Assembly: GCF_001421805.1 (NCBI RefSeq)
Contig: NZ_LMLC01000001.1
Coordinates: 868,001-932,000 of the forward strand
Direction of reading: 5' to 3'
Origin: Sphingomonas sp. Leaf34
Lineage (GTDB): Bacteria > Pseudomonadota > Alphaproteobacteria > Sphingomonadales > Sphingomonadaceae
DNA length: 64,000 nt
A program made the translations under genes and the position numbers. Below the pieces are notes generated by a model. It was given only the letters and a program-made list of their open reading frames with translations, was not told where the DNA came from and ran no database searches. Positions 1 through 64,000 of this stretch are shown piece by piece. Numbering within the stretch: the first letter of the stretch is position 1; each line of letters begins with the position of its first letter.

Positions 1-263
1 CGTCGGCACTCGACAGCCGCACCGAGGCCGAAATCCTCGACACGCTAGAGGCGATCGAGCGCGGTCGCACCACGATCGTGATCGCGCACCGTTTGTCGAC
101 CGTGGTGCATGCCGACCAGATCGTCGTGCTCGAGGCGGGGCGCATCGTCGAGAAGGGCACGCATGGCGAGCTGCTGCGCCGGGAGGGCGTCTATGCGGAG
201 ATGTGGAATCGCCAGGCGCAGGAGCGTGCGGGACAGGATGACGGGGCGCTGGCGGCGGAGTAG
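1..263 (+). CDS. ABC transporter ATP-binding/permease protein, C-terminal fragment (partial)
   Basis: Only the last 86 codons are present; the frame is open from base 3 and the gene begins before the window. The fragment starts with the D-loop (SALD) after Walker B, followed by the switch-histidine motif (IAHRLST), then a typical exporter tail ([17 protein letters not shown], ending in YAEMW). This matches the nucleotide-binding domain of type IV exporters of the MsbA/Atm1 kind, where the domain sits at the C-terminus of a half-transporter. The substrate cannot be told from this piece. The next gene is convergent, ending at 331. Confidence 0.9.
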
Positions 264-276
264 CTGGGGAATTTAA

Positions 277-314
277 CCTCGCGCGGCCGAGTTTTCTGCT
301 CTGCCAGCGCGAGG
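277..314. terminator. Inverted repeat between convergent genes, possible terminator
   Basis: Two 8-bp arms (CCTCGCGC at 277-284 and GCGCGAGG at 307-314) lie between the 3' ends of the ABC gene and the HsdR_N-like gene. There is no clear T-run, so intrinsic termination is only a guess. Confidence 0.3.
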
Positions 315-330
315 AAATGATCGAGCCCGG

Positions 331-1404
331 CTAAGCGGGGATCGCGGGATCGAGTTCGCGCAGGCGCGTCTCGATCGCGTTCGAATATTGATAGATATGC
401 GTGAGATCGGACAGCAGATGGCGCGTCTCGTCCTTCCCCGCGAACATCCCGAGATATTTGGTCGTGATGCCGTTGAAATGCATTCGCGCGATCGTCTTGC
501 GATTATTGTCGTCGAGCAGGATCGCGCAATAGGACTTCGCATCTCGGACGATGACGCGCTTCGGATCAATCAGCCGCGAGGCGATCGCCTGGATGATGTG
601 GAAACCCGAAATTTCCTCCTGCGTCGTGACGATGCCGTCGCCCTCCGACGGGTCGTCATCGGCGCCGACGGGCAGATCCTCGACCGGGCTCGACGCCTTC
701 AACGCCGAGGAAAGCCGCTCGTTGACGAAATCGCGGATCAGCGCGGCAATTGCGGGGGAGAGCAGCTTGGCGAACCCGTCCTTGATCGCGGGTGTCAGCC
801 GGCCGCCGTGCACGCGCTGCGCCATCATCCGGACGAACTCGTCGGAGGGCTCGGCGAACTCCTTTTCCAGTTCAAGACGGATCAGCGACTGCGTCTTGAG
901 GCTGCCCGCCTCTTGGACGATCTTGTCGATGTCGAACGCCGCCTTGGTGAACTTCTCGAGCGTGCGGATGTCGCCAGGCTTGATCGCGTCCATCGTGAAG
1001 GTGAAAAACGGCTGGTCGTCCATCTTGTTCGGGCGTTCGATATCCGAATAGAATTGGTAGACGACGCCGTTGGTGAGGACCGCAAGACGGGCATCGGTGA
1101 CGCTGAAATAGCGGAACAGTTGCCCGGCGTGATTGACGTTAAGTTGCACCGAGGACGGCTTGCACTCGATCAGGATCGAGACCTTACCACCGGCGCAGAT
1201 CGCATAGTCGACCTTTTCGCCTTTCTTGGTGCCGACATCGGCGCTGAACTCCGGGACGACCTCGGATGGGTTGAACACGTCGTAGCCGAGTGACTGCAGG
1301 AACGGCATGACCAGCGCGGTCTTTGCCGCCTCTTCTGTCAGGAGAACCTCGCGGTGCTCGATCGTCCGTTTCTGCAGTTCGGCCAGCCTGATGCTCAGTT
1401 CCAT
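331..1404 (-). CDS. HsdR_N-like PD-(D/E)xK nuclease-fold protein, orphan
   Basis: 357 aa. Residues about 25-130 look like the HsdR_N_2 (type I restriction R-subunit N-terminal) fold: Asp66 (KVDYAI) and Glu80-x-Lys82 (ECKPS) form a PD-(D/E)xK site, and LFRYF / LAVLTNG motifs follow. The rest (about 180-357) is uncharacterised, with no helicase motifs, so it is not a full R subunit. No methylase or specificity gene is adjacent. Such stand-alone proteins are often annotated as restriction endonucleases; whether it cuts DNA is unknown. The ATG is preceded by a G-rich Shine-Dalgarno. The family call is fairly safe, the function is not. Confidence 0.7.
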   Translation of the reverse strand: MELSIRLAELQKRTIEHREVLLTEEAAKTALVMPFLQSLGYDVFNPSEVVPEFSADVGTKKGEKVDYAICAGGKVSILIECKPSSVQLNVNHAGQLFRYFSVTDARLAVLTNGVVYQFYSDIERPNKMDDQPFFTFTMDAIKPGDIRTLEKFTKAAFDIDKIVQEAGSLKTQSLIRLELEKEFAEPSDEFVRMMAQRVHGGRLTPAIKDGFAKLLSPAIAALIRDFVNERLSSALKASSPVEDLPVGADDDPSEGDGIVTTQEEISGFHIIQAIASRLIDPKRVIVRDAKSYCAILLDDNNRKTIARMHFNGITTKYLGMFAGKDETRHLLSDLTHIYQYSNAIETRLRELDPAIPA

Positions 1405-1501
1405 GTGCGTCCCCCCGGGTGAACATGGGAGGATGCGGGCGCGCGGGCCGGCGGTCCATGGCCCGCGAGCGACAGACTGGCCGGAACTCGACCGAGTTCG
1501 C

Positions 1502-2476
1502 CTAGCCGCAGGTCAGTCGGACCTGTTTCGCGGGCTGGTCGAACACGATTTCGGAACAGTGGTCGAGCACGTCGGCGCCGAGCGTCAGGCGGTCGTGTTT
1601 GGGGTCCCGCTTGCGCTTGGCGGTGACGACGATCTCGTCGGGGTCGGGCGGGGCGGCGTCGGCCTCGCGGATCGACACGGCGCTGCCGACGTCGCTGGTG
1701 CGGACGCCGAGCGTTGCGAGCCGCAGCGGACCGACCGCGAGCGGGTCCGCGAGAGTCATCGTGCGAACGGGGCGGGTGATGCCGAAGGCGATCTCGACAC
1801 GCTCGGCGGTGCCCGTGAGCGTGCCGCGCTGCGCCTCGGCGATCAGCGACGCCGCGTTGGCGGTGACCGTGGTGCGCGGATGATAGGGATCGAAAAGGAC
1901 GCGGATCGGCTGGCCGCCGATCATGATCTGCGCGAACACGCCCGACAGCCGCCCGAACAGCCCGCCGCCATCGACCATCGGTAGTGCGACCGTCCGTTCG
2001 CCTGTGCGGGGTGCGCGCAGCGCGATACGCACGACGGGTTCGGGAAGCGACCCCGGCCCGATGCTGCCATCGCCGACGGTCGCATAGACACGCCCGACCC
2101 AGCGACCGTCGGCAGAGCCCTGTTTGGGGCTGGGGAAGCCGACCCGGCGCTTCACGTGGGTTCCACCGAACGTCATCGGCCTGACCGTCGTGGCCTGCAT
2201 CGCGCCCTGCCCGCCGACCGAATAGCCGAGCTCCATCATGCCGCCCTTCAACGCGAGCCGGTCGGCCGCGGTGGTGGTCATCAGGACCAGCCCGGGCGCG
2301 GCCGGATCGACGCGGAGCGTGACCGGCGCGCCGTCGATCGTTGCGGCGATCAGACCACCGACCGGCACGTCGCGCACCGGCGGCGGCGTGTCCGCGGCAA
2401 GACCCGCACTGCCGATCGGGACGAGCGCGACCAGCAGGAGCGCCGCGGTGCCCCCACGCAAAACAGAGCCGTTCAT
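1502..2476 (-). CDS. Secreted two-lobe aspartyl-protease-like protein, degenerate, with TonB-box-like motif
   Basis: 324 aa from the ATG at 2476, which has a GGGAGAAGG Shine-Dalgarno; an upstream in-frame ATG at 2536 is less likely. A signal peptide (hydrophobic residues about 9-27, AAD cleavage region) predicts periplasmic export. Two similar segments (TLRVDPAAPGLVLM and VLFDPYHPRTTV) resemble the two active-site loops of retropepsin-like proteases, but the DTG triad is DP in both, so catalysis is doubtful. Near the C-terminus is DEIVVTAKRKR, like the TonB box or plug start of TonB-dependent receptors, though there is no receptor barrel. Divergent from recQ. I do not recognise a specific function. 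Confidence 0.5.
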   Translation of the reverse strand: MNGSVLRGGTAALLLVALVPIGSAGLAADTPPPVRDVPVGGLIAATIDGAPVTLRVDPAAPGLVLMTTTAADRLALKGGMMELGYSVGGQGAMQATTVRPMTFGGTHVKRRVGFPSPKQGSADGRWVGRVYATVGDGSIGPGSLPEPVVRIALRAPRTGERTVALPMVDGGGLFGRLSGVFAQIMIGGQPIRVLFDPYHPRTTVTANAASLIAEAQRGTLTGTAERVEIAFGITRPVRTMTLADPLAVGPLRLATLGVRTSDVGSAVSIREADAAPPDPDEIVVTAKRKRDPKHDRLTLGADVLDHCSEIVFDQPAKQVRLTCG

Positions 2477-2601
2477 GCCTTCTCCCTCAACTGATCGCGG
2501 TGGGTGTCGCACATCGCAGCCGTGCCGCAACGCCATTTGCCACGAGTATGAATGTATGCGTGCCCTCGACGCAGCGGCATGCGACGCCTAGATCGGCTAG
2601 G

Positions 2602-4368
2602 ATGCTCGACCCCCTTCCCGATCTCCAGCGTATCTTTGGTTTCCCCGAGTTTCGCGGCGTGCAGCGCGACGTCGTCGACCGGGTGCTCGCGGGGCAGCGC
2701 ACGCTGGCGGTGATGCCGACGGGTGCGGGCAAGTCGCTATGCTATCAGCTACCTGCGACGATGCTGGAGGGGACGTGCGTCGTCGTCTCGCCGCTGATCG
2801 CGCTGATGCACGATCAGTTGCGCGCAGCCACCGCGGTCGGAATCAAGGCGGCGACGCTGACCTCGGTCGATACCAATCGCGAGGAGACGATCGCACAGTT
2901 CCGCGCGGGCGATCTCGACCTGCTCTACGTCGCGCCCGAGCGGGCCTCGAACGAGAGTTTTCGGAACCTGCTCGGCCAGGCGAAGCTCTCGCTGTTCGCG
3001 ATCGACGAGGCGCACTGCGTCAGCGAGTGGGGGCATGATTTCCGACCGGACTACCGCCTGCTGCGGCCTCTGCTCGACAGTTTTCCCGACGTGCCGCGGC
3101 TCGCGCTGACCGCGACCGCGGACGCCCACACGCGGGCGGATATCCTGGAGCAGCTCGGGATTTCGCAGGACGGCCTGATCGTGTCGGGGTTCGACCGGCC
3201 GAACATCCGCTATGCGATTTCGGGGCGCGACAACGTCAACCGGCAGATCGCCGACATCCTCGAGAAGATCCCGGGGCCGGGGATCGTCTATGCGCAGACG
3301 CGCGCGGCGACCGAGAAGCTCGCCGAGGCGCTCGGGCGCAGCGGACGGCCGACGCGGGCCTATCATGCCGGGCTCGACCCGCAGGTGCGCGCGAAGAACC
3401 AGGCGGATTTCGTCGCGAGCGAGGACATGGTGATCTGCGCCACGGTCGCGTTCGGGATGGGGATCGACAAGCCCGACGTGCGGTTCGTCGCGCATGCCGG
3501 GCTGCCGAAATCGATCGAGGCCTATTATCAGGAGACCGGGCGCGCGGGGCGCGACGGCGATCCGGCGATCGCGCATCTGTTCTGGGGTGCCGAGGATTTC
3601 GCGCGCGCACGCCAGCGGATCGGCGAGGTCGAGCCCGAGCGGCAGGCGGGCGAACGCCAGCGACTGACTGCGATGGGCGGGCTGGTCGAGACCGCGGGGT
3701 GCCGCCGCCGTATCCTGCTCAAGCATTTCGGCGAGGACAGACACGAGGATTGCGGCAATTGCGACAATTGCCTCGGCAATGTCGACGCGGTCGATGCGAC
3801 CGAGACCGCGCGGAAATTCCTGTCGGCGGTGTTCCGCACGGGGCAGATGTTCGGCGTCGGCTATATCGAGGGGATCCTGACCGGCGTGTCGTCGGAGCGC
3901 AGCCTGATGAACGGGCATGAGGCGTTGTCGGTGTACGGGATCGTCGATGGCGACGAGGTGGCGCTGCTGAAGCCCGTGTCGCGCGCGCTGATGCTGAAGG
4001 ATGCACTGCGCACCAATCCGCACGGTGGCCTCGAGTTCGGGCCCGCGGCCAAGGCGATCCTCAAAGGCGAGGCGGCGGTGTCGATCGTCGTGCCGCCCAA
4101 GCGCGAGCGGCGGCGCAAGGGGGCGGTTGGCGCGACCCCGAACCCCGTCGACGATCCGCTGTTCGAGGCGTTGCGCGTGCGGCGGCGCGATCTGGCGAAA
4201 GAAGCGGGCGTTCCGCCGTATGTGATCTTCCACGATTCGGTGTTGCGTGACATTGCGCGGCAGCGACCCGGATCGCGCGCCGAGCTCGCCGTGCTGTCGG
4301 GCATTGGCGCGCGCAAGCTCGACGCCTATGGAGATGCCTTTCTGGCAGTTATCCGCGAGTCCGCATGA
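2602..4368 (+). CDS. recQ: ATP-dependent DNA helicase RecQ
   Basis: 588 aa, close to the usual length. Order: superfamily-2 helicase core (Walker A PTGAGKS with Lys44; DEAH box at about 135-138, IDEAHCVSEWGHDFR), helicase C domain (ATVAFGMGIDKPDVRF; QETGRAGRDG), RecQ zinc-binding and winged-helix region (CRRR then CGNCDNC), and a C-terminal HRDC domain (about 510-588). It unwinds DNA 3'-5' in recombination and fork repair. The ATG at 2602 is chosen because family homology begins there; the open frame extends upstream to 2341 without similarity. The last 4 bases overlap the next start (ATGA), so two downstream genes are likely cotranscribed. Confidence 0.97.
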   Translation: MLDPLPDLQRIFGFPEFRGVQRDVVDRVLAGQRTLAVMPTGAGKSLCYQLPATMLEGTCVVVSPLIALMHDQLRAATAVGIKAATLTSVDTNREETIAQFRAGDLDLLYVAPERASNESFRNLLGQAKLSLFAIDEAHCVSEWGHDFRPDYRLLRPLLDSFPDVPRLALTATADAHTRADILEQLGISQDGLIVSGFDRPNIRYAISGRDNVNRQIADILEKIPGPGIVYAQTRAATEKLAEALGRSGRPTRAYHAGLDPQVRAKNQADFVASEDMVICATVAFGMGIDKPDVRFVAHAGLPKSIEAYYQETGRAGRDGDPAIAHLFWGAEDFARARQRIGEVEPERQAGERQRLTAMGGLVETAGCRRRILLKHFGEDRHEDCGNCDNCLGNVDAVDATETARKFLSAVFRTGQMFGVGYIEGILTGVSSERSLMNGHEALSVYGIVDGDEVALLKPVSRALMLKDALRTNPHGGLEFGPAAKAILKGEAAVSIVVPPKRERRRKGAVGATPNPVDDPLFEALRVRRRDLAKEAGVPPYVIFHDSVLRDIARQRPGSRAELAVLSGIGARKLDAYGDAFLAVIRESA

Positions 4369-4793
4369 TCCGGCACATCAACGAAAGCATTTCGGTCTCC
4401 CCGCAGATCGCGGTCGAGCACGTCGCGGAGATCGCCGCGGCGGGGTTCAAGACGATCGTCAACAACCGGCCGGACGACGAGGATGCGGGGCAGCCTGCGG
4501 GCGACGCGATCCGTGCGGCGGCGGAGGCGGCGGGGCTGAGCTATGTTGCGATTCCGGTGACGCATGCGGGCTTCTCGCATCCGCAGATCGACGCGATGAC
4601 GCAGGCGCTGACTGCGGCGGACGGGCCGGTGCTGGCTTATTGCCGGTCGGGGACGCGGAGCTGCAATCTGTGGGCGCTGGCGGCGGCGAAGGCGGGGCGC
4701 AACCCGAACCTACTGCTCGCGCAGGCCGAGGACGCAGGCTATGACCTGCGCGGGATTCGCCCGATGCTGGACGCGCTCGCAGGGCCGCGATGA
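4365..4793 (+). CDS. TIGR01244/DUF442 (Blh-like) phosphatase or sulfurtransferase family protein
   Basis: 142 aa, a full-length single-domain member of the DUF442 family. The N-terminal strand pattern (ISVSPQIAVEHVAEIAAAGFKTIVNNRPD) and the active-site loop CRSGTRS (Cys93, Arg98) fit the family, which has a dual-specificity-phosphatase-like fold and is variously annotated as a sulfide-related sulfur transferase or phosphatase. In sulfide-oxidising systems it is fused to a metallo-beta-lactamase; here it stands alone. Translation is coupled to recQ by ATGA and to the next gene by another ATGA. The substrate is unknown. Confidence 0.85.
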   Translation: MIRHINESISVSPQIAVEHVAEIAAAGFKTIVNNRPDDEDAGQPAGDAIRAAAEAAGLSYVAIPVTHAGFSHPQIDAMTQALTAADGPVLAYCRSGTRSCNLWALAAAKAGRNPNLLLAQAEDAGYDLRGIRPMLDALAGPR

Positions 4794-5218
4794 GCCCTGT
4801 CGCGATCGGGCCCTATAGCGTGGGGCCCTATGCCATCGCGGGGATCGCGGTCGGCGTCGTGCTGCTCGTTGCAAGTCTCGCCTGGGCGGCGCTGCGGACG
4901 CGGCGCGTGGTGAAGATCGAGACGCCGGACGAGGTGGCGGACGCCGCGCAGGCGCATCTGCCGGGCTTTGCGGTCGCGGGTGCGGTGGTCGGCGCCGATG
5001 GCCAGGGCGCGCTGGCGATCGCCGACGACGGGCGCGTCGCGGCGGTCAAGCGGATCGGCAACCGCCTGGCGGTGTGCGAGGTCGCGTGGCGGACGGTGCG
5101 CGCGACGCACGAGGGGATCCTGGTCGAGACTGGCGACCGCGCGCTCGGCGCGGTGATGCTGACCAAGGTCGACGTGTTGGATATCCGGCGGTTGGCCCCC
5201 AAGGGTGTGCGGGTTTGA
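4790..5218 (+). CDS. Hypothetical single-pass membrane protein
   Basis: 142 aa, not recognised. One hydrophobic helix at residues about 14-36 (YAIAGIAVGVVLLVASLAW) is followed by a soluble part with beta-rich repeats (GALAIADDGRVAAVKRIGNRL). It overlaps the DUF442 gene by ATGA and is the last gene before a 494-bp repeat-rich gap, so it is probably the tail of the recQ operon. Topology is likely N-out/C-in, with a cytoplasmic domain. Confidence 0.7.
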   Translation: MSPVAIGPYSVGPYAIAGIAVGVVLLVASLAWAALRTRRVVKIETPDEVADAAQAHLPGFAVAGAVVGADGQGALAIADDGRVAAVKRIGNRLAVCEVAWRTVRATHEGILVETGDRALGAVMLTKVDVLDIRRLAPKGVRV

Positions 5219-5229
5219 CGAACCTAATG

Positions 5230-5367
5230 CCCGTTCGTCCTGAGTAGCTGCTGAGCGTGTCGAAGCGGCGTATCGAAGGATAGGTTGGCTCTCGGGGCCT
5301 GTGCTTCGATACGAGCCCTCGATACGCGCCTTACGTCGCTACTCGGTCTCTACTCAGCACGAACGGG
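5230..5367. repeat. Long inverted-repeat element (family D)
   Basis: Outer arms CCCGTTCGTCCTGAGTAG (5230-5247) and CTACTCAGCACGAACGGG (5350-5367) are complementary with one mismatch; inner copies of CGTATCGAAG / CTTCGATACG also pair. It lies just after the last gene of the recQ operon. Only one copy of this family is seen in the window. Confidence 0.75.
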
Positions 5368-5402
5368 TGGGGGTTGGGCTAGTCCTATCGGGCCTACATA
5401 CC

Positions 5403-5502
5403 ACCCCGGCGGAGGCCGGGGTCAAATTGGCGAGGTCGATATAACGAGGGATGATCCGTCGTCATTGCCGTCCCCCAGTTGGGCCCCGGCCTTCGCCGGG
5501 GT
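5403..5502. repeat. Paired-hairpin GC repeat (family A, copy 1)
   Basis: Two small hairpins face each other: ACCCCGGC-ggag-GCCGGGGT (5403-5422) and a similar CCCCGGCcttcGCCGGGG (5484-5501). Inner AATTGG / CAGTTGGG sequences flank a 45-bp spacer. Related copies are at 9381-9504 and 13690-13792. Confidence 0.75.
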
Positions 5503-5585
5503 AGAAAGCATGTACCCCCGTCGCCTTGCTTGGTCCTGAGCGTCCGCCTTCACGGGAGAGGCGCGCCCTGCTCTTCTCGCTGGAC

Positions 5586-5610
5586 TCGGTCGAAGTACTA
5601 CTTCGACCGA
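5586..5610. repeat. Perfect 25-bp palindrome beside the amtB terminator
   Basis: TCGGTCGAAGTA (5586-5597), a single C, then TACTTCGACCGA (5599-5610): 12-bp arms without mismatch. It lies directly beyond the T-run of the amtB terminator. It could be a protein-binding site or a second 3' hairpin. Confidence 0.6.
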
Positions 5611-5611
5611 C

Positions 5612-5644
5612 AAAAAATGGCCCGGTGTGTTGCCACACCGAGCC
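5612..5644 (-). terminator. Rho-independent terminator of glnK-amtB
   Basis: Read on the minus strand: stem GGCTCGGTGTG, loop GCAA, CACACCGGGCC (one G-T pair), then ATTTTTTG. It lies about 70 bases after the amtB stop. Confidence 0.88.
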
Positions 5645-5712
5645 AAGGTTGTCCGCAGGAGGAACGTCGTGGGTGCGGGCTCGGGTGGCCCGCTACCGAT
5701 TGGTGTTGGCGA

Positions 5713-7074
5713 TCAGTTGTACGCGCGCTCGCCGTGCTCGCCGATGTCGAGACCTTCGGTTTCGACTTCGCGCGAGACGCGCAGGCCGGTCAGCGCCTTG
5801 GCGACGTAGATCGCGATGACGGTACCGACAGCCGCCCAGACGATCGTGGTGGCGACCGCCGCGACCTGGACGAAGAGCTGGTGGCCCATGTCGAAATCGG
5901 GCTTGCCGGGGCCGCCGAGCGACGGGGCGTAGACGATGCCGGTGCCGATCGCGCCGATCATGCCGCCGATGCCGTGGATGCCGAACGCGTCGAGCGCATC
6001 GTCATAGCCGAGCTTCGGCTTGAGGAAGGTCACCGCGTAATAGCAGACCACCGAGGCGACCGCGCCGAGGATGATCGCGCCGAACGGGCCCGAATTGCCC
6101 GCCGCCGGCGTGACCGCGACGAGCCCCGCGATGATCCCCGAGCAGAACCCGAGCGCCGACCCCTTGTGGCCGTTGACGCGCTCGATCAGCATCCAGGCGA
6201 GCCCGGCCGATGCGGTGGCGACGAAGGTGTTGAGCATCGCAAGACCCGCAGACCCGTTCGCCTCGAGCGCCGAGCCGGCGTTGAAGCCGAACCAGCCGAC
6301 CCAGAGCAGCCCGGTGCCGATGCCGGTCATCGTCAGCGAGTGCGGCGCCATGCGCTCGGCGGGGTAGCCAATCCGCTTGCCGAGAATCAGCGCGGCCACC
6401 AGCGCCGAGACGCCCGCGTTGACGTGCACCACGGTGCCGCCGGCGAAATCGAGCGCGCCCATCTTGAAGAACTTGCCGCCCGATGCCCACACCATGTGCG
6501 CGACCGGGAAGTAGACGATCGTCAGCCATACGATGGCGAACACCATGACGGCCGAGAACTTCATACGTTCGACGACCGAGCCGAGCACGAGCGCGATGGT
6601 GATCGCAGCGAACGTCATCTGGAAGCAGATGAAGACATACTCGGGGATCGCGACGCCCGCGGTGAAGGTCGCCGCGGTCGAGTCGGGCGTGATGCCGCGG
6701 AGCAGCGCCTTGCCGAAGCCCGAGATATACTCGCCGCCGCCGTCGCCGAACGCCATCGTATAGCCGTACATGACCCACAGCAGCATCGCGAGACACGCGA
6801 CCGCGCCGATCTGAGTCATCGTCGACAGCATGTTCTTGGCACGGGTGAGGCCGCCGTAGAACAGCGCGAGGCCGGGGACGATCATCATCAACACCAGCAG
6901 CGTCGACGTCATCATCCAGGCGGTGTCGCCCTTGTTCACCGTTGCCACCACGGGTGCGACCACGGGCGCCACGGCGGGTGCGGCGACGTCCTGCGCCCAG
7001 GCGGGGGCGGCGGCGATCATCGCGGCACCGAACCCGAGGACCGCGGAAGCGGCCGTCTTCATGTCATGCTTCAT
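5713..7074 (-). CDS. amtB: Ammonium transporter AmtB
   Basis: 453 aa inner-membrane ammonium channel. A signal peptide (about 1-27, AWAQ) is followed by about 11 transmembrane helices. The pore histidine pair is visible in VHVNAGVSALVAALI and DAFGIHGIGGMIGAIGTG. The ATG at 7074 is chosen because the signal peptide begins there; the open frame continues upstream antisense-free but only through out-of-frame glnK sequence. It follows glnK by 11 bp, the standard arrangement in which the PII protein blocks AmtB when nitrogen is sufficient. Expression is probably from the sigma-54 promoter before glnK, ending at the terminator at 5612-5644. Confidence 0.97.
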   Translation of the reverse strand: MKHDMKTAASAVLGFGAAMIAAAPAWAQDVAAPAVAPVVAPVVATVNKGDTAWMMTSTLLVLMMIVPGLALFYGGLTRAKNMLSTMTQIGAVACLAMLLWVMYGYTMAFGDGGGEYISGFGKALLRGITPDSTAATFTAGVAIPEYVFICFQMTFAAITIALVLGSVVERMKFSAVMVFAIVWLTIVYFPVAHMVWASGGKFFKMGALDFAGGTVVHVNAGVSALVAALILGKRIGYPAERMAPHSLTMTGIGTGLLWVGWFGFNAGSALEANGSAGLAMLNTFVATASAGLAWMLIERVNGHKGSALGFCSGIIAGLVAVTPAAGNSGPFGAIILGAVASVVCYYAVTFLKPKLGYDDALDAFGIHGIGGMIGAIGTGIVYAPSLGGPGKPDFDMGHQLFVQVAAVATTIVWAAVGTVIAIYVAKALTGLRVSREVETEGLDIGEHGERAYN

Positions 7075-7085
7075 CTCGTCCCCCC

Positions 7086-7424
7086 TCAGAGCGCTGAATC
7101 GTCGGTTTCGCCGGTGCGGATGCGCACCGCCTGCGCCACGTCGAGCACGAAGATCTTGCCGTCGCCGATCGCGCCGGTGTTCGCCGAGGCCTGGATCGCC
7201 TCGACCACGCGGTCGGACAGGCTGGCGGCGCAGACCACCTCGATCTTGATCTTGGGCACCATGTTGGTGCTGTATTCGGCCCCCCGATAGATCTCGGTCT
7301 GGCCCTTCTGACGGCCGAACCCCTTGACCTCGGTGACCGTCATGCCCGCCACGCCGATCGTGGTGAGCGCTTCGCGCACCTCGTCGAGCTTGAACGGCTT
7401 GATGATGGCAATGACGAGTTTCAT
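7086..7424 (-). CDS. glnK: Nitrogen regulatory protein P-II (GlnK)
   Basis: 112 aa, exact family length. The T-loop RGAEYSTNMVPKIKIE contains Tyr51, the uridylylation site, and the C-terminal signature VLDVAQAVRIRTGETDDSAL is present. GlnK trimers sense 2-oxoglutarate and ATP/ADP and bind AmtB, the next gene. First gene of the glnK-amtB operon, with a -24/-12 promoter about 35 bases upstream. Confidence 0.97.
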   Translation of the reverse strand: MKLVIAIIKPFKLDEVREALTTIGVAGMTVTEVKGFGRQKGQTEIYRGAEYSTNMVPKIKIEVVCAASLSDRVVEAIQASANTGAIGDGKIFVLDVAQAVRIRTGETDDSAL

Positions 7425-7457
7425 CGCGCCCCTTCCCCTTGTTACGGAAGGTGCCTC

Positions 7458-7472
7458 GCAATGTGCGTGCCA
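7458..7472 (-). promoter_or_regulatory. Sigma-54 promoter of glnK-amtB
   Basis: Minus-strand TGGCAC-N5-TTGC: TGGCAC at 7472-7467, GCACA spacer, TTGC at 7461-7458. This is an exact match to the -24/-12 consensus, and the -12 element is 33 bases from the glnK ATG. A TGCAC...GGTGC pair at 7540-7558 could be part of an NtrC site, but its spacing is not canonical. Confidence 0.85.
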
Positions 7473-7588
7473 GTTGTCCCGTCGAGAGGGCGAGGCGTGC
7501 GCGGCGGGCGGGCAGCGGAGAGGTTGCGGTTAAAACTTGTGCACTGCGGTGGCGGTGCCTGTTTTATGGGCAGCCTCGCCGGCGCGCC

Positions 7589-7674
7589 ATTCCCGCGAAG
7601 GCGGGAACCAATATTGGCGAGCTTCCGCGGTGAAAACTGGCCCTTGCCAATATGGGTCCCCGCCTCCGCGCGGA
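7589..7674. repeat. Paired-hairpin GC repeat (family B, copy 1)
   Basis: Left arm TTCCCGCGAAGGCGGGAACC plus AATATTGG; right arm CCAATATGGGTCCCCGCCTCCGCG. The arms pair across a 35-bp spacer. It lies between glnK and purH (both minus). The only other family B member is inside fliP (33601-33679). Confidence 0.7.
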
Positions 7675-7715
7675 AGACGATATGGGGATGACGGTTGGTA
7701 TCGCGCGTTTCGACC

Positions 7716-9278
7716 TCAGTGGCGGAAGTGGCGCATGCCGGTGAAGACCATTGCGAGGCCCGCCTCGTCCGCCGCGGCGATCACGTCGGCATCGCGGATC
7801 GAGCCGCCGGGCTGGATCACCGCCGTGGCGCCTGCCTCGACCGCGGCGAGCAGGCCGTCGGCGAACGGGAAGAACGCGTCGGAGGCGACCGCCGAGCCGA
7901 TCGTGCGCGGCGTGCCCCAACCGGCCTTGTCCGCGGCGTCCTTCGCCTTCCAAGCCGCGATGCGTGCGGATTCAAGGCGGTTCATCTGGCCCGCGCCGAT
8001 CCCGGCGGTGCTGCCGTCCTTGGCGTAGACGATCGCGTTCGACTTGGTGTGCTTGGCGACGGTCCAGGCGAAGCGGCAGTCGATCAGTTCCTGCTCGGTC
8101 GGCTGGCGTTTGGTGACGACGGTGAGTTCTCCCGGCGTGCCGTTGTCGCGGCCCTGGACGAGCCAGCCGCCGGCGATCGACTTTGCCGTCAGACCCGCAC
8201 GGGCCGGATCGGGGAGCTCGCCGGTGAGCAACAGGCGGAGGTTCTTCTTGGCGGCGAACAGCGCGATCGCGTCCTCGTCGGCATCGGGGGCGACGACGAC
8301 TTCGGTGAAGATGCCGGTGATCGCGCGTGCGGTCTCCGCGTCGAGCGTGCGGTTGACGGCGATGATGCCTCCGAATGCCGACACGGTGTCGCAGGCGAAG
8401 GCGGCGGCATAGGCCTCGGGGAGCGTCGACGCGGTGGCGACGCCGCAGGGGTTGGCGTGCTTGACGATGACGACCGAGGGGTCGGCGTCGCGGAACTCGG
8501 CGATGAGTTCGAGCGCGGCGTCGGCGTCGTTGAGGTTGTTGTAGCTCAGCGCCTTGCCCTGGAGCTGGCGGGCATGGCCGATGCCGCGGACGCTGCCCGT
8601 CGCCGTATAGAAGGCGGCAGACTGGTGCGGGTTCTCGCCGTAGCGCAGCGTGTCGCCGCGCTTGAGCGTGATCGGCAAGGTGGCGGGGAATTCCTCGGCC
8701 TGGTCGACGGTGCCGAACCACGTCGCGATCGCCGAATCATAGGCGGCGGTGGTGGCGAAGGCCTTGGCGGCGAGTTTCTTGCGGTCGTCGAGCGTGGTGG
8801 TGCCCCCCGAGACGAGCGCATAGTCGGCGGGGTCGGTGACGGTCGCGACATAGGCGTGGTTCTTGGCGGCCGAGCGGACCATGCTGGGGCCGCCGATGTC
8901 GATATTCTCGATCACGGTGTCGCGGTCGGCGCCCTTCGCGACGGTGGCTTCGAACGGGTAGAGATTGACGATCACGAGGTCGATCGCGCCGATCTGGTGC
9001 TCGGCCATCGAGGCGGCGTGGCCGGCGTCGTCGCGGACCGCGAGGAGGCCGCCATGCACCATCGGGTGGAGCGTCTTGACGCGGCCGTCCATCATCTCGG
9101 GGAAGCCGGTGAGTTCAGACACATCGCGCACGGTGAGACCCGCGGCACGCAGCGCGGTGGCGGTGCCGCCGGTGGAGACGAGTTCGACGCCGTGGCTCGC
9201 GAGCGCGGTGCCGAGATCGACGATCCCGGTCTTGTCGGAGACGGACAGGAGCGCGCGCTTGATCGGGATGCTGGTCAT
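7716..9278 (-). CDS. purH: Bifunctional AICAR transformylase / IMP cyclohydrolase PurH
   Basis: 520 aa, normal length. The N-terminal IMP cyclohydrolase (MGS-like) domain starts [13 protein letters not shown] and includes [15 protein letters not shown]. The AICAR formyltransferase domain follows ([54 protein letters not shown]). It catalyses the last two steps of de novo IMP synthesis in the cytoplasm. The ATG at 9278 is chosen from family alignment; the open frame runs further upstream without similarity. It stands alone between two repeat elements. Confidence 0.98.
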
Positions 9279-9380
9279 GGGAGTCTTTCGTGGAGTCGCC
9301 GTGCGGCGGGCCTTAGCGTCGGTTGACGTTGGGGAACAGGGGGGGCGGCGTCTCAGTCGCGCGCCCCAACGCACGGATAG

Positions 9381-9504
9381 CACCTCCCCCGCGGAGGCCG
9401 GGGTCCAGTTGGAAAGGTCGCAGTGACGACGCGCCGTCCTTCGTTAGCGCCGCCTTTCATTAGCAACGTCCCCCAACTGGGCCCCGGCCTCCGCCGGGGA
9501 GGTG
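9381..9504. repeat. Paired-hairpin GC repeat (family A, copy 2)
   Basis: Left arm CACCTCCCCCGCGGAGGCC and right arm GGCCTCCGCCGGGGAGGTG are inverted copies, with inner CCAGTTGG / CCAACTGG also pairing. It lies between the heparinase-like gene end and the purH start. Confidence 0.75.
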
Positions 9505-9549
9505 GACTTGTGACGTTCGGTCGGTGGCCATCGGCCGACCTAGAGAGCC

Positions 9550-11298
9550 TCAGGCCTTCTTCAGCGCCCAACTCACGCTCGCGCCACCGGCTGCGGCTTC
9601 GCCGGTGATCATCAGCTGTTGCGTCGCCACCGGGCGGCCGTCGGCGTCGACCCAGACGCTGTCCTCGACCACCAGCGCGCCGCCGCGGCAGCGGAATTGC
9701 CAGAGGGACCCGCCGGGAAGGCGAAGGATCGCGCCGAGGCCGTCGGCGGTGGGGGAGACCTGGATGCCTTCGCCGAGATGGAAGCGGATCGCGAACAGCG
9801 ACAGGCCGACGCGGCGTTTGCGCCCTTGCGGCAACAGCGCGTCCTCGCCGCGCAGTTCGCGGCCGTCGCCGGTCAGCATCAGCTGGCGACGGTGGAGGAA
9901 CCCCCAGCGGCGGACATAGCCGTCATGGCTCGCCTCGATCCGGCTCGCGGCCTCCGATTCCTGGCGGCTGAGCTCGACTTCGCCGACGCCGCGGCCAAGC
10001 GTGCCGTCGGTCAGGATCGCGGTCGAGTTGCTGTCAGCGATCGTCAGCGTCGAATGCGCCGCGGTCGAGCGCAGCCCCTCGACCATCGCCGCGGGCAGCT
10101 GCGCGATCCCGGCCCGCGCGCCGCCGCAGTTGACGACGATCCGTGCCGGGCCGTCGGAGAATTCGAACGCCAGCGTCGACGCGCAGCCGCCCTCGACGAG
10201 CCGCGCGATCGGCGGCGGTGCCGCGTCGACGATCAGCACCGCGGTGCCGGCCGCGAGGCGTTGATAGCCCCAGTCGCGCGCCTGGCGGAGCGGACGCGTG
10301 CGCACGCCGCTCGCCTCGATCACCGCGGCGACCTGCGTTTCGCTCGACGGACCGCCGCCCTGCCAGCTCGACAACCCACGATCGGCGTGCGCGACACCGA
10401 GCAGGGCTGCGACCATCCGGGTGAGCGTGACCGCGACCGTCTCGGGCAATTCGGCACCGCGCGCGGCGTAGCTCTCCTGGAGCAACGTTAGCAGCTGGAT
10501 CGAATCGAGCAGCATCGCCGGGCTGCGCGAGACCGAGCCGCCGTCGTCGAACAGACCGGTCCCGAGCGCGCGGAGCAGCCCGGCCTCCCCGAACGCCTGG
10601 CGGGGTTCGCCGCCGGGGATCAGGAGGCCGGCCGCGACGACCCCGCACCACGCGGCGATGCGCGGCGCGCCCGCGGGGGCCTTGTCGGCATTGCGATCGA
10701 GGTGGAGCGCGCCCTTGGCGAGCGCGTTGAGCACCTTCGAGCGGTAGATCTGGTCGGACGACGACAGGATCAGCGGCGCGTGCGCGGTCCAGGCGAGGAT
10801 CCGCCGCCCCCACATGTCCGGGCGCCACGCGATCCCGCCCTGCGTGTCAGCGTGCGCGGTCAGCCAGAGGCCCATGAGATATTCGGCGATCGGCGCGCCC
10901 CGCGAGCGGGTTGCGACGGTCGACAGGTCGCGCAGCCACGCGAAACTCTGCAGATACTCGGCAAAGGGTTTGGGGAGCGGCTTGGCGAGATCGAGCGTCT
11001 CGATATCGCGCGCTTCGCCGCGGAACGAGAGCACGCCCTCCAGCAGCATCGTGCCGCGCGGGATGTCGCCGAGGATGGGGTCGTCGGGGACCGCGATCAG
11101 CTTGAGCGGGTAGCGCCCCTTGAGCCGCAGCGTGTGCAGCGGGGTGCGCCACGTCAGCCGGTGGAAGCGCTCCGCGAGGCGGTCGGCGAGCGACAGCCCC
11201 TTGTCGCCGCCAAGACGGATCAGGCGACGGCCTTCGTCGATCCCGTCGGGCGCCGACTCGGTCACGACATCGCGCGTCAGATCATGCGGTTCGTTCAC
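9550..11298 (-). CDS. Heparinase II/III family protein
   Basis: 582 aa. An N-terminal all-alpha part (about 60-300) and a C-terminal beta-sandwich heparinase II/III domain (about 350-560: GAQ-free core with [40 protein letters not shown]) fit PL12/PL15-type polysaccharide lyases common in alphaproteobacteria. No signal peptide is evident, which is usual for the housekeeping-type member near rpe/rsmB. The GTG start at 11298 is chosen because GTGA overlaps the rpe stop. Catalytic residues and substrate are not assigned. Confidence 0.88.
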
Positions 11299-11951
11299 CC
11301 CCGCAACGCGGCGATGTTGGCAGCATAATGATCGGGGCCGCCGCGGAAGACCGAGGTGCCCGCGACGAGCGCGTCGGCGCCCGCCTCGATACAGCGCTTG
11401 GCCCATTCGGCATCGACGCCGCCGTCGACCTCGAGATCGATCGCGCGACCGCTCTTTTCGATCATAGTGCGGATCGCGGAGATCTTCTTGAGCTGGCTCG
11501 GAATGAAGCTCTGGCCGCCAAAGCCGGGGTTGACGCTCATCACCAGCACGAGGTCGACCATGTCCATGAGGTAGTCGAGCATCTTGGCGGGCGTGCCGGG
11601 GCAGATCACGATTCCGGCGCGCTTACCGAGCGACTTGATGTGCTGGAGCGAGCGGTGGATGTGCGGCCCCGCTTCGTAATGCACCGTAATGCAGTCGGCA
11701 CCCGCCTCCGCGAACGCGTCGAGATAGGCGTCGACGGGCGAGATCATCAGGTGGACGTCGAACGGCTTGGTGGTGACGCCGCGGACCGACTTCATGACCG
11801 CGGGACCGAACGAGATGTTGGGGACGAAATGGCCGTCCATCACGTCGATATGGATCCAGTCGGCACCGGCCTTGTCGATGGCGCGGACTTCCTCACCGAG
11901 CTTCGAAAAGTCGGCGGAGAGGATCGAGGGGGCGATGCGGACGGGTTGCAT
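11295..11951 (-). CDS. rpe: Ribulose-phosphate 3-epimerase
   Basis: 218 aa TIM-barrel enzyme interconverting ribulose-5-phosphate and xylulose-5-phosphate. Seen: [13 protein letters not shown], metal-binding [29 protein letters not shown] and the phosphate-binding EVDGGV / VAGTSVF. Its stop overlaps the GTG of the heparinase-like gene, indicating a two-gene transcript. Repeat C1 separates it from rsmB upstream. Confidence 0.97.
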
Positions 11952-11997
11952 GACTGTGTCCTAGCGCGGGATTCGGTTGGTGCGAAGGCCTTCTATC

Positions 11998-12118
11998 CTC
12001 CCCCGCCAGGGGGAGGTGGCACCGCAGGTGACGGAGGGGGGCGGAAACGGAACAGCGGTTGCCCTGTCCTCCCCCTCCGTCTGGCAAGTGCCAGCCACCT
12101 CCCCCTGGCGGGGGAGGT
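11998..12118. repeat. Long inverted repeat (family C, copy 1)
   Basis: Arms CCTCCCCCGCCAGGGGGAGG (from 11998) and CCTCCCCCTGGCGGGGGAGG (to 12118) are inverted copies; inner GACGGAGGGGG / CCCCCTCCGTC also pairs. Similar elements are at 15729-15852 and 34875-34981. Confidence 0.8.
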
Positions 12119-12122
12119 TCTG

Positions 12123-13400
12123 TCAGGCGCGCTTCAGGCGGGCGATGAAGAAGCCGTCGCAGCCACCTTGCTCGGCGAGCATGCCGGGGAGGGTGCGGAC
12201 GGTGCCGGCTTCGGTCGGGGTGATGCCGGCGGGGAGTTCGGACTGGTCGACCGGCGCGATCGTGTAGTCGCTGCGCGCCGCGAGGAACGCATCGAGTTGC
12301 GCTTCGCCTTCCGACGGCTCGAGCGAACAGGTGGCGTAGACGAGCGTGCCGCCGGGCTTCACCCAGTCCGCCGCGCGGGCGAGGATGCGCGCCTGCAACG
12401 CCGCGGTCTCGGCAATGATCGAGGGGCGGACGCGGTGGAGCACGTCGGGGTGACGGCGGAAAATGCCGGTCGCGCTGCACGGCGCGTCGATCAGGATCGC
12501 GTCGGCGGGCTCGGTCGGCGCCCATTCGAGAATGTCCGCGTTGACGACTTCCGACTTCAGATGCGTGCGATACAGGTTCTCGCGAAGGCGCTTGATCCGG
12601 CTCTGCGAATTGTCGACCGAGGTGACGGTCCAGCCTGCTGCGGCGAGTTGCAGCGTCTTGCCGCCAGGCGCGGCGCACAGATCGAGGACATGGCCCTCGC
12701 CCTTCCCCAGCAAGCGTGCGGGCAGCGAGGCGGCGATGTCCTGCACCCACCACGCGCCGTCGCCGAACCCGGCCATGTCGGGGACCGAGTCATGGTCGCC
12801 GAGACGGAGGTGGCCAGGCATGAAGCTCTCGCCGCCGAGCTTCTCGCGCCAGCCTTCGGTTTCGGCGGGGTCGGCGATCGTCAGGTCGAGCGGCGGCGGT
12901 GCGGCGATCGCGCGGCCGGCGGAGTCAACCATCTCCTCGCCCCAGGCGGCTTCCCAGCGCAGTTCGACCGGCGCGGGCAACGTCGGGACTTCGGGGAGCA
13001 GCATGTTGGCGCGGAACAGCGTCCCGAACACGCCGTGGACGAGTTTGCGCGGGCCGCCGTCGACCAGCGGCAGCACGGTCGAGATCGCGGCGTGCGACGG
13101 CGTGCCGAGGATCAGCACCTGGACGAGCGCTATGCGCAGCGCCATCCGCGCCTTCGCATCGTCGGGCAAATTGGTCTTGGTGACCGAATCGATCATCGCG
13201 TCGAGATCGGGGAGGCGGCGCAGCGTCTCGGCGGCGATCGCATGCGCGAGGCCGCGATCGGGGCCGTGGATCGCGCGCGTGGCGGCGGGCAGCGCGGATT
13301 CGAGCGACTCGCCGCGGCGGAGCACGGCGTCGAGCAGGCGGAGTGCTGCACGGCGGGTGGGGACGCCGAGCGGCTCGGGGGCGTGGGTGTAGTCGGGCAT
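12123..13400 (-). CDS. rsmB: 16S rRNA (cytosine-C5) methyltransferase RsmB
   Basis: 425 aa. The N-terminal NusB-like domain (about 10-140) is followed by a SAM-dependent Rossmann domain. VLDLCAAPGGKTLQLA is the SAM site; DAPCSATG (motif IV) and YATCSLEPSEGE (motif VI) carry the two catalytic cysteines of RNA m5C methyltransferases. It modifies C967 of 16S rRNA in E. coli. The ATG at 13400 has an AAGGA Shine-Dalgarno and is preferred to the in-frame ATG at 13445. Confidence 0.95.
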   Translation of the reverse strand: MPDYTHAPEPLGVPTRRAALRLLDAVLRRGESLESALPAATRAIHGPDRGLAHAIAAETLRRLPDLDAMIDSVTKTNLPDDAKARMALRIALVQVLILGTPSHAAISTVLPLVDGGPRKLVHGVFGTLFRANMLLPEVPTLPAPVELRWEAAWGEEMVDSAGRAIAAPPPLDLTIADPAETEGWREKLGGESFMPGHLRLGDHDSVPDMAGFGDGAWWVQDIAASLPARLLGKGEGHVLDLCAAPGGKTLQLAAAGWTVTSVDNSQSRIKRLRENLYRTHLKSEVVNADILEWAPTEPADAILIDAPCSATGIFRRHPDVLHRVRPSIIAETAALQARILARAADWVKPGGTLVYATCSLEPSEGEAQLDAFLAARSDYTIAPVDQSELPAGITPTEAGTVRTLPGMLAEQGGCDGFFIARLKRA

Positions 13401-13506
13401 GTGAAGGTCCTTCGCGTTCGGTTTGCCGCGTGGCACTTGTGGCAAAACGACGCGGCGCGCCCCATGTGGCGGTTACGACGCCAACACGCAAATCCGGAGA
13501 GCCGCG

Positions 13507-13665
13507 ATGGGCCAGCGCCCCGATCATGTGAAGCCACCCGAATATCTCGCGAAAACAACGCCGGTCCCGAAGCCCGAGCCGATCGTGCCCGACAAGGATC
13601 CCGAGCCGCGCGATCCCACGCGCTATGGCGACTGGGAGCTGAAGGGCATGGCGATCGATTTCTGA
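13507..13665 (+). CDS. DUF1674 (SdhAF4-like) small protein
   Basis: 52 aa. The C-terminal block RDPTRYGDWELKGMAIDF is the DUF1674 signature shared with the mitochondrial succinate dehydrogenase assembly factor 4. By homology it may help flavinylated SdhA assemble with SdhB in the cytoplasm. It has a Pro/Lys-rich N-terminus and a GGAGAG Shine-Dalgarno before the ATG at 13507. Divergent from rsmB with about 100 bp between starts. Confidence 0.9.
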   Translation: MGQRPDHVKPPEYLAKTTPVPKPEPIVPDKDPEPRDPTRYGDWELKGMAIDF

Positions 13666-13689
13666 GGAGCGGCTCGGTTACTCCCCCCT

Positions 13690-13792
13690 CCTCCCCAGCG
13701 GAGGCCGCGGTCCAATAGGATAGGTCATCGTACCGTAGCGCGGCCTTCGTTAGCGACGTTTCCCAATTGGGCCCCGGCCTTCGCCGGGGTGG
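13690..13792. repeat. Paired-hairpin GC repeat (family A, copy 3)
   Basis: Left half CAGCGGAGGCCGCGGTCCAAT is degenerate; right half CCAATTGGGCCCCGGCCTTC plus GCCGGGGT matches copy 1 closely. It lies between the DUF1674 gene and the AsmA-like gene. Confidence 0.7.
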
Positions 13793-13865
13793 TATGTGGG
13801 GCTAAATCTACGGCAGCGGTCCTGACGCAGGCGGAACGAATGGCCGATCGGCGCGTCGCGGTGAG

Positions 13866-15722
13866 ATGAGGGGATTCTTCGCAAAACGCTGGGTGAAAAT
13901 CACCGGCATCGTCGTCGCGGGGGTGCTCGTGCTGGGGCTGGTGGGGTTGGCCGCCTTCCCCTGGGGGTCGCTGAAGGGCGTGATCCAGCGACAGCTCACC
14001 GCGCGGTTCGGGCGGCCGGTGACGATCGGCGGGATCGAACGCGTCGATGCGTTCGGGTTCAACCCGACGATCCGCATCACCGATGTGCGAATCCCGCAAG
14101 CCGACTGGGCAGGCAAGGGCGATTTCGTGCGGCTGCGCGAGGCCGAGGCGACGTTCTCGGGGCTCGCGCTGCTCAAAGGTGCGTTCAGGCCGCGCGACGT
14201 GAAGGCACGCGGGCTACGGGTCGTGCTGGTGCGCGACAAGCATGGTCGGACCAATTGGGAGCGGCCCGGCAAGCCCAAGAGCGGCGGGAGTTCGACCGAT
14301 CTCGACGCGCTGACGATCAGCGACAGCGTCATCGAATATCGCGACGACAAGCAAGACCGTTTCGTCACGGCGCACTTCGTATCGGATCCGGTCCACGGGA
14401 TCCGCGCGACCGGCAGCGGCACGATCCGCGGCGCGGCCGTCCGGATCGCGGTCGCGGGGCCTTCGGTCGCAAAATTCCAAGGCAAGCCTTGGCCGTTCAC
14501 CGCATCGATCGATGGCGATGCGCTGTCGATCACCACCAAGGGGCTGATGGACCGGCCGCTTGATACCGACGCGATGAGCCTCGACGTGACCGCGCGCGCG
14601 ACCGATCTGAAGCTGATCGACGCGGTGATCGAGGCGGGGTTGTTCCGGACGCAGCCCGTATCGTTCAGCGCGCATGTCCGTCACGACCAGCCGAAATGGA
14701 CGGTGACGCAGTTGAAGGGCGTGGTCGGGCGCTCGGATTTCACCGGCCACGTCACGGTCGACAAGCAGGCGGGCCGCAGCAAGGTCGACGGCGACATCGT
14801 CTCGCGGCAGTTCGACTTCGGCGATCTGGCGTCGGACGAGGGCAAGGCGAAGGGCGCCGCGCTGGAGCGCGCGATCGGGCCTCGGCTGGTGCCCAACACG
14901 CGGATCGATATCGGCAAGATTGACACGACCGATGCGCGGATGGGGTTCCGGATCGCCCGGATCGTCAGCGGCAAGGGCGCGTCGCCGATCCTGTCCGCCA
15001 GAGGCGTGCTGGCGATCGACCATCAGCTGCTGACGATGAGCGATCTGGTCGCGCGGCTGCCGCATGGCAACGTCACGGGACGCGTGACCGTCGACCAGCG
15101 CGGCGACCGCAAGGTGCCGAGCGTCGATATCGACCTCAGGCTGCGCGGCAGCAGCGTGCAGGATATCGCGGGCGGCGGCGGCGATTTCAGCGGCAACGTC
15201 AGCGCGCGCGTGCGGCTGAAGGGGTCGGGCGAGACGATCCGCGCGGCGGTCGGGCGGTCGAACGGTACGATCGGGTTCGTCGCGCGCGACGGGCATTTGC
15301 CGCAGGGGATCGCGGCGGCGCTGGGCTTCGATGCGGCGCGCGCGTTGCTGGCCAAGGATGGCGAGCGCGCGGGTCTGCGCTGCGTCGTGCTCAAGCTCGA
15401 CGTGACGCGTGGACGCGGGCGGGTCGATCCGATGATCATCGACACGACCGCCAGCCAGTTGCGCGGCCAGGGGAGCGTGGTGTTTCCCGGCGAGACACTC
15501 GACATCCGGCTGACCGGCACGCCAAAACAGCATGCGCTGCTGCGGTTGCCGGGGTCGGCCTACATGACGGGGACAATCGAGCGGCCGCATGTTACGATTC
15601 CCCCCGAGGTGAAGTCGGTCGGAAACATCTTCAAGGCGATTGGCCGCGCGATCACGGGGAAGCAGGGGCCGGTCGCGGGGGACGCGGATTGCTCCGGGCT
15701 GGCAGCGCGGGTGCTGCGGTGA
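13866..15722 (+). CDS. AsmA family protein
   Basis: 618 aa. One N-terminal transmembrane helix (about 8-32, VKITGIVVAGVLVLGLVGLAAF) is followed by a long beta-rich periplasmic part with the AsmA N-terminal pattern (LTARFGRPVTIGGIERVD...NPTIRITDVRI) and a C-terminal AsmA_2-like region (ALGFDAARALLAKDGERAG, GQGSVVFPGETLDIRL). AsmA-like proteins are inner-membrane-anchored bridge-type proteins linked to outer-membrane lipid homeostasis. It stands alone between repeats A3 and C2. Confidence 0.9.
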   Translation: MRGFFAKRWVKITGIVVAGVLVLGLVGLAAFPWGSLKGVIQRQLTARFGRPVTIGGIERVDAFGFNPTIRITDVRIPQADWAGKGDFVRLREAEATFSGLALLKGAFRPRDVKARGLRVVLVRDKHGRTNWERPGKPKSGGSSTDLDALTISDSVIEYRDDKQDRFVTAHFVSDPVHGIRATGSGTIRGAAVRIAVAGPSVAKFQGKPWPFTASIDGDALSITTKGLMDRPLDTDAMSLDVTARATDLKLIDAVIEAGLFRTQPVSFSAHVRHDQPKWTVTQLKGVVGRSDFTGHVTVDKQAGRSKVDGDIVSRQFDFGDLASDEGKAKGAALERAIGPRLVPNTRIDIGKIDTTDARMGFRIARIVSGKGASPILSARGVLAIDHQLLTMSDLVARLPHGNVTGRVTVDQRGDRKVPSVDIDLRLRGSSVQDIAGGGGDFSGNVSARVRLKGSGETIRAAVGRSNGTIGFVARDGHLPQGIAAALGFDAARALLAKDGERAGLRCVVLKLDVTRGRGRVDPMIIDTTASQLRGQGSVVFPGETLDIRLTGTPKQHALLRLPGSAYMTGTIERPHVTIPPEVKSVGNIFKAIGRAITGKQGPVAGDADCSGLAARVLR

Positions 15723-15728
15723 CCCTCG

Positions 15729-15852
15729 ATCCTCCCCCGCAAGGGGGAGATGGCTGGCACTTGCAAGACGGAGGGGGCGGTAAGTGACACGTCGGTTCCG
15801 TGTCTTCCCCCTCCGTCGCTTCGCGCCGCCTCCCCCTGGCGGGGGAGGATCT
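15729..15852. repeat. Long inverted repeat (family C, copy 2)
   Basis: Outer arms GATCCTCCCCCGCAAGGGGGAG and the right-end CTCCCCCTGGCGGGGGAGGATC pair; inner GACGGAGGGGG and CCCCCTCCGTC pair. It sits exactly in the gap between the convergent asmA-like and gpsA genes, so it may also act as a bidirectional 3' hairpin. Confidence 0.8.
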
Positions 15853-15856
15853 TAGG

Positions 15857-16849
15857 TCAGCCCGCCTCGCCCTTGAGCGGCCGCGCGAGCAGGTCGCCGA
15901 TCACGTCGCTGACGGGCGCGCCTTCCAGCAGGCGGCAGACGGCCTCGGTGATCGGCATGTCGACGCGCGCGTCGCGGGCGGCTTCGCGGAGGACGGGGGC
16001 AGTGAAGGCGCCTTCTGCGACGGTGCGGCGGTCGGCGAGCAAGGTCGCCGCGGAGTCGCCACGGCCGAGGCCGACGCCGAGCGAGAAGTTGCGTGAGCTG
16101 GTCGATGAGCAGGTGAGGACGAGGTCACCCAATCCTGAGAGACCGGCGAGCGTTTCCGCGCGCGCGCCGCGGGCGAGGCCGAACCGGGTCATCTCGGCGA
16201 ACCCGCGCGCGATCAGAGCGGCGCGTGCGTTCTGGCCGAGGCCTGCGCCCTCGACCACGCCGCAACCGATCGCAAGGACGTTCTTCACCGCGCCGCCGAT
16301 CTCCGCCCCCGCGACGTCGGTCGAGACGTAGGTGCGGAAATGACGCGCGGCGAGACGCGTCGCGAGCCGCTCGCCAAGGTCGGCATCCTCGCACGCCAGT
16401 GTGACCGCGGTGGGCAATCCTGCGGCGACTTCGTGCGCGAAGGTCGGGCCCGAGAGAACGGCGATCGGTGCATCCGGGTGAACCGCGCGCGCGACTTCGC
16501 CGACGAGCCGCTTGCTGCCCGCCTCGATGCCCTTGGCGCACAGCACGAGCGGGATGCGGCCGACCGGCGCGGCGGCGAGGACGCTGCCGACATGCTGTGC
16601 CGGCGCGACGACGAGGATCGCGTCCATGTCGGCGAGCGCGGCGAGGTCGGCGGTCGCGCGAATCGTCGGCGAGAGCGCGACACCGGCCAGGAACAGTGCG
16701 TTCTCGTGGGTCGCGTTGATCGAGTCGACGACGGCGGGTTCGCGCGCCCACAGGATCACGTCGCGGCCTTCGTGCGCTGCGACCTGCGCGAGCGCGGTGC
16801 CCCAGGCGCCGCCGCCGATGACCCCGATCTTCATAGCAGAGGCCTTCAT
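15857..16849 (-). CDS. gpsA: Glycerol-3-phosphate dehydrogenase (NAD(P)+) GpsA
   Basis: 330 aa. The N-terminal Rossmann motif [14 protein letters not shown] and the C-terminal domain with [15 protein letters not shown] and the substrate region ([14 protein letters not shown]) identify GpsA, which makes sn-glycerol-3-phosphate for phospholipids. The ATG at 16849 is chosen because ATGA overlaps the tsaD stop; an in-frame ATG at 16834 (MKIGVIGG) is an alternative. Cotranscribed with tsaD. Confidence 0.97.
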
Positions 16850-17874
16850 GCCTTCACCCCCGCGCCACGCACCGCTTCGGCGTTGGGGTCGAGCGGCCAG
16901 CGCGGGCGCGCGGCGACGTCGAGCGGATCGGTGAAGCCCGCGGCGAACCGCTCGGCGCCCGCCCAGCCGATCATCGCGGCATTGTCGGTGCACAGCCAGA
17001 GCGGCGGCGCGACGAAGCGGAGGCCGTGTGCGCCAGCGAGCGCCTGCAACGCGCCGCGCACCGCGGTGTTGGCCGCGACGCCGCCGGCGACGACGAGCGC
17101 GGTAGCGCCGTGCGACGTACGCAACGCCTTGGTCGTGCGATCGATCAGGCAATCGACCACCGCGGCCTGGAACGAGGCCGCTAGATCCTCGGGCGAATAT
17201 TGCCCGACGACGCGTGCGACCGCGCTCTTCAGCCCGGCGAACGAGAAATGCGGTTCGGCCGAGCCTTTCAGCGGACGCGGCAGCGGGACTGCCTTCGGAT
17301 TGCCAAGCGCGGCGGCGCGTTCGACCGCGGGGCCGCCGGGAAAGCCCAGGCCGAGCAGCTTGGCGGTCTTGTCGAACGCTTCGCCGGCCGCGTCGTCGAT
17401 CGTCGTCGCCAACCGCTGATACGCGCCGACGCCCTCGACCAGCAGCAACTGGCAATGGCCGCCGGACACGAGCAGCAGCAGGTACGGAAATTCGAGATCG
17501 GGGTCGGACAGCCGCGGCGAGAGCGCATGACCTTCGAGATGGTTCACCGCGATCAGCGGCTTGCCCGCGGCGTGCGCGAGCGCCTTGCCCGTGACGAGCC
17601 CGACCATGACGCCGCCGATCAAGCCCGGCCCCGCGGTCGCGGCGATCGCATCGACTTCGGCGAGCGTCAGCTTCGCATCGGCCAGCGCCGCGACGATCAG
17701 CGGCTCGAGCGCCTCGACATGCGCGCGCGCGGCGATTTCGGGGACGACGCCGCCGAACGGCGCGTGCGCGGCCTCCTGTCCGAGCAGCCTGTGCGCGAGA
17801 ACCTGCCGGTCGCCGGTGACGAGCGCGGCGGCGGTTTCGTCGCAGGAGGATTCGATGCCGAGAATGATCATCAT
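16846..17874 (-). CDS. tsaD: tRNA N6-adenosine threonylcarbamoyltransferase TsaD
   Basis: 342 aa, normal length. [14 protein letters not shown] opens the ASKHA fold; the metal-binding HxxxH is [27 protein letters not shown] and [10 protein letters not shown] are family hallmarks. With TsaB/C/E it forms t6A37 on ANN-decoding tRNAs. Starts ATGATG, either possible. It is divergent from hemC with only about 60 bp between starts, so both promoters must be packed in that gap. Confidence 0.98.
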
Positions 17875-17934
17875 GGCTCTCTATATGGGTGCGCGAAGCT
17901 TGTCGAAGCCCCGCCCTTTCTGCATGGCGCCCAG

Positions 17935-18840
17935 ATGACTCGTTTTCGGCTCGGTACGCGGGGGTCGCCGCTCGCTCTCACCCAGGCAGGCCTGGTGCGC
18001 GACGCGCTGTGTACGGCGCATGGCTGGTCGCCCGACGATATAGAAATCGTCGTGATCCGCACCACCGGCGACCGCGTGCAGGATCGCGCGCTGGCCGACA
18101 TCGGCGGCAAGGCGCTGTGGACCAAGGAGCTTGATCGCGCGCTGCACGACGGCGACATCGATTGCGCGGTGCATTCGATGAAGGACGTCGAGACGATCCG
18201 GCCGCAAACGCTGAAGATCGCGGCGATGCTGCCGCGCGCCGACGTGCGCGACCGGCTGATCGGCGCGGAGACGCTGTCCGACCTGCGCCAGAACGCGGTG
18301 GTCGGCACGAGTTCGCCGCGACGGCGCGCACAGATGCTGCGGCTGCGGCCCGATCTGGAGATCGTGCTGATCCGCGGCAATGTCGACACGCGGCTCGGCC
18401 GGGTAACGAGCGGCGAGATGGATGCGACGTTGCTGGCCGCCGCCGGGCTCGACCGGCTCGGGCGCGACGACGGCCATGCGATTCCGACCGACGTGATGCT
18501 GCCCGCGCCCGCGCAGGGGGCGGTCGGGATCGAGGTGCTCGCTGGACGCGCGGCGGGCGGGATGGTCGCGGCGATCAACCACCGCGATACGAGCCTGTGC
18601 GTGCTGACCGAGCGTGCGCTGCTCGCGCGGCTCGGCGCGGACTGTCACTCGCCGGTCGCGGCGCTGGCGTCGCTCGCGGGCGAGACGCTGACGCTCCGCG
18701 CCGAGCTGATCGCGGAGGACGGCGCGTGCGACGTCGCGGGATCGATCGAGGGGACGGTCGACGACGATCTCGGAACGGCGCTTGCCGAAGACCTGCTGAC
18801 CCGCGCGCCCGCCAGCGTCCGGCGGCTGTTCGCGGCATGA
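17935..18840 (+). CDS. hemC: Hydroxymethylbilane synthase (porphobilinogen deaminase)
   Basis: 301 aa. FRLGTRGSPLALTQA, DRALHDGDIDCAVHSMKD and GTSSPRRRAQ are characteristic. The dipyrromethane-cofactor cysteine lies in GADCHSPVAALA. It polymerises four porphobilinogens into hydroxymethylbilane for heme and siroheme. The ATG at 17935 matches the family start. Only 7 bp separate its stop from hemD. Confidence 0.97.
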   Translation: MTRFRLGTRGSPLALTQAGLVRDALCTAHGWSPDDIEIVVIRTTGDRVQDRALADIGGKALWTKELDRALHDGDIDCAVHSMKDVETIRPQTLKIAAMLPRADVRDRLIGAETLSDLRQNAVVGTSSPRRRAQMLRLRPDLEIVLIRGNVDTRLGRVTSGEMDATLLAAAGLDRLGRDDGHAIPTDVMLPAPAQGAVGIEVLAGRAAGGMVAAINHRDTSLCVLTERALLARLGADCHSPVAALASLAGETLTLRAELIAEDGACDVAGSIEGTVDDDLGTALAEDLLTRAPASVRRLFAA

Positions 18841-18847
18841 CGCCGCC

Positions 18848-20494
18848 ATGACCCGCATGGTCGTGGTGCTGCGGCCGGAGCCCGGCGCCACGCGCACCGC
18901 GACCGCGCTGCGGGCGCACGGGCTGGCGGTGCGGCAGGTTCCGCTGTTCGCGGTCGTGCCGGTCGATTGGACGCCGCCCACCCCGACCGGGTTCGACGGG
19001 CTGTTGCTGACGAGCGCGAACGCGGTGCGGCATGGCGGGGCGGGGCTGGACCTCTTTAAGCGGTTGCCGGTCGTGGCGGTCGGCGCCGCGACCGCGGCGG
19101 CGGCAGCCGAAGCGGGGTTCGCGGTCGCGGTGATGGGGGACGACGACGCACGTGCGGTCGTCGCCGCGGCGCGGGATCGGGGCTTTGCACGGTTGCTCCA
19201 TCTCGCGGGGCGCGAGCGGGCGCCGACCGAGGACGGGGTCGAGGCGGTCACCGTCTATGCCGGAGATGCCGTCGCGGTGGCGGCGGACGTCGTGCGATCG
19301 TTCGACGATGCGCTGGTCCTGGTGCATTCCGCGCGCGCCGCGACGCGGCTGGCCGAGCTGGTCGACGACGCCGGCGCGGACCGCGCGCGCATCGCATTGA
19401 TCGCGATCAGCCGCGCGGTCGGCGACGCGGCCGGGACGGGCTGGGCCGCCATCGCGATCGCCGCCGCACCGACCGATTCCGCGATCGTCGCGCTCGCGGC
19501 CGCGCACGCCGACACGCGCGCGATTGACCAGCGCACGCGCGGCGGGGATAAGCACGCCATGAGCGACTACGTGCCGACCGATCGCCCACGGGCACGCGGA
19601 CCCAAAATGGGTGTCATCCTGGCCTTGATCGGCCTGGCGTTCGTCGCCGGGCTCGGGCTGATGGGCTATGCCGTCCGCACGCTGCCATGGTTCGCCAATC
19701 TGCAGGCCAGCAGCGCCGCGTCGACCGCCGCAGCGCAGAAGCTCGCCGCGAGCAGTTCGGGCTATATCCCGTCGCAGCCGCTCGGCCCCGACGGCCAACC
19801 CCAGGCTAATCCACCAGTCGATACGACGGTGCTGGCGACGCGCGAGGCGACTCTGGCGGCACAGTTGACCGCGCTCGAGGCGCGCGCCGCGGCGATTACC
19901 ACGGACGCCAGCGCGGCGGGCGGGCAGGCGACACGCGCGGAAGGGCTGATGGTGGCGTTCGCCGTGCGCCGTGCGCTCGATCGCGGGGTCGGGCTCGGCT
20001 ATCTCGAGGAGCAGTTGCGGCTGCGCTTCGGCCAGGCGCAACCGCGTGCGACGACGTTGCTGATCCAGACGGCGCGCCAGCCGGTGACGCTGGAGGATCT
20101 TCGCCAGGGGCTCGACACTATCGCCCCCGACATCACGACCTCGACCGGCGAAGGCTGGCTCGACACGATCCAGCACCAGATCGATTCGCTGGTGGTGCTG
20201 CGCAAGGCCGGCACGCCCTCGCCGATGCCGACCGATCGCCTCGCCCGCGCGCGCCGCCTGCTCGAAGCCGGCCAGGTCGAGGCGGCGCGTGCCGAAGTCG
20301 CGCGTCTGCCCGGCGCGGCGCAGGCCGGCAACTGGATGGCCGCCGCACGCCGCTATGTGGTGGCGCGCCAGGCGCTCGACGTGATCGAGAACACCGCGCT
20401 GATCGGCCAGGCGGGGCAACCTCAGCCCGCCCCGGTCGTGATTCCGGCGCCGGTCATCGTGACGCCGGCACCGGATCCTGCGGGCGGCGTTTAA
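18848..20494 (+). CDS. hemD: Uroporphyrinogen-III synthase fused to mitofilin-like (alpha-Mic60) protein
   Basis: 548 aa in one frame. Residues about 1-225 are HemD-like (VLRPEPGATRTATALRAHG; LLLTSANAVRHGG; LVLVHSARAATRLAEL), cyclising hydroxymethylbilane. Residues about 238-548 look like the alphaproteobacterial mitofilin/Mic60-type protein normally encoded separately after hemD: one transmembrane helix (about 255-277, VILALIGLAFVAGLGLMGYAV), a coiled-coil/Ala-rich stretch, and a C-terminal mitofilin-like helix region. Codon 238 is an ATG (19559) with GGGGAT upstream, so the second part may also be made separately. No stop lies between. The usual hemY is not downstream. Confidence 0.82.
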   Translation: MTRMVVVLRPEPGATRTATALRAHGLAVRQVPLFAVVPVDWTPPTPTGFDGLLLTSANAVRHGGAGLDLFKRLPVVAVGAATAAAAAEAGFAVAVMGDDDARAVVAAARDRGFARLLHLAGRERAPTEDGVEAVTVYAGDAVAVAADVVRSFDDALVLVHSARAATRLAELVDDAGADRARIALIAISRAVGDAAGTGWAAIAIAAAPTDSAIVALAAAHADTRAIDQRTRGGDKHAMSDYVPTDRPRARGPKMGVILALIGLAFVAGLGLMGYAVRTLPWFANLQASSAASTAAAQKLAASSSGYIPSQPLGPDGQPQANPPVDTTVLATREATLAAQLTALEARAAAITTDASAAGGQATRAEGLMVAFAVRRALDRGVGLGYLEEQLRLRFGQAQPRATTLLIQTARQPVTLEDLRQGLDTIAPDITTSTGEGWLDTIQHQIDSLVVLRKAGTPSPMPTDRLARARRLLEAGQVEAARAEVARLPGAAQAGNWMAAARRYVVARQALDVIENTALIGQAGQPQPAPVVIPAPVIVTPAPDPAGGV

Positions 20495-20786
20495 CCCCGC
20501 GGCCGGCAGGTCGCCAGGCGCAACGGTCGCTGGCGTCTGGCTGGCATAATGGGTGCCGGTGATTTTGATCGCGGTGTCGATTTCGTTCGCGATGGTGATT
20601 TCGATCGCGGTAGCGCAGTCGGCGGCATAGCCCGGCCCGCGCTGCGGCGGCCATTTCCCCGGTAGACCGTCCCGCGCCATGGCTGTGCGTCCAGCCGCTA
20701 AGACCAATTCTGATGGTCATGCGCGCGACGTCGGCGCAACGTGCCGGGTGTCGCGCGCATGACGCGCGACGCCTTTCGCACACAAG
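20495..20786. other. Gap between hemD-mitofilin and the flagellin terminator
   Basis: No convincing gene. About 20545-20625 has a short imperfect repeat around GATTTCGATCGCGGT that on the minus strand would read as Ile/Thr/Ala-rich peptide; that frame runs on antisense through hemD and lacks a clear start signal, so I do not call it. Confidence 0.4.
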
Positions 20787-20818
20787 CAAAAACCCCGACG
20801 ACCGAAGCCGCCGGGGTT
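20787..20818 (-). terminator. Rho-independent terminator of flagellin 1
   Basis: Minus-strand stem AACCCCG + GCGGC, loop TTCG, pairing with GTCGT + CGGGGTT, followed by TTTTT. It lies about 80 bases beyond the flagellin stop. Confidence 0.88.
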
Positions 20819-20899
20819 GCGTACCGCGCGCAACGGGTGCGCGCGGATCCGACCGGCATCGACATCCTCGGGGGGGCGATGCCGATGCCGATACTCGGA

Positions 20900-21778
20900 T
20901 TACTGAAGCAGCTTCAGGACGCTCTGCTGGCTCTGATTGGCCTGGCTGAGCATCGCGGTCGACGCCTGGCTGAGGATCTGCGCCTTGGCGAGCGCGGTCG
21001 TTTCGGCCGAGAAGTCGGTGTCTTCGATACGGCTCTTGGCGTCCGACAGGTTGGTCGCGTTCGAGGTCAGGTTGTTGACCGCCGACTGCAGCTGGTTCTG
21101 CGACGCGCCGAGCGATGCGCGACGGTTCGAGACGAGCGAGATCGCGGTGTCATAGTCCTGAAGGCCACCTTCCGCAGTGATCGTGGTAACGGAATCCGTC
21201 GTCGTCGATTTGACGACCGTACCGACTCCGCCGGTAGGTGCGGCAACCGTTCCGGCCGCGACGGCGCTGAGGCTGCTGCCCAAATTGAGCTCGATGGCAT
21301 CGACGCTATTGGCGCCGGCCTGAATAGGAACAATCTTCGCCTCTCCGGCCGCACCGGCCTTACCGGCGAACAATGCGACACCGTTGAACGTGGTGTTCGT
21401 CAGAACGTTGTTGATCTGCTTGGCCAACGCGTCCTGCTCGGTCTTGATGTTGGCCTTGTCGGCTTGTGAATAGGTGCCATTGCTCTTCTGCACCTCGAGT
21501 TCGCGCATGCGCTGCAGATTGTTGCTCACCTCGTCGAGCGCGCCCTCTGCGGTCTGCGCCATCGAGATGCCGTCGTTCGCGTTGCGGACGCCCTGGTTCA
21601 TGCCCTTGATCTGCGCCGTCATCGACGACGAGATCGCCAGGCCGGCGGCGTCGTCCTTGGCCGAATTGATACGCTTGCCGGTCGATAGACGCTCCATCGA
21701 TGTGGCCAACATGTTGGACGCCTTGGTCGAAGCATTGGTCGCGCGGAGCGCGGAAACATTGGTGCCGATGACAGTCAT
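20900..21778 (-). CDS. fliC: Flagellin (copy 1)
   Basis: 292 aa. The N-terminal D0/D1 helix ([36 protein letters not shown]) and C-terminal D1/D0 ([20 protein letters not shown], ending [16 protein letters not shown]) are typical; the short centre is the surface-exposed variable part. It forms the filament after export by the flagellar type III system. A tandem paralogue lies upstream at 22063-22977 with nearly identical ends but a different centre. It has its own sigma-28-like promoter (21844-21873) and terminator. Confidence 0.97.
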
Positions 21779-21843
21779 TGTGAACTCCAGTGATCTTCGG
21801 CGATCCCCGCCGCCCCCGTGGCGAAGGGCCGTGCCGCCACATT

Positions 21844-21873
21844 AGGTAACGGCCAGCGCGCCGCGGACTTAAG
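21844..21873 (-). promoter_or_regulatory. Sigma-28 (FliA)-like promoter of flagellin 1
   Basis: Minus strand TTAAGTCC-N11-GCCGTTAC, compared with the enteric consensus TAAAGTTT-N11-GCCGATAA: same spacer, conserved GCCG core. It would give a leader of about 60 nt. The same elements precede flagellin 2. Confidence 0.68.
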
Positions 21874-21951
21874 TGAAACCGGCCAATTCTTGCCGTTTTT
21901 TTCTTTGGTTTACAGAAACTTGCCGGCAAACCGGCAGACGCCGGGAAACGC

Positions 21952-21985
21952 AAAACCCCTCGCCAGCACGAAGCTGTCGAGGGGT
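21952..21985 (-). terminator. Rho-independent terminator of flagellin 2
   Basis: Minus-strand stem ACCCCTCGACAGC, loop TTCGT, GCTGGCGAGGGGT, then TTTTG. It lies about 80 bases beyond the stop at 22063, the same spacing as in copy 1. Confidence 0.87.
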
Positions 21986-22062
21986 CGGGATGCGCTATCG
22001 TCACGGCGGATCCTAACGGCGCCGTCACCCTAAGGGGGCGGTGCCGGCGCCGCGGAGCGGGA

Positions 22063-22977
22063 TCAGCCGAGCAACTTCAGGACGCTCTGCTGGCTCTGGT
22101 TGGCCTGGCTGAGCATCGCGGTCGACGCCTGGCTGAGGATCTGCGCCTTGGCGAGCGCGGTCGTTTCCGCCGAGAAATCGGTGTCCTCGATGCGGCTCTT
22201 GGCGTCCGACAGGTTGGTTGCGTTCGAGGTCAGGTTGTTGACCGCCGACTGCAGCTGGTTCTGCGACGCGCCGAGCGATGCACGACGGTTCGAGACGAGT
22301 GCGATCGCGTTGTCATAGTCCGCCAGTCCACCCTTGGCGACCACCGCGGTCGGCGTGGTTTTGTCGACTACCGATCCGACGCCCCCAGTCAACGAAGTAC
22401 CACTGACGGTCGCTTCTGCTCCTAGATCGCTACCCAAGTTCAGCGAAATGGTGTCGCTTGAATTCGCTCCCGCCTGGATGGAAACTTTTCCGCCAGCGAC
22501 AGGTTGGGTGAGGACGGTGGTCCCATCGGTATCGTAAACGGGGCCCCTTGCGCCAACGCTGCCGTCAAACAGCTTGACGCCATTAAAGGTCGTATTGGTC
22601 AGCACGTTGGAAATCTGCTTGGCCAGGGCATCCTGTTCCGACTTGATGTTGGCCTTGTCGCTGGCCGAGTAGGTGCCGTTGCCCTTCTGGACTTCAAGTT
22701 CGCGCATGCGCTGCAGGTTGTTGCTGACCTCATCGAGCGCGCCTTCAGCGGTCTGCGCCATCGAAATGCCGTCATTCGCGTTGCGAATGCCCTGGTTCAT
22801 GCCCTTGATCTGAGCGGTCATCGACGACGAGATCGCCAGACCGGCGGCATCGTCCTTGGCCGAATTGATGCGCTTGCCGGTCGACAGGCGCTCCATCGAC
22901 GTGGCCAGCATGTTGGAGGCCTTGGTCGAGGCGTTGGTCGCGCGAAGCGCCGAGATGTTGGTGCCGATGACAGTCAT
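22063..22977 (-). CDS. fliC: Flagellin (copy 2)
   Basis: 304 aa. N- and C-terminal regions match copy 1 almost residue for residue ([33 protein letters not shown]; ending SVLKLLG), while the middle (about 140-210, [17 protein letters not shown]) is different and slightly longer. The tandem arrangement points to a duplication with homogenised ends. Independent transcription is indicated by its own promoter and terminator. Which copy dominates the filament cannot be told. Confidence 0.97.
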
Positions 22978-23042
22978 GAGAATCTCCGTGATCTTCGACG
23001 ATCCGCGCCGCCCCCATGGCGAAGTGCCGATCCGTCGAGTGA

Positions 23043-23071
23043 GGTAACGGCCGCTTCGGGACAGACTTAAG
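23043..23071 (-). promoter_or_regulatory. Sigma-28 (FliA)-like promoter of flagellin 2
   Basis: Minus strand TTAAGTCT-N11-GCCGTTAC, identical in key bases and spacing to the flagellin 1 element, with a similar leader. Downstream, both leaders share CTTCGCCA-GGGGGCGGCG and GGATCG-CGAAGATCA before the Shine-Dalgarno. Confidence 0.68.
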
Positions 23072-23276
23072 CAAAAAGATTCAGCCCCGCAGCGACGCGA
23101 CCCGCCGGCTCAACCGCGCCTCACAGGGGTCAGCGCATAGGGGCTCGCGCGCGCAAACGCGGCGCGCACGTATGCCTGCGCGAACGCGCCCGGAAATAAT
23201 CTGCCGGTCGACGGCAGGGTTTAACCGCGAATTTACCACCCTTGGCGCATTCCCCGAATCGTCCAGGGGGAACACC

Positions 23277-24587
23277 ATGCGTTCGATCTTTCCATCAGCT
23301 GCAGTCACTTCGCGGAAATACGCGCTCGTCTCGTCGCTGCGGGCGCAGGGCTTCGGCGTGGGCTCGTTCGAGACCAGCCAGCCAGCGCCGAACGACCTGT
23401 TCCTGATCGCGGATGGCGAGGGTATCACCGCTCCCGCCCGCACCGTCGTGATCGGCTGCGAAGGCCGCCAGGTGACGCCGTCGCGGGATGGTGCGCCTGC
23501 TCGCATCAGCTTTGCCGCGGAGGACACCGCGGTCGGCAACGGCTTCGCGCGTGCGCTGATCGGCGGTCCCGAGATGCCGACCGCCGCCGACCCCGAATCG
23601 CTCGCGTTGCTGGCGCTGGCCGAGCGCGTCGCCGCCGCCGACATCACGGTCCTTATCAACGGCCCGACCGGCACCGGCAAGGAAGTGCTCGCCCGCGCCA
23701 TCCACAACGGCTCCGCACGCAAGGACAAGCCGTTCATCGCGATCAATTGCGCCGCACTCCCGGAATCGATGCTCGAGGCGCTGCTGTTCGGGCACCAGAA
23801 GGGCGCGTTCACCGGCGCGTCGTCGGGGGGGGACGGCTTCTTCCGCGCGGCAAACGGCGGCACGATCCTGCTCGACGAGATCGCCGAGATGCCGCTCCAG
23901 CTGCAGGCCAAGCTGCTCCGCGTGTTGCAGGAGCGCGAAGTCGTGCCGCTCGGCGCCTCGGTGCCGCAGCCGATCGACGTCCGCGTCATCGCCTGTGCCA
24001 ACCGCGATCTCCACGCCGAAGTCGCCGCGGGCCGGTTCCGCGCCGATCTCTATTACCGCCTCGCCGTGTTCCCGCTCGCGACCAAGTCGCTCGCCGAGCG
24101 TCCGCAGGATATCCCCGCGCTCGCCGCCACGCTGATCCTGCGTCACGCCGGCAGCCGCACTGTCATTCCCTGGCCGAGCCATGCGGCGATCGAGCAGCTG
24201 ATGCTGCACGATTGGCCCGGCAACGTCCGCGAGCTCGAGAACGTGATCCAGCGCGCGCTGCTGTTCTGCGGCGGCGACACGATCGAGGCGAACCACATCG
24301 TGTTCGACCGCCCCGTGTCGATGACCTTCCAGCGCACGGCACCGGTCGTCTCGCTCGCGCCCCTAGCACCGTCGGAGCCCGAGACGCCCCCCGGGACTCT
24401 GGGCAACATCGTCCAGATGAGCGAGTTCGCCGCGATCCGCGAGACGCTGAAAGCCTGCAACGGCAGCCGAATCGAGACCGCCAAGCGCCTCGGCATTTCC
24501 GAACGCACGCTGCGCTATCGCCTCGCCAAGGCGCGCGAGCAGGGCGACGATATCGGCAACGTGCATAATTGGGCCGCCTCGGCATGA
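23277..24587 (+). CDS. Sigma-54-dependent flagellar transcriptional activator (FlbD/FleQ-like)
   Basis: 436 aa. The N-terminal 115 residues are not a recognisable receiver. The AAA+ domain has Walker A GPTGTGKE (Lys135), the sigma-54-contacting GAFTGA loop (176-181), and Walker [11 protein letters not shown] Fis-type helix-turn-helix ends the protein ([25 protein letters not shown]). By family and position it activates sigma-54 flagellar promoters. ATGA overlaps fliE, so it heads the fliE-to-flhB operon and may set its level. ATG 23277 is chosen: it follows a G-rich Shine-Dalgarno (CAGGGGGA). Confidence 0.9.
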
Positions 24588-24946
24588 GCGGCGTCAGCGG
24601 AATAGGCGGCGGCGCGATGAGCGTCGACCGCGTCATGGCGCTGCGTTCGCAGATTCTCGAACGCAACCAGGCGCTGTCGCGCGCCGGGGCGAGCGGCGCC
24701 GTAGCGCCGACCGAAACGGTCAAGCCGACCAGCTTTGCCGACACGATGGAAACCGCGCTGAAAAGCGTCAACGACGGCCAGACCCAGGCCGCCAAGCTCA
24801 GCGAAAGCTATGAGCGCGGCGAAACGGTCGACATCGCGAAAGTGATGCTCGCCCGCCAGCAGGCGTCAGTCGGGTTCGAGGCGACGTTGCAGGTCCGCAA
24901 CAAGCTGCTGTCCGCCTACAAGGATATCATGAGCATGCCGGTCTGA
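24584..24946 (+). CDS. fliE: Flagellar hook-basal body complex protein FliE
   Basis: 120 aa from the ATG overlapping the upstream stop (ATGA); an in-frame ATG at 24617 would give 109 aa, nearer the family norm. The C-terminal half is typical (SFADTMETALKSVNDGQTQAAKLSESYERGE, VMLARQQASVGFEATLQVRNKLLSAYKDIMSMPV). FliE links the MS ring to the rod. One base separates its stop from fliF. Confidence 0.95.
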   Translation: MSGVSGIGGGAMSVDRVMALRSQILERNQALSRAGASGAVAPTETVKPTSFADTMETALKSVNDGQTQAAKLSESYERGETVDIAKVMLARQQASVGFEATLQVRNKLLSAYKDIMSMPV

Positions 24947-24947
24947 C

Positions 24948-26624
24948 ATGAGCACCGCACTCATCCCCGCTTCGTCTGGTGCAACCGAACGGTTCGCCAA
25001 TCCCCTCCAGCAGATCAAGGGCGTCATGGCGCAGCCGGCGGTTCGCCGCTCGCTGCCGATGGCACTGATGGTCGGCCTGATCGCCGCCGCCGCGCTGGCG
25101 TGGATGAGCCTGTCGACGCCGACGCAGAAGACGCTGTTCAGCGGCCTGCCCGATTCCGACAAGGCCGCGGTCACGTCCGCGCTGACCACCGCCAACATCA
25201 AGAGCCATATCGACGAGGGCACCGGCGCGCTCACCGTCGGCGAGGACGATTACAGCCGCGCCAAGATGCTGCTGGCGGGCCAGGGCCTGCCCAAGGCGGC
25301 ACCGGGCGGCTATGCGATCCTCGACCAGCTGCCGATGGGCGTCAGCCGTGCGGTCGAGGGCGAACGCCTTCGCCAGGCGCGCGAATCCGAGATGGCGAAG
25401 TCGATCGAGGAGATCGACGCGGTCGCCGAGGCGCGCGTGCACCTCGCCATGCCCGAGGCGTCGGTGTTCGTCCGCGACAACGCCGCGCCATCGGCGTCGG
25501 TGATCCTGAAGCTCCAGGGCGGGCGGTCGCTGAGCGAGGCGCAGGTCGCCTCGATCATCAACCTCGTCGCCTCGTCGGTGCCCGGCATGAAGCCCGAGGC
25601 GGTGACGATCGTCGACCAGATGGGCGCGCTGCTCACCAAGGCCGGCGGCAGCGACGGCGCGGGGGCTGCCAGCGACGCTCGGATCGATATCCAGCGTCGG
25701 ATCGAGGACAAGTATCGCACGCAGCTGATCGCGCTGCTCACCCCGCTCGTGGGCGCGGGCAACTTCACCGCCGAGGTGCAGGCCGACGTCAATCTCGACG
25801 AGAGCCAGGCGACGCGCGAAAGCTATGAGAAGCAGGGCGTCCTGCGTGCCGAGACGGGCAACTGGACCGGTAACCAGAAGGACGGCGCCGCGGGCGCTCC
25901 CGGCGGCATCCCTGGTGCGCTGAGCAACACGCCGCCGGCCGCCAGCACGCTGTCCGCCCCGCAGGCCGCGACCGGCAACCCCGGCGCGCCCGCCGGGCAG
26001 CCCGTCGCCGGCGGCCCCGCACCCGACGCGATGAAGCAATCCGACCAGTATCAGCGCGCCTATGATCTTGGCCGCGAAGTGTCGGTCACGCGTGCCACGC
26101 CCGGCGGCGTCAAGCGCCTGTCGGTCGCCGTCCTCCTGCGCGATCCCGAAAAGGGCCGGCGGACCGCGATGGAGATCAACCAGATCACCGATCTCGTGAA
26201 GAGCGCAGTCGGCTTCGACCAGGCGCGCAACGACAACGTGACGGTGATCAGCCGCAAGTTCGCCGGCGTCGATGCCGCCGCCGATGCCGGCCCGTCATGG
26301 TACGACAATGCGTGGCTGCCGGTGCTCGCGCGCAATGGCACCGCGATCCTGATCGCGCTGCTGGTGCTGCTGCTCGGCGTGCGGCCGATCGCCAAGGCGC
26401 TGATGAAGAAGCGCGACGACGCCGGCGCGCGCCCCGCGCTCGGCCAGCCGATCGGCGCGGCCAACGCCGATGGTATGACGGTCGCCGCGCCGGTCAGCCT
26501 CGATCAGCTCGAGAACACGCGCGGCTATGACGACCGGATCGGCGCGGTCCGCGGCTTCACCCGCGACAATCCGACCCGCGCCGCGCTCGCGGTCCGCGAC
26601 ATGATCAAGGCGGACGCGAAGTGA
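24948..26624 (+). CDS. fliF: Flagellar MS-ring protein FliF
   Basis: 558 aa. Two transmembrane helices (about 29-50 and 462-482) bracket the periplasmic ring-building region, with YscJ/FliF signatures (KTLFSGLPDSDKAAV; EARVHLAMPEASVFVRD; NLVASSVPGMKPEAVTIVD). A Gly/Pro/Ala-rich low-complexity stretch (about 305-360) is the usual variable loop. The cytoplasmic C-terminal tail (DQLENTRGYDDRIGAVRGF) should bind FliG, encoded next with GTGA overlap. Confidence 0.97.
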   Translation: MSTALIPASSGATERFANPLQQIKGVMAQPAVRRSLPMALMVGLIAAAALAWMSLSTPTQKTLFSGLPDSDKAAVTSALTTANIKSHIDEGTGALTVGEDDYSRAKMLLAGQGLPKAAPGGYAILDQLPMGVSRAVEGERLRQARESEMAKSIEEIDAVAEARVHLAMPEASVFVRDNAAPSASVILKLQGGRSLSEAQVASIINLVASSVPGMKPEAVTIVDQMGALLTKAGGSDGAGAASDARIDIQRRIEDKYRTQLIALLTPLVGAGNFTAEVQADVNLDESQATRESYEKQGVLRAETGNWTGNQKDGAAGAPGGIPGALSNTPPAASTLSAPQAATGNPGAPAGQPVAGGPAPDAMKQSDQYQRAYDLGREVSVTRATPGGVKRLSVAVLLRDPEKGRRTAMEINQITDLVKSAVGFDQARNDNVTVISRKFAGVDAAADAGPSWYDNAWLPVLARNGTAILIALLVLLLGVRPIAKALMKKRDDAGARPALGQPIGAANADGMTVAAPVSLDQLENTRGYDDRIGAVRGFTRDNPTRAALAVRDMIKADAK

Positions 26625-27631
26625 CCGAGGTTGCGCTCCGCACCTATACCGGCGTCGAGCGGGCCGCGGTGCTGATGATGCTCGTCGGCGAGGAAGAGGC
26701 CGCCGCCATCCTCCAGAAGCTCGAACCCGAAGAGGTGCGACAGCTCGGCGCAGCGATGTTCAAGGTCGCCGACGTGTCGGAGCAGGAAGTCGAGGACGTG
26801 CTCGACGATTTCGTCGACCGCGCGCGCGAGCGTACCGCGATCGGCTTCGACCCGCGCCCGCAGATCGAGGCGGTGATGAACCGCGCGCTCGGCCCCGAAA
26901 AGGCGGAGAGCGTGCTCGCACGCATCACCCCGCCCGAGGCCGCGTGCGAACTCGAACTGCTCGACTGGCTTGACGCGACCGAGATCGCGGCGATGATCGA
27001 GAAGGAACATCCGCAGATCGCCGCCGTCCTGATCGCCAACCTCGACGCGTCGATCGGCGGTCAGGTGCTCGAACTGCTGCCCGACGCGGTCCAGCCCGAC
27101 ATCCTCCACCGCATCGCCCGGCTTGGCCCGATCACACCCGAGGCGGTCGAGACATTGAAAGTCGTGCTCGCCAACCGTACCGCCTCCGCGCCCGGCTCGG
27201 CCGGCGTCACGCTGGGTGGCACGCGCGAGGCCGCCAAGATCCTGTCGGGCGCGCGAAAGGCGACCGAACAGCGCGTGATGCCGAAACTGTTCAAGATCGA
27301 CCGCGAAGTCGCAAAGGCGATCGAGGAGGCGATGTTCGTCTTCGACAACCTCCTCGAACTCGACGACAAGAATCTCGGTACGCTGATCCGCAACGTCGAC
27401 AGCGAAATTTTGACCAAGTCCTTGAAGGGCGTCGACGAAGGCGTCCGAAACCGCTTCCTCGGCTGTATGTCGGCGCGCGCCGCCGACGGCATCCGCGACG
27501 AGATGGAGGCGCGCGGACCGATGAAGCTCGCCGAAGTGCTCGAGGCGCAAAAGGCGATGATCGCGATCGCGCGTGGGCTCGCGAAGGACGGCACGATCCA
27601 GATGGGCGGGGGCGAAGACGATTATGTCTAA
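26621..27631 (+). CDS. fliG: Flagellar motor switch protein FliG
   Basis: 336 aa. GTG start overlapping the fliF stop. Seen: RAAVLMMLVGEEEAAAILQKLEPEEVRQLG (N domain), EHPQIAAVLIANL (middle, FliM contact), and the torque-generating C domain (EEAMFVFDNLLELDDKNLGTLIRNVD) with the charged helix expected to face MotA. Part of the C-ring; sets rotation direction with FliM and FliN. Confidence 0.97.
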   Translation: MTEVALRTYTGVERAAVLMMLVGEEEAAAILQKLEPEEVRQLGAAMFKVADVSEQEVEDVLDDFVDRARERTAIGFDPRPQIEAVMNRALGPEKAESVLARITPPEAACELELLDWLDATEIAAMIEKEHPQIAAVLIANLDASIGGQVLELLPDAVQPDILHRIARLGPITPEAVETLKVVLANRTASAPGSAGVTLGGTREAAKILSGARKATEQRVMPKLFKIDREVAKAIEEAMFVFDNLLELDDKNLGTLIRNVDSEILTKSLKGVDEGVRNRFLGCMSARAADGIRDEMEARGPMKLAEVLEAQKAMIAIARGLAKDGTIQMGGGEDDYV

Positions 27632-28352
27632 CGGATTCACCGCCGGCTTCGCGTCGCGCCACACCACCACCGCGCACATCCTGGCCGGCGCGTTTGCGCC
27701 ACCCTCGGGTTTTGCCGCCGCGGATATCCGCGAGCGCGCGAGCGTCCGCCACACGCCGAATTTCGCCGCGCCGAGCTTCAGCACGGAACCCAAGCATTTC
27801 AGTCCGGCGGACAAGGACGTGAACCCGACCGCGGGCTGGGATCCGCTTGATCCGGCGAGCGAATCGTCGTTCATCGATCCGCTCGCCGCGGCGCATGCCG
27901 CCGGGTTCGCCGAAGGACTCGCCGCCGCGGCGCTCGCGGCGCAGGAGACCGCGAACCGCGACGGTGCGCTGCTCGGCGACCTCGCCACCGCGCTCGGCGC
28001 CGACCGGATCGACCGCGAGCGGGTCGCCGCGCAACTCCGCCAGACCGTCCTGTTGCTCGTCTCGAAGCTCGTCGGCGAGGTTGGTATCGCGCCGGACATC
28101 CTCGCGGGTCGGATCGAAACCGCTGCCGAACTGCTGGCCGACTCCGCCGAATCCGCGCTGCTGCGCGTCCACCCGGACGACGTCGCGCTGCTCGAAGGCC
28201 GGCTGTCGAAATCGATCTTCGCGGCGGGGGATCCGAGCGTCGCGCGCGGCAGCTTCGTGCTCGAAAGCGCATCGACGATCGTCGAGGATGGCCCCGAGCT
28301 CTGGATCGACCAGCTGGCGCAGGCGATCGACCGCGTCCCGGTGCCCCGCTGA
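27624..28352 (+). CDS. fliH: Flagellar assembly protein FliH
   Basis: 242 aa. ATG 27624 overlaps the end of fliG by 8 bp and is the first ATG giving an FliH-like protein. The N-terminus is variable and Ala/Pro-rich; the C-terminal half (LRQTVLLLVSKLVGEVGIAPDILAGRIETAAELL, LRVHPDDVALLE) matches the FliH/HrpE stator family that binds and regulates the FliI ATPase. TGATG overlap with fliI. Confidence 0.9.
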   Translation: MSNGFTAGFASRHTTTAHILAGAFAPPSGFAAADIRERASVRHTPNFAAPSFSTEPKHFSPADKDVNPTAGWDPLDPASESSFIDPLAAAHAAGFAEGLAAAALAAQETANRDGALLGDLATALGADRIDRERVAAQLRQTVLLLVSKLVGEVGIAPDILAGRIETAAELLADSAESALLRVHPDDVALLEGRLSKSIFAAGDPSVARGSFVLESASTIVEDGPELWIDQLAQAIDRVPVPR

Positions 28353-29677
28353 TGCTCAATCGCTTTACCGCCGATTATCTCGAAACCCTCTCCAACACCG
28401 ATTTCGTCGCCAAGCCAAAGGTCTCCGGTCGCCTCGCCTCGTTCGACGGGCTCCTGATGGAAGCGGTCGGACTGACCCTGCCGGTCGGCACCGTCTGCCA
28501 GGTCGGCGAAGGCGCGGCGAGCGTCGAGGCTGAAGTCATCGGCTTTCGCAACGGCCGGACGCTGATGATGAACCTGGGCGGCCCCGCCGCGCTCCTTCCG
28601 CGCGCGCCGGTCAAGCCGATCGGCGCGCCGGGCGAAGCCGAAGTGGGTGCCGCCATGCTCGGCCGCGTCGTCGATGGCGCGGGCAAGCCGATCGACGGGC
28701 TCGGCCCGATCCGTGGCGCGGGTCGCTGGCCGCTGGCGGGCAAGCTCCAGTCGCCGCTCGATCGCGGGCGGGTGCGCGAACCGCTCGACGTCGGCGTGCG
28801 CGCGATCAACGGCCTGCTGACGATCGGCCAGGGCCAGCGCGTCGGCATCATGGCGGGCTCGGGCGTCGGCAAGTCGGTGCTGCTGGGCATGATCGTCCGC
28901 GCCGCGCAGGCCGACGTGATCGTCATCGGCCTGATCGGCGAACGCAGCCGGGAAGTCGCCGACTTTCTCGAAACCAAGGTCGCTGGCACCGCGCGGAAGC
29001 GATCGGTCGTCGTCGCCGTCCCCGCCAATCACTCCCCCGTCCTCCGCATCCGCGGTGCCTTGCGGGCGCACGCGATCGCCGAATCCTTCCGCGATGAAGG
29101 AAAGAAGGTCCTGCTGATCATGGATTCGCTGACCCGCGTCGCGCATGCCGGTCGCGAGATCGGCCTTGCGCTCGGCGAGCCCGCCTCCGCGCGCGGCTAT
29201 CCGCCTAGCGCGATCGCGATGCTCCCGAACCTGATCGAGCGCGCCGGCGTCGACGTCCACACGGGCGGGTCGATCACCGCGATCTACACGGTGCTGGCAG
29301 ACGGCGACGACGGCAACGATCCGGTGGTGGATTCCGCACGGTCGATCCTCGACGGCCACATCGTCCTCAACCGCCATCTTGCCGAGCGCGGGATATACCC
29401 CGCAATCGACATCGGCCCGTCGGTCAGCCGCGTCATGACCGACATCGTCCCCTCGCATCACGCCAAGGCCGCGCGGACGTTGCGCCGCCACCTCGCCACG
29501 TACGAGGAAAACCGCGATCTCGTGCTGATGGGCGCGTACCGCCACGGTGCCGATCCCGCGATCGACGCGGCGATCGCATGCCATCCGGCAGTCATGGAAT
29601 ATATCCGCCAGGACGCCGACGAAAACGTCTCGCTCGACGACGCGGTTGCCGAACTGACCGGCGTGTTCGGCGGCTGA
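28352..29677 (+). CDS. fliI: Flagellum-specific ATP synthase FliI
   Basis: 441 aa, normal size. The F1-beta-like fold carries Walker A AGSGVGKS (Lys174), Walker B VLLIMDSLTRVAHA and the DVHTGGSITAIYTVLADGDD segment typical of type III secretion ATPases. It energises substrate unloading at the export gate. Its TGATG overlap with fliH supports stoichiometric synthesis with its regulator. Confidence 0.98.
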   Translation: MLNRFTADYLETLSNTDFVAKPKVSGRLASFDGLLMEAVGLTLPVGTVCQVGEGAASVEAEVIGFRNGRTLMMNLGGPAALLPRAPVKPIGAPGEAEVGAAMLGRVVDGAGKPIDGLGPIRGAGRWPLAGKLQSPLDRGRVREPLDVGVRAINGLLTIGQGQRVGIMAGSGVGKSVLLGMIVRAAQADVIVIGLIGERSREVADFLETKVAGTARKRSVVVAVPANHSPVLRIRGALRAHAIAESFRDEGKKVLLIMDSLTRVAHAGREIGLALGEPASARGYPPSAIAMLPNLIERAGVDVHTGGSITAIYTVLADGDDGNDPVVDSARSILDGHIVLNRHLAERGIYPAIDIGPSVSRVMTDIVPSHHAKAARTLRRHLATYEENRDLVLMGAYRHGADPAIDAAIACHPAVMEYIRQDADENVSLDDAVAELTGVFGG

Positions 29678-29678
29678 C

Positions 29679-30104
29679 ATGGCGGATGCCCGCAGCAAGA
29701 CGCTGGCGCGCATCCACCGCGTCCGCACGCTCCAGCTGGGGCTGACCCGCGCCGACGAAGCCCGCGCGCACGACAAGTTCGCCAGCGAACAAGCGCTGTC
29801 AGGCCGTATCGCACGCCTCGCCGAAGCCGTCGCGCCGGTTCATGAAACGCAGGTCGCCGTGTCGCTCGGCGCGGCCGCGCATTACCGCGACCGCCTGCAA
29901 CAATCCGCCAACGCCGCCGTCGAGCGCGTGCAGGCGGCGGAGTCTCGTGTCGCGCGCGCGACCGAGGCGACACGTGCCGCCAAGCGCGACCAGAGCGCGG
30001 TCGAAAAGCTGCTCGCACGCGCCGATGCCGATGCGGTGCTGAAGGCGATCCGCGCGATGGAAGACGCGCCCGCCTTTCGGAAGGTTCGGCACGATCCTTG
30101 CTGA
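29679..30104 (+). CDS. fliJ: FliJ-like flagellar export chaperone
   Basis: 141 aa, almost entirely alpha-helical and rich in Ala, Arg and Glu, predicted to be a two-helix coiled coil. Similarity to FliJ is weak in sequence, but length, coiled-coil character and position directly after fliI make it the expected FliJ, which inserts in the FliI ring. Confidence 0.78.
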   Translation: MADARSKTLARIHRVRTLQLGLTRADEARAHDKFASEQALSGRIARLAEAVAPVHETQVAVSLGAAAHYRDRLQQSANAAVERVQAAESRVARATEATRAAKRDQSAVEKLLARADADAVLKAIRAMEDAPAFRKVRHDPC

Positions 30105-30137
30105 GTAACGGGCAGACGCCCGAACGCGAGTGCCCGA

Positions 30138-31355
30138 ATGATCCAGACCGCGACCCTTTCCCCTTCCGCCCCTCTCCACCCGCGCACAGCGTCTGCGAAA
30201 ATGGGCGGCAAATCGGGCGATTTCGCCGACTCCTTCGACATGGTCAGCGACGAGGCGAAACCTGATTCCACCGCCGCAGCGCCGGAAGATGAGCCGCGGC
30301 AGGATGACGCCGCGACCGGCAATGGCTTGCCGCTCCCCGGTATCGTAGCCGACCCCGCATTCGTGTGGACGCCGATCATCGCGACGCCCGTTCCCGTTTT
30401 CCCTGCTTCGCCGGCTGTCATGGGCGTTGCGGATGCGACCGGCACGCCGTCGGCGATCGTGCACCGGCCGGTATTCACGCAGATGACGCCTCATGCCCCA
30501 ACGGCAACGCCGACGGCGACGCCGGCACCGACGCCAGCGTTTACCGAGCTCGATGCCGCCCCGCCCCCAACGCTGACGCCGCCCCCGCCCCCGGCGCAGG
30601 CAGGCGGCACGCCCGCGATGCAACTCGCGGCTGCGATCATGGCCGCGGTGCCGCCAGCGAGCGCGAGCGCACAGGCCGTGGACACGCCGACCACGGCTGT
30701 GACCGCCACCGACATGGTGCGGTGGACCGCGCCCGCTACGTCCCCCGTTATCCTCGCCGCGCCACGACCCGACGTCCAACCCGGCATCGTTCCCGCGCAA
30801 CCCGGTACGGTCGCCGCGGCCGCGATGGTGTTCGGCGCGGCGATCCAGGCGGCGACCGGGAAACGCGACGAGCCCGACATCCCCGCCGCCCCCTCCGATA
30901 CGCCGCTGACCCCGGTGGGTGCCGCCGCGACGCATGAGATCAAGGTCGCCGATACGCAACAGGCGCCGCTCGACATGCGCCAGGAGCGCTGGCCGCACGC
31001 GATGATCGAGCGGATCGAGATGCTCCGCGACGCTGCCGATGCGGTCGACACGCGCATCCGCCTCGTCCCCGACGCGCTCGGCGCGATCGACGTGAGCGTG
31101 AGAAAGGACGGCGACGGGGTGCGCGTCCACTTCAGTGCCGAACAGGCCGCGACGCGGACGTTGCTCGCGGACGCGCAACCGCGGCTTGCAGACCTTGCCG
31201 AGGCGCGCGGGTTGAAGCTTGCACAAGGATCGCTCGGTGACGCCGACCGCGGCGCACCGCAGCAGCGCTCGCCGACGCCTCCCCAAACCTCGAATCGTCT
31301 CGCATCGGCCTCGACCCTGATCGCGAACACGCCCGACGACATCCGAATCGCTTGA
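30138..31355 (+). CDS. fliK: Flagellar hook-length control protein FliK
   Basis: 405 aa. A long Pro/Ala/Thr-rich N-terminal ruler region (about 1-270) and a C-terminal Flg_hook-like domain (about 285-380: IRLVPDALGAIDVSVRKDGDGVRVHF...QPRLADLAEARGLKL). It is secreted, measures hook length and switches export specificity. Low complexity is normal for the family. Position between fliJ and fliL supports the call. Confidence 0.88.
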   Translation: MIQTATLSPSAPLHPRTASAKMGGKSGDFADSFDMVSDEAKPDSTAAAPEDEPRQDDAATGNGLPLPGIVADPAFVWTPIIATPVPVFPASPAVMGVADATGTPSAIVHRPVFTQMTPHAPTATPTATPAPTPAFTELDAAPPPTLTPPPPPAQAGGTPAMQLAAAIMAAVPPASASAQAVDTPTTAVTATDMVRWTAPATSPVILAAPRPDVQPGIVPAQPGTVAAAAMVFGAAIQAATGKRDEPDIPAAPSDTPLTPVGAAATHEIKVADTQQAPLDMRQERWPHAMIERIEMLRDAADAVDTRIRLVPDALGAIDVSVRKDGDGVRVHFSAEQAATRTLLADAQPRLADLAEARGLKLAQGSLGDADRGAPQQRSPTPPQTSNRLASASTLIANTPDDIRIA

Positions 31356-31374
31356 ACCGAAGGACCACGACACC

Positions 31375-32001
31375 ATGAGCGACACAAAAGAAACGCCTGA
31401 CGCCGCGCCGAAGAAAAAGGGCAAGATGAAGACGATCCTGATTGGCGGCGTGGCGCTGCTGGTGCTGGTCGGCGGCGGCGTCGGCGCAGGCGTCTACGCG
31501 TCGAACGCAGGCCTGCTTGGCGGCGGTCATGCCGCGGCGGCTGACGACGGCAAGCCCAAGCTCGTCCCCAAGAGCGAGCAGAAGCATGCAACCGAGGGCG
31601 GCGAAGGCGGCGGTCATGGCGGCGACGAGGCTGCGCCCGAAAACCATGGGATGAAGCCCCCCGCAGGGCAGGGCGGCGACAAATACGCCTCGACCTACTA
31701 CCCGCTGGAGAAGGATTTCACCTCCAATCTCCAGGACTCGGTGCACTTCGTCCAGGTCGGCGTCGCGGTCTCGACGCCCTATGACGACACCGTCATCACC
31801 AACCTGAAGACCAACGACATCGCGGTCCGCTCGGCGATCCTGATGGCGCTCGGCGACACCACCGAGGAGCAGGTGATGAGCAGCGACGGCAAGCGTCAAT
31901 TGCAGGTCCGACTGGCCAAGGCGATCAACGATACGCTCAAGCAGAAGGAAGGATTCGGCGGCATCGGTAACGTTTACTTTACCAGTTTCGTCGTTCAGTG
32001 A
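31375..32001 (+). CDS. fliL: Flagellar basal-body protein FliL
   Basis: 208 aa. One transmembrane helix (about 20-43), a Gly/His-rich linker (GGEGGGHGGDEAAPENHG) and a periplasmic domain (YYPLEKDFTSNLQDSVHFVQVGVAVSTPYDD; LQVRLAKAINDTLKQKEGFGGIGNVYFTSFVVQ). FliL surrounds and stabilises stators. An AAGGA Shine-Dalgarno precedes the ATG. Stop is 3 bases before fliM. Confidence 0.93.
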   Translation: MSDTKETPDAAPKKKGKMKTILIGGVALLVLVGGGVGAGVYASNAGLLGGGHAAAADDGKPKLVPKSEQKHATEGGEGGGHGGDEAAPENHGMKPPAGQGGDKYASTYYPLEKDFTSNLQDSVHFVQVGVAVSTPYDDTVITNLKTNDIAVRSAILMALGDTTEEQVMSSDGKRQLQVRLAKAINDTLKQKEGFGGIGNVYFTSFVVQ

Positions 32002-32004
32002 GGC

Positions 32005-32967
32005 ATGGTTAACGAGGCCTCAGCAAAGACACGCGAGCGACGCGACCGGGATCGCTCCGGCGCACCCAAGGACGGCGTGCTGCATCAGGGCGTGCTGGGC
32101 GGGGCCAAGCTCAATCCGTTCGGCGACCTGCATTCGTTGCAGCATCTCTCCGCCCGGTTCGCGCGCGGCCTGCGCGGCGTGTTCGAGCCGCTGCTGCGCC
32201 AGGAGGTCCGCTGCTGGGCCGAGCCCTTGGTCGTCCAGCGCTTCACCGACTACCGCGCCGAGCGCAGCGACGCGCTCACCGCATGGCTGCCGCTGATCAT
32301 GACGCCGGGCATGGCGCAGGCGCTGTGCATCATGGACGGCAAGTTCGTGCTCGAGATGCTCGACATGTTCTTCGGCGGCACCGGCGCCGCGCCGCACGTG
32401 CTGCCGAGCGAATTCTCCCCCGCGGCCGAAGCGATGGTCGCGCGGATCGGGCAGATGATCGCAACCCCGCTCAAGACCGCGTGGGAGCCGATGGCGCGGT
32501 TCGACTTCCTGCCGACGCGTGTCGAGGTGAACCCGGCGATGATCGCCGATCTCGACGGCGAGGATGCGATGATCGTCACGCGCTTCGGCATCGCCGCGGG
32601 GAACGCGAAGCCGGTGTTCCTCGACCTCGTCTACCCCGTCTCCGCGCTGAAGCCGCACGCGCCGTCGCTGACCGCCAAGGTCGTCGGCAAGTCGGCCGAG
32701 CCCGATCCGGCATGGCGCAACGAGCTGACCCGCGCCGCCATGAACGTGCGCTTCCCGATCCGCTCGGTCCTCGCCGAGCCGGTCGTCAAGCTGACGATGC
32801 TGATGGACCTGAAACCCGGCGACGTGATCCCGATCACCATCTCGGGCGACGTGCCGGTGATGGTCGGCAACAACCGGCTCGGCTGCGGCACGGTCGGCAC
32901 GTCCAATGGCTTCGCCGCCATCCAGCTCACCTCGATTACCCGTTTCGACGAAGGATTTGCAGCATGA
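32005..32967 (+). CDS. fliM: Flagellar motor switch protein FliM
   Basis: 320 aa. The CheC-like middle domain and C-terminal SpoA domain (FPIRSVLAEPVVKLTMLMDLKPGDVIPI, VPVMVGNNRLGCGTVGTSNGFAAIQL) are clear. The N-terminal CheY-binding LSQxEIDALL motif is not seen in recognisable form; the protein begins with charged residues and KLNPFGDLHSLQHLS, so CheY binding may differ. ATGA overlap with fliN. Confidence 0.93.
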   Translation: MVNEASAKTRERRDRDRSGAPKDGVLHQGVLGGAKLNPFGDLHSLQHLSARFARGLRGVFEPLLRQEVRCWAEPLVVQRFTDYRAERSDALTAWLPLIMTPGMAQALCIMDGKFVLEMLDMFFGGTGAAPHVLPSEFSPAAEAMVARIGQMIATPLKTAWEPMARFDFLPTRVEVNPAMIADLDGEDAMIVTRFGIAAGNAKPVFLDLVYPVSALKPHAPSLTAKVVGKSAEPDPAWRNELTRAAMNVRFPIRSVLAEPVVKLTMLMDLKPGDVIPITISGDVPVMVGNNRLGCGTVGTSNGFAAIQLTSITRFDEGFAA

Positions 32968-33266
32968 ACGACATGACCGGAGGCTTCCCTGTTGACGCCG
33001 CCGTGGCCGCCAATTTCCGGCTGCTCCAGGATGTCGACGTCAAGCTGACCGTCGAGATCGGCTCGACCAGCCTGACGCTGCGCGAACTGCTCGCGCTCGG
33101 CGAATCCAGCGTGATCGAGCTCGATCGCCAGGCCAACGAACTGCTCGACGTGTTCGTCAACGGCACGCTGATCGGCCGCGGCGAAGTCGTCACGGTCGGC
33201 GAGCGCTTTGGCGTGCGGATGACCGAACTCGTCAGCCCCGACAAATCGCTCGTCGGGCGCGGCTGA
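32964..33266 (+). CDS. fliN: Flagellar motor switch protein FliN
   Basis: 100 aa, a compact SpoA domain: LLQDVDVKLTVEIGSTSLTLRELL, ELDRQANELLDVFVNGTLIGRGEVVTVGERFGVRMTELV. The C-ring base, binding FliH-FliI. ATG 32964 overlaps the fliM stop. Confidence 0.97.
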   Translation: MNDMTGGFPVDAAVAANFRLLQDVDVKLTVEIGSTSLTLRELLALGESSVIELDRQANELLDVFVNGTLIGRGEVVTVGERFGVRMTELVSPDKSLVGRG

Positions 33267-33272
33267 CCCCCG

Positions 33273-33527
33273 ATGCTCTGGACCTATATCCTCAAGCTCG
33301 TCATCCTGCTGCCGCTGGTGTGCGGCCTCATGTTCGGCTGCCTGTATCTGTGGCGCAAGTTCGAGAGCCGGATGCCGGGCAAGCCGTCGACCCGGCTGAT
33401 CGGCGTCAAGGAAACGATGATGATCTCGCCGGGCCTGCGCCTCGCGGTGATCGATTTCGAGGGCCGCCGGCTGCTCGTCTCGGTCGGTCGTGGCGGCGTG
33501 CATTTGATCGACAAGGTCGACGCATGA
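33273..33527 (+). CDS. fliO: Flagellar biosynthesis protein FliO
   Basis: 84 aa. One N-terminal transmembrane helix (about 5-26) and a short cytoplasmic part (STRLIGVKETMMISPGLRLAVIDFEGRRLLVSVG) as in FliO, the export-gate assembly factor for FliP. Short but within family range. ATGA overlap with fliP. Confidence 0.9.
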   Translation: MLWTYILKLVILLPLVCGLMFGCLYLWRKFESRMPGKPSTRLIGVKETMMISPGLRLAVIDFEGRRLLVSVGRGGVHLIDKVDA

Positions 33528-34474
33528 CCGCCGCTGTTCGTCCGACGGTGACCCGCAAGGGCTCGGGCCCGGCCTTGTTTGCCGCGTCGACCGCCAAACC
33601 GTTTTCCCGCGCACGCGGAAATCCAGGAGCCACGAACGGCGCGCTGCTTGGTCCTGGATCCCCGCGTTCGCGGGGAAACAGCCTAGTTTGGATAGGGCTC
33701 GCCCTTCTCCTCGCCCTCTTCCTAGCCATGCCCGCCTTCGCCCAAGCCGTCCCCGCCCCGACCAACCCCGCGGTCGGCGACGCGGTCGATCGCGCGCTCG
33801 GCCAGCTCGGCGGACAGGCCGCAGGCAATACCGGCCAGAGCGGTTCGCTGTCGCTGTCGCTGCAAGTCCTCATCATCATGGGGCTGCTCACGGTCCTGCC
33901 GGGCATCCTGCTGATGATGACCAGCTTCACGCGGATCATCATCGTGCTCGCGATCCTGCGCCAGGCGCTCGGGCTCCAGCAGACGCCGCCGAACCAGGTG
34001 CTGCTCGGCCTGTCGCTGTTTCTGTCGTTCTTCATCATGGCGCCGACGATCAGCCAGATCAACACGACCGCGATCCAGCCCTATGCCGCCGGGCAGCTGG
34101 CCGGCACGCAGATGATCACCACCGCGGGCGTCCCGCTCCACGCATTCATGGTGAAGCAGACGCGGATCAAGGACGTGACGATGTTCGCGCAGATCGCCAA
34201 GTCCGGACCGTATGCGTCGTCCACCGACATCCCCTTCTCGGTCCTGCTCCCCGCCTTCGTCACCTCGGAGCTGAAGACCGCGTTCCAGATCGGCTTCCTG
34301 ATCTTCCTGCCGTTCATCGTCATCGATCTCGTCGTCGCGACTGTCCTGATGTCGCTCGGCATGGCGATGCTCAGCCCGACGATCATCTCGATGCCGTTCA
34401 AGCTGCTGCTGTTCGTGCTCGTCGATGGCTGGGCGCTGACGATGGGCAGCCTCGCCAACTCGTTCGCGACCTGA
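33524..34474 (+). CDS. fliP: Flagellar biosynthetic protein FliP with repeat-extended N-terminus
   Basis: 316 aa. The core is standard FliP: signal sequence (about 54-73, ending FAQA), transmembrane helices, GLLTVLPGILLMMTSFTRIIIVL, NQVLLGLSLFLSFFIM, ELKTAFQIGFLIFLPFIVIDLVVA. It forms the export gate with FliQ and FliR. Unusually, about 53 residues precede the signal sequence, and residues about 26-53 are encoded by palindromic repeat B2. The ATG at 33524 (ATGA with fliO) is the plausible start; no ATG, GTG or TTG lies in frame between the repeat and the signal sequence. Confidence 0.93.
   Translation: MTAAVRPTVTRKGSGPALFAASTAKPFSRARGNPGATNGALLGPGSPRSRGNSLVWIGLALLLALFLAMPAFAQAVPAPTNPAVGDAVDRALGQLGGQAAGNTGQSGSLSLSLQVLIIMGLLTVLPGILLMMTSFTRIIIVLAILRQALGLQQTPPNQVLLGLSLFLSFFIMAPTISQINTTAIQPYAAGQLAGTQMITTAGVPLHAFMVKQTRIKDVTMFAQIAKSGPYASSTDIPFSVLLPAFVTSELKTAFQIGFLIFLPFIVIDLVVATVLMSLGMAMLSPTIISMPFKLLLFVLVDGWALTMGSLANSFAT
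33601..33679. repeat. Paired-hairpin repeat (family B, copy 2) inside fliP coding sequence
   Basis: Left arm (33601-33628, GTTTTCCCGCGCACGCGGAA...) and right arm (33652-33679) are inverted copies over 28 bp with about 4 mismatches, spaced by 23 bp. It is read in frame as part of FliP, and could fold as a long hairpin in the mRNA. Confidence 0.85.
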
Positions 34475-34478
34475 GACC

Positions 34479-34748
34479 ATGGATGCGCAATATTTCCTGA
34501 CCGTCGCCAACCAGACGATGTGGGTGCTGGCACTCGCCAGCGCGCCGATCCTGATCCCGGCGCTGCTCGCGGGGCTGATCCTCGGCATGATCCAGGCGGC
34601 GACGTCGATCAACGAGCAGACGCTGTCGTTCGTGCCCAAGCTGGTCGTGGTCGCGGTGTCGATCCTGATCTTCGGTAGCCTGATCCTCGGGTTGCTGAGC
34701 GATTTCACGATCGGGATCTTCGAGCGTATTCCGGATCTCGTTAAGTGA
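34479..34748 (+). CDS. fliQ: Flagellar biosynthetic protein FliQ
   Basis: 89 aa, two transmembrane helices. VANQTMWVLALASAPILIPALLAGLILGMIQAATSINEQTLSFVPKL is the family pattern. An export-gate subunit. Four bases separate it from fliP. Confidence 0.97.
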   Translation: MDAQYFLTVANQTMWVLALASAPILIPALLAGLILGMIQAATSINEQTLSFVPKLVVVAVSILIFGSLILGLLSDFTIGIFERIPDLVK

Positions 34749-34874
34749 GGCGCAGCGCCAGCGCGGCGACGTCCGCGCACTCAGCGCAAGCCCGGCCGGC
34801 CTTGGCACAGCCAAGGACCGACGACGCGGCTTTGCCGCGGCGCTGGCACGCCGAACATGCGACCGTCTCTTCTG
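34749..34874. other. Spacer between fliQ and repeat C3
   Basis: No gene. Short GC-rich inverted pieces only (for example GGCACAGCC around 34804 and GCCGCGGCGCTGGCACGCC). It breaks the otherwise tight fliP-fliQ-fliR packing. Confidence 0.4.
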
Positions 34875-34981
34875 CTCCCCTTCCGCTTGCGGGAGGGGTC
34901 GGGGGAGGGGCTGACCAAACAGACCGGACGCCAGTACGTACGTCGCGCCCTCCCCTAACCCCTCCCGCAAGCGGGAGGGGG
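34875..34981. repeat. Long inverted repeat (family C, copy 3) upstream of fliR
   Basis: Left arm CTCCCCTTCCGCTTGCGGGA (34875 onward) pairs with the right arm ending at 34981 (CCCTCCCGCAAGCGGGAGGG). The final GGGAGGGGG lies about 8 bases before the fliR GTG and is its only good Shine-Dalgarno. Confidence 0.82.
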
Positions 34982-34989
34982 ATTTAGTC

Positions 34990-35763
34990 GTGCTGGGCTT
35001 CGGGCTTTCGATCGAGCCCCAACTCTGGGCGCTCGTGTTCGTCATGATCCGCATCGGCGCGACGTTCATCGCCGCGCCGGTGTTCGGGTCCGTCTCGGTG
35101 CCGCTGACCGTGCGCGTCACGCTGTCGGGCGCGATCGGCTTCCTCGTGCTCGCGGCGCATCCGATCGTCCCGCCGCAGACCATCTTCGCGGTCTCCACCA
35201 TACTCTCCGCCGCCGCCGAGGCGCTCGTCGGCCTCGCGCTCGGCTTCGTCCTCCAGATCGCGTTCGCCGCGCCTATGATCGCGGCCGAGGTGATCGGCGG
35301 CGCGATGGGCCTCGGCTTCGCCTCGTCGATCGACCCGCAGAACGGCAAGTCGTCGCCGGCGCTCGGCCAGTTCTTCTCGATCATGCTGACGTTGCTGTTC
35401 CTGTCGGTCGACGGCCATCTGATCCTGATTGACCTGCTCGTGAAGAGCTATGACGTCCTGCCCCCCGGCGCCGCATGGATCGGCGTCGAGCGGCTGAAGG
35501 CGATCGCGTTCTTCGGCGGCTACGCGTTCCTCGCCGGGCTCTTGCTCGCACTCCCGGTCGGCTTCCTGCTGCTCTGCCTCAACATCGTCGTCGGCATGTT
35601 GAGCCGCGCCGCGCCCTCGCTCAACCTGTTCGCGGTCGGCCTGCCCGCCAGCCTCGCGGTCGGCGTCATCACGCTGGCGATCGCGTTCCCGACGATGGGC
35701 GACTATATGCTCGTCATCGTCCGCGAAGGCCTGGCCGCCACCGAAAACCTGGTGCTCGGCTGA
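34990..35763 (+). CDS. fliR: Flagellar biosynthetic protein FliR
   Basis: 257 aa, about six transmembrane helices (ALVFVMIRIGATFIAAPVFG; EVIGGAMGLGFASSIDPQNG; FAVGLPASLAVGVITLAIAFPTMGDY). Export-gate subunit. The GTG at 34990 is preceded by GGGAGGGGG from repeat C3. TGATG overlap with flhB. Confidence 0.96.
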   Translation: MLGFGLSIEPQLWALVFVMIRIGATFIAAPVFGSVSVPLTVRVTLSGAIGFLVLAAHPIVPPQTIFAVSTILSAAAEALVGLALGFVLQIAFAAPMIAAEVIGGAMGLGFASSIDPQNGKSSPALGQFFSIMLTLLFLSVDGHLILIDLLVKSYDVLPPGAAWIGVERLKAIAFFGGYAFLAGLLLALPVGFLLLCLNIVVGMLSRAAPSLNLFAVGLPASLAVGVITLAIAFPTMGDYMLVIVREGLAATENLVLG

Positions 35764-36905
35764 TGTCCGAGGAAGGCGGCGAAAAAACCGAAGCCCCAAC
35801 CGCCAAGCGCAAAAAGGATGCGGTCGAGAAGGGCGACATCCTCAAATCGCGCGACTTCGCCACCGCGCTCAGCATGCTCGCCGGCGTCGCCTGGCTGATC
35901 TACGCCGGCCCGACGCTGATCGTCGCGTGCAAGGCGATCATGAGCTCGAGCTTCCAGTTCACGCATGCAGACGTCGAGGATTTCGCGCCCTGGCGCCCGC
36001 TGATGGAGGCGGGCGGCAAGCTCGCCCCCTCGCTCGTCACCTTGTTCATCGTCAGCATCGGCGCGGCGATCCTGAGCCAGGCAGGGCTCGGGTCGCTCGG
36101 CTTCAACGGCGGTCTGCTCGCGCCCAAATACAGCCGCGTCGATCCCACCGCGGGGCTCAAGCGGATCTTCGGCGTGAATGGCTGGATCGAGCTCGGCAAG
36201 TCGCTGCTGAAGGTGATCCTGCTCGGTACGATCGGCGGCTGGATGCTGTGGAACGCGGCGCATTCGACGATGGGGCTCGCCTCGTCCGCGGATCTCAACC
36301 AGGCGCTGTCGACGCTCGGCGGGATCTTCAAGGGCATCCTGATCGCGATGGCGTTCGGGCTGTGCGCGATCGCGGGCATCGACCTGCCGATCCAGATCAT
36401 CCGCCGCCTCGGCAAGATGCGGATGTCGAAGCAGGAGGTGAAGGACGAGCACAAGTCGACCGAGGGCAATGGCGAGGCGAAGGGCCAGATGCGCGCGAAG
36501 ATGCGCGCGATGGCGAGCGGGGGCTTACGCAAATCGGTCGCGGAGGCGCATGTCGTGCTGACCAACCCGACGCACTTCGCCGTCGCCCTCCGCTATGATC
36601 GCGGCAAGGACCAGGTGCCCGTGGTCGTCGCCAAGGGCCGCGGCGCGACCGCACTGGCGATCCGCGAACTGGCCGCGGAGGGGCGCGTTCCCGTGCTCGA
36701 ATATCCGATGCTCGCGCGCGCCGTCTACTACACGAGCAAGGAAAACCAGGAGGTCCGCGACGACCTGTACATGGCGATCGCGACGGTGCTTGCGTTCGTC
36801 TTCGGGCTGAACGCGGCGGCCGGCGGTACGGCCGCGGGCGTCCAGCCGTTCGTCACCGTGCCCAAGGACGCACGGTTCGACGAAAACGGCATGAAACAGG
36901 CCTAA
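35763..36905 (+). CDS. flhB: Flagellar biosynthetic protein FlhB
   Basis: 380 aa. N-terminal EKTEAPTAKRKKDAVEKGDI, four transmembrane helices, then the cytoplasmic domain with the self-cleaving NPTH (Asn268-Pro269) in VLTNPTHFAVALRYD. Cleavage switches export from hook to filament substrates, together with FliK. The start at 35763 overlaps the fliR stop. Confidence 0.97.
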   Translation: MSEEGGEKTEAPTAKRKKDAVEKGDILKSRDFATALSMLAGVAWLIYAGPTLIVACKAIMSSSFQFTHADVEDFAPWRPLMEAGGKLAPSLVTLFIVSIGAAILSQAGLGSLGFNGGLLAPKYSRVDPTAGLKRIFGVNGWIELGKSLLKVILLGTIGGWMLWNAAHSTMGLASSADLNQALSTLGGIFKGILIAMAFGLCAIAGIDLPIQIIRRLGKMRMSKQEVKDEHKSTEGNGEAKGQMRAKMRAMASGGLRKSVAEAHVVLTNPTHFAVALRYDRGKDQVPVVVAKGRGATALAIRELAAEGRVPVLEYPMLARAVYYTSKENQEVRDDLYMAIATVLAFVFGLNAAAGGTAAGVQPFVTVPKDARFDENGMKQA

Positions 36906-36929
36906 AGATCCCCGGCGAACGGTCGTTCT
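36903..36929 (+). promoter_or_regulatory. Sigma-28-like promoter candidate upstream of fliD
   Basis: TAAAGATC-N11-GTCGTTCT fits the spacing of the FliA consensus, with weaker -10 identity. It overlaps the flhB stop codon and lies about 35 bases before fliD. Confidence 0.5.
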
Positions 36930-36962
36930 TACAGATGCGCGCGCACGTGCAGGGAATTCGCC

Positions 36963-38408
36963 ATGGTAACATCGACCAGCAGCACGACGGCCACGCCGAC
37001 TCCGACACCCACGCCGACCGCACAAAGCGCAGTCAACGCCGCGACGCAGGCGCTGCTGACCGGGCTCAGCGCAGGCTCGGGCGTCGATACCGGCACGCTG
37101 GTCACGTCGCTGGTCGGAGCGCAGTTCGCCGCGCGCACCGCCGCGCTGAAATCCAAGTCGGACACGCTCACGTCGCAGATCTCGGGTGTCGCCTCGCTCA
37201 AGAGCACGATGACCGGTTTTTCCACCGCGCTCGCCAATCTGGTGAAGGGCGGCAGCCTGCAGACCCAGCCGACCAGCTCGAACGCCGCAATCCTGTCCGC
37301 CACCGCGCAGTCGGGCGCGAAGCTGTCGGGCCTGTCCGCCAGCGTCACCGTCACGCGCCTCGCCACCGGCCAGGTCGCGCGCACCAACACCCCCGTCCCC
37401 GCCACCGAGCGCGCGACCTCGCTCGGCACCGGCGCGCTGACGCTCAAGATCGGCACCGGCGATGACATCGCGATCGATATCGGCGACGGCAGCATCGATG
37501 CGATCGCAGCCGGCATCAACGCGTCGAAGAAGGGCGTCACCGCCTCCGTCGTCACCGATGCGCAGGGACGCGCGTTCCTGTCGGTCAAGGGCGCGACCGG
37601 CAGCGACAACGCGTTCACGCTGAAGGGTACGGACAGCGACGCGCTCGACATCGGCGGCACTGCGACCAACACGAGCCTGGTCTCGACCGCGCAGAATGCG
37701 CAGATCACCGTCGACGGGATCGCCGTCGAGCGCCCCGGCAACACCGTCAGCGATCTCGTCGCGGGCGTGACGCTGCAGCTCAACGCGGTGTCGACCGTCC
37801 CCGTGTCGCTGACCAGCACCGCGCCGACCGACGCACTGACCCAGGCTGTGAACGACGTCGTCACGACCTATAACGAAGTGCTCGCGACGGTCACCGCGCA
37901 GACCGATCCGATCACCGGCAACCTGCGCGCCGATCCGGCGGCAAAGTCGCTGCTGAGTTCGCTCAAGGCGCTGACGTCGAAGCCGCTGGTCGGCGGCGCG
38001 GTCGCCGGTCTCCCGCGGACGCTGTCGGAGCTGGGCGTCGCCACCAACACCGACGGCACGCTGCGCGTCGACAGCGCGCTGCTCGCCAAGCAGCTTGCCG
38101 CCTATCCCGACACGATCGAATCGATGTTCGCGCCGTCGGGCACCAACGCGCTCGGCCTGTCCGCAGCGCTGACCGCGCTGACCACCAGTGCGACCAGCAC
38201 GCTGACCGGCCTGGGCGCGTCGACCGTGCGCTACACGGCGGCGCAGTCGGACGTCACCAAGCAGCAGGACAAGGTCACCGACCAGTCGGCGCAGCTCACC
38301 ACGCGCCTGACCCAGCAATATGCCAGCATGAACGCGCGCGTGTCGGCGTATAAATCGACGCAGACCTTCCTTACCGGCCAGATCGCCCAGTGGAACAAAA
38401 CTTCGTGA
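36963..38408 (+). CDS. fliD: Flagellar filament capping protein FliD
   Basis: 481 aa. LSAGSGVDTGTLVTSLVGAQF and the N- and C-terminal heptad regions (VTKQQDKVTDQSAQLTTRLTQQYASMNARVSAYKSTQTFLTGQI) identify the cap protein. The start contains a Thr/Pro-rich repeat (TPTPTPTAQ). It guides flagellin polymerisation at the tip. It overlaps fliS by 19 bp, so both are translated from one message. Confidence 0.95.
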   Translation: MVTSTSSTTATPTPTPTPTAQSAVNAATQALLTGLSAGSGVDTGTLVTSLVGAQFAARTAALKSKSDTLTSQISGVASLKSTMTGFSTALANLVKGGSLQTQPTSSNAAILSATAQSGAKLSGLSASVTVTRLATGQVARTNTPVPATERATSLGTGALTLKIGTGDDIAIDIGDGSIDAIAAGINASKKGVTASVVTDAQGRAFLSVKGATGSDNAFTLKGTDSDALDIGGTATNTSLVSTAQNAQITVDGIAVERPGNTVSDLVAGVTLQLNAVSTVPVSLTSTAPTDALTQAVNDVVTTYNEVLATVTAQTDPITGNLRADPAAKSLLSSLKALTSKPLVGGAVAGLPRTLSELGVATNTDGTLRVDSALLAKQLAAYPDTIESMFAPSGTNALGLSAALTALTTSATSTLTGLGASTVRYTAAQSDVTKQQDKVTDQSAQLTTRLTQQYASMNARVSAYKSTQTFLTGQIAQWNKTS

Positions 38409-38803
38409 CCTACGCCTCCACGCTCGCGCGCGACCCGTTCGCTACCTACCGCCAGATCGACGCGGTCGGCCGTACCGCGACCGCGGACGGCCCGGCGCTC
38501 GTCCAGCTGCTCTACAAGGAACTCGTCGCGGCCTTGCGCGCCGCCGCCTGGGCCTGCGAAAAGCGCAAGTTCGCGGTCAAGAGCGAGCGGATCACGCGCG
38601 CCACCGCGATCCTGTTCGCGCTCGAGGCCGGCCTCGATTTCGAAAAGGGCGGGCAGGTCTCCGAGACGCTAGCACGGCTGTACGGCGGCGCGCGCAAGAC
38701 CGTCATCAACGCATCGCTCGGCCATGACCCCCAGCCGTTCCGCGACTCCGCCGATATGCTCGATGAGATCGCCCAGGCCTGGCGGACCGCCAGCGCCGCC
38801 TGA
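38390..38803 (+). CDS. fliS: Flagellin export chaperone FliS
   Basis: 137 aa, all-helical. ALVQLLYKELVAALRAAAWACE, ITRATAILFALEAGLDFEKGG match FliS, which binds the flagellin C-terminus before export. The start lies inside the fliD end. The stop is only 3 bp from the convergent zntB-like stop. Confidence 0.92.
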   Translation: MEQNFVTYASTLARDPFATYRQIDAVGRTATADGPALVQLLYKELVAALRAAAWACEKRKFAVKSERITRATAILFALEAGLDFEKGGQVSETLARLYGGARKTVINASLGHDPQPFRDSADMLDEIAQAWRTASAA

Positions 38804-38806
38804 CCG

Positions 38807-39760
38807 CTAGCGGCGGAACCAGTGGCGCATCGTGAAATACGCCACGACCCCCACCGCGATCAGCACGCAGGCCGCCGCGATCGCGTCGAACGCCCAGGGC
38901 TCCTCGGCATAGGGCAGCCCCTTGACGTTCATGCCGTACAGCCCGGTGAGGAACGTCAGCGGCAGGAACACCATCGCGGCGATCGAGATGATCAGCGAGC
39001 GATTGTCGATCTGCTCCGCGCGCATGTCGGTCAGCGTCTCGTGGATCAGCGCCGCGCGTTCGCGGATCGATTCGAGCTCCTCCGCCATCCGCGCGGCACG
39101 ATCCGCCGCCGCCGCCAGATGCAGCCGGTCGTCCCCCGCCAGCCAGTCGCCGGGCAGCGCCGCCAGTTTCTCCAGCGCGGCGCGTTGCGGGCTGAGGAAG
39201 CGTTTGTAGCCGATCGCCGCCACGCGCACCTTGCTCACAGCACGGCGCAGTTCGAACACGCGGTTGGCGTCGAGCTGCTCCTCGCAATCGTCGAGCTCGT
39301 CGCCGAGCGTCGCCACGTCGGGATCGAGGTCGGCGGTGATCGCGGTCGCAAACGCCGCGATCAGGTCGCCCGGATCGCGGACCTCGCCGCGTTCGACCAT
39401 CTTCTCAACCTCGGCGACCGCGATCAACGGTTTGCGCGTGACCGAGAAGACCCGCCCCTTCACCGCCCAGATCCGCACCGAGGCGAGCAGATCGGAGGTG
39501 TCGAGTTCCTCCTTCGATCGCCCGCGCAGATTGAGGAATGCGCCCTCGCCGACCGCCTCGCAACGCGGCCGCGTCTCGGTCGCGGTCAGCGCGTCGACGA
39601 CATAGTCGAGCAGCCTGGCCTCGTCGCGCAGCCAGGACTGCGCATGCTCGGCGGTGGTCGACAGATGTACCCAGACCAGATCCGCGGTATTGCCCAGCGC
39701 GTCCTTCACGTCGATCCGCGCAGCCTTGCCGTCGGTGACGCGAAACCCGAACCCGCTCAC
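38807..39760 (-). CDS. zntB: CorA-family divalent cation transporter, ZntB-like
   Basis: 317 aa. The N-terminal cytoplasmic domain has GAFLNLRG; the C-terminus has two transmembrane helices with the conserved YGMN loop (YGMNVKGLPYAEEP). Resemblance is to the ZntB branch rather than classic CorA. GTG 39760 overlaps the siroheme synthase stop (GTGA), so it is the last gene of the argH-lysA operon. Zn versus Mg specificity cannot be decided here. Confidence 0.9.
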   Translation of the reverse strand: MSGFGFRVTDGKAARIDVKDALGNTADLVWVHLSTTAEHAQSWLRDEARLLDYVVDALTATETRPRCEAVGEGAFLNLRGRSKEELDTSDLLASVRIWAVKGRVFSVTRKPLIAVAEVEKMVERGEVRDPGDLIAAFATAITADLDPDVATLGDELDDCEEQLDANRVFELRRAVSKVRVAAIGYKRFLSPQRAALEKLAALPGDWLAGDDRLHLAAAADRAARMAEELESIRERAALIHETLTDMRAEQIDNRSLIISIAAMVFLPLTFLTGLYGMNVKGLPYAEEPWAFDAIAAACVLIAVGVVAYFTMRHWFRR

Positions 39761-40560
39761 CGCGCCATCTCGATCTCGATCGACAGCCCGGTACCGGGAT
39801 CGGCGGGCATCGGCGCGCACAGCCGCGCGGCATCGGCACGCGCGCGATCGAGGATCGCCGCGGGGGCGTCGGGCCCATGATAGACCCGGTCCGCACTCGC
39901 CAGCGCACGTGCCTGCCGCAGCGTCAGGTCTTCGGGATCGTCGGACAGCAGGACCAGCGTGATCGCCACGTCGCGCGTCGCAGCGGGGGTGCCCGTCGGC
40001 GCCAGCCACGCATCGACATCGTGCGTCGGCGACAGCGGATCGAGCAACCCGCCCGCCGCCATCGCGGTCGCCAGCGCGCGGCGGCGCTCGCCCATGTCGG
40101 GCCAGCGTTTGCGCAACGCGCCGCGCGCCGCCTGCAACGCCAACGCGAGCCTGCCCAGATCGCTTGGCACCAGCGCCTCGAGCCGCTGTCGCAACGCCGC
40201 AGCCAGCCCGGCCGACACGCCGCTCGTCCCGATCGCGATCAGCACCGGCGCGCGGTCGACGATCGCGGGCAGCATGAAGTCGCACAGCGCCGAACGGTCG
40301 ACCGCGTTGACCAATATCCCCCGCGCCTTCAGCCGCACGACCGCCGCCAGCGCCTCGTCCTCCTCGTCGATCGCGACGATCGCGAGCGAGGCCGTGGCAT
40401 CCTCGCCGACCACATCGGCGCCCGCGCGGTCGAGCAACCGCCGCTTCGCATCCGCCGCCTCGCCTTCCCCCAGCAGGATCACCGGACGCCCCGCCAGCCG
40501 CACGAACAGCGGCAGGCTCTGTAGCGGAGGCGGCGGCGCGGTCGTCACCGCTTGAGCCAT
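39757..40560 (-). CDS. Siroheme synthase-like: precorrin-2 dehydrogenase with C-terminal methyltransferase remnant
   Basis: 267 aa. The NAD-binding CysG N-terminal domain (about 14-110, FVRLAGRPVILLGEGEAADAKRRLL; ALCDFMLPAIVDRAPVLIAIGTSGVSAGLA) is followed by about 140 residues; the end (VAITLVLLSDDPEDLTLRQARALASADRVYHG) looks like the first strands of a SAM uroporphyrinogen methyltransferase, cut short. A full CysG is about 457 aa. It probably makes siroheme from precorrin-2. Its start overlaps lysA by 16 bp. Confidence 0.85.
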   Translation of the reverse strand: MAQAVTTAPPPPLQSLPLFVRLAGRPVILLGEGEAADAKRRLLDRAGADVVGEDATASLAIVAIDEEDEALAAVVRLKARGILVNAVDRSALCDFMLPAIVDRAPVLIAIGTSGVSAGLAAALRQRLEALVPSDLGRLALALQAARGALRKRWPDMGERRRALATAMAAGGLLDPLSPTHDVDAWLAPTGTPAATRDVAITLVLLSDDPEDLTLRQARALASADRVYHGPDAPAAILDRARADAARLCAPMPADPGTGLSIEIEMAR

Positions 40561-41807
40561 TCCGGCACGCGCTCGGCGGCCAGGATCGTCTCGGGCTGGA
40601 TCCGGTCGGCAACCACCGCGAACCGGTCGCCATCGACCAGCACTTCGGGCACGAGCGCACGGCTGTTATAGGTCGACGCCATCGTCGCGCCATACGCCCC
40701 TGCGGTGCGGAACACGCCGAGATCGCCCGATTTCACGACGTCGATATCGCGCCCCATCGCGAAGGTGTCGCCGGTCTCGCACACCGGCCCGGCGATGTTG
40801 GCGGTCATCCGCTCGCCGGTCGGCGCGACCGCGACGAAGTCGTGATACGCATCGTACATCGCGACGCGCGCGAGATCGTTCATCGCCGCATCGACGATCA
40901 CATACGGGTTCACGACGCCCGGCTTCACCCAGATCACCTCGGTCAGCAACACGCCCGCATTGCCCGCGATCACGCGTCCCGGCTCGAACATCAGTTCGAC
41001 GTCCCACCCGGCGGTCGCACGCGCGACCATCGCCCCATACTCGGCCGGGCTCGGCAACACGTCCTGGGGCTTGTACGGGACGCCCAGGCCACCGCCCAGA
41101 TCGACGCGGCTGATCCTGTGCCCGGCCGCGCGCAGTTCGGCGACCAGCTCGCCGATCCGCGCATAGGCGGCTTCCAGCGGCGCTAGGTCGGCAAGCTGGC
41201 TGCCGATGTGGATCGCGACGCCGCGCAAATCGAGGCCGTCATGCTTCGACAACCGGTCGAACATACCGACCGCCTGGTCGATCGCGACGCCGAACTTGTT
41301 CTCCTTGCGCCCGGTCGAGATCTTCGCGTGCGTTCCCGCGTCGACGTCGGGGTTCACGCGCAGCACTGCTGGCGCGCGTTCACCGCGAGCATGCGCCAGC
41401 GCGGCGAGGACTTCGCCCTCCTCCTCCAGCTCGAGATTGAACTGGCCGATCCCGGCATCGAGCGCCTGCGCCAGTTCGCGCCGCGTCTTGCCGACGCCCG
41501 AGAAGACGATGTCCGACGCGGGGATTCCCGCCGCCAGCGCGCGCTGCATCTCGCCCGCAGAGACGACGTCGGCGCCATAGCCTTCGTCGGCCAGCACGCG
41601 GAGCACCGCGACGTTGGGATTGGCCTTGATCGCATAGGCCAGGTGGACGCGGCCCGCGGGCTTCAGCGCGTCGCGAAACACCTGCGCATGGCGGCGGAAG
41701 GTGGCGGTCGAATAGACATAGACGGGGGTACCGACGGCCTCGGCGATCGCCGGCAGGGCGACGTCCTCGGCATGCATCACACCGTCACGATAGGCGAAAT
41801 GGTTCAT
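40545..41807 (-). CDS. lysA: Diaminopimelate decarboxylase
   Basis: 420 aa PLP enzyme. The Schiff-base lysine is in VHLAYAIKANPN; HIGSQ, DLGGGLGVPY and ELMFEPGRVIAGNAG are family hallmarks; the C-terminal CETGDTFAMGRDI binds substrate. It makes lysine from meso-DAP. Follows the small lipoprotein gene by 11 bp and overlaps the siroheme gene by 16 bp. Confidence 0.98.
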   Translation of the reverse strand: MNHFAYRDGVMHAEDVALPAIAEAVGTPVYVYSTATFRRHAQVFRDALKPAGRVHLAYAIKANPNVAVLRVLADEGYGADVVSAGEMQRALAAGIPASDIVFSGVGKTRRELAQALDAGIGQFNLELEEEGEVLAALAHARGERAPAVLRVNPDVDAGTHAKISTGRKENKFGVAIDQAVGMFDRLSKHDGLDLRGVAIHIGSQLADLAPLEAAYARIGELVAELRAAGHRISRVDLGGGLGVPYKPQDVLPSPAEYGAMVARATAGWDVELMFEPGRVIAGNAGVLLTEVIWVKPGVVNPYVIVDAAMNDLARVAMYDAYHDFVAVAPTGERMTANIAGPVCETGDTFAMGRDIDVVKSGDLGVFRTAGAYGATMASTYNSRALVPEVLVDGDRFAVVADRIQPETILAAERVPEWLKR

Positions 41808-41818
41808 GGATCAGGTCT

Positions 41819-42061
41819 TCAATTGGGAGGCGGCAGGTCGAATTCGTCGCTGCGACGCTCGTCGGACTTGGTCAGCAGCTCATCGCTGCGCTGCGGGCGT
41901 TGCTGCGTGGTGGGCGTGAGCAGCTGCGCGGCGGTCGGCCGGGTCTTGGCACCATAAGGCGCGACCGGGAGAGTCTTGCCCTCCGCGGGCACCAACCCGT
42001 CCGCCGCGCCGCAGCCGGCCAGTGTCAGCGCCAACCCCGTCAGTGCGAGTAACCGTTTCAT
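41819..42061 (-). CDS. Small lipoprotein, LptM-like candidate
   Basis: 80 aa. A lipoprotein signal ([17 protein letters not shown]) with lipidated Cys17 is followed by [15 protein letters not shown] and a disordered, charged tail rich in repeated SDE. Size, lipobox and position between argH and lysA resemble LptM (YifL), an LPS-export assembly lipoprotein encoded near dapF/lysA in enterobacteria. ATGA overlap with argH. The function is inferred from context only. Confidence 0.75.
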
Positions 42062-43443
42062 GCCGTTTCTCCCCGTGCGGCGCGGATCGCCGCGCGCACA
42101 TTGTCGGGCGCAGTGCCGCCGAAGCTGGTCCGGCTGGCGACCGACGCGTCGACCGAGAGCACGCCGTACACGCGTTCGTCGATCCGTGCATCGATTGCCT
42201 TCAGGTCCTCGATCGGCAGCGCGTCGAGCGCAACCTTGCGCTCTTCTGCTAGCTTCACCGCGCGGCCCGTCACATGATGCGCCTCGCGAAACGGGAGGCC
42301 CGCCTCACGCACCAGCCAGTCGGCAAGATCGGTCGCGGTCGCAAAGCCCGACTCCGCCAACCCGCGCATCCGGTCGGTGCGGAACGTCGCGCTCTCGACC
42401 ATCCCGGTCATCGCCGCGATCGACAGCGCGAGCAGGTCGTGCGCCTCGAACACCGGCGGCTTGTCGTCCTGCATGTCCTTCGAATAGGCGAGCGGCAGGC
42501 CCTTCATCGTCACCATCAGCGCGGTCATGCAGCCGAGGATACGCCCCGCATGCCCGCGCACCAGCTCGGCCGCGTCGGGGTTGCGCTTCTGCGGCATGAT
42601 CGAGCTGCCGGTCGACCATTGATCGCTGAGCGCGACGAACCCGAACGGCTGCGACGCCCACAGCACGAACTCCTCGGCGAGCCGCGACAGATGCAGCGAC
42701 GTCTGCGTCGCCGCGGTCAAATATTCGATCGCGAAATCGCGGTCGCTGACCCCGTCGAGCGAATTGGTCATCGGCCCGTCGAAGCCGAGCGTCGCGGCGG
42801 TCATCTCCCGGTCGATCGGAAACCCCGTTCCCGCCAGCGCCGCCGAGCCGAGCGGCGACCGGTTCATCCGCGCGCGCGCATCGGCGAACCGGCCGACGTC
42901 GCGCGACATCATCGCATGATACGCCATCAGGTGATGCCCCAGCGTCACCGGCTGCGCGGACTGGAGATGCGTGAAGCCGGGCATGACGCTCGCCGCATGC
43001 TCCTCGGCGCGGGTCAGCAGCGCCCCCTGGAACCCGGCAAGCGCGGCCAGTGCCTGGTCGATCGCATCGCGCACCCACAGCCGGAAGTCGGTCGCGACCT
43101 GATCGTTGCGCGAGCGCGCGGTGTGCAGCCGCCCCGCGACCGGGCCGATCGCGTCGGCGAGCCGCGCCTCGGTCTGCATGTGGATATCCTCGAGGACCAG
43201 ATCCTCCTCGACGCCGTTCGCCGCGTAATGCGCCGCCACCGTGTCGAGCCCGGCCGAGATCGTCGCGGCATCCTCGGCCGAAACGATGCCCTGCTTGCCG
43301 AGCATCGCGACATGCGCCTTGGAGCCCGCAATATCCTGCTGCCAGAGCCGCTTGTCGAAGGGAATGGAGGCGTTTATCTCGCGCATGACCGCCGCCGGGC
43401 CCTCGGCGAACCGCCCACCCCACATCGAATTGGAACCGTCCAT
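42058..43443 (-). CDS. argH: Argininosuccinate lyase
   Basis: 461 aa. [11 protein letters not shown] opens; [33 protein letters not shown] and the fumarase-superfamily signature [11 protein letters not shown] (catalytic Ser loop) confirm the call. Last step of arginine synthesis. The ATG at 43443 shares CATG with the divergent TlpA-like gene; an in-frame ATG at 43425 (MWGGRF) is a realistic alternative and would remove the overlap. Confidence 0.97.
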
Positions 43444-44071
43444 GGTCTTGCGTCCTGTGTTCACTTCGCGCCCAATCGTCTGTCTCGCGGGACTGGGCCT
43501 GCTGGTCGCCGGCTGCGATAGGAAATCGCCCGCGCCGGAGCAAGCAAACGTCGCCGTCGCCAATGCGGCGTCTGCCGACGAGGTCGCGCCCGGCCCTGCC
43601 CCCGACGAGGCGACCGGCCCCACGGCAAGTACCGAAAAGCTCGACCGCAGCCACAAGGGCGAGACCGGCCCGACCGGCGCCTTCACCGCGCCCGACGGCA
43701 AATCGGTGACGCTGGCCAGTTTCAAGGGGAAGCCGCTGCTGCTCAACCTGTGGGCGACCTGGTGCGCGCCGTGCGTCGCCGAGATGCCCACGCTCGACGC
43801 CGCCGCCAAGTCATTGGCCGGCAAGGTCCAGGTCATCGCGGTCAGCCAGGACCTGCAGGGCGCGGAGAAGGTGACGCCATTCTTCTCGGCAAAGGCGTTC
43901 ACGACGCTCAAGCCCTATCTCGATCCCAAGCTTGGCCTCAGCCTCGCCTATCAGGCGAACCTGCCGACCACGATCCTCTACGATTCGGCGGGCAAGGAAG
44001 TCTGGCGGATGACCGGCGGGTACGAGTGGAACACCCCCGCTGCGGCCAAGCTGATCGCCGAGGCGTCGTAA
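43442..44071 (+). CDS. TlpA-like thioredoxin-domain lipoprotein
   Basis: 209 aa. A lipoprotein signal ([13 protein letters not shown]) is followed by an acidic/Ala linker (about 25-75) and a thioredoxin fold ([44 protein letters not shown]). The CxxC motif is CAPC. The likely role is periplasmic disulfide reduction. The ATG at 43442 overlaps the argH ATG on the other strand; a GTG at 43457 (VFTSRPIV) would also give a good signal peptide. No strong Shine-Dalgarno is seen for either. Confidence 0.9.
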
Positions 44072-44397
44072 ACCACTGCGCCCTTGGGGATTGTGCCGAC
44101 TCGCCTTGGTGACGAGCCAAAGGTTGATGGCGAGCCGGCACGTCGACTTAACGCACGAATGCGCAAAAGACGTGCAAACCGGATACAGAATGGTTCAAAT
44201 GCGACGGACCGAGCCGATCGACGGGCGCAGATACGCGGCCTTTGGCGCGAGCCGGTGGCGAGCGTTGCGGTTTCGGGCTGTTGCTTGCAGAGGCAACGAC
44301 GTTTTAGGGACAGGCGCGATCCGGTGTCGCGTTGGCCCGTCGTCGTTCGCATATGATGGTTTCGGCCCGATCAAGAGCCCGATGAAAGGGGGATGAC
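44072..44397. other. Intergenic region upstream of the LuxR-type gene
   Basis: No gene recognised. About 44280-44295 has a TTGCAGAGGCAA imperfect palindrome. The Shine-Dalgarno of the next gene (AAAGGGGGATG) is at its right end. No clear promoter consensus was found. Confidence 0.4.
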
Positions 44398-44931
44398 ATG
44401 GACGAACCCCGCATCGATCGGCTGTCGAACCGCCACCGCGACGTGCTGCGCGGCGTCGCCGCGTTGCGCAAATCCAAGCAGATCGCGGCCGATCTCGGCA
44501 TCGCACCGGGAACGGTCGACGGGTATATCGCCGAAGCCGTCCGCATCCTCGGGGCGACCGACCGTGGCGAGGCCGCGTGCATGCTCGCCCAGCACGAGCT
44601 TAAGGCCTCTCCGCCTCTGGATACGCCCCCCGGACAATTCGGGGGGCAATCTCCATGGGTGGTCTCTTCGCCGCAAACCGTGACAGAGATCGCCACGCCG
44701 GTCGTCGAGCCGGAAGCGGTCCACGACACCGGCATACACACGCCGATGTCGCTCGCGGGACTGCTTCCGATCAGGCGTGCGGGGCAGCGGAACAACGACC
44801 TTCCGGTCGCGGCACGCTTGCTCTGGATCCCGGCTATCGCAGTGATCCTCGCGGTCGGCTTCGGCATGCTCGCAAGTGGTCTCAAGGTGCTCGCCGAGCT
44901 GATCGAACGGCTGGGGCACCTGTCTGGCTAA
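44398..44931 (+). CDS. LuxR-type HTH protein with C-terminal membrane helix
   Basis: 177 aa. Residues about 7-60 form a GerE/LuxR DNA-binding helix-turn-helix (RLSNRHRDVLRGVAALRKSKQIAADLGIAPGTVDGYIAEAV). A Pro/Thr-rich linker follows, and one hydrophobic helix (about 143-167, LLWIPAIAVILAVGFGMLASG) near the C-terminus would tether it to the membrane. No receiver or autoinducer domain. First of four collinear small genes. The signal is unknown. Confidence 0.78.
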   Translation: MDEPRIDRLSNRHRDVLRGVAALRKSKQIAADLGIAPGTVDGYIAEAVRILGATDRGEAACMLAQHELKASPPLDTPPGQFGGQSPWVVSSPQTVTEIATPVVEPEAVHDTGIHTPMSLAGLLPIRRAGQRNNDLPVAARLLWIPAIAVILAVGFGMLASGLKVLAELIERLGHLSG

Positions 44932-44965
44932 TCGATCGAAGAGGCCGCACCGGCGGATAGTCTGC

Positions 44966-45313
44966 ATGAACACCCAACTCACGCGTACCGGTACCGACAT
45001 CGGCATCCTGCTCAACCGGCTCGAGGCGCAGCTGACCGAGGCATTCGCGATCTGCTCGCAGCTCGCCATGGCCTCGACGACGTTCGGCGGTAGCGCCGGG
45101 CTCACCCCTCGGATCGCCCAGCCCGTCGTCCAGGAGCTCGGCGGCGCGATGGCCGCGATCGCGCAGGCGCAGGGCCATGCGATCGCCGCGCACCGCAGCG
45201 CCGAACGAATCGGCAAGTTCGTCGGCTTCGGCGATGGCCTTCCCAAACCCGACGAGGCGTTCTTCGCGGGGGCGGATGGCAGCCACCTCTCGGTCGTCGC
45301 GCAAGCCGCCTGA
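44966..45313 (+). CDS. Hypothetical helical protein
   Basis: 115 aa, not recognised. Mostly alpha-helical and Ala-rich (GILLNRLEAQLTEAFAICSQLAMAS; IAQPVVQELGGAMAAIAQAQGHAIAAHRSAERIG), with no signal peptide. It lies 34 bp after the LuxR-type gene and 22 bp before the membrane protein, in the same direction, so likely part of one transcript. Confidence 0.65.
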   Translation: MNTQLTRTGTDIGILLNRLEAQLTEAFAICSQLAMASTTFGGSAGLTPRIAQPVVQELGGAMAAIAQAQGHAIAAHRSAERIGKFVGFGDGLPKPDEAFFAGADGSHLSVVAQAA

Positions 45314-45335
45314 CCGCGAAGACGGTGGCGCAGCA

Positions 45336-45791
45336 GTGATCCACATCCTGATCTATTATGCGGTGGCGCTGGCGACCTGCTCGTTCGCGTTTCGCCATGG
45401 TGGCATGCCCGAGCGCGCCGTCGCAGTCGCATTCCTGCTGGCGGCGATCGGCTCGAGCATGCTGGCATTCACGGCGCGGCCGGCGTTCCGCTCGGTCGAT
45501 GGGGCCCTTCTGTCGGTCGATCTGGTGCTGCTTGCCGGGCTGGTCGCGGTCGCATTGTTCGCGAACCGGTTCTGGCCGATCTGGATCAGCGCGCTGCATC
45601 TGCTGGCGATCGCGGTGCACGGGGTCAGGGCATATGATCCATCGCTGGTACCGTGGATGTACGCCGCCGCGATCAGCAAGATCGCCTATCCGATGCTCGC
45701 GCTGCTGGTCGCCGGCACCGAGCGTCACCGGCGCCGCAAATCGTCATACGGGATCGATCCGGACTGGTCGATCCCGTCGGGGCCGCACTGA
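45336..45791 (+). CDS. Hypothetical four-helix membrane protein
   Basis: 151 aa from GTG 45336, where hydrophobic sequence begins (IHILIYYAVALATCSFAF). About four transmembrane helices (about 2-20, 30-48, 58-78, 85-103), then a basic tail (ERHRRRKSSYG). The upstream in-frame ATG at 45177 would add a non-homologous Ser/Arg-rich part and overlap the previous gene. Not recognised. Confidence 0.68.
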   Translation: MIHILIYYAVALATCSFAFRHGGMPERAVAVAFLLAAIGSSMLAFTARPAFRSVDGALLSVDLVLLAGLVAVALFANRFWPIWISALHLLAIAVHGVRAYDPSLVPWMYAAAISKIAYPMLALLVAGTERHRRRKSSYGIDPDWSIPSGPH

Positions 45792-45849
45792 CCCTGACCC
45801 TGGCCCTGACCCCAACCCCGGCACCGACTTCAAGATATGAAAGACGCCC
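45792..45849. repeat. Short imperfect tandem CCCTGA repeat
   Basis: Bases about 45789-45818 read CTGACCCTGACCCTGGCCCTGACCCC, four to five imperfect 6-base units between two genes. Too short to carry a function by itself. Confidence 0.5.
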
Positions 45850-46272
45850 ATGAGCGATCACCTTCGCCTCCGCTACGAGGCCCCGTGCGATGGCCCGACC
45901 GCGACCACATCGACGACCGCATCGGTACGGGATGCGTCGTCACCGACCGAACTCGATCGCGCGCGCGCGCTGATCCGTCAGCGCGATGCCCGCTCGGCTG
46001 CATTCGCCCCCGTCCGCCTGCTGTTCCAGGATCCGGCATGGGATATCCTGCTGGGGCTGTTCGTCGCCTATGAGAAGGGCACGCCGCTGACGATCGACGC
46101 GGTAAGCACCGCCTCTGGCCTCTCCGACGTGGCGATCCGCCGCTGGTTGCTCGCGCTGGAACATCGCGGCCTGATCACCTCCTGGCCGCACGACGCGGAT
46201 CTCGCGGCTCGCTCGCTCGGCCTGACCGACGCTGCCCTGACGATGATGCTGCAGTTTCTCCAGGATATTTGA
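45850..46272 (+). CDS. Winged-helix (MarR-like) DNA-binding protein, small
   Basis: 140 aa. A disordered Thr/Ser-rich N-terminus (about 1-35) is followed by a winged-helix-like region: DPAWDILLGLFVAYEKGTPLTIDAVSTASGLSDVAIRRWLLALEHRGLI, then a beta wing and TDAALTMMLQFLQDI. The pattern resembles MarR-type regulators. No ligand is inferable. Last of the four small genes. Confidence 0.72.
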   Translation: MSDHLRLRYEAPCDGPTATTSTTASVRDASSPTELDRARALIRQRDARSAAFAPVRLLFQDPAWDILLGLFVAYEKGTPLTIDAVSTASGLSDVAIRRWLLALEHRGLITSWPHDADLAARSLGLTDAALTMMLQFLQDI

Positions 46273-46355
46273 GTCGATTCGGCGCACATCCTCCGTTCAT
46301 TCATTTTCAACGGCACGCGCTGTAGGGGTGACGGTGGACGCGGAGGATGTGGTTG

Positions 46356-47363
46356 ATGCGGTTGTCGGTTTTGATGAGCGTGTACAACAACGCGCCGTTC
46401 GTCGAACGCGCGGTCGCGAGCATCCTCGACCAGACGTATCGCGATTTCGAATTCATCATCGTCAACGACGGCTCGACCGATGGCTCGACCGAAATCCTGC
46501 GCCGCCTCGCCGCGACCGACCCGCGAATCCGGCTGGTTGAACAGGAGAATCGCGGTCTCGTTGCCAGCCTCAATCGCGGTTTCGCGATGGCGCACAGCGA
46601 CTGGATCGCGCGGATGGACGGCGATGACGAATCGCTGCCGCACCGGTTCGCGACGCAGCTCGAATTTCTCGACCGGCATCCGGATCACGGCGTGATCGGC
46701 ACGCAGATGGTCAATGTCGACGAACAGGGCAGGACGATCCGCCTGACCAACGACTATCCGCGCGACGCCACCACGTTCCTCGCGGCGATGGAACTGCTGC
46801 CGCTGATGAGCCATCCGAGCGCGATCATCGCCAAGGCGGCGTTCGAGAAGGTCGGCGGCTATCGCAAGATCTATCGGCACTGCGAGGATTACGACCTGTG
46901 GCTGCGGCTGTCCGAGGTCACCAAATTGTGCAGCGTCGACGAAATCCTGTATCGCTATTGCGTCAATCCCCAACAGGTCACCTTCCAGCATCTGCTGCAT
47001 ACCGCGATCGGCGCCGCGGTCGCCTGGCAGGCGCATCTCCAGCGCAGCAGCGGCCGCCCCGACCCGACCGAGGGCCTGTCGGCGCTGCCGGATGTCGATC
47101 ATCTCGACGAGCTGGACAGGATTTTCGGCATGCCGGGAATCGCGCGGAAGGTGCGCGCGCGCGTTGCGCCGAAGCTGCTCTATTCGCTGCCCGCCCTGAC
47201 CTCGGGCGGCGCCCGCCTGATCGGCGACTATGTGGCGGAGGGCGGCGATCGGCGTCCCGCGACGCGTGCGGTCGCGCGGATGCTGCGCTACGGACAAATC
47301 CGCGGTGCGGGACAACTCGCGGGTAATCTCGCCCGCTCCTATTTCGCACCAAGGGGCAAATAA
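46356..47363 (+). CDS. Family 2 glycosyltransferase
   Basis: 335 aa. The GT-A fold is clear: MSVYNNAPFVERAVASILDQTY, FIIVNDGSTDGS, then the metal-binding MDGDDES and HCEDYDLWLRL. ATG 46356 is preferred because GGAGG is 9 bases upstream; the earlier ATG (46347) is too close to it. It presumably adds a sugar to a lipid-linked or protein-linked glycan. TAATG junction with the flippase gene. Confidence 0.93.
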   Translation: MRLSVLMSVYNNAPFVERAVASILDQTYRDFEFIIVNDGSTDGSTEILRRLAATDPRIRLVEQENRGLVASLNRGFAMAHSDWIARMDGDDESLPHRFATQLEFLDRHPDHGVIGTQMVNVDEQGRTIRLTNDYPRDATTFLAAMELLPLMSHPSAIIAKAAFEKVGGYRKIYRHCEDYDLWLRLSEVTKLCSVDEILYRYCVNPQQVTFQHLLHTAIGAAVAWQAHLQRSSGRPDPTEGLSALPDVDHLDELDRIFGMPGIARKVRARVAPKLLYSLPALTSGGARLIGDYVAEGGDRRPATRAVARMLRYGQIRGAGQLAGNLARSYFAPRGK

Positions 47364-48811
47364 TGGCGGTACGCAAAGCCGCCTTATGGTCGGTCAGCGG
47401 GCAATGGCTGGTGTTCGCCTTCAATTTCGCGGTGAGCGTGTATCTGGCGCGCTATCTGCTGCCGCCCTCTGCCTTCGGCACCTTCTCGGTGGGTTTCGCC
47501 GCCGCCGGCGTGATCTCCAATCTGCAGGATTTCGGACTCAACCGCTACGTCGTCCGGTCCGAGGAATTGACCGATCGAGTGCTCGACACCTGCACCACGA
47601 TCACGCTGTGCGTCGGCGTCGCGATTAGCGCGACGATCGCCGGGCTGAGTCTCCCGATGGCGTGGTACTACGCCAATCCGACACTGATCCCGATCATGCT
47701 GCTGATCGCCGCCGCCTTCCTGCTGCTGCCGTTCAACACCGTGCCGATCGCGCTGTTGCAACGCGCGGTCGATTTCAGGACGCTTGCGTTCATCAACATG
47801 GCCGCCGCCGCCGCCAACGCCGCCATATCGGTGACGTTCGCGTTGTGGGGGTATGGCCCGATCGCGCTGGCGCTCGGCTTCCTCGCACAACAGGTCGCGC
47901 GCGCGACGATGGCGCAGTGGCTCGGCCCCCGGCGGGTCCGCCTGCGGTTCAGTTTCGAGGGCGCACGGCCGATCGTCTCGTTCGGCTCGGGTACCACCGT
48001 GCTCGCGGTCAGCGGCGCGATCGGCACGCGCTCACCCGATCTGATCATCGGCAACGTGCTGGGGATGCATGCGGTCGGCCTGTTCGGGCGCGCGGCGGGC
48101 ATGGTCGATGGCTTGCGCACCCTGCTCGACGGTGGCCTGGCCTCGGTCTTCTTCAGCCACTTCGCGCAACTGGTGCGGGCCAAGAAGACGCTCGACCAGC
48201 CCTATCTGGATCTGGTCGGTTGCTACACGAGCGTGTTGTGGCCGGCGATGCTGCTGCTGTCGCTGCTGGCCACACCGATCGTGACACTGATCTACGGTGA
48301 GGGTTGGGGCGAGGCTGCGCAGGCGCTTCGCTGGGTCGCACTGAGCGAATTGCTGTTCTTCGCGCTGCCGCTCCACACCGAAGTGCCGCTGATATCCGGG
48401 CATCTCCGCGAGTTGTTGATCCGCAACCTGATCGACACCGCGGCGGCGCTGATTTGCCTCATCTGCCTGGTGCGGTTCGGGCTGGAGGCGGCGGCAGCGG
48501 CGCGGCTGGTCTATGCGGTGATCTGGTACATGATCTATATCGGCATGATGCGCCGGATCGTCGGCTTTGCGGGCCGCGCGCTGGCGCTGATGTACGCGAG
48601 AAGCGCGGTGGGCACGCTCGCCGCCTGCCTCCCCGTGATCCTGCTGGTGCGCGACGGCGAACTGCTCTCGCTTCGCACCGCGATGGCCTCGATCCTCGGC
48701 ATCGCGCTGTGGGTGGTCGCGCTCGCCCTCACAAACCACCCGACCTGGCGGGAGATCAGCCGCGCGCTCGGCGACCTGCGGCTTTCGCTGGCGCGTCAGG
48801 CGCGGACATGA
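47363..48811 (+). CDS. Oligosaccharide/polysaccharide flippase (Wzx/RfbX-like)
   Basis: 482 aa polytopic membrane protein with about 12-14 helices, family features of lipopolysaccharide-exporter flippases (ARYLLPPSAFGTFSVGFAAAGVISNLQDFGL; LGMHAVGLFGRAAGMVDGL; LRWVALSELLFFALPLHTEVPL). It moves a lipid-linked glycan across the inner membrane. It is translationally coupled to the GT2 gene upstream. Confidence 0.9.
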   Translation: MAVRKAALWSVSGQWLVFAFNFAVSVYLARYLLPPSAFGTFSVGFAAAGVISNLQDFGLNRYVVRSEELTDRVLDTCTTITLCVGVAISATIAGLSLPMAWYYANPTLIPIMLLIAAAFLLLPFNTVPIALLQRAVDFRTLAFINMAAAAANAAISVTFALWGYGPIALALGFLAQQVARATMAQWLGPRRVRLRFSFEGARPIVSFGSGTTVLAVSGAIGTRSPDLIIGNVLGMHAVGLFGRAAGMVDGLRTLLDGGLASVFFSHFAQLVRAKKTLDQPYLDLVGCYTSVLWPAMLLLSLLATPIVTLIYGEGWGEAAQALRWVALSELLFFALPLHTEVPLISGHLRELLIRNLIDTAAALICLICLVRFGLEAAAAARLVYAVIWYMIYIGMMRRIVGFAGRALALMYARSAVGTLAACLPVILLVRDGELLSLRTAMASILGIALWVVALALTNHPTWREISRALGDLRLSLARQART

Positions 48812-48857
48812 CGCGTTTCGCCCACCCCGCCCGCCTTCATCAGCAAAGGACCGCCGC

Positions 48858-49700
48858 TTGAAGATCGCCGCCTTGATCCGCGCCTATCATCGTCCCGACC
48901 AACTCGCGCTGCTGCTCGACCGGCTTCAGGGAGAGTTGTGGATGCCGTTCGTCCATATCGACCGCAAATCGGACATCGCGCCGTTCGCCGCGCTGCGCGA
49001 CAAGGCGACCTTCCTGGACGATCGCGTACAGGTGAACTGGGGCGGATTGAGTCAGGTCGAGGGCGTCCTGCGGCTCTTGCGCGCCGCGTTTCGCGATCCG
49101 ACGATCACGCATTTCTATCATATGAGCGGGCAATGCTATCCGGTGAAGACCGACGCGCAGATCCGCGACCGGATCGCCGGTTTTCCCGCGGGCTCGGCCA
49201 ATCTCATGGAGCTGACCGCGATGCCGGTGAGCCACAAGCCGCTCGAACGCTATACCCGCTACTGGCTGCACGACGTGCAGAACCCGATCGCCTGGCGGAT
49301 CCTGCGCAAGGTGTTCCCGCGCCTGCCCGACCGATCGCTGAGCAAACTGCGCGGCATCCACCTGTATGGCGGCGGCGCGTGGTGGCTGTTCGAGCGTGAG
49401 GCCGTCGCCAAGATCCTGCGGTTTCTCGACGAAAATCCCTGGTATATGCGGTGCTTCCGCTACTCGGATTGTCCCGACGAGATGCTGCTGCATTCGCTGA
49501 TGGCGCCGCTCGGTATCACGATCGGTGGCGATGCCCCGACCGCCGACATCTGGGTGCAGGGCAAGGCGCATCCCGAGACCGTCACGCCGACGATCCACCA
49601 GCAGTTCGTCGAGAGCCCGGCGCTATTCGGCCGCAAATATATCGACTTTCATCCGGCCGCGGTCCCGGCGGGATCGACCATCATTCCCAACGTCGACTGA
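48858..49700 (+). CDS. Core-2/I-branching (Branch-domain) N-acetylglucosaminyltransferase-like protein
   Basis: 280 aa. IAALIRAYHRPDQLALLLDRL, VHIDRKSD, VNWGGLSQVEGVLRLLRAAF and HFYHMSGQCYPVKTD are typical of the Branch (GT14-like) family in bacteria. The start is TTG at 48858, with AAAGGA 8-13 bases upstream. It follows the flippase by 46 bp. Likely a glycan-building partner of the GT2 gene; whether it acts on exopolysaccharide or on flagellin is not shown. Confidence 0.85.
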   Translation: MKIAALIRAYHRPDQLALLLDRLQGELWMPFVHIDRKSDIAPFAALRDKATFLDDRVQVNWGGLSQVEGVLRLLRAAFRDPTITHFYHMSGQCYPVKTDAQIRDRIAGFPAGSANLMELTAMPVSHKPLERYTRYWLHDVQNPIAWRILRKVFPRLPDRSLSKLRGIHLYGGGAWWLFEREAVAKILRFLDENPWYMRCFRYSDCPDEMLLHSLMAPLGITIGGDAPTADIWVQGKAHPETVTPTIHQQFVESPALFGRKYIDFHPAAVPAGSTIIPNVD

Positions 49701-49772
49701 CGCGGCCGCGCAACCCCGCGCGGCGGGTCGACGCCGCCCGGTTACCCATGCCGAACGGTGACTAATGCCGAA

Positions 49773-49799
49773 TTAAGTATCCGGGATTTTACCGGATGC
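49773..49799 (+). promoter_or_regulatory. Sigma-28-like promoter candidate of flagellin 3
   Basis: TTAAGTAT-N11-CCGGATGC: the -35 begins TTAAGT as in flagellins 1 and 2 and the spacer is 11, but the -10 is weaker. The predicted leader is about 60 nt, as for the other two. Confidence 0.5.
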
Positions 49800-49867
49800 C
49801 GCGACCCCCACCGCCCCCGATAGGTTCCGGTCGCAGCGCGCCGAGGCCGCGCATTCGGGAGGATTCG

Positions 49868-50932
49868 ATGACCGGCATCTACACCAACGTCGCGGCGCTT
49901 CGCGCGCAGAATGCATCGCGTCTCGCCCAGACATCGCTCGACAAATCCATGACGCATCTCTCGACGGGCAAGCGGATCAATTCCGCCGCCGACGATGCCG
50001 CCGGACTGGCAATTTCGACGTCGATGACTGCGCAGATCAGAGGAATGAACCAGGCCGTCCGCAACGCGGTCGACGGGATCAGCCTGATCGAAACGGCCGA
50101 CGCCGCGCTCGGCGAAGTTACGGATATGGCGCAGCGCATTCGCGAACTGACCGTCCAGTCGGCATCGGGCACCTACACGGTGGCGGACCGCGCCAACATG
50201 CAGACCGAGGTCACGGCGCTTGCGACGCAGATCGCGGCAACGCTGAAGGCCACGTCCTTCAACGGGCGAAGTCTGTTCAACACGCAGCCCGCCAATTCCG
50301 ACCCAAGCCGCGGACCGATCAACGAGGGAACGTCGATCGCGCTGCAGATTGGTCCGGATACGCGCGATACGATTGCGGTTTCGATCCCGCCCGTCACGAC
50401 GAACTATTATCGGGTCGTCAGCGATGCGCGGCTCACGCGACCGGCTGTCTACGCCGGCGAAACGACGCATCTGATCACCTTCGACGACTACACTGCGGAC
50501 GCACGCGTCGGGGGGCGCGCCGTCACGCTGGACGATATCGGCTTCAGCCCCCCGCAACGACCGGGCGACAGCTGGTACAGCGACGCACTCGCCCGCTACC
50601 CCAAGTGGAAGTCGTTTACCTTCACGGACGAGATGAACGTGACCAACCCCTATCGAACCGCCAATACGCTGAGCCGGGTCGACGATTTGATCGCCTCGAT
50701 CGGCACCGTCAGGGCCGGCCTTGGCGCCTCGCAAAATGCCATCCAGGCCAGCGTGAACAGCATGACGAGCGCCACCACCAACCTGACCGACGCCCGCTCT
50801 CGCATCGAGGACACGGACTTTTCGGCAGAGACGGTCACTCTGGCGAAGGCGCAGATCCTGAATCAGGCATCGACAGCGATGCTGGCGCAAGCGAACCAGA
50901 GCCAACAGGACGTGTTGAAACTGCTCAAATAG
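49868..50932 (+). CDS. Flagellin (copy 3, divergent)
   Basis: 354 aa. Conserved ends: [59 protein letters not shown]...[10 protein letters not shown]. The centre (about 155-270) is longer and unrelated to copies 1 and 2, with [21 protein letters not shown] and many Tyr/Trp. ATG 49868 has a GGGAGGA Shine-Dalgarno. It lies 11 kb from the main flagellar block and right after a glycan cluster. It may be a minor or alternative filament subunit. Confidence 0.95.
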
Positions 50933-51081
50933 CCGGTGCCCGGTGAAAGACCGACGGCGCTGAATCGAGCCTGCAGCCGGTACGCGGCGCGACCAGCATG
51001 CCCTAGCCCGTCAATGCCGGCGGCGACGTCGCCGGACCGGGTATGATCCGGGCGACGTCTGAAGGCAGGTTGCTCCGCGCG

Positions 51082-51975
51082 TCACCCCGTCTGGTTTTTC
51101 GCCGCTGCCCCGTCGAGCTTGTCCTGGGTGCGGGTTTCGAAGTCGCCGGCGTCATGGCGTTCATGGAGTTGGCTGGCGGGATCGCCCATGATCCGGTTGA
51201 CCATCCGCCCGCGCTGGACCGCCGGCCGCGCGCCGACCAAGTCGGTCCAGCGCAGGACGTTCGTATAGTCTTTGACCTGAAGGAAGTCGGCGGCATCATA
51301 TACCTGGCCCGTCACAAGCGCGCCGTACCAAGGCCATACCGCCATGTCGGCGATCGAATAGTCGTCGCCACCGAGATACTGGCTTTCACCCAGCCGCCGA
51401 TCCAGCACGTCGAGCTGGCGTTTGACCTCCATCACGAAACGATCGATCGCATATTCGATCTTCACGGGTGCATAGGCATAGAAATGCCCGAAGCCGCCAC
51501 CCAGCATCGGCCCCGCCCCCATCTGCCAGAACAGCCACGACAGCACCTCGGCGCGCCTGGCGACATCGGTCGGAAGGAACGCGCCGAACTTCTCGGCGAG
51601 ATAGACGAGGATCGATCCCGATTCGAACACGCGGATCGGTTCAGCGCCGCTGCGGTCGACCAGCGCCGGGATTTTCGAGTTGGGATTGGCATCGACGAAG
51701 CCGCTGCCGAACTGGTCCCCGTCCATGATCTTGATGAGCCAGGCGTCGTATTCGGCGTCGGTATGACCGGCGGCGAGCAGCTCCTCGAGCATCACGGTCA
51801 CCTTCACGCCGTTGGGCGTTGCAAGCGAGTAGAGCTGGAGCGGGTGCTTGCCGACCGGCAGGTCCTTGTCGTGCGTGGCACCGGCGATCGGGCGGTTGAT
51901 GCTGGCGAACCGGCCTCCGCTCTGCTTGTCCCAGGTCCAGACCTTGGGCGGCGTATATTCGGCGGTCTCGGTCAT
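51082..51975 (-). CDS. yghU: YghU-like glutathione S-transferase / disulfide-bond oxidoreductase
   Basis: 297 aa, long N-terminus as in YghU. The thioredoxin-like domain has SLATPNGVKVTVMLEELLAAG, with Asn in TPNG replacing the catalytic Tyr/Ser of classic GSTs, plus the glutathione-binding KIPALVDRS and FESGSILVYLAEKFG; the helical C-terminal domain follows. YghU reduces disulfides with two bound glutathiones. GGAGACC precedes the ATG. Confidence 0.93.
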   Translation of the reverse strand: MTETAEYTPPKVWTWDKQSGGRFASINRPIAGATHDKDLPVGKHPLQLYSLATPNGVKVTVMLEELLAAGHTDAEYDAWLIKIMDGDQFGSGFVDANPNSKIPALVDRSGAEPIRVFESGSILVYLAEKFGAFLPTDVARRAEVLSWLFWQMGAGPMLGGGFGHFYAYAPVKIEYAIDRFVMEVKRQLDVLDRRLGESQYLGGDDYSIADMAVWPWYGALVTGQVYDAADFLQVKDYTNVLRWTDLVGARPAVQRGRMVNRIMGDPASQLHERHDAGDFETRTQDKLDGAAAKNQTG

Positions 51976-52225
51976 TCGGGGTCTCCGCTATCTCGTGTCT
52001 GCAGCGGCGAACTGCGCCGTTGTCGGGCCATACGCAAGCGCGGAGCCCGATGCCGGCTTACGCCGCTGGCCTCAGCCGGATACGGTCATCAATCTGTCCT
52101 CGTCGCGCGCCATCCCGGAAAGCGCGACGGACACCGGGCGCGACTGCGACGATGTTGATCGCCCCTTCGCGGTACGCAAAATGACGGCGAATTGATCGAT
52201 ATTGCCTTTGTTGGCGCATGCGGGG
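51976..52225. other. Divergent intergenic region between yghU and the hydrolase-fusion gene
   Basis: No gene seen. It holds the 5' regions of both divergent genes. No strong minus-strand promoter was recognised. Confidence 0.4.
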
Positions 52226-52250
52226 GGAACGGACAGGGTCCTGCATCGTC
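52226..52250 (+). promoter_or_regulatory. EcfG-like (general stress) promoter candidate
   Basis: GGAAC (52226-52230)-N16-CGTC (52247-52250), near the alphaproteobacterial EcfG consensus GGAAC-N16/17-CGTT with one mismatch. The spacer contains a GGACAGGGTCC near-palindrome. It is 28 bases before the chosen start, tight but possible. Confidence 0.4.
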
Positions 52251-52277
52251 CGGCAGGAGGATATCTCGCGAGGCTTC

Positions 52278-53630
52278 ATGACCGGACCTACATTGGTGTT
52301 TCTCCATGCGCTCGGCGCCAGCGCGCGCGAATGGGAGCATGTCATCGACAGTCTTCCCGAATACGCGTGCGTCGCGCTCGACCTGCCCGGATTCGGCGGC
52401 GCTGCAGGTGCCGGTCATGCCGACGTCGCCACGATGACCGATTGGCTGGCCGACGAGATCCGATCCCGCCGACTCGTCCGGTGCGTTGTTGTCGGGCACA
52501 GCATGGGCGGCAAGATCGCAACGCTGGTTGCGGCCCGCGCGGCAGCGGGGGAGACGGGTCTGTCGGGCGTTCTCGGCGTCGTTCTCGTCGCGGCATCGCC
52601 CCCCGCGCCCGAACCGATGGACGACGATCGCCGGGCGCAGATGATCGGCTGGTTCGCCGATGGCCAGATCGCACGTGACGATGCCGCCACCTTCGTCGAC
52701 GCCAATACCGTCGCGCCGCTCCCCGATCCGCTGCGTGCATCGGCGATCGACGATGTCCTCCACACAAGCCGGGAGGCGTGGCTTGGATGGCTCGAGCGCG
52801 GCAGTCGCGAAGACTGGCGCGCCGCCGCCGGAAAGATCACCATTCCGGCATTGATCGTCGCTGGCGGCGAAGACGGCGATCTCGGTGAGGATGCCCAGCG
52901 GCGGCTCAACGTGCCGCATTATGTCACGTCCGAAGTGCGCGTGGTGGCCAACGCGGCGCACCTGATCCCCTACGAACGCCCCCAAGCGCTTGCCGCCCTG
53001 ATCCGCGACCACGCAAGCCAAGTTGCGGGGTCGGCGCTACCGACCGCGTTTGCGCAGATCCTCGGCTCCGCTCGGGTCAGCGAGAGGACGCGCCGGGTGA
53101 TGCTGGAAAGACTGCGCCCTCCCCGCGACGCTGCGCCCTGGAGTGATGCGCACCATGCCACGCTTGCTGCGCTGATCGCGCAGATCCTGCCGGATTGCGG
53201 TGCCGACCACCGCTTGGCGCAGCGTGTCGCAGCCGGCGTTGCCCAAGGGGACGGCGATGGCTGGCGGTTCGCCGACTTGCCGACCGATAACGATGCCTGG
53301 ATCCGCGGCCTGGCGACATTGCGCAGGATGACGGGTGGTGTCGCCGCGCAGGACACGCACGTCAGCGCCGGCCTCCTAGAAAATGTTGCCAAGGGAGAGG
53401 CGGGTATCGCGGATGACGAGGCGTATCTTTCGCCCGAGCAGATGAAGTTATGGTTCGAGGACGTTCGCGCGGAGGTTGTCCGCGTCTGGATGTCGTTGCC
53501 GACGACGATGGCCGCAATCGGCTATGATGGATTCGCCGTGGGCGGCGATGCGAATCGCAAGCAGGGGTACACGCGCACCGCCGCCGACGATGTGGAAAGC
53601 TGGCAATCCGCACCGGAGCGCGCGGCATGA
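52278..53630 (+). CDS. Alpha/beta hydrolase fused to gluconate 2-dehydrogenase subunit 3-like domain
   Basis: 450 aa. Residues about 1-255 are an alpha/beta hydrolase: oxyanion LHALGAS, nucleophile GHSMGGK (Ser75), late NAAHLIPYERP (His). Residues about 265-440 resemble the small subunit of membrane gluconate dehydrogenases (TLAALIAQILPDCGAD, LLENVAKGEAG, FEDVRAEVVRVWMSLPTTMAAIGYDGF). That subunit normally partners a GMC flavoprotein, and the next gene is a GMC oxidoreductase with ATGA overlap. No Tat signal is evident. ATG 52278 is preferred; 52218 is the alternative. Confidence 0.8.
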   Translation: MTGPTLVFLHALGASAREWEHVIDSLPEYACVALDLPGFGGAAGAGHADVATMTDWLADEIRSRRLVRCVVVGHSMGGKIATLVAARAAAGETGLSGVLGVVLVAASPPAPEPMDDDRRAQMIGWFADGQIARDDAATFVDANTVAPLPDPLRASAIDDVLHTSREAWLGWLERGSREDWRAAAGKITIPALIVAGGEDGDLGEDAQRRLNVPHYVTSEVRVVANAAHLIPYERPQALAALIRDHASQVAGSALPTAFAQILGSARVSERTRRVMLERLRPPRDAAPWSDAHHATLAALIAQILPDCGADHRLAQRVAAGVAQGDGDGWRFADLPTDNDAWIRGLATLRRMTGGVAAQDTHVSAGLLENVAKGEAGIADDEAYLSPEQMKLWFEDVRAEVVRVWMSLPTTMAAIGYDGFAVGGDANRKQGYTRTAADDVESWQSAPERAA

Positions 53631-55180
53631 TGCCCCTTCGCACTGCCGGCGCTCGCAATGCCACGACGGACATCGTCGATGCGGTCGTCATCGGCACGGG
53701 CGCCGGTGGCGCGCCGCTCACCGCGCGTCTCGCTAAGGCGGGTCTGTCGGTCGTTGCGCTTGAGGCCGGGCGTGCGTTCCACCCGGACGAGCATGTCGCC
53801 GACGAGGTCGCGGCCGACATTTACTGGATGGAGGAGCGACTGAGCGGTGGTGCGAACCCCACCGCGTTCGGCGCGAACAATTCGGGCATGGGCGTCGGCG
53901 GGTCGACGCTGCATTGGGGTGCATTCTGCCCCCGCCCCGACCCGCGCGATCTGCAGTTGAAGACGCTGACCGGCGAGGGCGCGGACTGGCCAGTCGATCA
54001 TGCCGCATTGATCCGCTACATCGAGGAAGTGGAGCAGTTCACCGGGGTTTCGGGGCCGGCACGGTATCCCTGGGACCAGGACCGCCACTACGAGTATCCA
54101 CCGGTGGCGCGCAATGCCGCAGCCGACGCGATGGCACGTGGCTGCGCGGCGGTCGGCATAACCGCGACCGACGCACCGGCCGCGCTGGTGTCGCGCGATC
54201 GCGATCAACCGCATTGGGGACAGCGGCAGGCCTGCGTGAATTGCGGCGCCTGTCATCAAGGCTGTCGCAACGCCGCCAAGACGAGCATGGACACCACCTA
54301 CCTGCCGCTCGCCGCGGCGCATGGTGCCGAAATTCGCGCCGGGTGCCGGGTATTGTCGTTCGAGTTCGACGGCAGCGGCCGGATCAACGCCGTCGTCTAT
54401 CTGCAGGATGGTGAAGAGCGTCGACAGCGCTGTTCCGCGGTCTTCCTGTGCGCAGGTGGCGTCGAAACACCGCGCCTGCTGCTCAACCTCGGCATCGCCA
54501 ATTCGAGCGGTCAGGTCGGGCGCAACTTCATGGCGCATGTCGCCACCCAGGTCTGGGGCCGGTTCGATGCCGATATGCGGATGAACCGCGGCTATCCGTC
54601 GTCGCTCATCAGCGAGGATATGTTGCGGCCTCGCGATGCCGACTGCGCCGGTGGTTACCTGATCCAGAGCCTGGGGGTACTGCCGGTCACTCTCGCCACG
54701 GGTCTCGCGCGCGGCGCCGGCATGTGGGGCGAACGACTCCAGACGATCCTGCGCAACTATAATCGGCTGGCGGGGATCGGGATCAACGGCGAATGCCTTC
54801 CCCATCCGGACAATCGCCTGACGCTTGCCGACGAGGCCGACGCCTTCGGCCACCGCAAGGCGCGCATCGACTTTAGCTACCATGCCAACGAACACGCGAT
54901 CGATCGCCACGCCCGTCGCACGCTGACCGACATCTGGACGGCGGCGGACGCGAAGGACATCTTCGCCGTCGATCGCTCCGCGCATACCATCGGCACCTGT
55001 CGCATGGGGCATGACGGCGGCGAGGCGGTGGTCGACGCGGACGGTCGCAGCTTCGACATTCCCAATCTGCTGATCTGCGACAATTCTATTTTCCCCAGCG
55101 CGCTGGCGGCGAACCCCGCGCTGACGATCATGGCGCTGTCGCTGCGTACCGCCGACCGGTTCCTGGAGTCCGGCGATTGA
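53627..55180 (+). CDS. GMC-family FAD oxidoreductase (gluconate dehydrogenase large-subunit-like)
   Basis: 517 aa. FAD motif GTGAGGAPLTARLAKAG (Gly23/25/28), GVGGSTLHWG, a cysteine cluster CVNCGACHQGC seen in gluconate/sorbitol-type members, and the C-terminal AHTIGTCRMG...NPALTIMALSLRTAD. It should oxidise a sugar or alcohol and pass electrons onward. It is coupled to the fusion gene upstream, whose C-terminal domain is the natural partner. Substrate unknown. Confidence 0.92.
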   Translation: MMPLRTAGARNATTDIVDAVVIGTGAGGAPLTARLAKAGLSVVALEAGRAFHPDEHVADEVAADIYWMEERLSGGANPTAFGANNSGMGVGGSTLHWGAFCPRPDPRDLQLKTLTGEGADWPVDHAALIRYIEEVEQFTGVSGPARYPWDQDRHYEYPPVARNAAADAMARGCAAVGITATDAPAALVSRDRDQPHWGQRQACVNCGACHQGCRNAAKTSMDTTYLPLAAAHGAEIRAGCRVLSFEFDGSGRINAVVYLQDGEERRQRCSAVFLCAGGVETPRLLLNLGIANSSGQVGRNFMAHVATQVWGRFDADMRMNRGYPSSLISEDMLRPRDADCAGGYLIQSLGVLPVTLATGLARGAGMWGERLQTILRNYNRLAGIGINGECLPHPDNRLTLADEADAFGHRKARIDFSYHANEHAIDRHARRTLTDIWTAADAKDIFAVDRSAHTIGTCRMGHDGGEAVVDADGRSFDIPNLLICDNSIFPSALAANPALTIMALSLRTADRFLESGD

Positions 55181-55362
55181 GGACGTCGCGACCAGTGCGA
55201 CGGCGCAAGGCCCAGCCCCTCGTTGCGGCGACGGTCGCCTCGATGACGCCTTAGCGCGCCGGATCGACATGCGCGGGTCGTTGCCGTCGGGCCTTATGTC
55301 GAAACGAGCGGCACTTAACGGTCGTCGAATTGTTCGATCAGCAAACCAGTAGGACACGCTTC

Positions 55363-56238
55363 ATGACGGTAAATCCCCGCAACACCCACCCGACCAGCTT
55401 TCCAGGCGAACCGCAGCAGCCAAGTCCTGGGCTCGTCGCGAACATGAAGACCAAACCCGACCATGGCGAGGACAGCTATGTCGGCAAGCGTCTGCTCGAG
55501 GGCAAGGTGGCGCTCATCACCGGCGGTGACTCGGGCATCGGCAAGGCGGTCGCAATAGCTTATGCGCGGGAGGGCGCGGACGTCGCGATCTCCTATCTCG
55601 CGGTCGAGCAGGCGGATGCCGAGGATACGCAGGCCTGGGTCGAAAAGGCGGGGCGGCGCTGCATTTTGATGCCCGGCGACATTCGCGACCGCGATCACTG
55701 CGCCGCGCTGGTGGCCCGCACGGTGGCAGACCTCGGCGGGCTCGACATCTTGGTCAACAACGCCGCGCAGCAGACCATGAACCAAGAGCTGGACAGCATC
55801 GACGACGACGAGATGCAGGCCGCGTTTGCCGCCAACGTGTTCGCGATGATCCGTCTCGCCAAGGCCGCGGCGCCGCACATGAAGCCCGGTGCCGCGATCA
55901 TCAACACGACCAGCGAGCAGGCCAAGGTCGCGACCAAGAGCATGATCGTCTACGCGGCAACCAAGGGCGCGATCTCCAGCCTGACGGTCGGATTGTCCAA
56001 TCTGCTGATCGCCAAGGGCATCCGCGTCAACGCCGTGGCACCCGGCCCGATCTGGACCCCGATCCAACCGATCGCCAAGTCGACGGAGGAACTAGAGAAG
56101 CTCGGCCAGGATACGCCGCTGGGTCGGGCCGGTCAGCCCGCCGAACTCGCCCCGGCCTATGTCCTCCTGGCGTCTGCCGAGGGGAGCTACATGACAGGCG
56201 CGGTGATCGCGGTGACCGGCGGGGTGCCGGTCAGCTGA
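55363..56238 (+). CDS. SDR family oxidoreductase (YghA-like)
   Basis: 291 aa. An N-terminal extension (THPTSFPGEPQQPSPG) precedes the Rossmann fold: GGDSGIGKAVAIAYAREGADV, NNAAQQ, the TTSEQAK serine and catalytic YAATK (Tyr-x-x-x-Lys). This is the YghA/YdaD group, often under general stress control. ATG 55363 is preceded by AGGACA. A 182-bp gap separates it from the GMC gene. Confidence 0.93.
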   Translation: MTVNPRNTHPTSFPGEPQQPSPGLVANMKTKPDHGEDSYVGKRLLEGKVALITGGDSGIGKAVAIAYAREGADVAISYLAVEQADAEDTQAWVEKAGRRCILMPGDIRDRDHCAALVARTVADLGGLDILVNNAAQQTMNQELDSIDDDEMQAAFAANVFAMIRLAKAAAPHMKPGAAIINTTSEQAKVATKSMIVYAATKGAISSLTVGLSNLLIAKGIRVNAVAPGPIWTPIQPIAKSTEELEKLGQDTPLGRAGQPAELAPAYVLLASAEGSYMTGAVIAVTGGVPVS

Positions 56239-56356
56239 TCGTCGGTTCGGGCGACCGGGCGGTGGCGTCGGGCATCTCTCGTGCCACCCGCCGCCGCCGC
56301 TTGGTCCCGGAGTTTTTCAGACATTGGCGTGCCGGATCCGCCACGCGACCGCAGTC

Positions 56357-58171
56357 TCAGGCCGCGGCGATCCACGCATCGACCTGTTCGGCCAGCACGC
56401 CGAGCGGCAGCGCGCCATGCGCCAGCACGACCTCGTGGAAGTCGCGGATGTCGAAGCGCGCGCCCAGTGCGGCTTCCGCCTTGCGCCGGAGCGCCGCTAT
56501 CCGCTGCTGCCCGACCATATAGCTCGTCGCCTGGCCGGGGTTGTTGATGTAGCGATCGACCTCCTTGACCACGTCGCGCGCCGAGAGCGGCGCGTTCTGC
56601 GTGAAATAGGCGATCGCCCGATCGCGGCTCCAGCGCTTGGCATGCATCCCCGTGTCGAGCACCAGCCGGCACGCGCGCCACACCTGAAGCGCCAGCATCC
56701 CGAGTTCCGAATAGGGATCGCGATACGCGCCCATCTCCTTGGCGAGCCGTTCCGAGTACAAGCCCCAACCCTCCGTGTACGCGCCATAATAGCCGAAGCG
56801 GCGGAACTTGGGCACGCCGGTCAGCTCCTGCGCGCGGGCGATCTGGAAGTGATGCCCCGGCGCGCCTTCGTGATGCGCGATCCCCTCGACCTGCGTCTTC
56901 TGCACTTGCGTCATGTCCGCGAGATTGACGTAGAAGATGCCCGGCCGCGAGCCATTGGGCGCGGGCTGGTCGTAAAACGCGACCGCGGCGGTTTCCTGCC
57001 GCCAGGTCTCGACCGCCCTGACCTCGAGCGGGGCCTTTGGCAGGCGACGAAAGAAGCGCGGCGCGGCGGCCATCGTCTGCGCGATCGCGGCACGCGCATC
57101 GGCGAGGTAGAGTTGGCGGCCGGCATCGGTGTTCGGATATTTGAACTTCGGATCGGATCGCAGCGCGGTGAACAGGTCCTGCAACGATCCGGCAAAGCCC
57201 GCCCGCGTCATGACCGCGGTCATTTCGGCGTGGATCGACCGCACCTGATCGAGCCCAAGCTGATGGATCTGCTCCGCCGTCATATCGGTCGTGGTGTAAT
57301 AGGCCAGGCGCGCCTGATAATAGGCGTCGCCGCCCGGCAAACTCCAGGCGCCGTCATTGCCCTTGGCGAGCGGCTCGATCTCGTCGAGCGCGGCAAAGAG
57401 CAGGTCGAAGCCTTGCCGGAACGGGCCTTTCAGCGCCGCGACGACATCCCCGATCAGCGCGGTCTTGACGGCGTCTGTCACGGCCAGCTTGCCGACCTTC
57501 GCCTTGAAATCGGTGAGCAGGCTGCTGTCCGCGCCGCTATCGAACGGCGCACCGGTGATCACCTGGCGCGCATCGCCACGCGCGGGCGCGAACACCATCT
57601 TTGGCGGCACGATGCCCTTGGCCGCCTGCTTCCGCATGGTGGCGGCGACCTCCCGCATGACACGCAGCGAATCGCGCACCCGCGCCACGTACGCCTGCGC
57701 ATCGGCCACCGTGGCGATGCTGTGCTGGTTGATGAGGAACACCGGAATATTACCCGCCGGGCTGCCATTCGTCGACACCGGAAAGACATAGTCGCGGAAC
57801 GCGAATTGACGCCGGTCCGTGGCGACCTGTGCCTCGAACAGGCGGTAGCTCAGCCGCGCGTCGGGGCCGAGCCGATCGACCGCGAAACTGCGGTGCAGGT
57901 CGGCGAGTTGCGCATCCGCCAACGCCTGCGCGCGCCGCGCGGCAGCGTCGGTATAATCGTCGAGCCTGTCATAGTTGGTCTTCAGGCCGAGGCTGGTCTG
58001 CGTCTCGGGACTGAGCGCGACACTGGCATCGAACGCGGCGTCGAGAAAGCGCAGGAGCCGCGCATCGTCATTGGCGGGACCGGTCGCCGCGCTGGCGATC
58101 ACGGGCCGGATCAGCGGCAGCGTCGTGCCCGCCATCAGCAGTCCTACAAACGCGCGCTTGGTAAGCATCAC
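56357..58171 (-). CDS. DUF885 family protein, exported
   Basis: 604 aa. A signal peptide (about 1-28, MLTKRAFVGLLMAGTTLPLI...ASA) and the DUF885 core with the metal-binding signature GIAHHEGAPGHHFQIARAQELTG, FRRFGYYGAYTEGWGLYSERLAKEMG. The family resembles M32-like carboxypeptidases and is often called a putative peptidase. Likely periplasmic. AGGAC precedes the start; either of two adjacent ATGs may serve. Convergent with the SDR gene. Confidence 0.9.
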   Translation of the reverse strand: MMLTKRAFVGLLMAGTTLPLIRPVIASAATGPANDDARLLRFLDAAFDASVALSPETQTSLGLKTNYDRLDDYTDAAARRAQALADAQLADLHRSFAVDRLGPDARLSYRLFEAQVATDRRQFAFRDYVFPVSTNGSPAGNIPVFLINQHSIATVADAQAYVARVRDSLRVMREVAATMRKQAAKGIVPPKMVFAPARGDARQVITGAPFDSGADSSLLTDFKAKVGKLAVTDAVKTALIGDVVAALKGPFRQGFDLLFAALDEIEPLAKGNDGAWSLPGGDAYYQARLAYYTTTDMTAEQIHQLGLDQVRSIHAEMTAVMTRAGFAGSLQDLFTALRSDPKFKYPNTDAGRQLYLADARAAIAQTMAAAPRFFRRLPKAPLEVRAVETWRQETAAVAFYDQPAPNGSRPGIFYVNLADMTQVQKTQVEGIAHHEGAPGHHFQIARAQELTGVPKFRRFGYYGAYTEGWGLYSERLAKEMGAYRDPYSELGMLALQVWRACRLVLDTGMHAKRWSRDRAIAYFTQNAPLSARDVVKEVDRYINNPGQATSYMVGQQRIAALRRKAEAALGARFDIRDFHEVVLAHGALPLGVLAEQVDAWIAAA

Positions 58172-58564
58172 AGCATCGTCCTATCGGTTACGCCCCAGCG
58201 CTACCCGCCACCCCGCGTTCCTGCAATGATCGACACCGGAGGATTCGCCGCGGCTAGTCGCATGGTTTTGCAAGGTTTCGAGACCCCAGGCCCGGATGCC
58301 GCAAGCCAAAGTTCGGCTCGCCCCTCTCTCATCGGCCACCCAATAAGATGGATATCGCAGCGGCACGTGCCAGGCACACTGGCGCACGGCTTGGCCTATG
58401 CGATCATCGGGCCAATCTACCGTCACGCCGATATGCTCGACGGCGATACCGAGGCCGCGGGTGCAACGGACCAAGGACAGCAGGGATTTGCCAGTGCTGT
58501 CCCTCGATCGAAGGGCGCGGCCGTGAAGCCCAGATTTCCGTCCGCTACGGACTGCATCGCGGCT
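58172..58564. other. Gap between the DUF885 5' end and the PYP-like gene
   Basis: 393 bp with no convincing gene. GGACAGCA (58475-58482) and TGCTGTCC (58495-58502) are a perfect 8-bp inverted repeat about 60 bases after the PYP-like stop; it could be a weak terminator of the kinase-PYP transcript, but there is no T-run on the minus strand. Confidence 0.4.
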
Positions 58565-58939
58565 CTAGCTTTCCCGCCGCAGGAAAATCCACATCCCACC
58601 ATCGCTGGCCGACTGGATCTTCACCGTAAGTTCGCGGTCGCGGTCGTCGAAATCGCCGATATGCGTGAACTCGGCATTGAACGTACCCGCACTGACCGCG
58701 CGTTCGGCGGCGGATCGAAAACTCTCGGTGTTCATGCAGGGGGCAATCTGGGTGAAGAAGTTCAGGCCGATCCGGGGGCGTGCACCAAAACCGGAGAGGC
58801 GCGCCTCGGCTTCGCTGAACAGAACGACCGCCCCCTTGGGATCGAGCCGGATCGCGCCAAAGGGCAGCACATCGATCTCCTTGACCTCGAGCCGCTCGAC
58901 AGCCCGTGCGAGGTCCGGTTGATCGAAGCGGACGCTCAT
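58565..58939 (-). CDS. Photoactive yellow protein-like PAS protein
   Basis: 124 aa, the length of PYP (125). Match runs through the protein: LPFGAIRLDPKG, FSEAEARLSG, IGLNFFTQIAPC, AEFTHIGDFD, MWIFLRRE. Cys68 in the APC motif aligns with the chromophore-binding Cys69 of Halorhodospira PYP and Glu45 with Glu46. However Tyr42 is Phe41 and Arg52 is Phe51. PYP binds p-coumaric acid and cycles with blue light; whether this protein does so is not known, since related PAS proteins without photochemistry exist. Three bases after the hybrid kinase stop, hence one transcript. Tyrosine ammonia-lyase and coumarate ligase are not in this window. Confidence 0.8.
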   Translation of the reverse strand: MSVRFDQPDLARAVERLEVKEIDVLPFGAIRLDPKGAVVLFSEAEARLSGFGARPRIGLNFFTQIAPCMNTESFRSAAERAVSAGTFNAEFTHIGDFDDRDRELTVKIQSASDGGMWIFLRRES

Positions 58940-58942
58940 GGC

Positions 58943-61114
58943 CTATTGCCCCTCTGCAGGATCGGTCTCGTCAAAATTGACGACGGCGATCAAACTTGTG
59001 ACTTCGGCTCCGTCTTCGGAACAGGGGAGCAAAAGCCGTTCGAAAAAGGAGGTGTCATCCGATCCGAAGTCGAAACGCGCAAAGTCATAGGTGGGCTTTC
59101 GCGATCGCACGCAGCGCCGATACGCCCCTTCCTGCGTCATCTCGCTATCGTCGCCGGTGCCATCGATCCGCCACCACGTGAAATCGGTTTCGGCCCGCCG
59201 GCTAAGTTCTGCGCCGACCTGTACCAGTTCGAAGGTCATCGGCACGTACGTCTGATCGACCACGACCTCGGCGACGAAATCCCGTTCGTCACGCGTGATC
59301 GGCACGCGGTTTAGCGCCGGCAACGTCTCGCCCGATCGCTCGCCTCGCCACTGCGTGAGCACGCGGTTGAGGACAGCGGACTTGAACCGCGCGGCCATGC
59401 TATCGAGCGACGCATCACGCGCGTCGAGGCGTTGTGACCGTTCGACCATATCCAGCACGGCCTTTGACAGTTGCTCGGGGAGAAATGGCTTGAGCAGCAC
59501 GGCTTCGTGCGCGACGCCGGTGAGATTGAACTGGCCGCTAATGAACAGAATCGGCAGATTGGGCCGCACCCCGCGCGCGCTGGCGATGAATTTCACAGCG
59601 CCCGACCCGGCAACGCAATAGTCGATCACGATGAACGCGAGCGGCTCGCCGTCGTGCACCTTTGCCATGGCATCGGTCGCACTGACCGCAGGGACCACGC
59701 TGTACCCCAGGTCGACGAGCTGATCGGCGACGATGCTTCGGACCAGATCGTCGTCCTCGACCAGCAACACACGTCCGCCGCCGTGCGACCGCAACTCGAC
59801 CGCGGCGGCGTCGGGCTCCTGCGTCACCGCCGATGCCGCGACGGGCAGATACAGCGACACCGTCGTGCCGCGCCCGACGACGCTTGCCAAGCGCAAGGCA
59901 CCACCCGATTGCATCATCAGGCCATGGACCATGGCGAGGCCAAGGCCGGCTCCCTTGTCCGGCGCCTTGGTCGTGAAAAAGGGCTCGAGCGCACGCTGCA
60001 GCACCGGTGCAGGCATTCCGGACCCCGCGTCGACCACGTGGATCGCGACGCAGGCCATCTCGCCGAGTTCGCGCGGCTTGCGCGGGTCGCGCCCGCCAAT
60101 TTCCTCAAAATCGATACGCAGCGGGCCCCCCTCCCGCATCGCATCGCGCGCGTTGACGAGCAGGTTCGCGAGCGCGGTTTCCAACTGCCCGGGGTCGATC
60201 CTCACGGCGGGCATGCGATGGGCATCGCCGATCACGATGGCGATCTGCGGCCCCGCGAGACGGCGAAGCTCCGGCGCCAGGTCGACGAACACGGGCGCAA
60301 GATCGATCGTCCGCGCGACGACATTTTGCAGCCGCGCAAAGCTCATGAGCTTTTGCATCAGATGTGCGCCGCGTTCGGCGGCCACGGCGCCGTCACCCGC
60401 CAGCTTGAGGATCTGAGGATCCTCGGCGCGCTTCTGGATCAGCGCGAAACCGCCGGTGATCACGGCCAGGACATTGTTGAAGTTATGCGCGACGCTCGAC
60501 GTGAGCTGACCCAGCGCTTCGAGCTTCTGGCTTTGCAGCAGCGTCGCCTGAAGCGCCTCGCGGCGGTTCATCTCCTGGAGGAGCAGCGCGTTGGCCTGTC
60601 TCAACTCATGCGTGCGTTCGATCACCCGCTGTTCGAGCTCGGCGTAGCTGGCCGTCAGCGCATCCTGCGTTTCGCGATAGCGTGCCTCACTCCCGGCAAG
60701 CGCATCCTGCGTGCGTTCGAGATAGGCCTCGGCGGTAAAGGCGCGCCGGTTTCGATCGTCGATATCCACGCCGATCCCGATCCAATGATCCACGCGACGA
60801 TCGGCGCGCACCGGAACGCACCGGATGAGAAGCCAATAATATTTCCCGTCCGCGCCCCGGAGCCGATACTCGGTTTCATAGGGCTCTCCCGTCGCGATCG
60901 CCTGACGCCACGCCAGTTCTGCAGGTTCGCGATCGTCCTGGTGAATGGCAAACAGCCACGCGCTCCCCAACAGCGACGCATCGGTCAGCCCGGTAAATTC
61001 GCGAAAACGGCTGTTGTAGAAGATCGCTTCGCCATTGGCATTCGCGCAGAAGACCAGCGACGGCATAGCGTCTGCCAGCGCGGCGAATTCTCTGTTTATC
61101 GCGAACGCCGTCAC
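58943..61114 (-). CDS. Hybrid sensor histidine kinase: PAS - HisKA - HATPase - receiver - PAS-like
   Basis: 723 aa, no transmembrane helix, so cytoplasmic. PAS (about 8-125), coiled coil (about 130-200), HisKA with His210 (SSVAHNFNNVLAVIT), HATPase (about 300-425, NLLVNARDA, DAGSGM, GAGLGLAMVHG), receiver (about 447-560, phosphoacceptor Asp498 in VIDYC, Lys542), and a C-terminal PAS-like domain (about 600-720, WWRIDGTG). The GTG start at 61114 overlaps a short leader ORF. PYP-like gene follows 3 bp on. Output partner unknown; the receiver is attached, so a separate phosphotransfer protein may be used. Confidence 0.9.
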   Translation of the reverse strand: MTAFAINREFAALADAMPSLVFCANANGEAIFYNSRFREFTGLTDASLLGSAWLFAIHQDDREPAELAWRQAIATGEPYETEYRLRGADGKYYWLLIRCVPVRADRRVDHWIGIGVDIDDRNRRAFTAEAYLERTQDALAGSEARYRETQDALTASYAELEQRVIERTHELRQANALLLQEMNRREALQATLLQSQKLEALGQLTSSVAHNFNNVLAVITGGFALIQKRAEDPQILKLAGDGAVAAERGAHLMQKLMSFARLQNVVARTIDLAPVFVDLAPELRRLAGPQIAIVIGDAHRMPAVRIDPGQLETALANLLVNARDAMREGGPLRIDFEEIGGRDPRKPRELGEMACVAIHVVDAGSGMPAPVLQRALEPFFTTKAPDKGAGLGLAMVHGLMMQSGGALRLASVVGRGTTVSLYLPVAASAVTQEPDAAAVELRSHGGGRVLLVEDDDLVRSIVADQLVDLGYSVVPAVSATDAMAKVHDGEPLAFIVIDYCVAGSGAVKFIASARGVRPNLPILFISGQFNLTGVAHEAVLLKPFLPEQLSKAVLDMVERSQRLDARDASLDSMAARFKSAVLNRVLTQWRGERSGETLPALNRVPITRDERDFVAEVVVDQTYVPMTFELVQVGAELSRRAETDFTWWRIDGTGDDSEMTQEGAYRRCVRSRKPTYDFARFDFGSDDTSFFERLLLPCSEDGAEVTSLIAVVNFDETDPAEGQ

Positions 61115-61152
61115 GACCTCAGGCCAGGCGTAGTCGGCCGGAACTCCGCCAT
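61111..61152 (-). CDS. Short leader ORF overlapping the kinase start
   Basis: 13 codons (MAEFRPTTPGLRS) starting at ATG 61152, preceded by GAGGAGGG, the only strong Shine-Dalgarno here. Its TGA overlaps the kinase GTG (GTGA), which itself lacks a good Shine-Dalgarno. This would couple kinase translation to the leader. Confidence 0.5.
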   Translation of the reverse strand: MAEFRPTTPGLRS

Positions 61153-61200
61153 CGGACCCTCCTCGATTCGAGAATTACCTTAGAAAATGCTAATAGCCGG

Positions 61201-61241
61201 AGTTTTTCAAGTTCAGTATTGGTTTTTTTACTTGAAAAACT
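61201..61241. promoter_or_regulatory. 12-bp perfect inverted repeat in AT-rich region upstream of the kinase
   Basis: AGTTTTTCAAGT (61201-61212) and ACTTGAAAAACT (61230-61241) with a 17-base spacer containing a T7 run. On the minus strand the second arm carries TTGAAA, a possible -35. The surrounding 60 bases are the most AT-rich in the window. Likely an operator-promoter region for the kinase-PYP pair. Confidence 0.55.
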
Positions 61242-61726
61242 GCAAACATCTGTAAAGCGAGGCTTTCGTATAGTGGCAGCATTTCCCTTCGATGGCGAAG
61301 TCGGCGCCATATTCGGTGTGTCGGTCAAAGTCGGCGTTGCACGTACCCCGGTAGAGCGACGACTCGCCCGCTTTCATCACGATCGGCAAAACCGCGTGTT
61401 GCGGTTTCGGCACCGCCGCCCGCGAGACGCTGCCCGTTCCTATCATGCCGCAAGGAAAAGGGTCGCTTTTCAACGTACAATGACGCCACGCGCATCGGGC
61501 GTCGCGGAGTAGATTCCGCCATACGCCGTCCAGCAACCGCGCCGTCTTGCGGGTCCGATCGAGTGCGGCCGAGCGAATCTCCGCAACAACCGGCCAGTAA
61601 CAGAAGCATAGGAGATTGTCCGCTTGCTCCGAGACGCAAGCGGATAGCTACGCCCCAGGAGATCGCCACCGGGAAGACTCCGAATTACAGCCCGTCGCCC
61701 CGTCTTTGTAAGCGCAGCATTGCAAA
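61242..61726. other. Divergent gap between kinase promoter and AraC gene
   Basis: About 485 bp without a recognised gene. A minus-strand frame (61228-61536, 102 aa) has six cysteines in its product but no family likeness and no start signal; I leave it uncalled. GC is lower than in the neighbouring genes. Confidence 0.35.
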
Positions 61727-62671
61727 GTGGATCGCTTCTTGGGTTCCATCGCGCGGATGGATACCGTACCAAGCAAGAATGCAGCGGACCGCAATAAAGA
61801 CTCGGTTACGATGATGCAGATCGCCCACGACCTCAGCCTGGCGTTCGGTCGCGGTGCCGATGTGGCGCGTCCGCTGCGGCAATGGCGCGGCTTCTCGGCC
61901 AAGCACGTCGTGATCGGTGCGGAGTCCTATTCGTTCAAGCGTGTGGGCAATTCCCAGTACCTCGCCTTCCACGACATGATCGTCGAGGACAGCGAGGTTG
62001 CCATCGATGGTCTGGCGCCGGATCGCACGCGGGATTGGCGCCGTTCGGTGGCGTTCATCCCCTGGGGCCATGCGGCGCACGGCTGGGCGGCGCCTGCGCG
62101 CCGACGCAATACGTTCACGGCGCTCCATTTCCAGCCGGGGCTCGTCAGCGACGAGCTCGAGCGTCGCTACGCGGTTGCAACGCCGGCACCGCTCCTGTTC
62201 CTGAGGCCACCGCCGTTGCAGGCGGCACTTGGCCGGCTCGAATCGGTGTTGCTGACATCGCATGTCGATACGATGCTGGCGGAAACCGTGTGCCTGCTTG
62301 CGGTGCTCGAGGTCTTCGGCGTTCAGGCGGACCCGACCGGGGTCGGATTGTCGCGGCGGCATCTGAGACTGGTCGATGACTTTGTCGACGCGCGTCTCGC
62401 CGCAACGATCGGCGTGTCCGATCTGGCGCAACTCTGCGGACTGAGCCGGTTTCATTTCACCCGCGCCTTCAAGATGGCGACCGGCGCGTCGCCATACGCG
62501 CATGTGACCGCGACGCGCGTCGATCGCGCACGCGAGCTATTGGCGCAAACCGATCTCCGGATCGAGGCGATCGCAGGGCTAGTCGGCTTTCCGACGAGCG
62601 CACAGTTCAGGCGGGCGTTCCGCGCCAGGGTCGGCTGTTCGGCCTTGGAATACCGCCAATCGAGGAAGTGA
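61727..62671 (+). CDS. AraC-family transcriptional regulator
   Basis: 314 aa by the GTG at 61727. The C-terminal AraC helix-turn-helix pair is clear (about 225-312: VSDLAQLCGLSRFHFTRAFKMATGASPYAHVTATRVDRARELL; IAGLVGFPTSAQFRRAFRARVG). The N-terminal part is not a recognised ligand domain. ATG starts at 61757 and 61811 are alternatives; none has a strong Shine-Dalgarno. It sits between the kinase-PYP pair and the phytochrome, 13 bp before the latter, so it is likely cotranscribed with it. Confidence 0.88.
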   Translation: MDRFLGSIARMDTVPSKNAADRNKDSVTMMQIAHDLSLAFGRGADVARPLRQWRGFSAKHVVIGAESYSFKRVGNSQYLAFHDMIVEDSEVAIDGLAPDRTRDWRRSVAFIPWGHAAHGWAAPARRRNTFTALHFQPGLVSDELERRYAVATPAPLLFLRPPPLQAALGRLESVLLTSHVDTMLAETVCLLAVLEVFGVQADPTGVGLSRRHLRLVDDFVDARLAATIGVSDLAQLCGLSRFHFTRAFKMATGASPYAHVTATRVDRARELLAQTDLRIEAIAGLVGFPTSAQFRRAFRARVGCSALEYRQSRK

Positions 62672-62684
62672 GGACGCGTCGATC

Positions 62685-64000
62685 ATGTCTGACACTATCG
62701 ATCAGAGCATTCCCGATCTCACAATCTGCGATCGCGAGCCGATAACGCGGCTCGATCGGATCCAGTCTTTCGGGTTTCTGCTCGCGCTGTCGAACGACTG
62801 GGTCATCGCGCGCGCCTCGGCGAACGCCGCCGACATGCTCGGCACCGCGGCAGACCGGTTGATCGGCCAACCGCTCGACACGCTCGTCAGCGGCCAGGCG
62901 CTGCACGATATTCGCAACCGGATGTCGATCCTCCAGGCGACGTCGAGCGAGCGGCTCTACGATATCGGCCTGATCACGCCGAAGAAGCGCTTCGATCTCA
63001 GCCTGCATTTCAGCGGTGACCTGCTGATCCTCGAGGGCGAGCCCTCGCGGCCGCAGGACCGGATTGACGCCGCCTCGATGGTGCGTTCGATGATCGAGCG
63101 GCTCAGACGCACCACGACGGTCACCGACTTCCACCGCGACGCCGCGCGCCAGGTGCGCGCGATCACCGGATTCGAGCGGGTCATGATCTACCGGTTCGAT
63201 GACAATGGCGATGGTGACGTCATCGCGGAATCGACGCGGTCGAACACCGAAAGCTTTCTCGGCTTGCGGTATCCGGCGTCGGACATTCCGGTCCAGGCCC
63301 GGGCGCTCTACCTTGCCAACCCGTTCCGGATCATCCCCGACGTGCAGGCGCCGACGGTTCCCGTGTTGCCGGTGCGCGGCCAGCCGGATCAGGCGCTCGA
63401 CATGACGTACGCCGTCACGCGCGCGGTATCGCCGGTGCATATCGAGTATCTGACCAACATGGGGGTCGGCGCGTCGCTGTCGATATCGATCATCGTCGAA
63501 GGCCGGCTCTGGGGCCTGATCGCCTGTCACCATAGCGAAGCGCGCTGCCCCAGCTTCGTGATGCGCACCGCCGCCGAACTGTTCGGCCTCATGTATTCGA
63601 TGACGCTCGAGAGCCGGCTCCGCGGCAACACCGCGGTCGACGAACGCAATGCGCGTGCGCTCAGCGACCGGATGATGATGGCGATCGCCGGCGACGAAAC
63701 GCTGCTGACCAACGCGGCATGGATCCGCGATAACGTCGGCGGCATGATCCAATGCGACGGCGTGGCGGTCTTTCGGCCCGGCGCGGTGACCCTCAACGGC
63801 AGCACGCCACCAGAAGGCGACATCGCGACGATCGCCCGCTTTCTCGACACGACATCGCCGAGCCGCGTCTATGACACGAACGCCATCGCGGTGATCGATC
63901 CCGGTCTGGCGCAGTCCGCCGACCGCGCTGCGGGGATGCTGGCGATTCCCGTGTCACGGACGCCGCGCGACTACATCATGCTGTTCCGCCGCGAGCTGCT
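62685..64000 (+). CDS. bphP: Bacteriophytochrome (photosensory module; C-terminus beyond window)
   Basis: 438 codons are present, open to the end. PAS-GAF-PHY photosensory core: Cys15 in TICDREPI is the biliverdin-binding cysteine of bacteriophytochromes; PASDIP (Asp200) and VQARALYLANPFR in the GAF domain; VSPVHIEYLTNMGVGAS, GRLWGLIACHH. The IQPHG motif of many members is IQSFG here. The PHY region starts at about 325. It senses red/far-red light through biliverdin. The output module, probably a histidine kinase, is not visible. No heme oxygenase gene is in the window. Confidence 0.93.
   Translation, partial: MSDTIDQSIPDLTICDREPITRLDRIQSFGFLLALSNDWVIARASANAADMLGTAADRLIGQPLDTLVSGQALHDIRNRMSILQATSSERLYDIGLITPKKRFDLSLHFSGDLLILEGEPSRPQDRIDAASMVRSMIERLRRTTTVTDFHRDAARQVRAITGFERVMIYRFDDNGDGDVIAESTRSNTESFLGLRYPASDIPVQARALYLANPFRIIPDVQAPTVPVLPVRGQPDQALDMTYAVTRAVSPVHIEYLTNMGVGASLSISIIVEGRLWGLIACHHSEARCPSFVMRTAAELFGLMYSMTLESRLRGNTAVDERNARALSDRMMMAIAGDETLLTNAAWIRDNVGGMIQCDGVAVFRPGAVTLNGSTPPEGDIATIARFLDTTSPSRVYDTNAIAVIDPGLAQSADRAAGMLAIPVSRTPRDYIMLFRREL

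Follow-up and report, generated by a model that had tools for sequence, protein, structure and literature searches.

A PYP homologue paired with a hybrid histidine kinase, next to an AraC-bacteriophytochrome unit, in Sphingomonas sp. Leaf34

Analysis of a 64,000-nt stretch of Sphingomonas sp. Leaf34 DNA (GCF_001421805.1, NZ_LMLC01000001.1, positions 868,001-932,000 of the forward strand; hereafter the window) points, with reasonable probability, to two light-signalling units lying side by side in this genome. One consists of a PYP homologue and its dedicated hybrid histidine kinase, and is predicted to respond to blue light. The other, composed of an AraC-family regulator and a bacteriophytochrome, would respond to red/far-red light. 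All four genes, which had been recognized in a sequence-only reading of the same DNA, are present among the ORFs of the window at the coordinates given there, and the degree of sequence similarity rules out chance resemblance for each of the four families (PYP, kinase, AraC and phytochrome).

The kinase gene (58943..61114, minus strand, 723 aa) is followed, 3 nt after its stop codon, by the gene of the PYP homologue (58565..58939, minus strand, 124 aa). This pair is divergent from the AraC gene (61727..62671, plus strand, 314 aa), whose stop codon lies 13 nt before the start of the phytochrome gene (plus strand, 860 aa). The latter occupies positions 62685..64000 and is cut by the window end; the full gene extends to position 65267 (62685-65267, equivalent to L009:8685-11267). 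The start codons of the kinase and AraC genes are separated by 612 bp (61115..61726), in which a simple promoter scan revealed no promoter-like match, and a scan of the locus for promoters and terminators yielded nothing informative.

The PYP homologue

The identification of a PYP-like protein retaining the chromophore cysteine was borne out. In phmmer comparisons the window protein gave E 4.3e-17 against 1mzu, the PYP domain of Ppr, and E 1.5e-15 against wild-type PYP of H. halophila. The NCBIfam model photo_yellow (TIGR02373) gave E 2.1e-23 and 82.7 bits, which is under its curated cut-off of 143.05 bits; according to PMC9664959, this model detects about 20% of PYP homologues. Foldseek, run with an AlphaFold model of the protein (mean pLDDT 78), ranked PYP structures first (E 2e-8), and no Pfam family was matched at E 0.001. 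The same paper defines the family by PYP homology with a conserved Cys69, and the window protein combines both, its Cys68 being the equivalent residue.

In length, fold and the positions of Cys69, Glu46, Ala67-Pro68, Phe62, Phe92 and Trp119, the protein agrees with the PYP family (PAS_PYP of Xing, Gumerov and Zhulin 2022; TIGR02373). Glu45 and Ser49 correspond to Glu46 and Ser50; of the residues that hydrogen-bond the chromophore, Glu46 is therefore present, while Tyr42 is replaced by phenylalanine (Phe41), as in three of the 12 kinase-linked PYPs, the window protein included. The positions of Phe96 and Met100 are occupied by Gly95 and Asp99, and neither Phe96 nor Met100 occurs in any of the 12. 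Whereas typical PYPs (n=8) carry Asn43, Phe96, Tyr98 and Met100, all 12 kinase-linked proteins have Ser43, Gly96, Phe98 and Asp or Ser at position 100. In a tree of 34 of the 37 prepared rows (the fused PYPs L074, L075 and L079 were left out), which contains no clade B reference of the published three-clade scheme, the kinase-linked PYPs form one side of a single branch with support of 100/100.

Weak PYP matches in 16 other genomes of the genus, and a second one in G022, were rejected as members of this clade. Ten of them, readable in frame, resemble clade C of PMC9664959, as judged outside that paper's tree. The nine clade-C-like rows of our tree (at most eight of these ten, plus L174 and L042) keep Met100 and have lost Phe92, Phe96 and Trp119.

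It is unlikely, yet it deserves more weight than the other alternatives considered below, that the PYP homologue is no light sensor in this strain, and that its Cys69 serves some other adduct or redox role in a ligand- or redox-responsive kinase subunit. Apart from Phe42, this reading draws on the lack of recognizable genes for chromophore supply. An aromatic ammonia-lyase (PF00221) was not matched in the window genome, although the model finds one in five of 14 control genomes. A search for a pCL-type ligase gave nothing beyond partial AMP-binding matches, at most 32% identical, whereas the same query produced full-length matches at 42-43% identity in G701 and G022. Moreover, the methylobacterial Ppr described in PMC9664959 shows that a PYP domain may come to lack its chromophore. 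On the other hand, Cys69, Glu46, Ala67, Pro68 and Phe62 are conserved in all 12 kinase-linked PYPs. The Y42F exchange occurs naturally in roughly 9% of PYPs, and H. halophila PYP tolerates it (PMC9664959, PMC12826048); TAL is absent from most pyp operons (PMC12826048). External coumarate or other CoA ligases may serve instead.

The kinase-PYP pair

The kinase belongs to the family proposed for it. Pfam recognizes its PAS and HATPase domains; the His box and ATP-site motifs are present, and the receiver (59456..59770, minus strand, residues 449-553), which scores 26.5 bits against a Pfam cut-off of 30.2, has the phospho-acceptor Asp and the Lys, so that the protein has the features of a hybrid histidine kinase. 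Its N-terminal PAS domain (60746..61090, minus strand, residues about 9-123) lies in a part that is variable among homologues. The C-terminal tail (58946..59452, minus strand), common to the 12 PYP-linked kinases, is a divergent PAS_5 domain. Pfam does not match it in the window protein; its predicted model has a PAS fold, and when five homologous tails were scanned, one, from L047, exceeded the PAS_5 cut-off.

The coupling of PYP to this PAS-kinase-receiver-PAS protein proved to be general. At all 12 distinct loci found, mostly in Sphingomonas, with further cases in a Rubellimicrobium MAG, Acetobacteraceae MAGs, another alphaproteobacterium and a member of the Burkholderiales, the kinase gene is directly upstream of the PYP gene, and with the start codons taken the two overlap or are at most 10 nt apart. 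The kinase is of one type throughout, with receiver and PAS_5 tail; in a control set of nine loci with other PYP types (L081-L089) no tail match was obtained. Among the 151 genomes of the genus, the tail profile gave E below 1e-62 in three (the window genome, G022 and G074), exactly those having a kinase-linked PYP, and 25 further genomes matched weakly (E 2e-6 or worse). Well-supported groups are common to the kinase and PYP trees; the window proteins, both on long branches, are placed differently by the two, the placement in the PYP tree being without support. One genome (G883) additionally has a histidine kinase to whose C-terminus a PYP domain is fused, an arrangement that matches the gene order of the pair.

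By homology, coupling at every locus, largely matching trees and conserved residues, the kinase-PYP pair is a true unit, and a rare one in scattered bacteria. The window's own pair was the sole strong match in samples of the family (397 genomes) and the phylum (398 genomes), which did not include G022 and G074. A plasmid search returned eight records, every one under 60% identity, and literature searches on Sphingomonas with PYP listed no account of the kinase-PYP system.

We infer that the single-domain PYP is translated together with its dedicated cytoplasmic kinase and signals through it. Blue light would be absorbed via a coumaroyl thioester on Cys69, and recovery is proposed to be slow because Met100 and Phe96 are absent. 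The PYP would then bind the kinase, probably at the conserved receiver and PAS_5 tail (a guess from conservation), and shift its kinase or phosphatase activity, the phosphate presumably being handed to a partner encoded elsewhere. At L047 the PYP is paired with a kinase that lacks the His and ATP-site motifs and keeps receiver and tail, so control of the kinase by PYP cannot be universal.

The AraC-bacteriophytochrome unit and its neighbourhood

The bacteriophytochrome behind an AraC regulator was likewise upheld: the regulator matches HTH_18 (E 3e-20), and the phytochrome has the order PAS_2-GAF-PHY-HWE kinase-receiver, with the Cys before the GAF domain conserved (in a motif read-out which took in only loci with plus-strand matches). 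It is thus itself a hybrid kinase, which adds to the sequence-only reading, and would act as a red/far-red sensor with a linked AraC regulator. PF01126 had no match in the window genome, and that negative result was set aside because, of four sphingomonad heme oxygenases used as a check, the model failed to recognize one. The absence of heme oxygenase was rejected, since a genus profile found one (G000:C1:457982-458473, E 4.8e-41), located away from the phytochrome gene, which provides for biliverdin supply in the cell.

In domain order and chromophore motifs the protein equals other BphPs with HWE kinase and receiver. It differs from the BphP loci of the genus in having AraC directly upstream, whereas at 23 of the 25 others inspected (L095-L119) the upstream flank contained a match to heme oxygenase. 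The genus yielded 50 phytochrome matches (E 1.7e-150 or better) in 48 of its 151 genomes, and AraC-phytochrome is intact in three of the best 30 of these 50 loci. AraC directly precedes the phytochrome gene also in G022 and G053; G053 lacks kinase-PYP at the search threshold used, and G022 carries AraC-phytochrome and kinase-PYP on separate contigs. AraC-bacteriophytochrome is therefore a separate unit, carried by relatives without adjoining kinase-PYP.

The sequence-only reading had suggested a blue plus red/far-red signalling unit. The check for a conserved neighbourhood sustained kinase-PYP (12 of 12) and failed for the four-gene set, as AraC-phytochrome of the window type adjoins kinase-PYP at none of the 11 other loci. 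A phytochrome gene is near kinase-PYP at only two of 12 loci (the window and L046), in differing arrangements, so a joint unit is not supported as conserved. At L046 an output-less PAS-GAF-PHY gene is convergent with PYP (42 nt between), with no AraC match.

We consider it improbable that the three proteins (free PYP, hybrid kinase and bacteriophytochrome) work jointly in the manner of an unfused Ppr, with the receivers cross-phosphorylating each other, for instance, or with PYP altering phytochrome recovery, an effect reportedly known for Ppr. The adjacency in the window and the second, differently arranged case speak for it. If one simply assumes 1-3 phytochrome genes per 4.3 Mb and flanks of 6-10 kb, the 11 other loci should together show 0.03 to 0.15 phytochrome neighbours; one was seen. 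AraC-phytochrome also occurs in two of the three kinase-PYP genomes of the genus (the window genome and G022), with a hypergeometric estimate of 0.001-0.002, which assumes no AraC at the remaining phytochrome loci and ignores relatedness. Against this, ten of the 12 loci have no phytochrome in the flanks covered (about 1.5 kb on one side at L041 and L045), the G022 pairs are apart, G074 has no close orthologue of the window phytochrome (best E 5e-72), and PMC12826048 found phytochromes in none of 113 pyp operons.

Slightly less probable still is control of both divergent units by AraC, which would co-regulate kinase-PYP and phytochrome as mechanistically separate systems and is compatible with the two-unit interpretation. 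The divergent orientation, with 612 bp separating the start codons, would suit it; in G022, however, AraC is divergent from a heme oxygenase gene, and similarity to the window begins at the AraC gene, with none upstream. A serine-hydrolase-like gene (81% identity) adjoins PYP in G074 and a GST-AraC remnant-phytochrome array in G099, and the window has the GST without this gene; as proof of an ancestral link between the units it was rejected, being one gene only. With the two-unit interpretation preferred, the red-light sensor looks like mostly just a neighbour of kinase-PYP.

Comparison with known systems

Ppr and Ppd (PYP-phytochrome fusions) likewise bring PYP, phytochrome and kinase modules close together, and within the same genus G003 has a true Ppr accompanied by a heme oxygenase gene (L035). 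In the window, by contrast, PYP and phytochrome are neighbours encoded, as originally noted, by separate genes, four in all and not one polypeptide; the phytochrome has its own kinase and receiver, and the link is not conserved. As a long shot, the system might be a split modular Ppr, in which a slow PYP binds to the receiver-PAS_5 tail of its own hybrid kinase, the N-terminal inputs of which are exchangeable. Where a phytochrome has joined (the window and L046), this kinase would weigh blue against red/far-red light via unfused proteins.

The 2025 survey PMC12826048 calls PYP signal transmission an important gap. A PYP clade that invariably came with a single type of kinase provides a defined pair of proteins in which to study it, with natural variants for comparison (Tyr42 versus Phe42, and the L047 pair, which has a dead kinase core and retains receiver, tail and PYP). 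The kinase-PYP lineage is a variant of kinase-upstream pyp operons, which are already known in general: the survey lists operons with HisKA (8) or HATPase_c (9), the kinase gene being directly before pyp as in the window. What differs here is a single kinase type with receiver and PAS_5 tail at 12 of 12 loci, a type which the surveyed operons may include.

Arrangement of the photoreceptor genes

We confirmed that a PYP homologue, a hybrid kinase, an AraC regulator and a bacteriophytochrome lie side by side at 58565-65267 (window at G000:C1:868001-932000 of a 3.94 Mb genome), as the sequence-only reading had described. On the minus strand, the hybrid kinase gene (58943-61114, 723 aa) is followed after 3 nt by the PYP gene (58565-58939, 124 aa). 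On the plus strand, 612 bp from this pair, the AraC gene (61727-62671) precedes by 13 nt the bacteriophytochrome gene (860 aa), which ends at 65267 in window numbering.

The further proposal that the four genes form a blue plus red/far-red signalling unit was not supported as a conserved system, since the AraC-phytochrome and kinase-PYP genes of another Sphingomonas genome (G022) are located on separate contigs (C34 and C57, respectively). In the flanking DNA examined, a phytochrome gene adjoins kinase-PYP in one of the 11 other loci, against 0.03 to 0.15 expected under simple assumptions. This PAS-GAF-PHY gene (L046, 6409-8145) has no output domain and is convergent with the kinase-linked PYP gene.

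Phytochrome matches at E 1e-60 or better were present in 113 of the 151 genomes of the genus, and 50 matches at E 1.7e-150 or better were spread over 48 of them. Among the best 30 of these 50 close loci, whose upstream genes were checked, AraC precedes the phytochrome in three (the window genome, G022 and G053). A heme-oxygenase match was found in the upstream flank of 23 out of 25 of the 30 loci (L095-L119); on C34 of G022 the heme oxygenase gene is divergent from AraC. The flank examined in G138, another of the close loci, contains neither gene. The phytochrome of G099 is 84% identical to that of the window and is preceded by an AraC remnant (L150:9923-10193), with both ends kept and the middle missing. 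The counterpart of the window GST gene (51082-51975) directly adjoins this remnant, which indicates that the DNA between 52 and 61.7 kb, including kinase-PYP, was either inserted in the window or lost in G099. Judged from sequence comparison, AraC-phytochrome appears to be a unit separate from kinase-PYP.

The window genome also encodes a second bacteriophytochrome of 730 aa on contig C6 (L148:9649-11841), in which no receiver was seen; the 20 kb examined there gave no match to heme oxygenase. A true Ppr, i.e. a PYP-phytochrome-kinase fusion (L035:9011-12291) followed by a heme oxygenase gene, was observed in G003 of the same genus.

The kinase-linked PYP clade

Better supported than the joint unit is a clade of PYPs coupled to a kinase of their own. 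The kinship of the window protein to PYP is clear on both sequence and fold; Phe42, Glu46, Ser50 and Cys69 (H. halophila numbering) are present, and Phe96 and Met100 are absent. Loss of Met100 slows recovery of the H. halophila PYP.

The kinase-linked type was identified in three of the 151 genus genomes (the window genome, G022 and G074), in 10 loci of named records (G022 and G074 counted again) and in two of 385 genomes of the class (G883 and the window's own), which after removal of repeats gives 12 distinct loci. In all 12 the kinase gene is immediately upstream of the PYP gene on the same strand, overlapping it or separated by at most 10 nt (start codons as taken). In a tree of 34 rows, the 12 PYPs form one side of a long-stemmed branch (support 100/100).

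Kinase core, receiver and PAS_5-like tail are common to the PYP-linked kinases, whose N-terminal PAS part varies. No match to the tail turned up in the nine control loci L081-L089, which carry PYPs of other types; within the genus, strong matches to its profile were limited to the three genomes with the kinase-linked PYP, and 25 others gave weak ones. Well-supported groups are common to the kinase and PYP trees. The window kinase and PYP, both on long branches, take differing positions in the two, that in the PYP tree being weakly supported. Taken together, gene order and phylogeny argue that kinase-PYP is an inherited unit.

We infer that PYP acts on its partner kinase, most likely at the receiver and tail. 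The PYP-linked kinase of L047 (3374-5989, Burkholderiales) has lost its His and ATP-site motifs (N-box, G-box). It still has the Asp of the receiver, where Lys is replaced by Arg, as well as the PAS_5 tail. Besides its kinase-PYP gene pair, G883 encodes a PAS-PAS-HisKA-HATPase-PYP fusion (L081:7920-9995) with PYP at the C-terminus.

Neighbours of the kinase-PYP pair

In two Acetobacteraceae MAGs, clock-type genes adjoin the putative blue-light sensor. KaiB is upstream of kinase-PYP in L045 (1-869), together with the end of a KaiC gene, and in L049 (132-2618), which carries two KaiB genes and, just upstream of kinase-PYP, a PAS-kinase-receiver gene.

Three Sphingomonas loci (L033:7960-18291, L042:319-6357, L043:273-6357) contain a second, clade-C-like PYP, with genes for a crtI-family phytoene desaturase and an FAD oxidoreductase between the two PYPs (~8 kb). 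GGDEF, EAL and pCL-type genes are found in the same neighbourhood of L033, the apparent start of the same GGDEF protein in L042, and a GGDEF gene downstream of kinase-PYP in L044. Among the genes scanned in the L034/L050, L041, L047 and L080 stretches, none of these neighbour types was noticed. The phytochrome, Kai, crtI and GGDEF/EAL neighbours indicate that the pair is often near light- or clock-related genes, and their differences across loci that it has no single constant partner.

Chromophore supply and known pyp operons

A heme oxygenase, for biliverdin, is encoded in the window genome away from this phytochrome locus. It should be borne in mind that Pfam PF01126 missed a heme oxygenase-like gene (L101:4061-4600) that neighbours the phytochrome gene of a sphingomonad, and absence judged by this profile is therefore unsafe in the genus. 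With respect to coumarate, neither an aromatic ammonia-lyase match nor a pCL-type ligase was found in the window genome; in G022, a pCL-type gene lies close to the clade-C-like PYP of that genome. Uptake of plant coumarate combined with another CoA ligase is a possible alternative route for the window genome.

In the available portions of two published papers (PMC12826048, PMC9664959) we found no description of a constant pairing with a kinase-receiver-PAS_5 protein, nor of the PYP residue signature of the kinase-linked clade; the latter paper gives Y42F in about 9% of PYPs. Among the 113 predicted pyp operons of PMC12826048, none includes a phytochrome, while HisKA occurs in eight and HATPase in nine, preferentially upstream. 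Histidine kinases are also adjacent to clade A PYPs, according to PMC9664959. The kinase-pyp operon is therefore of an already known kind.
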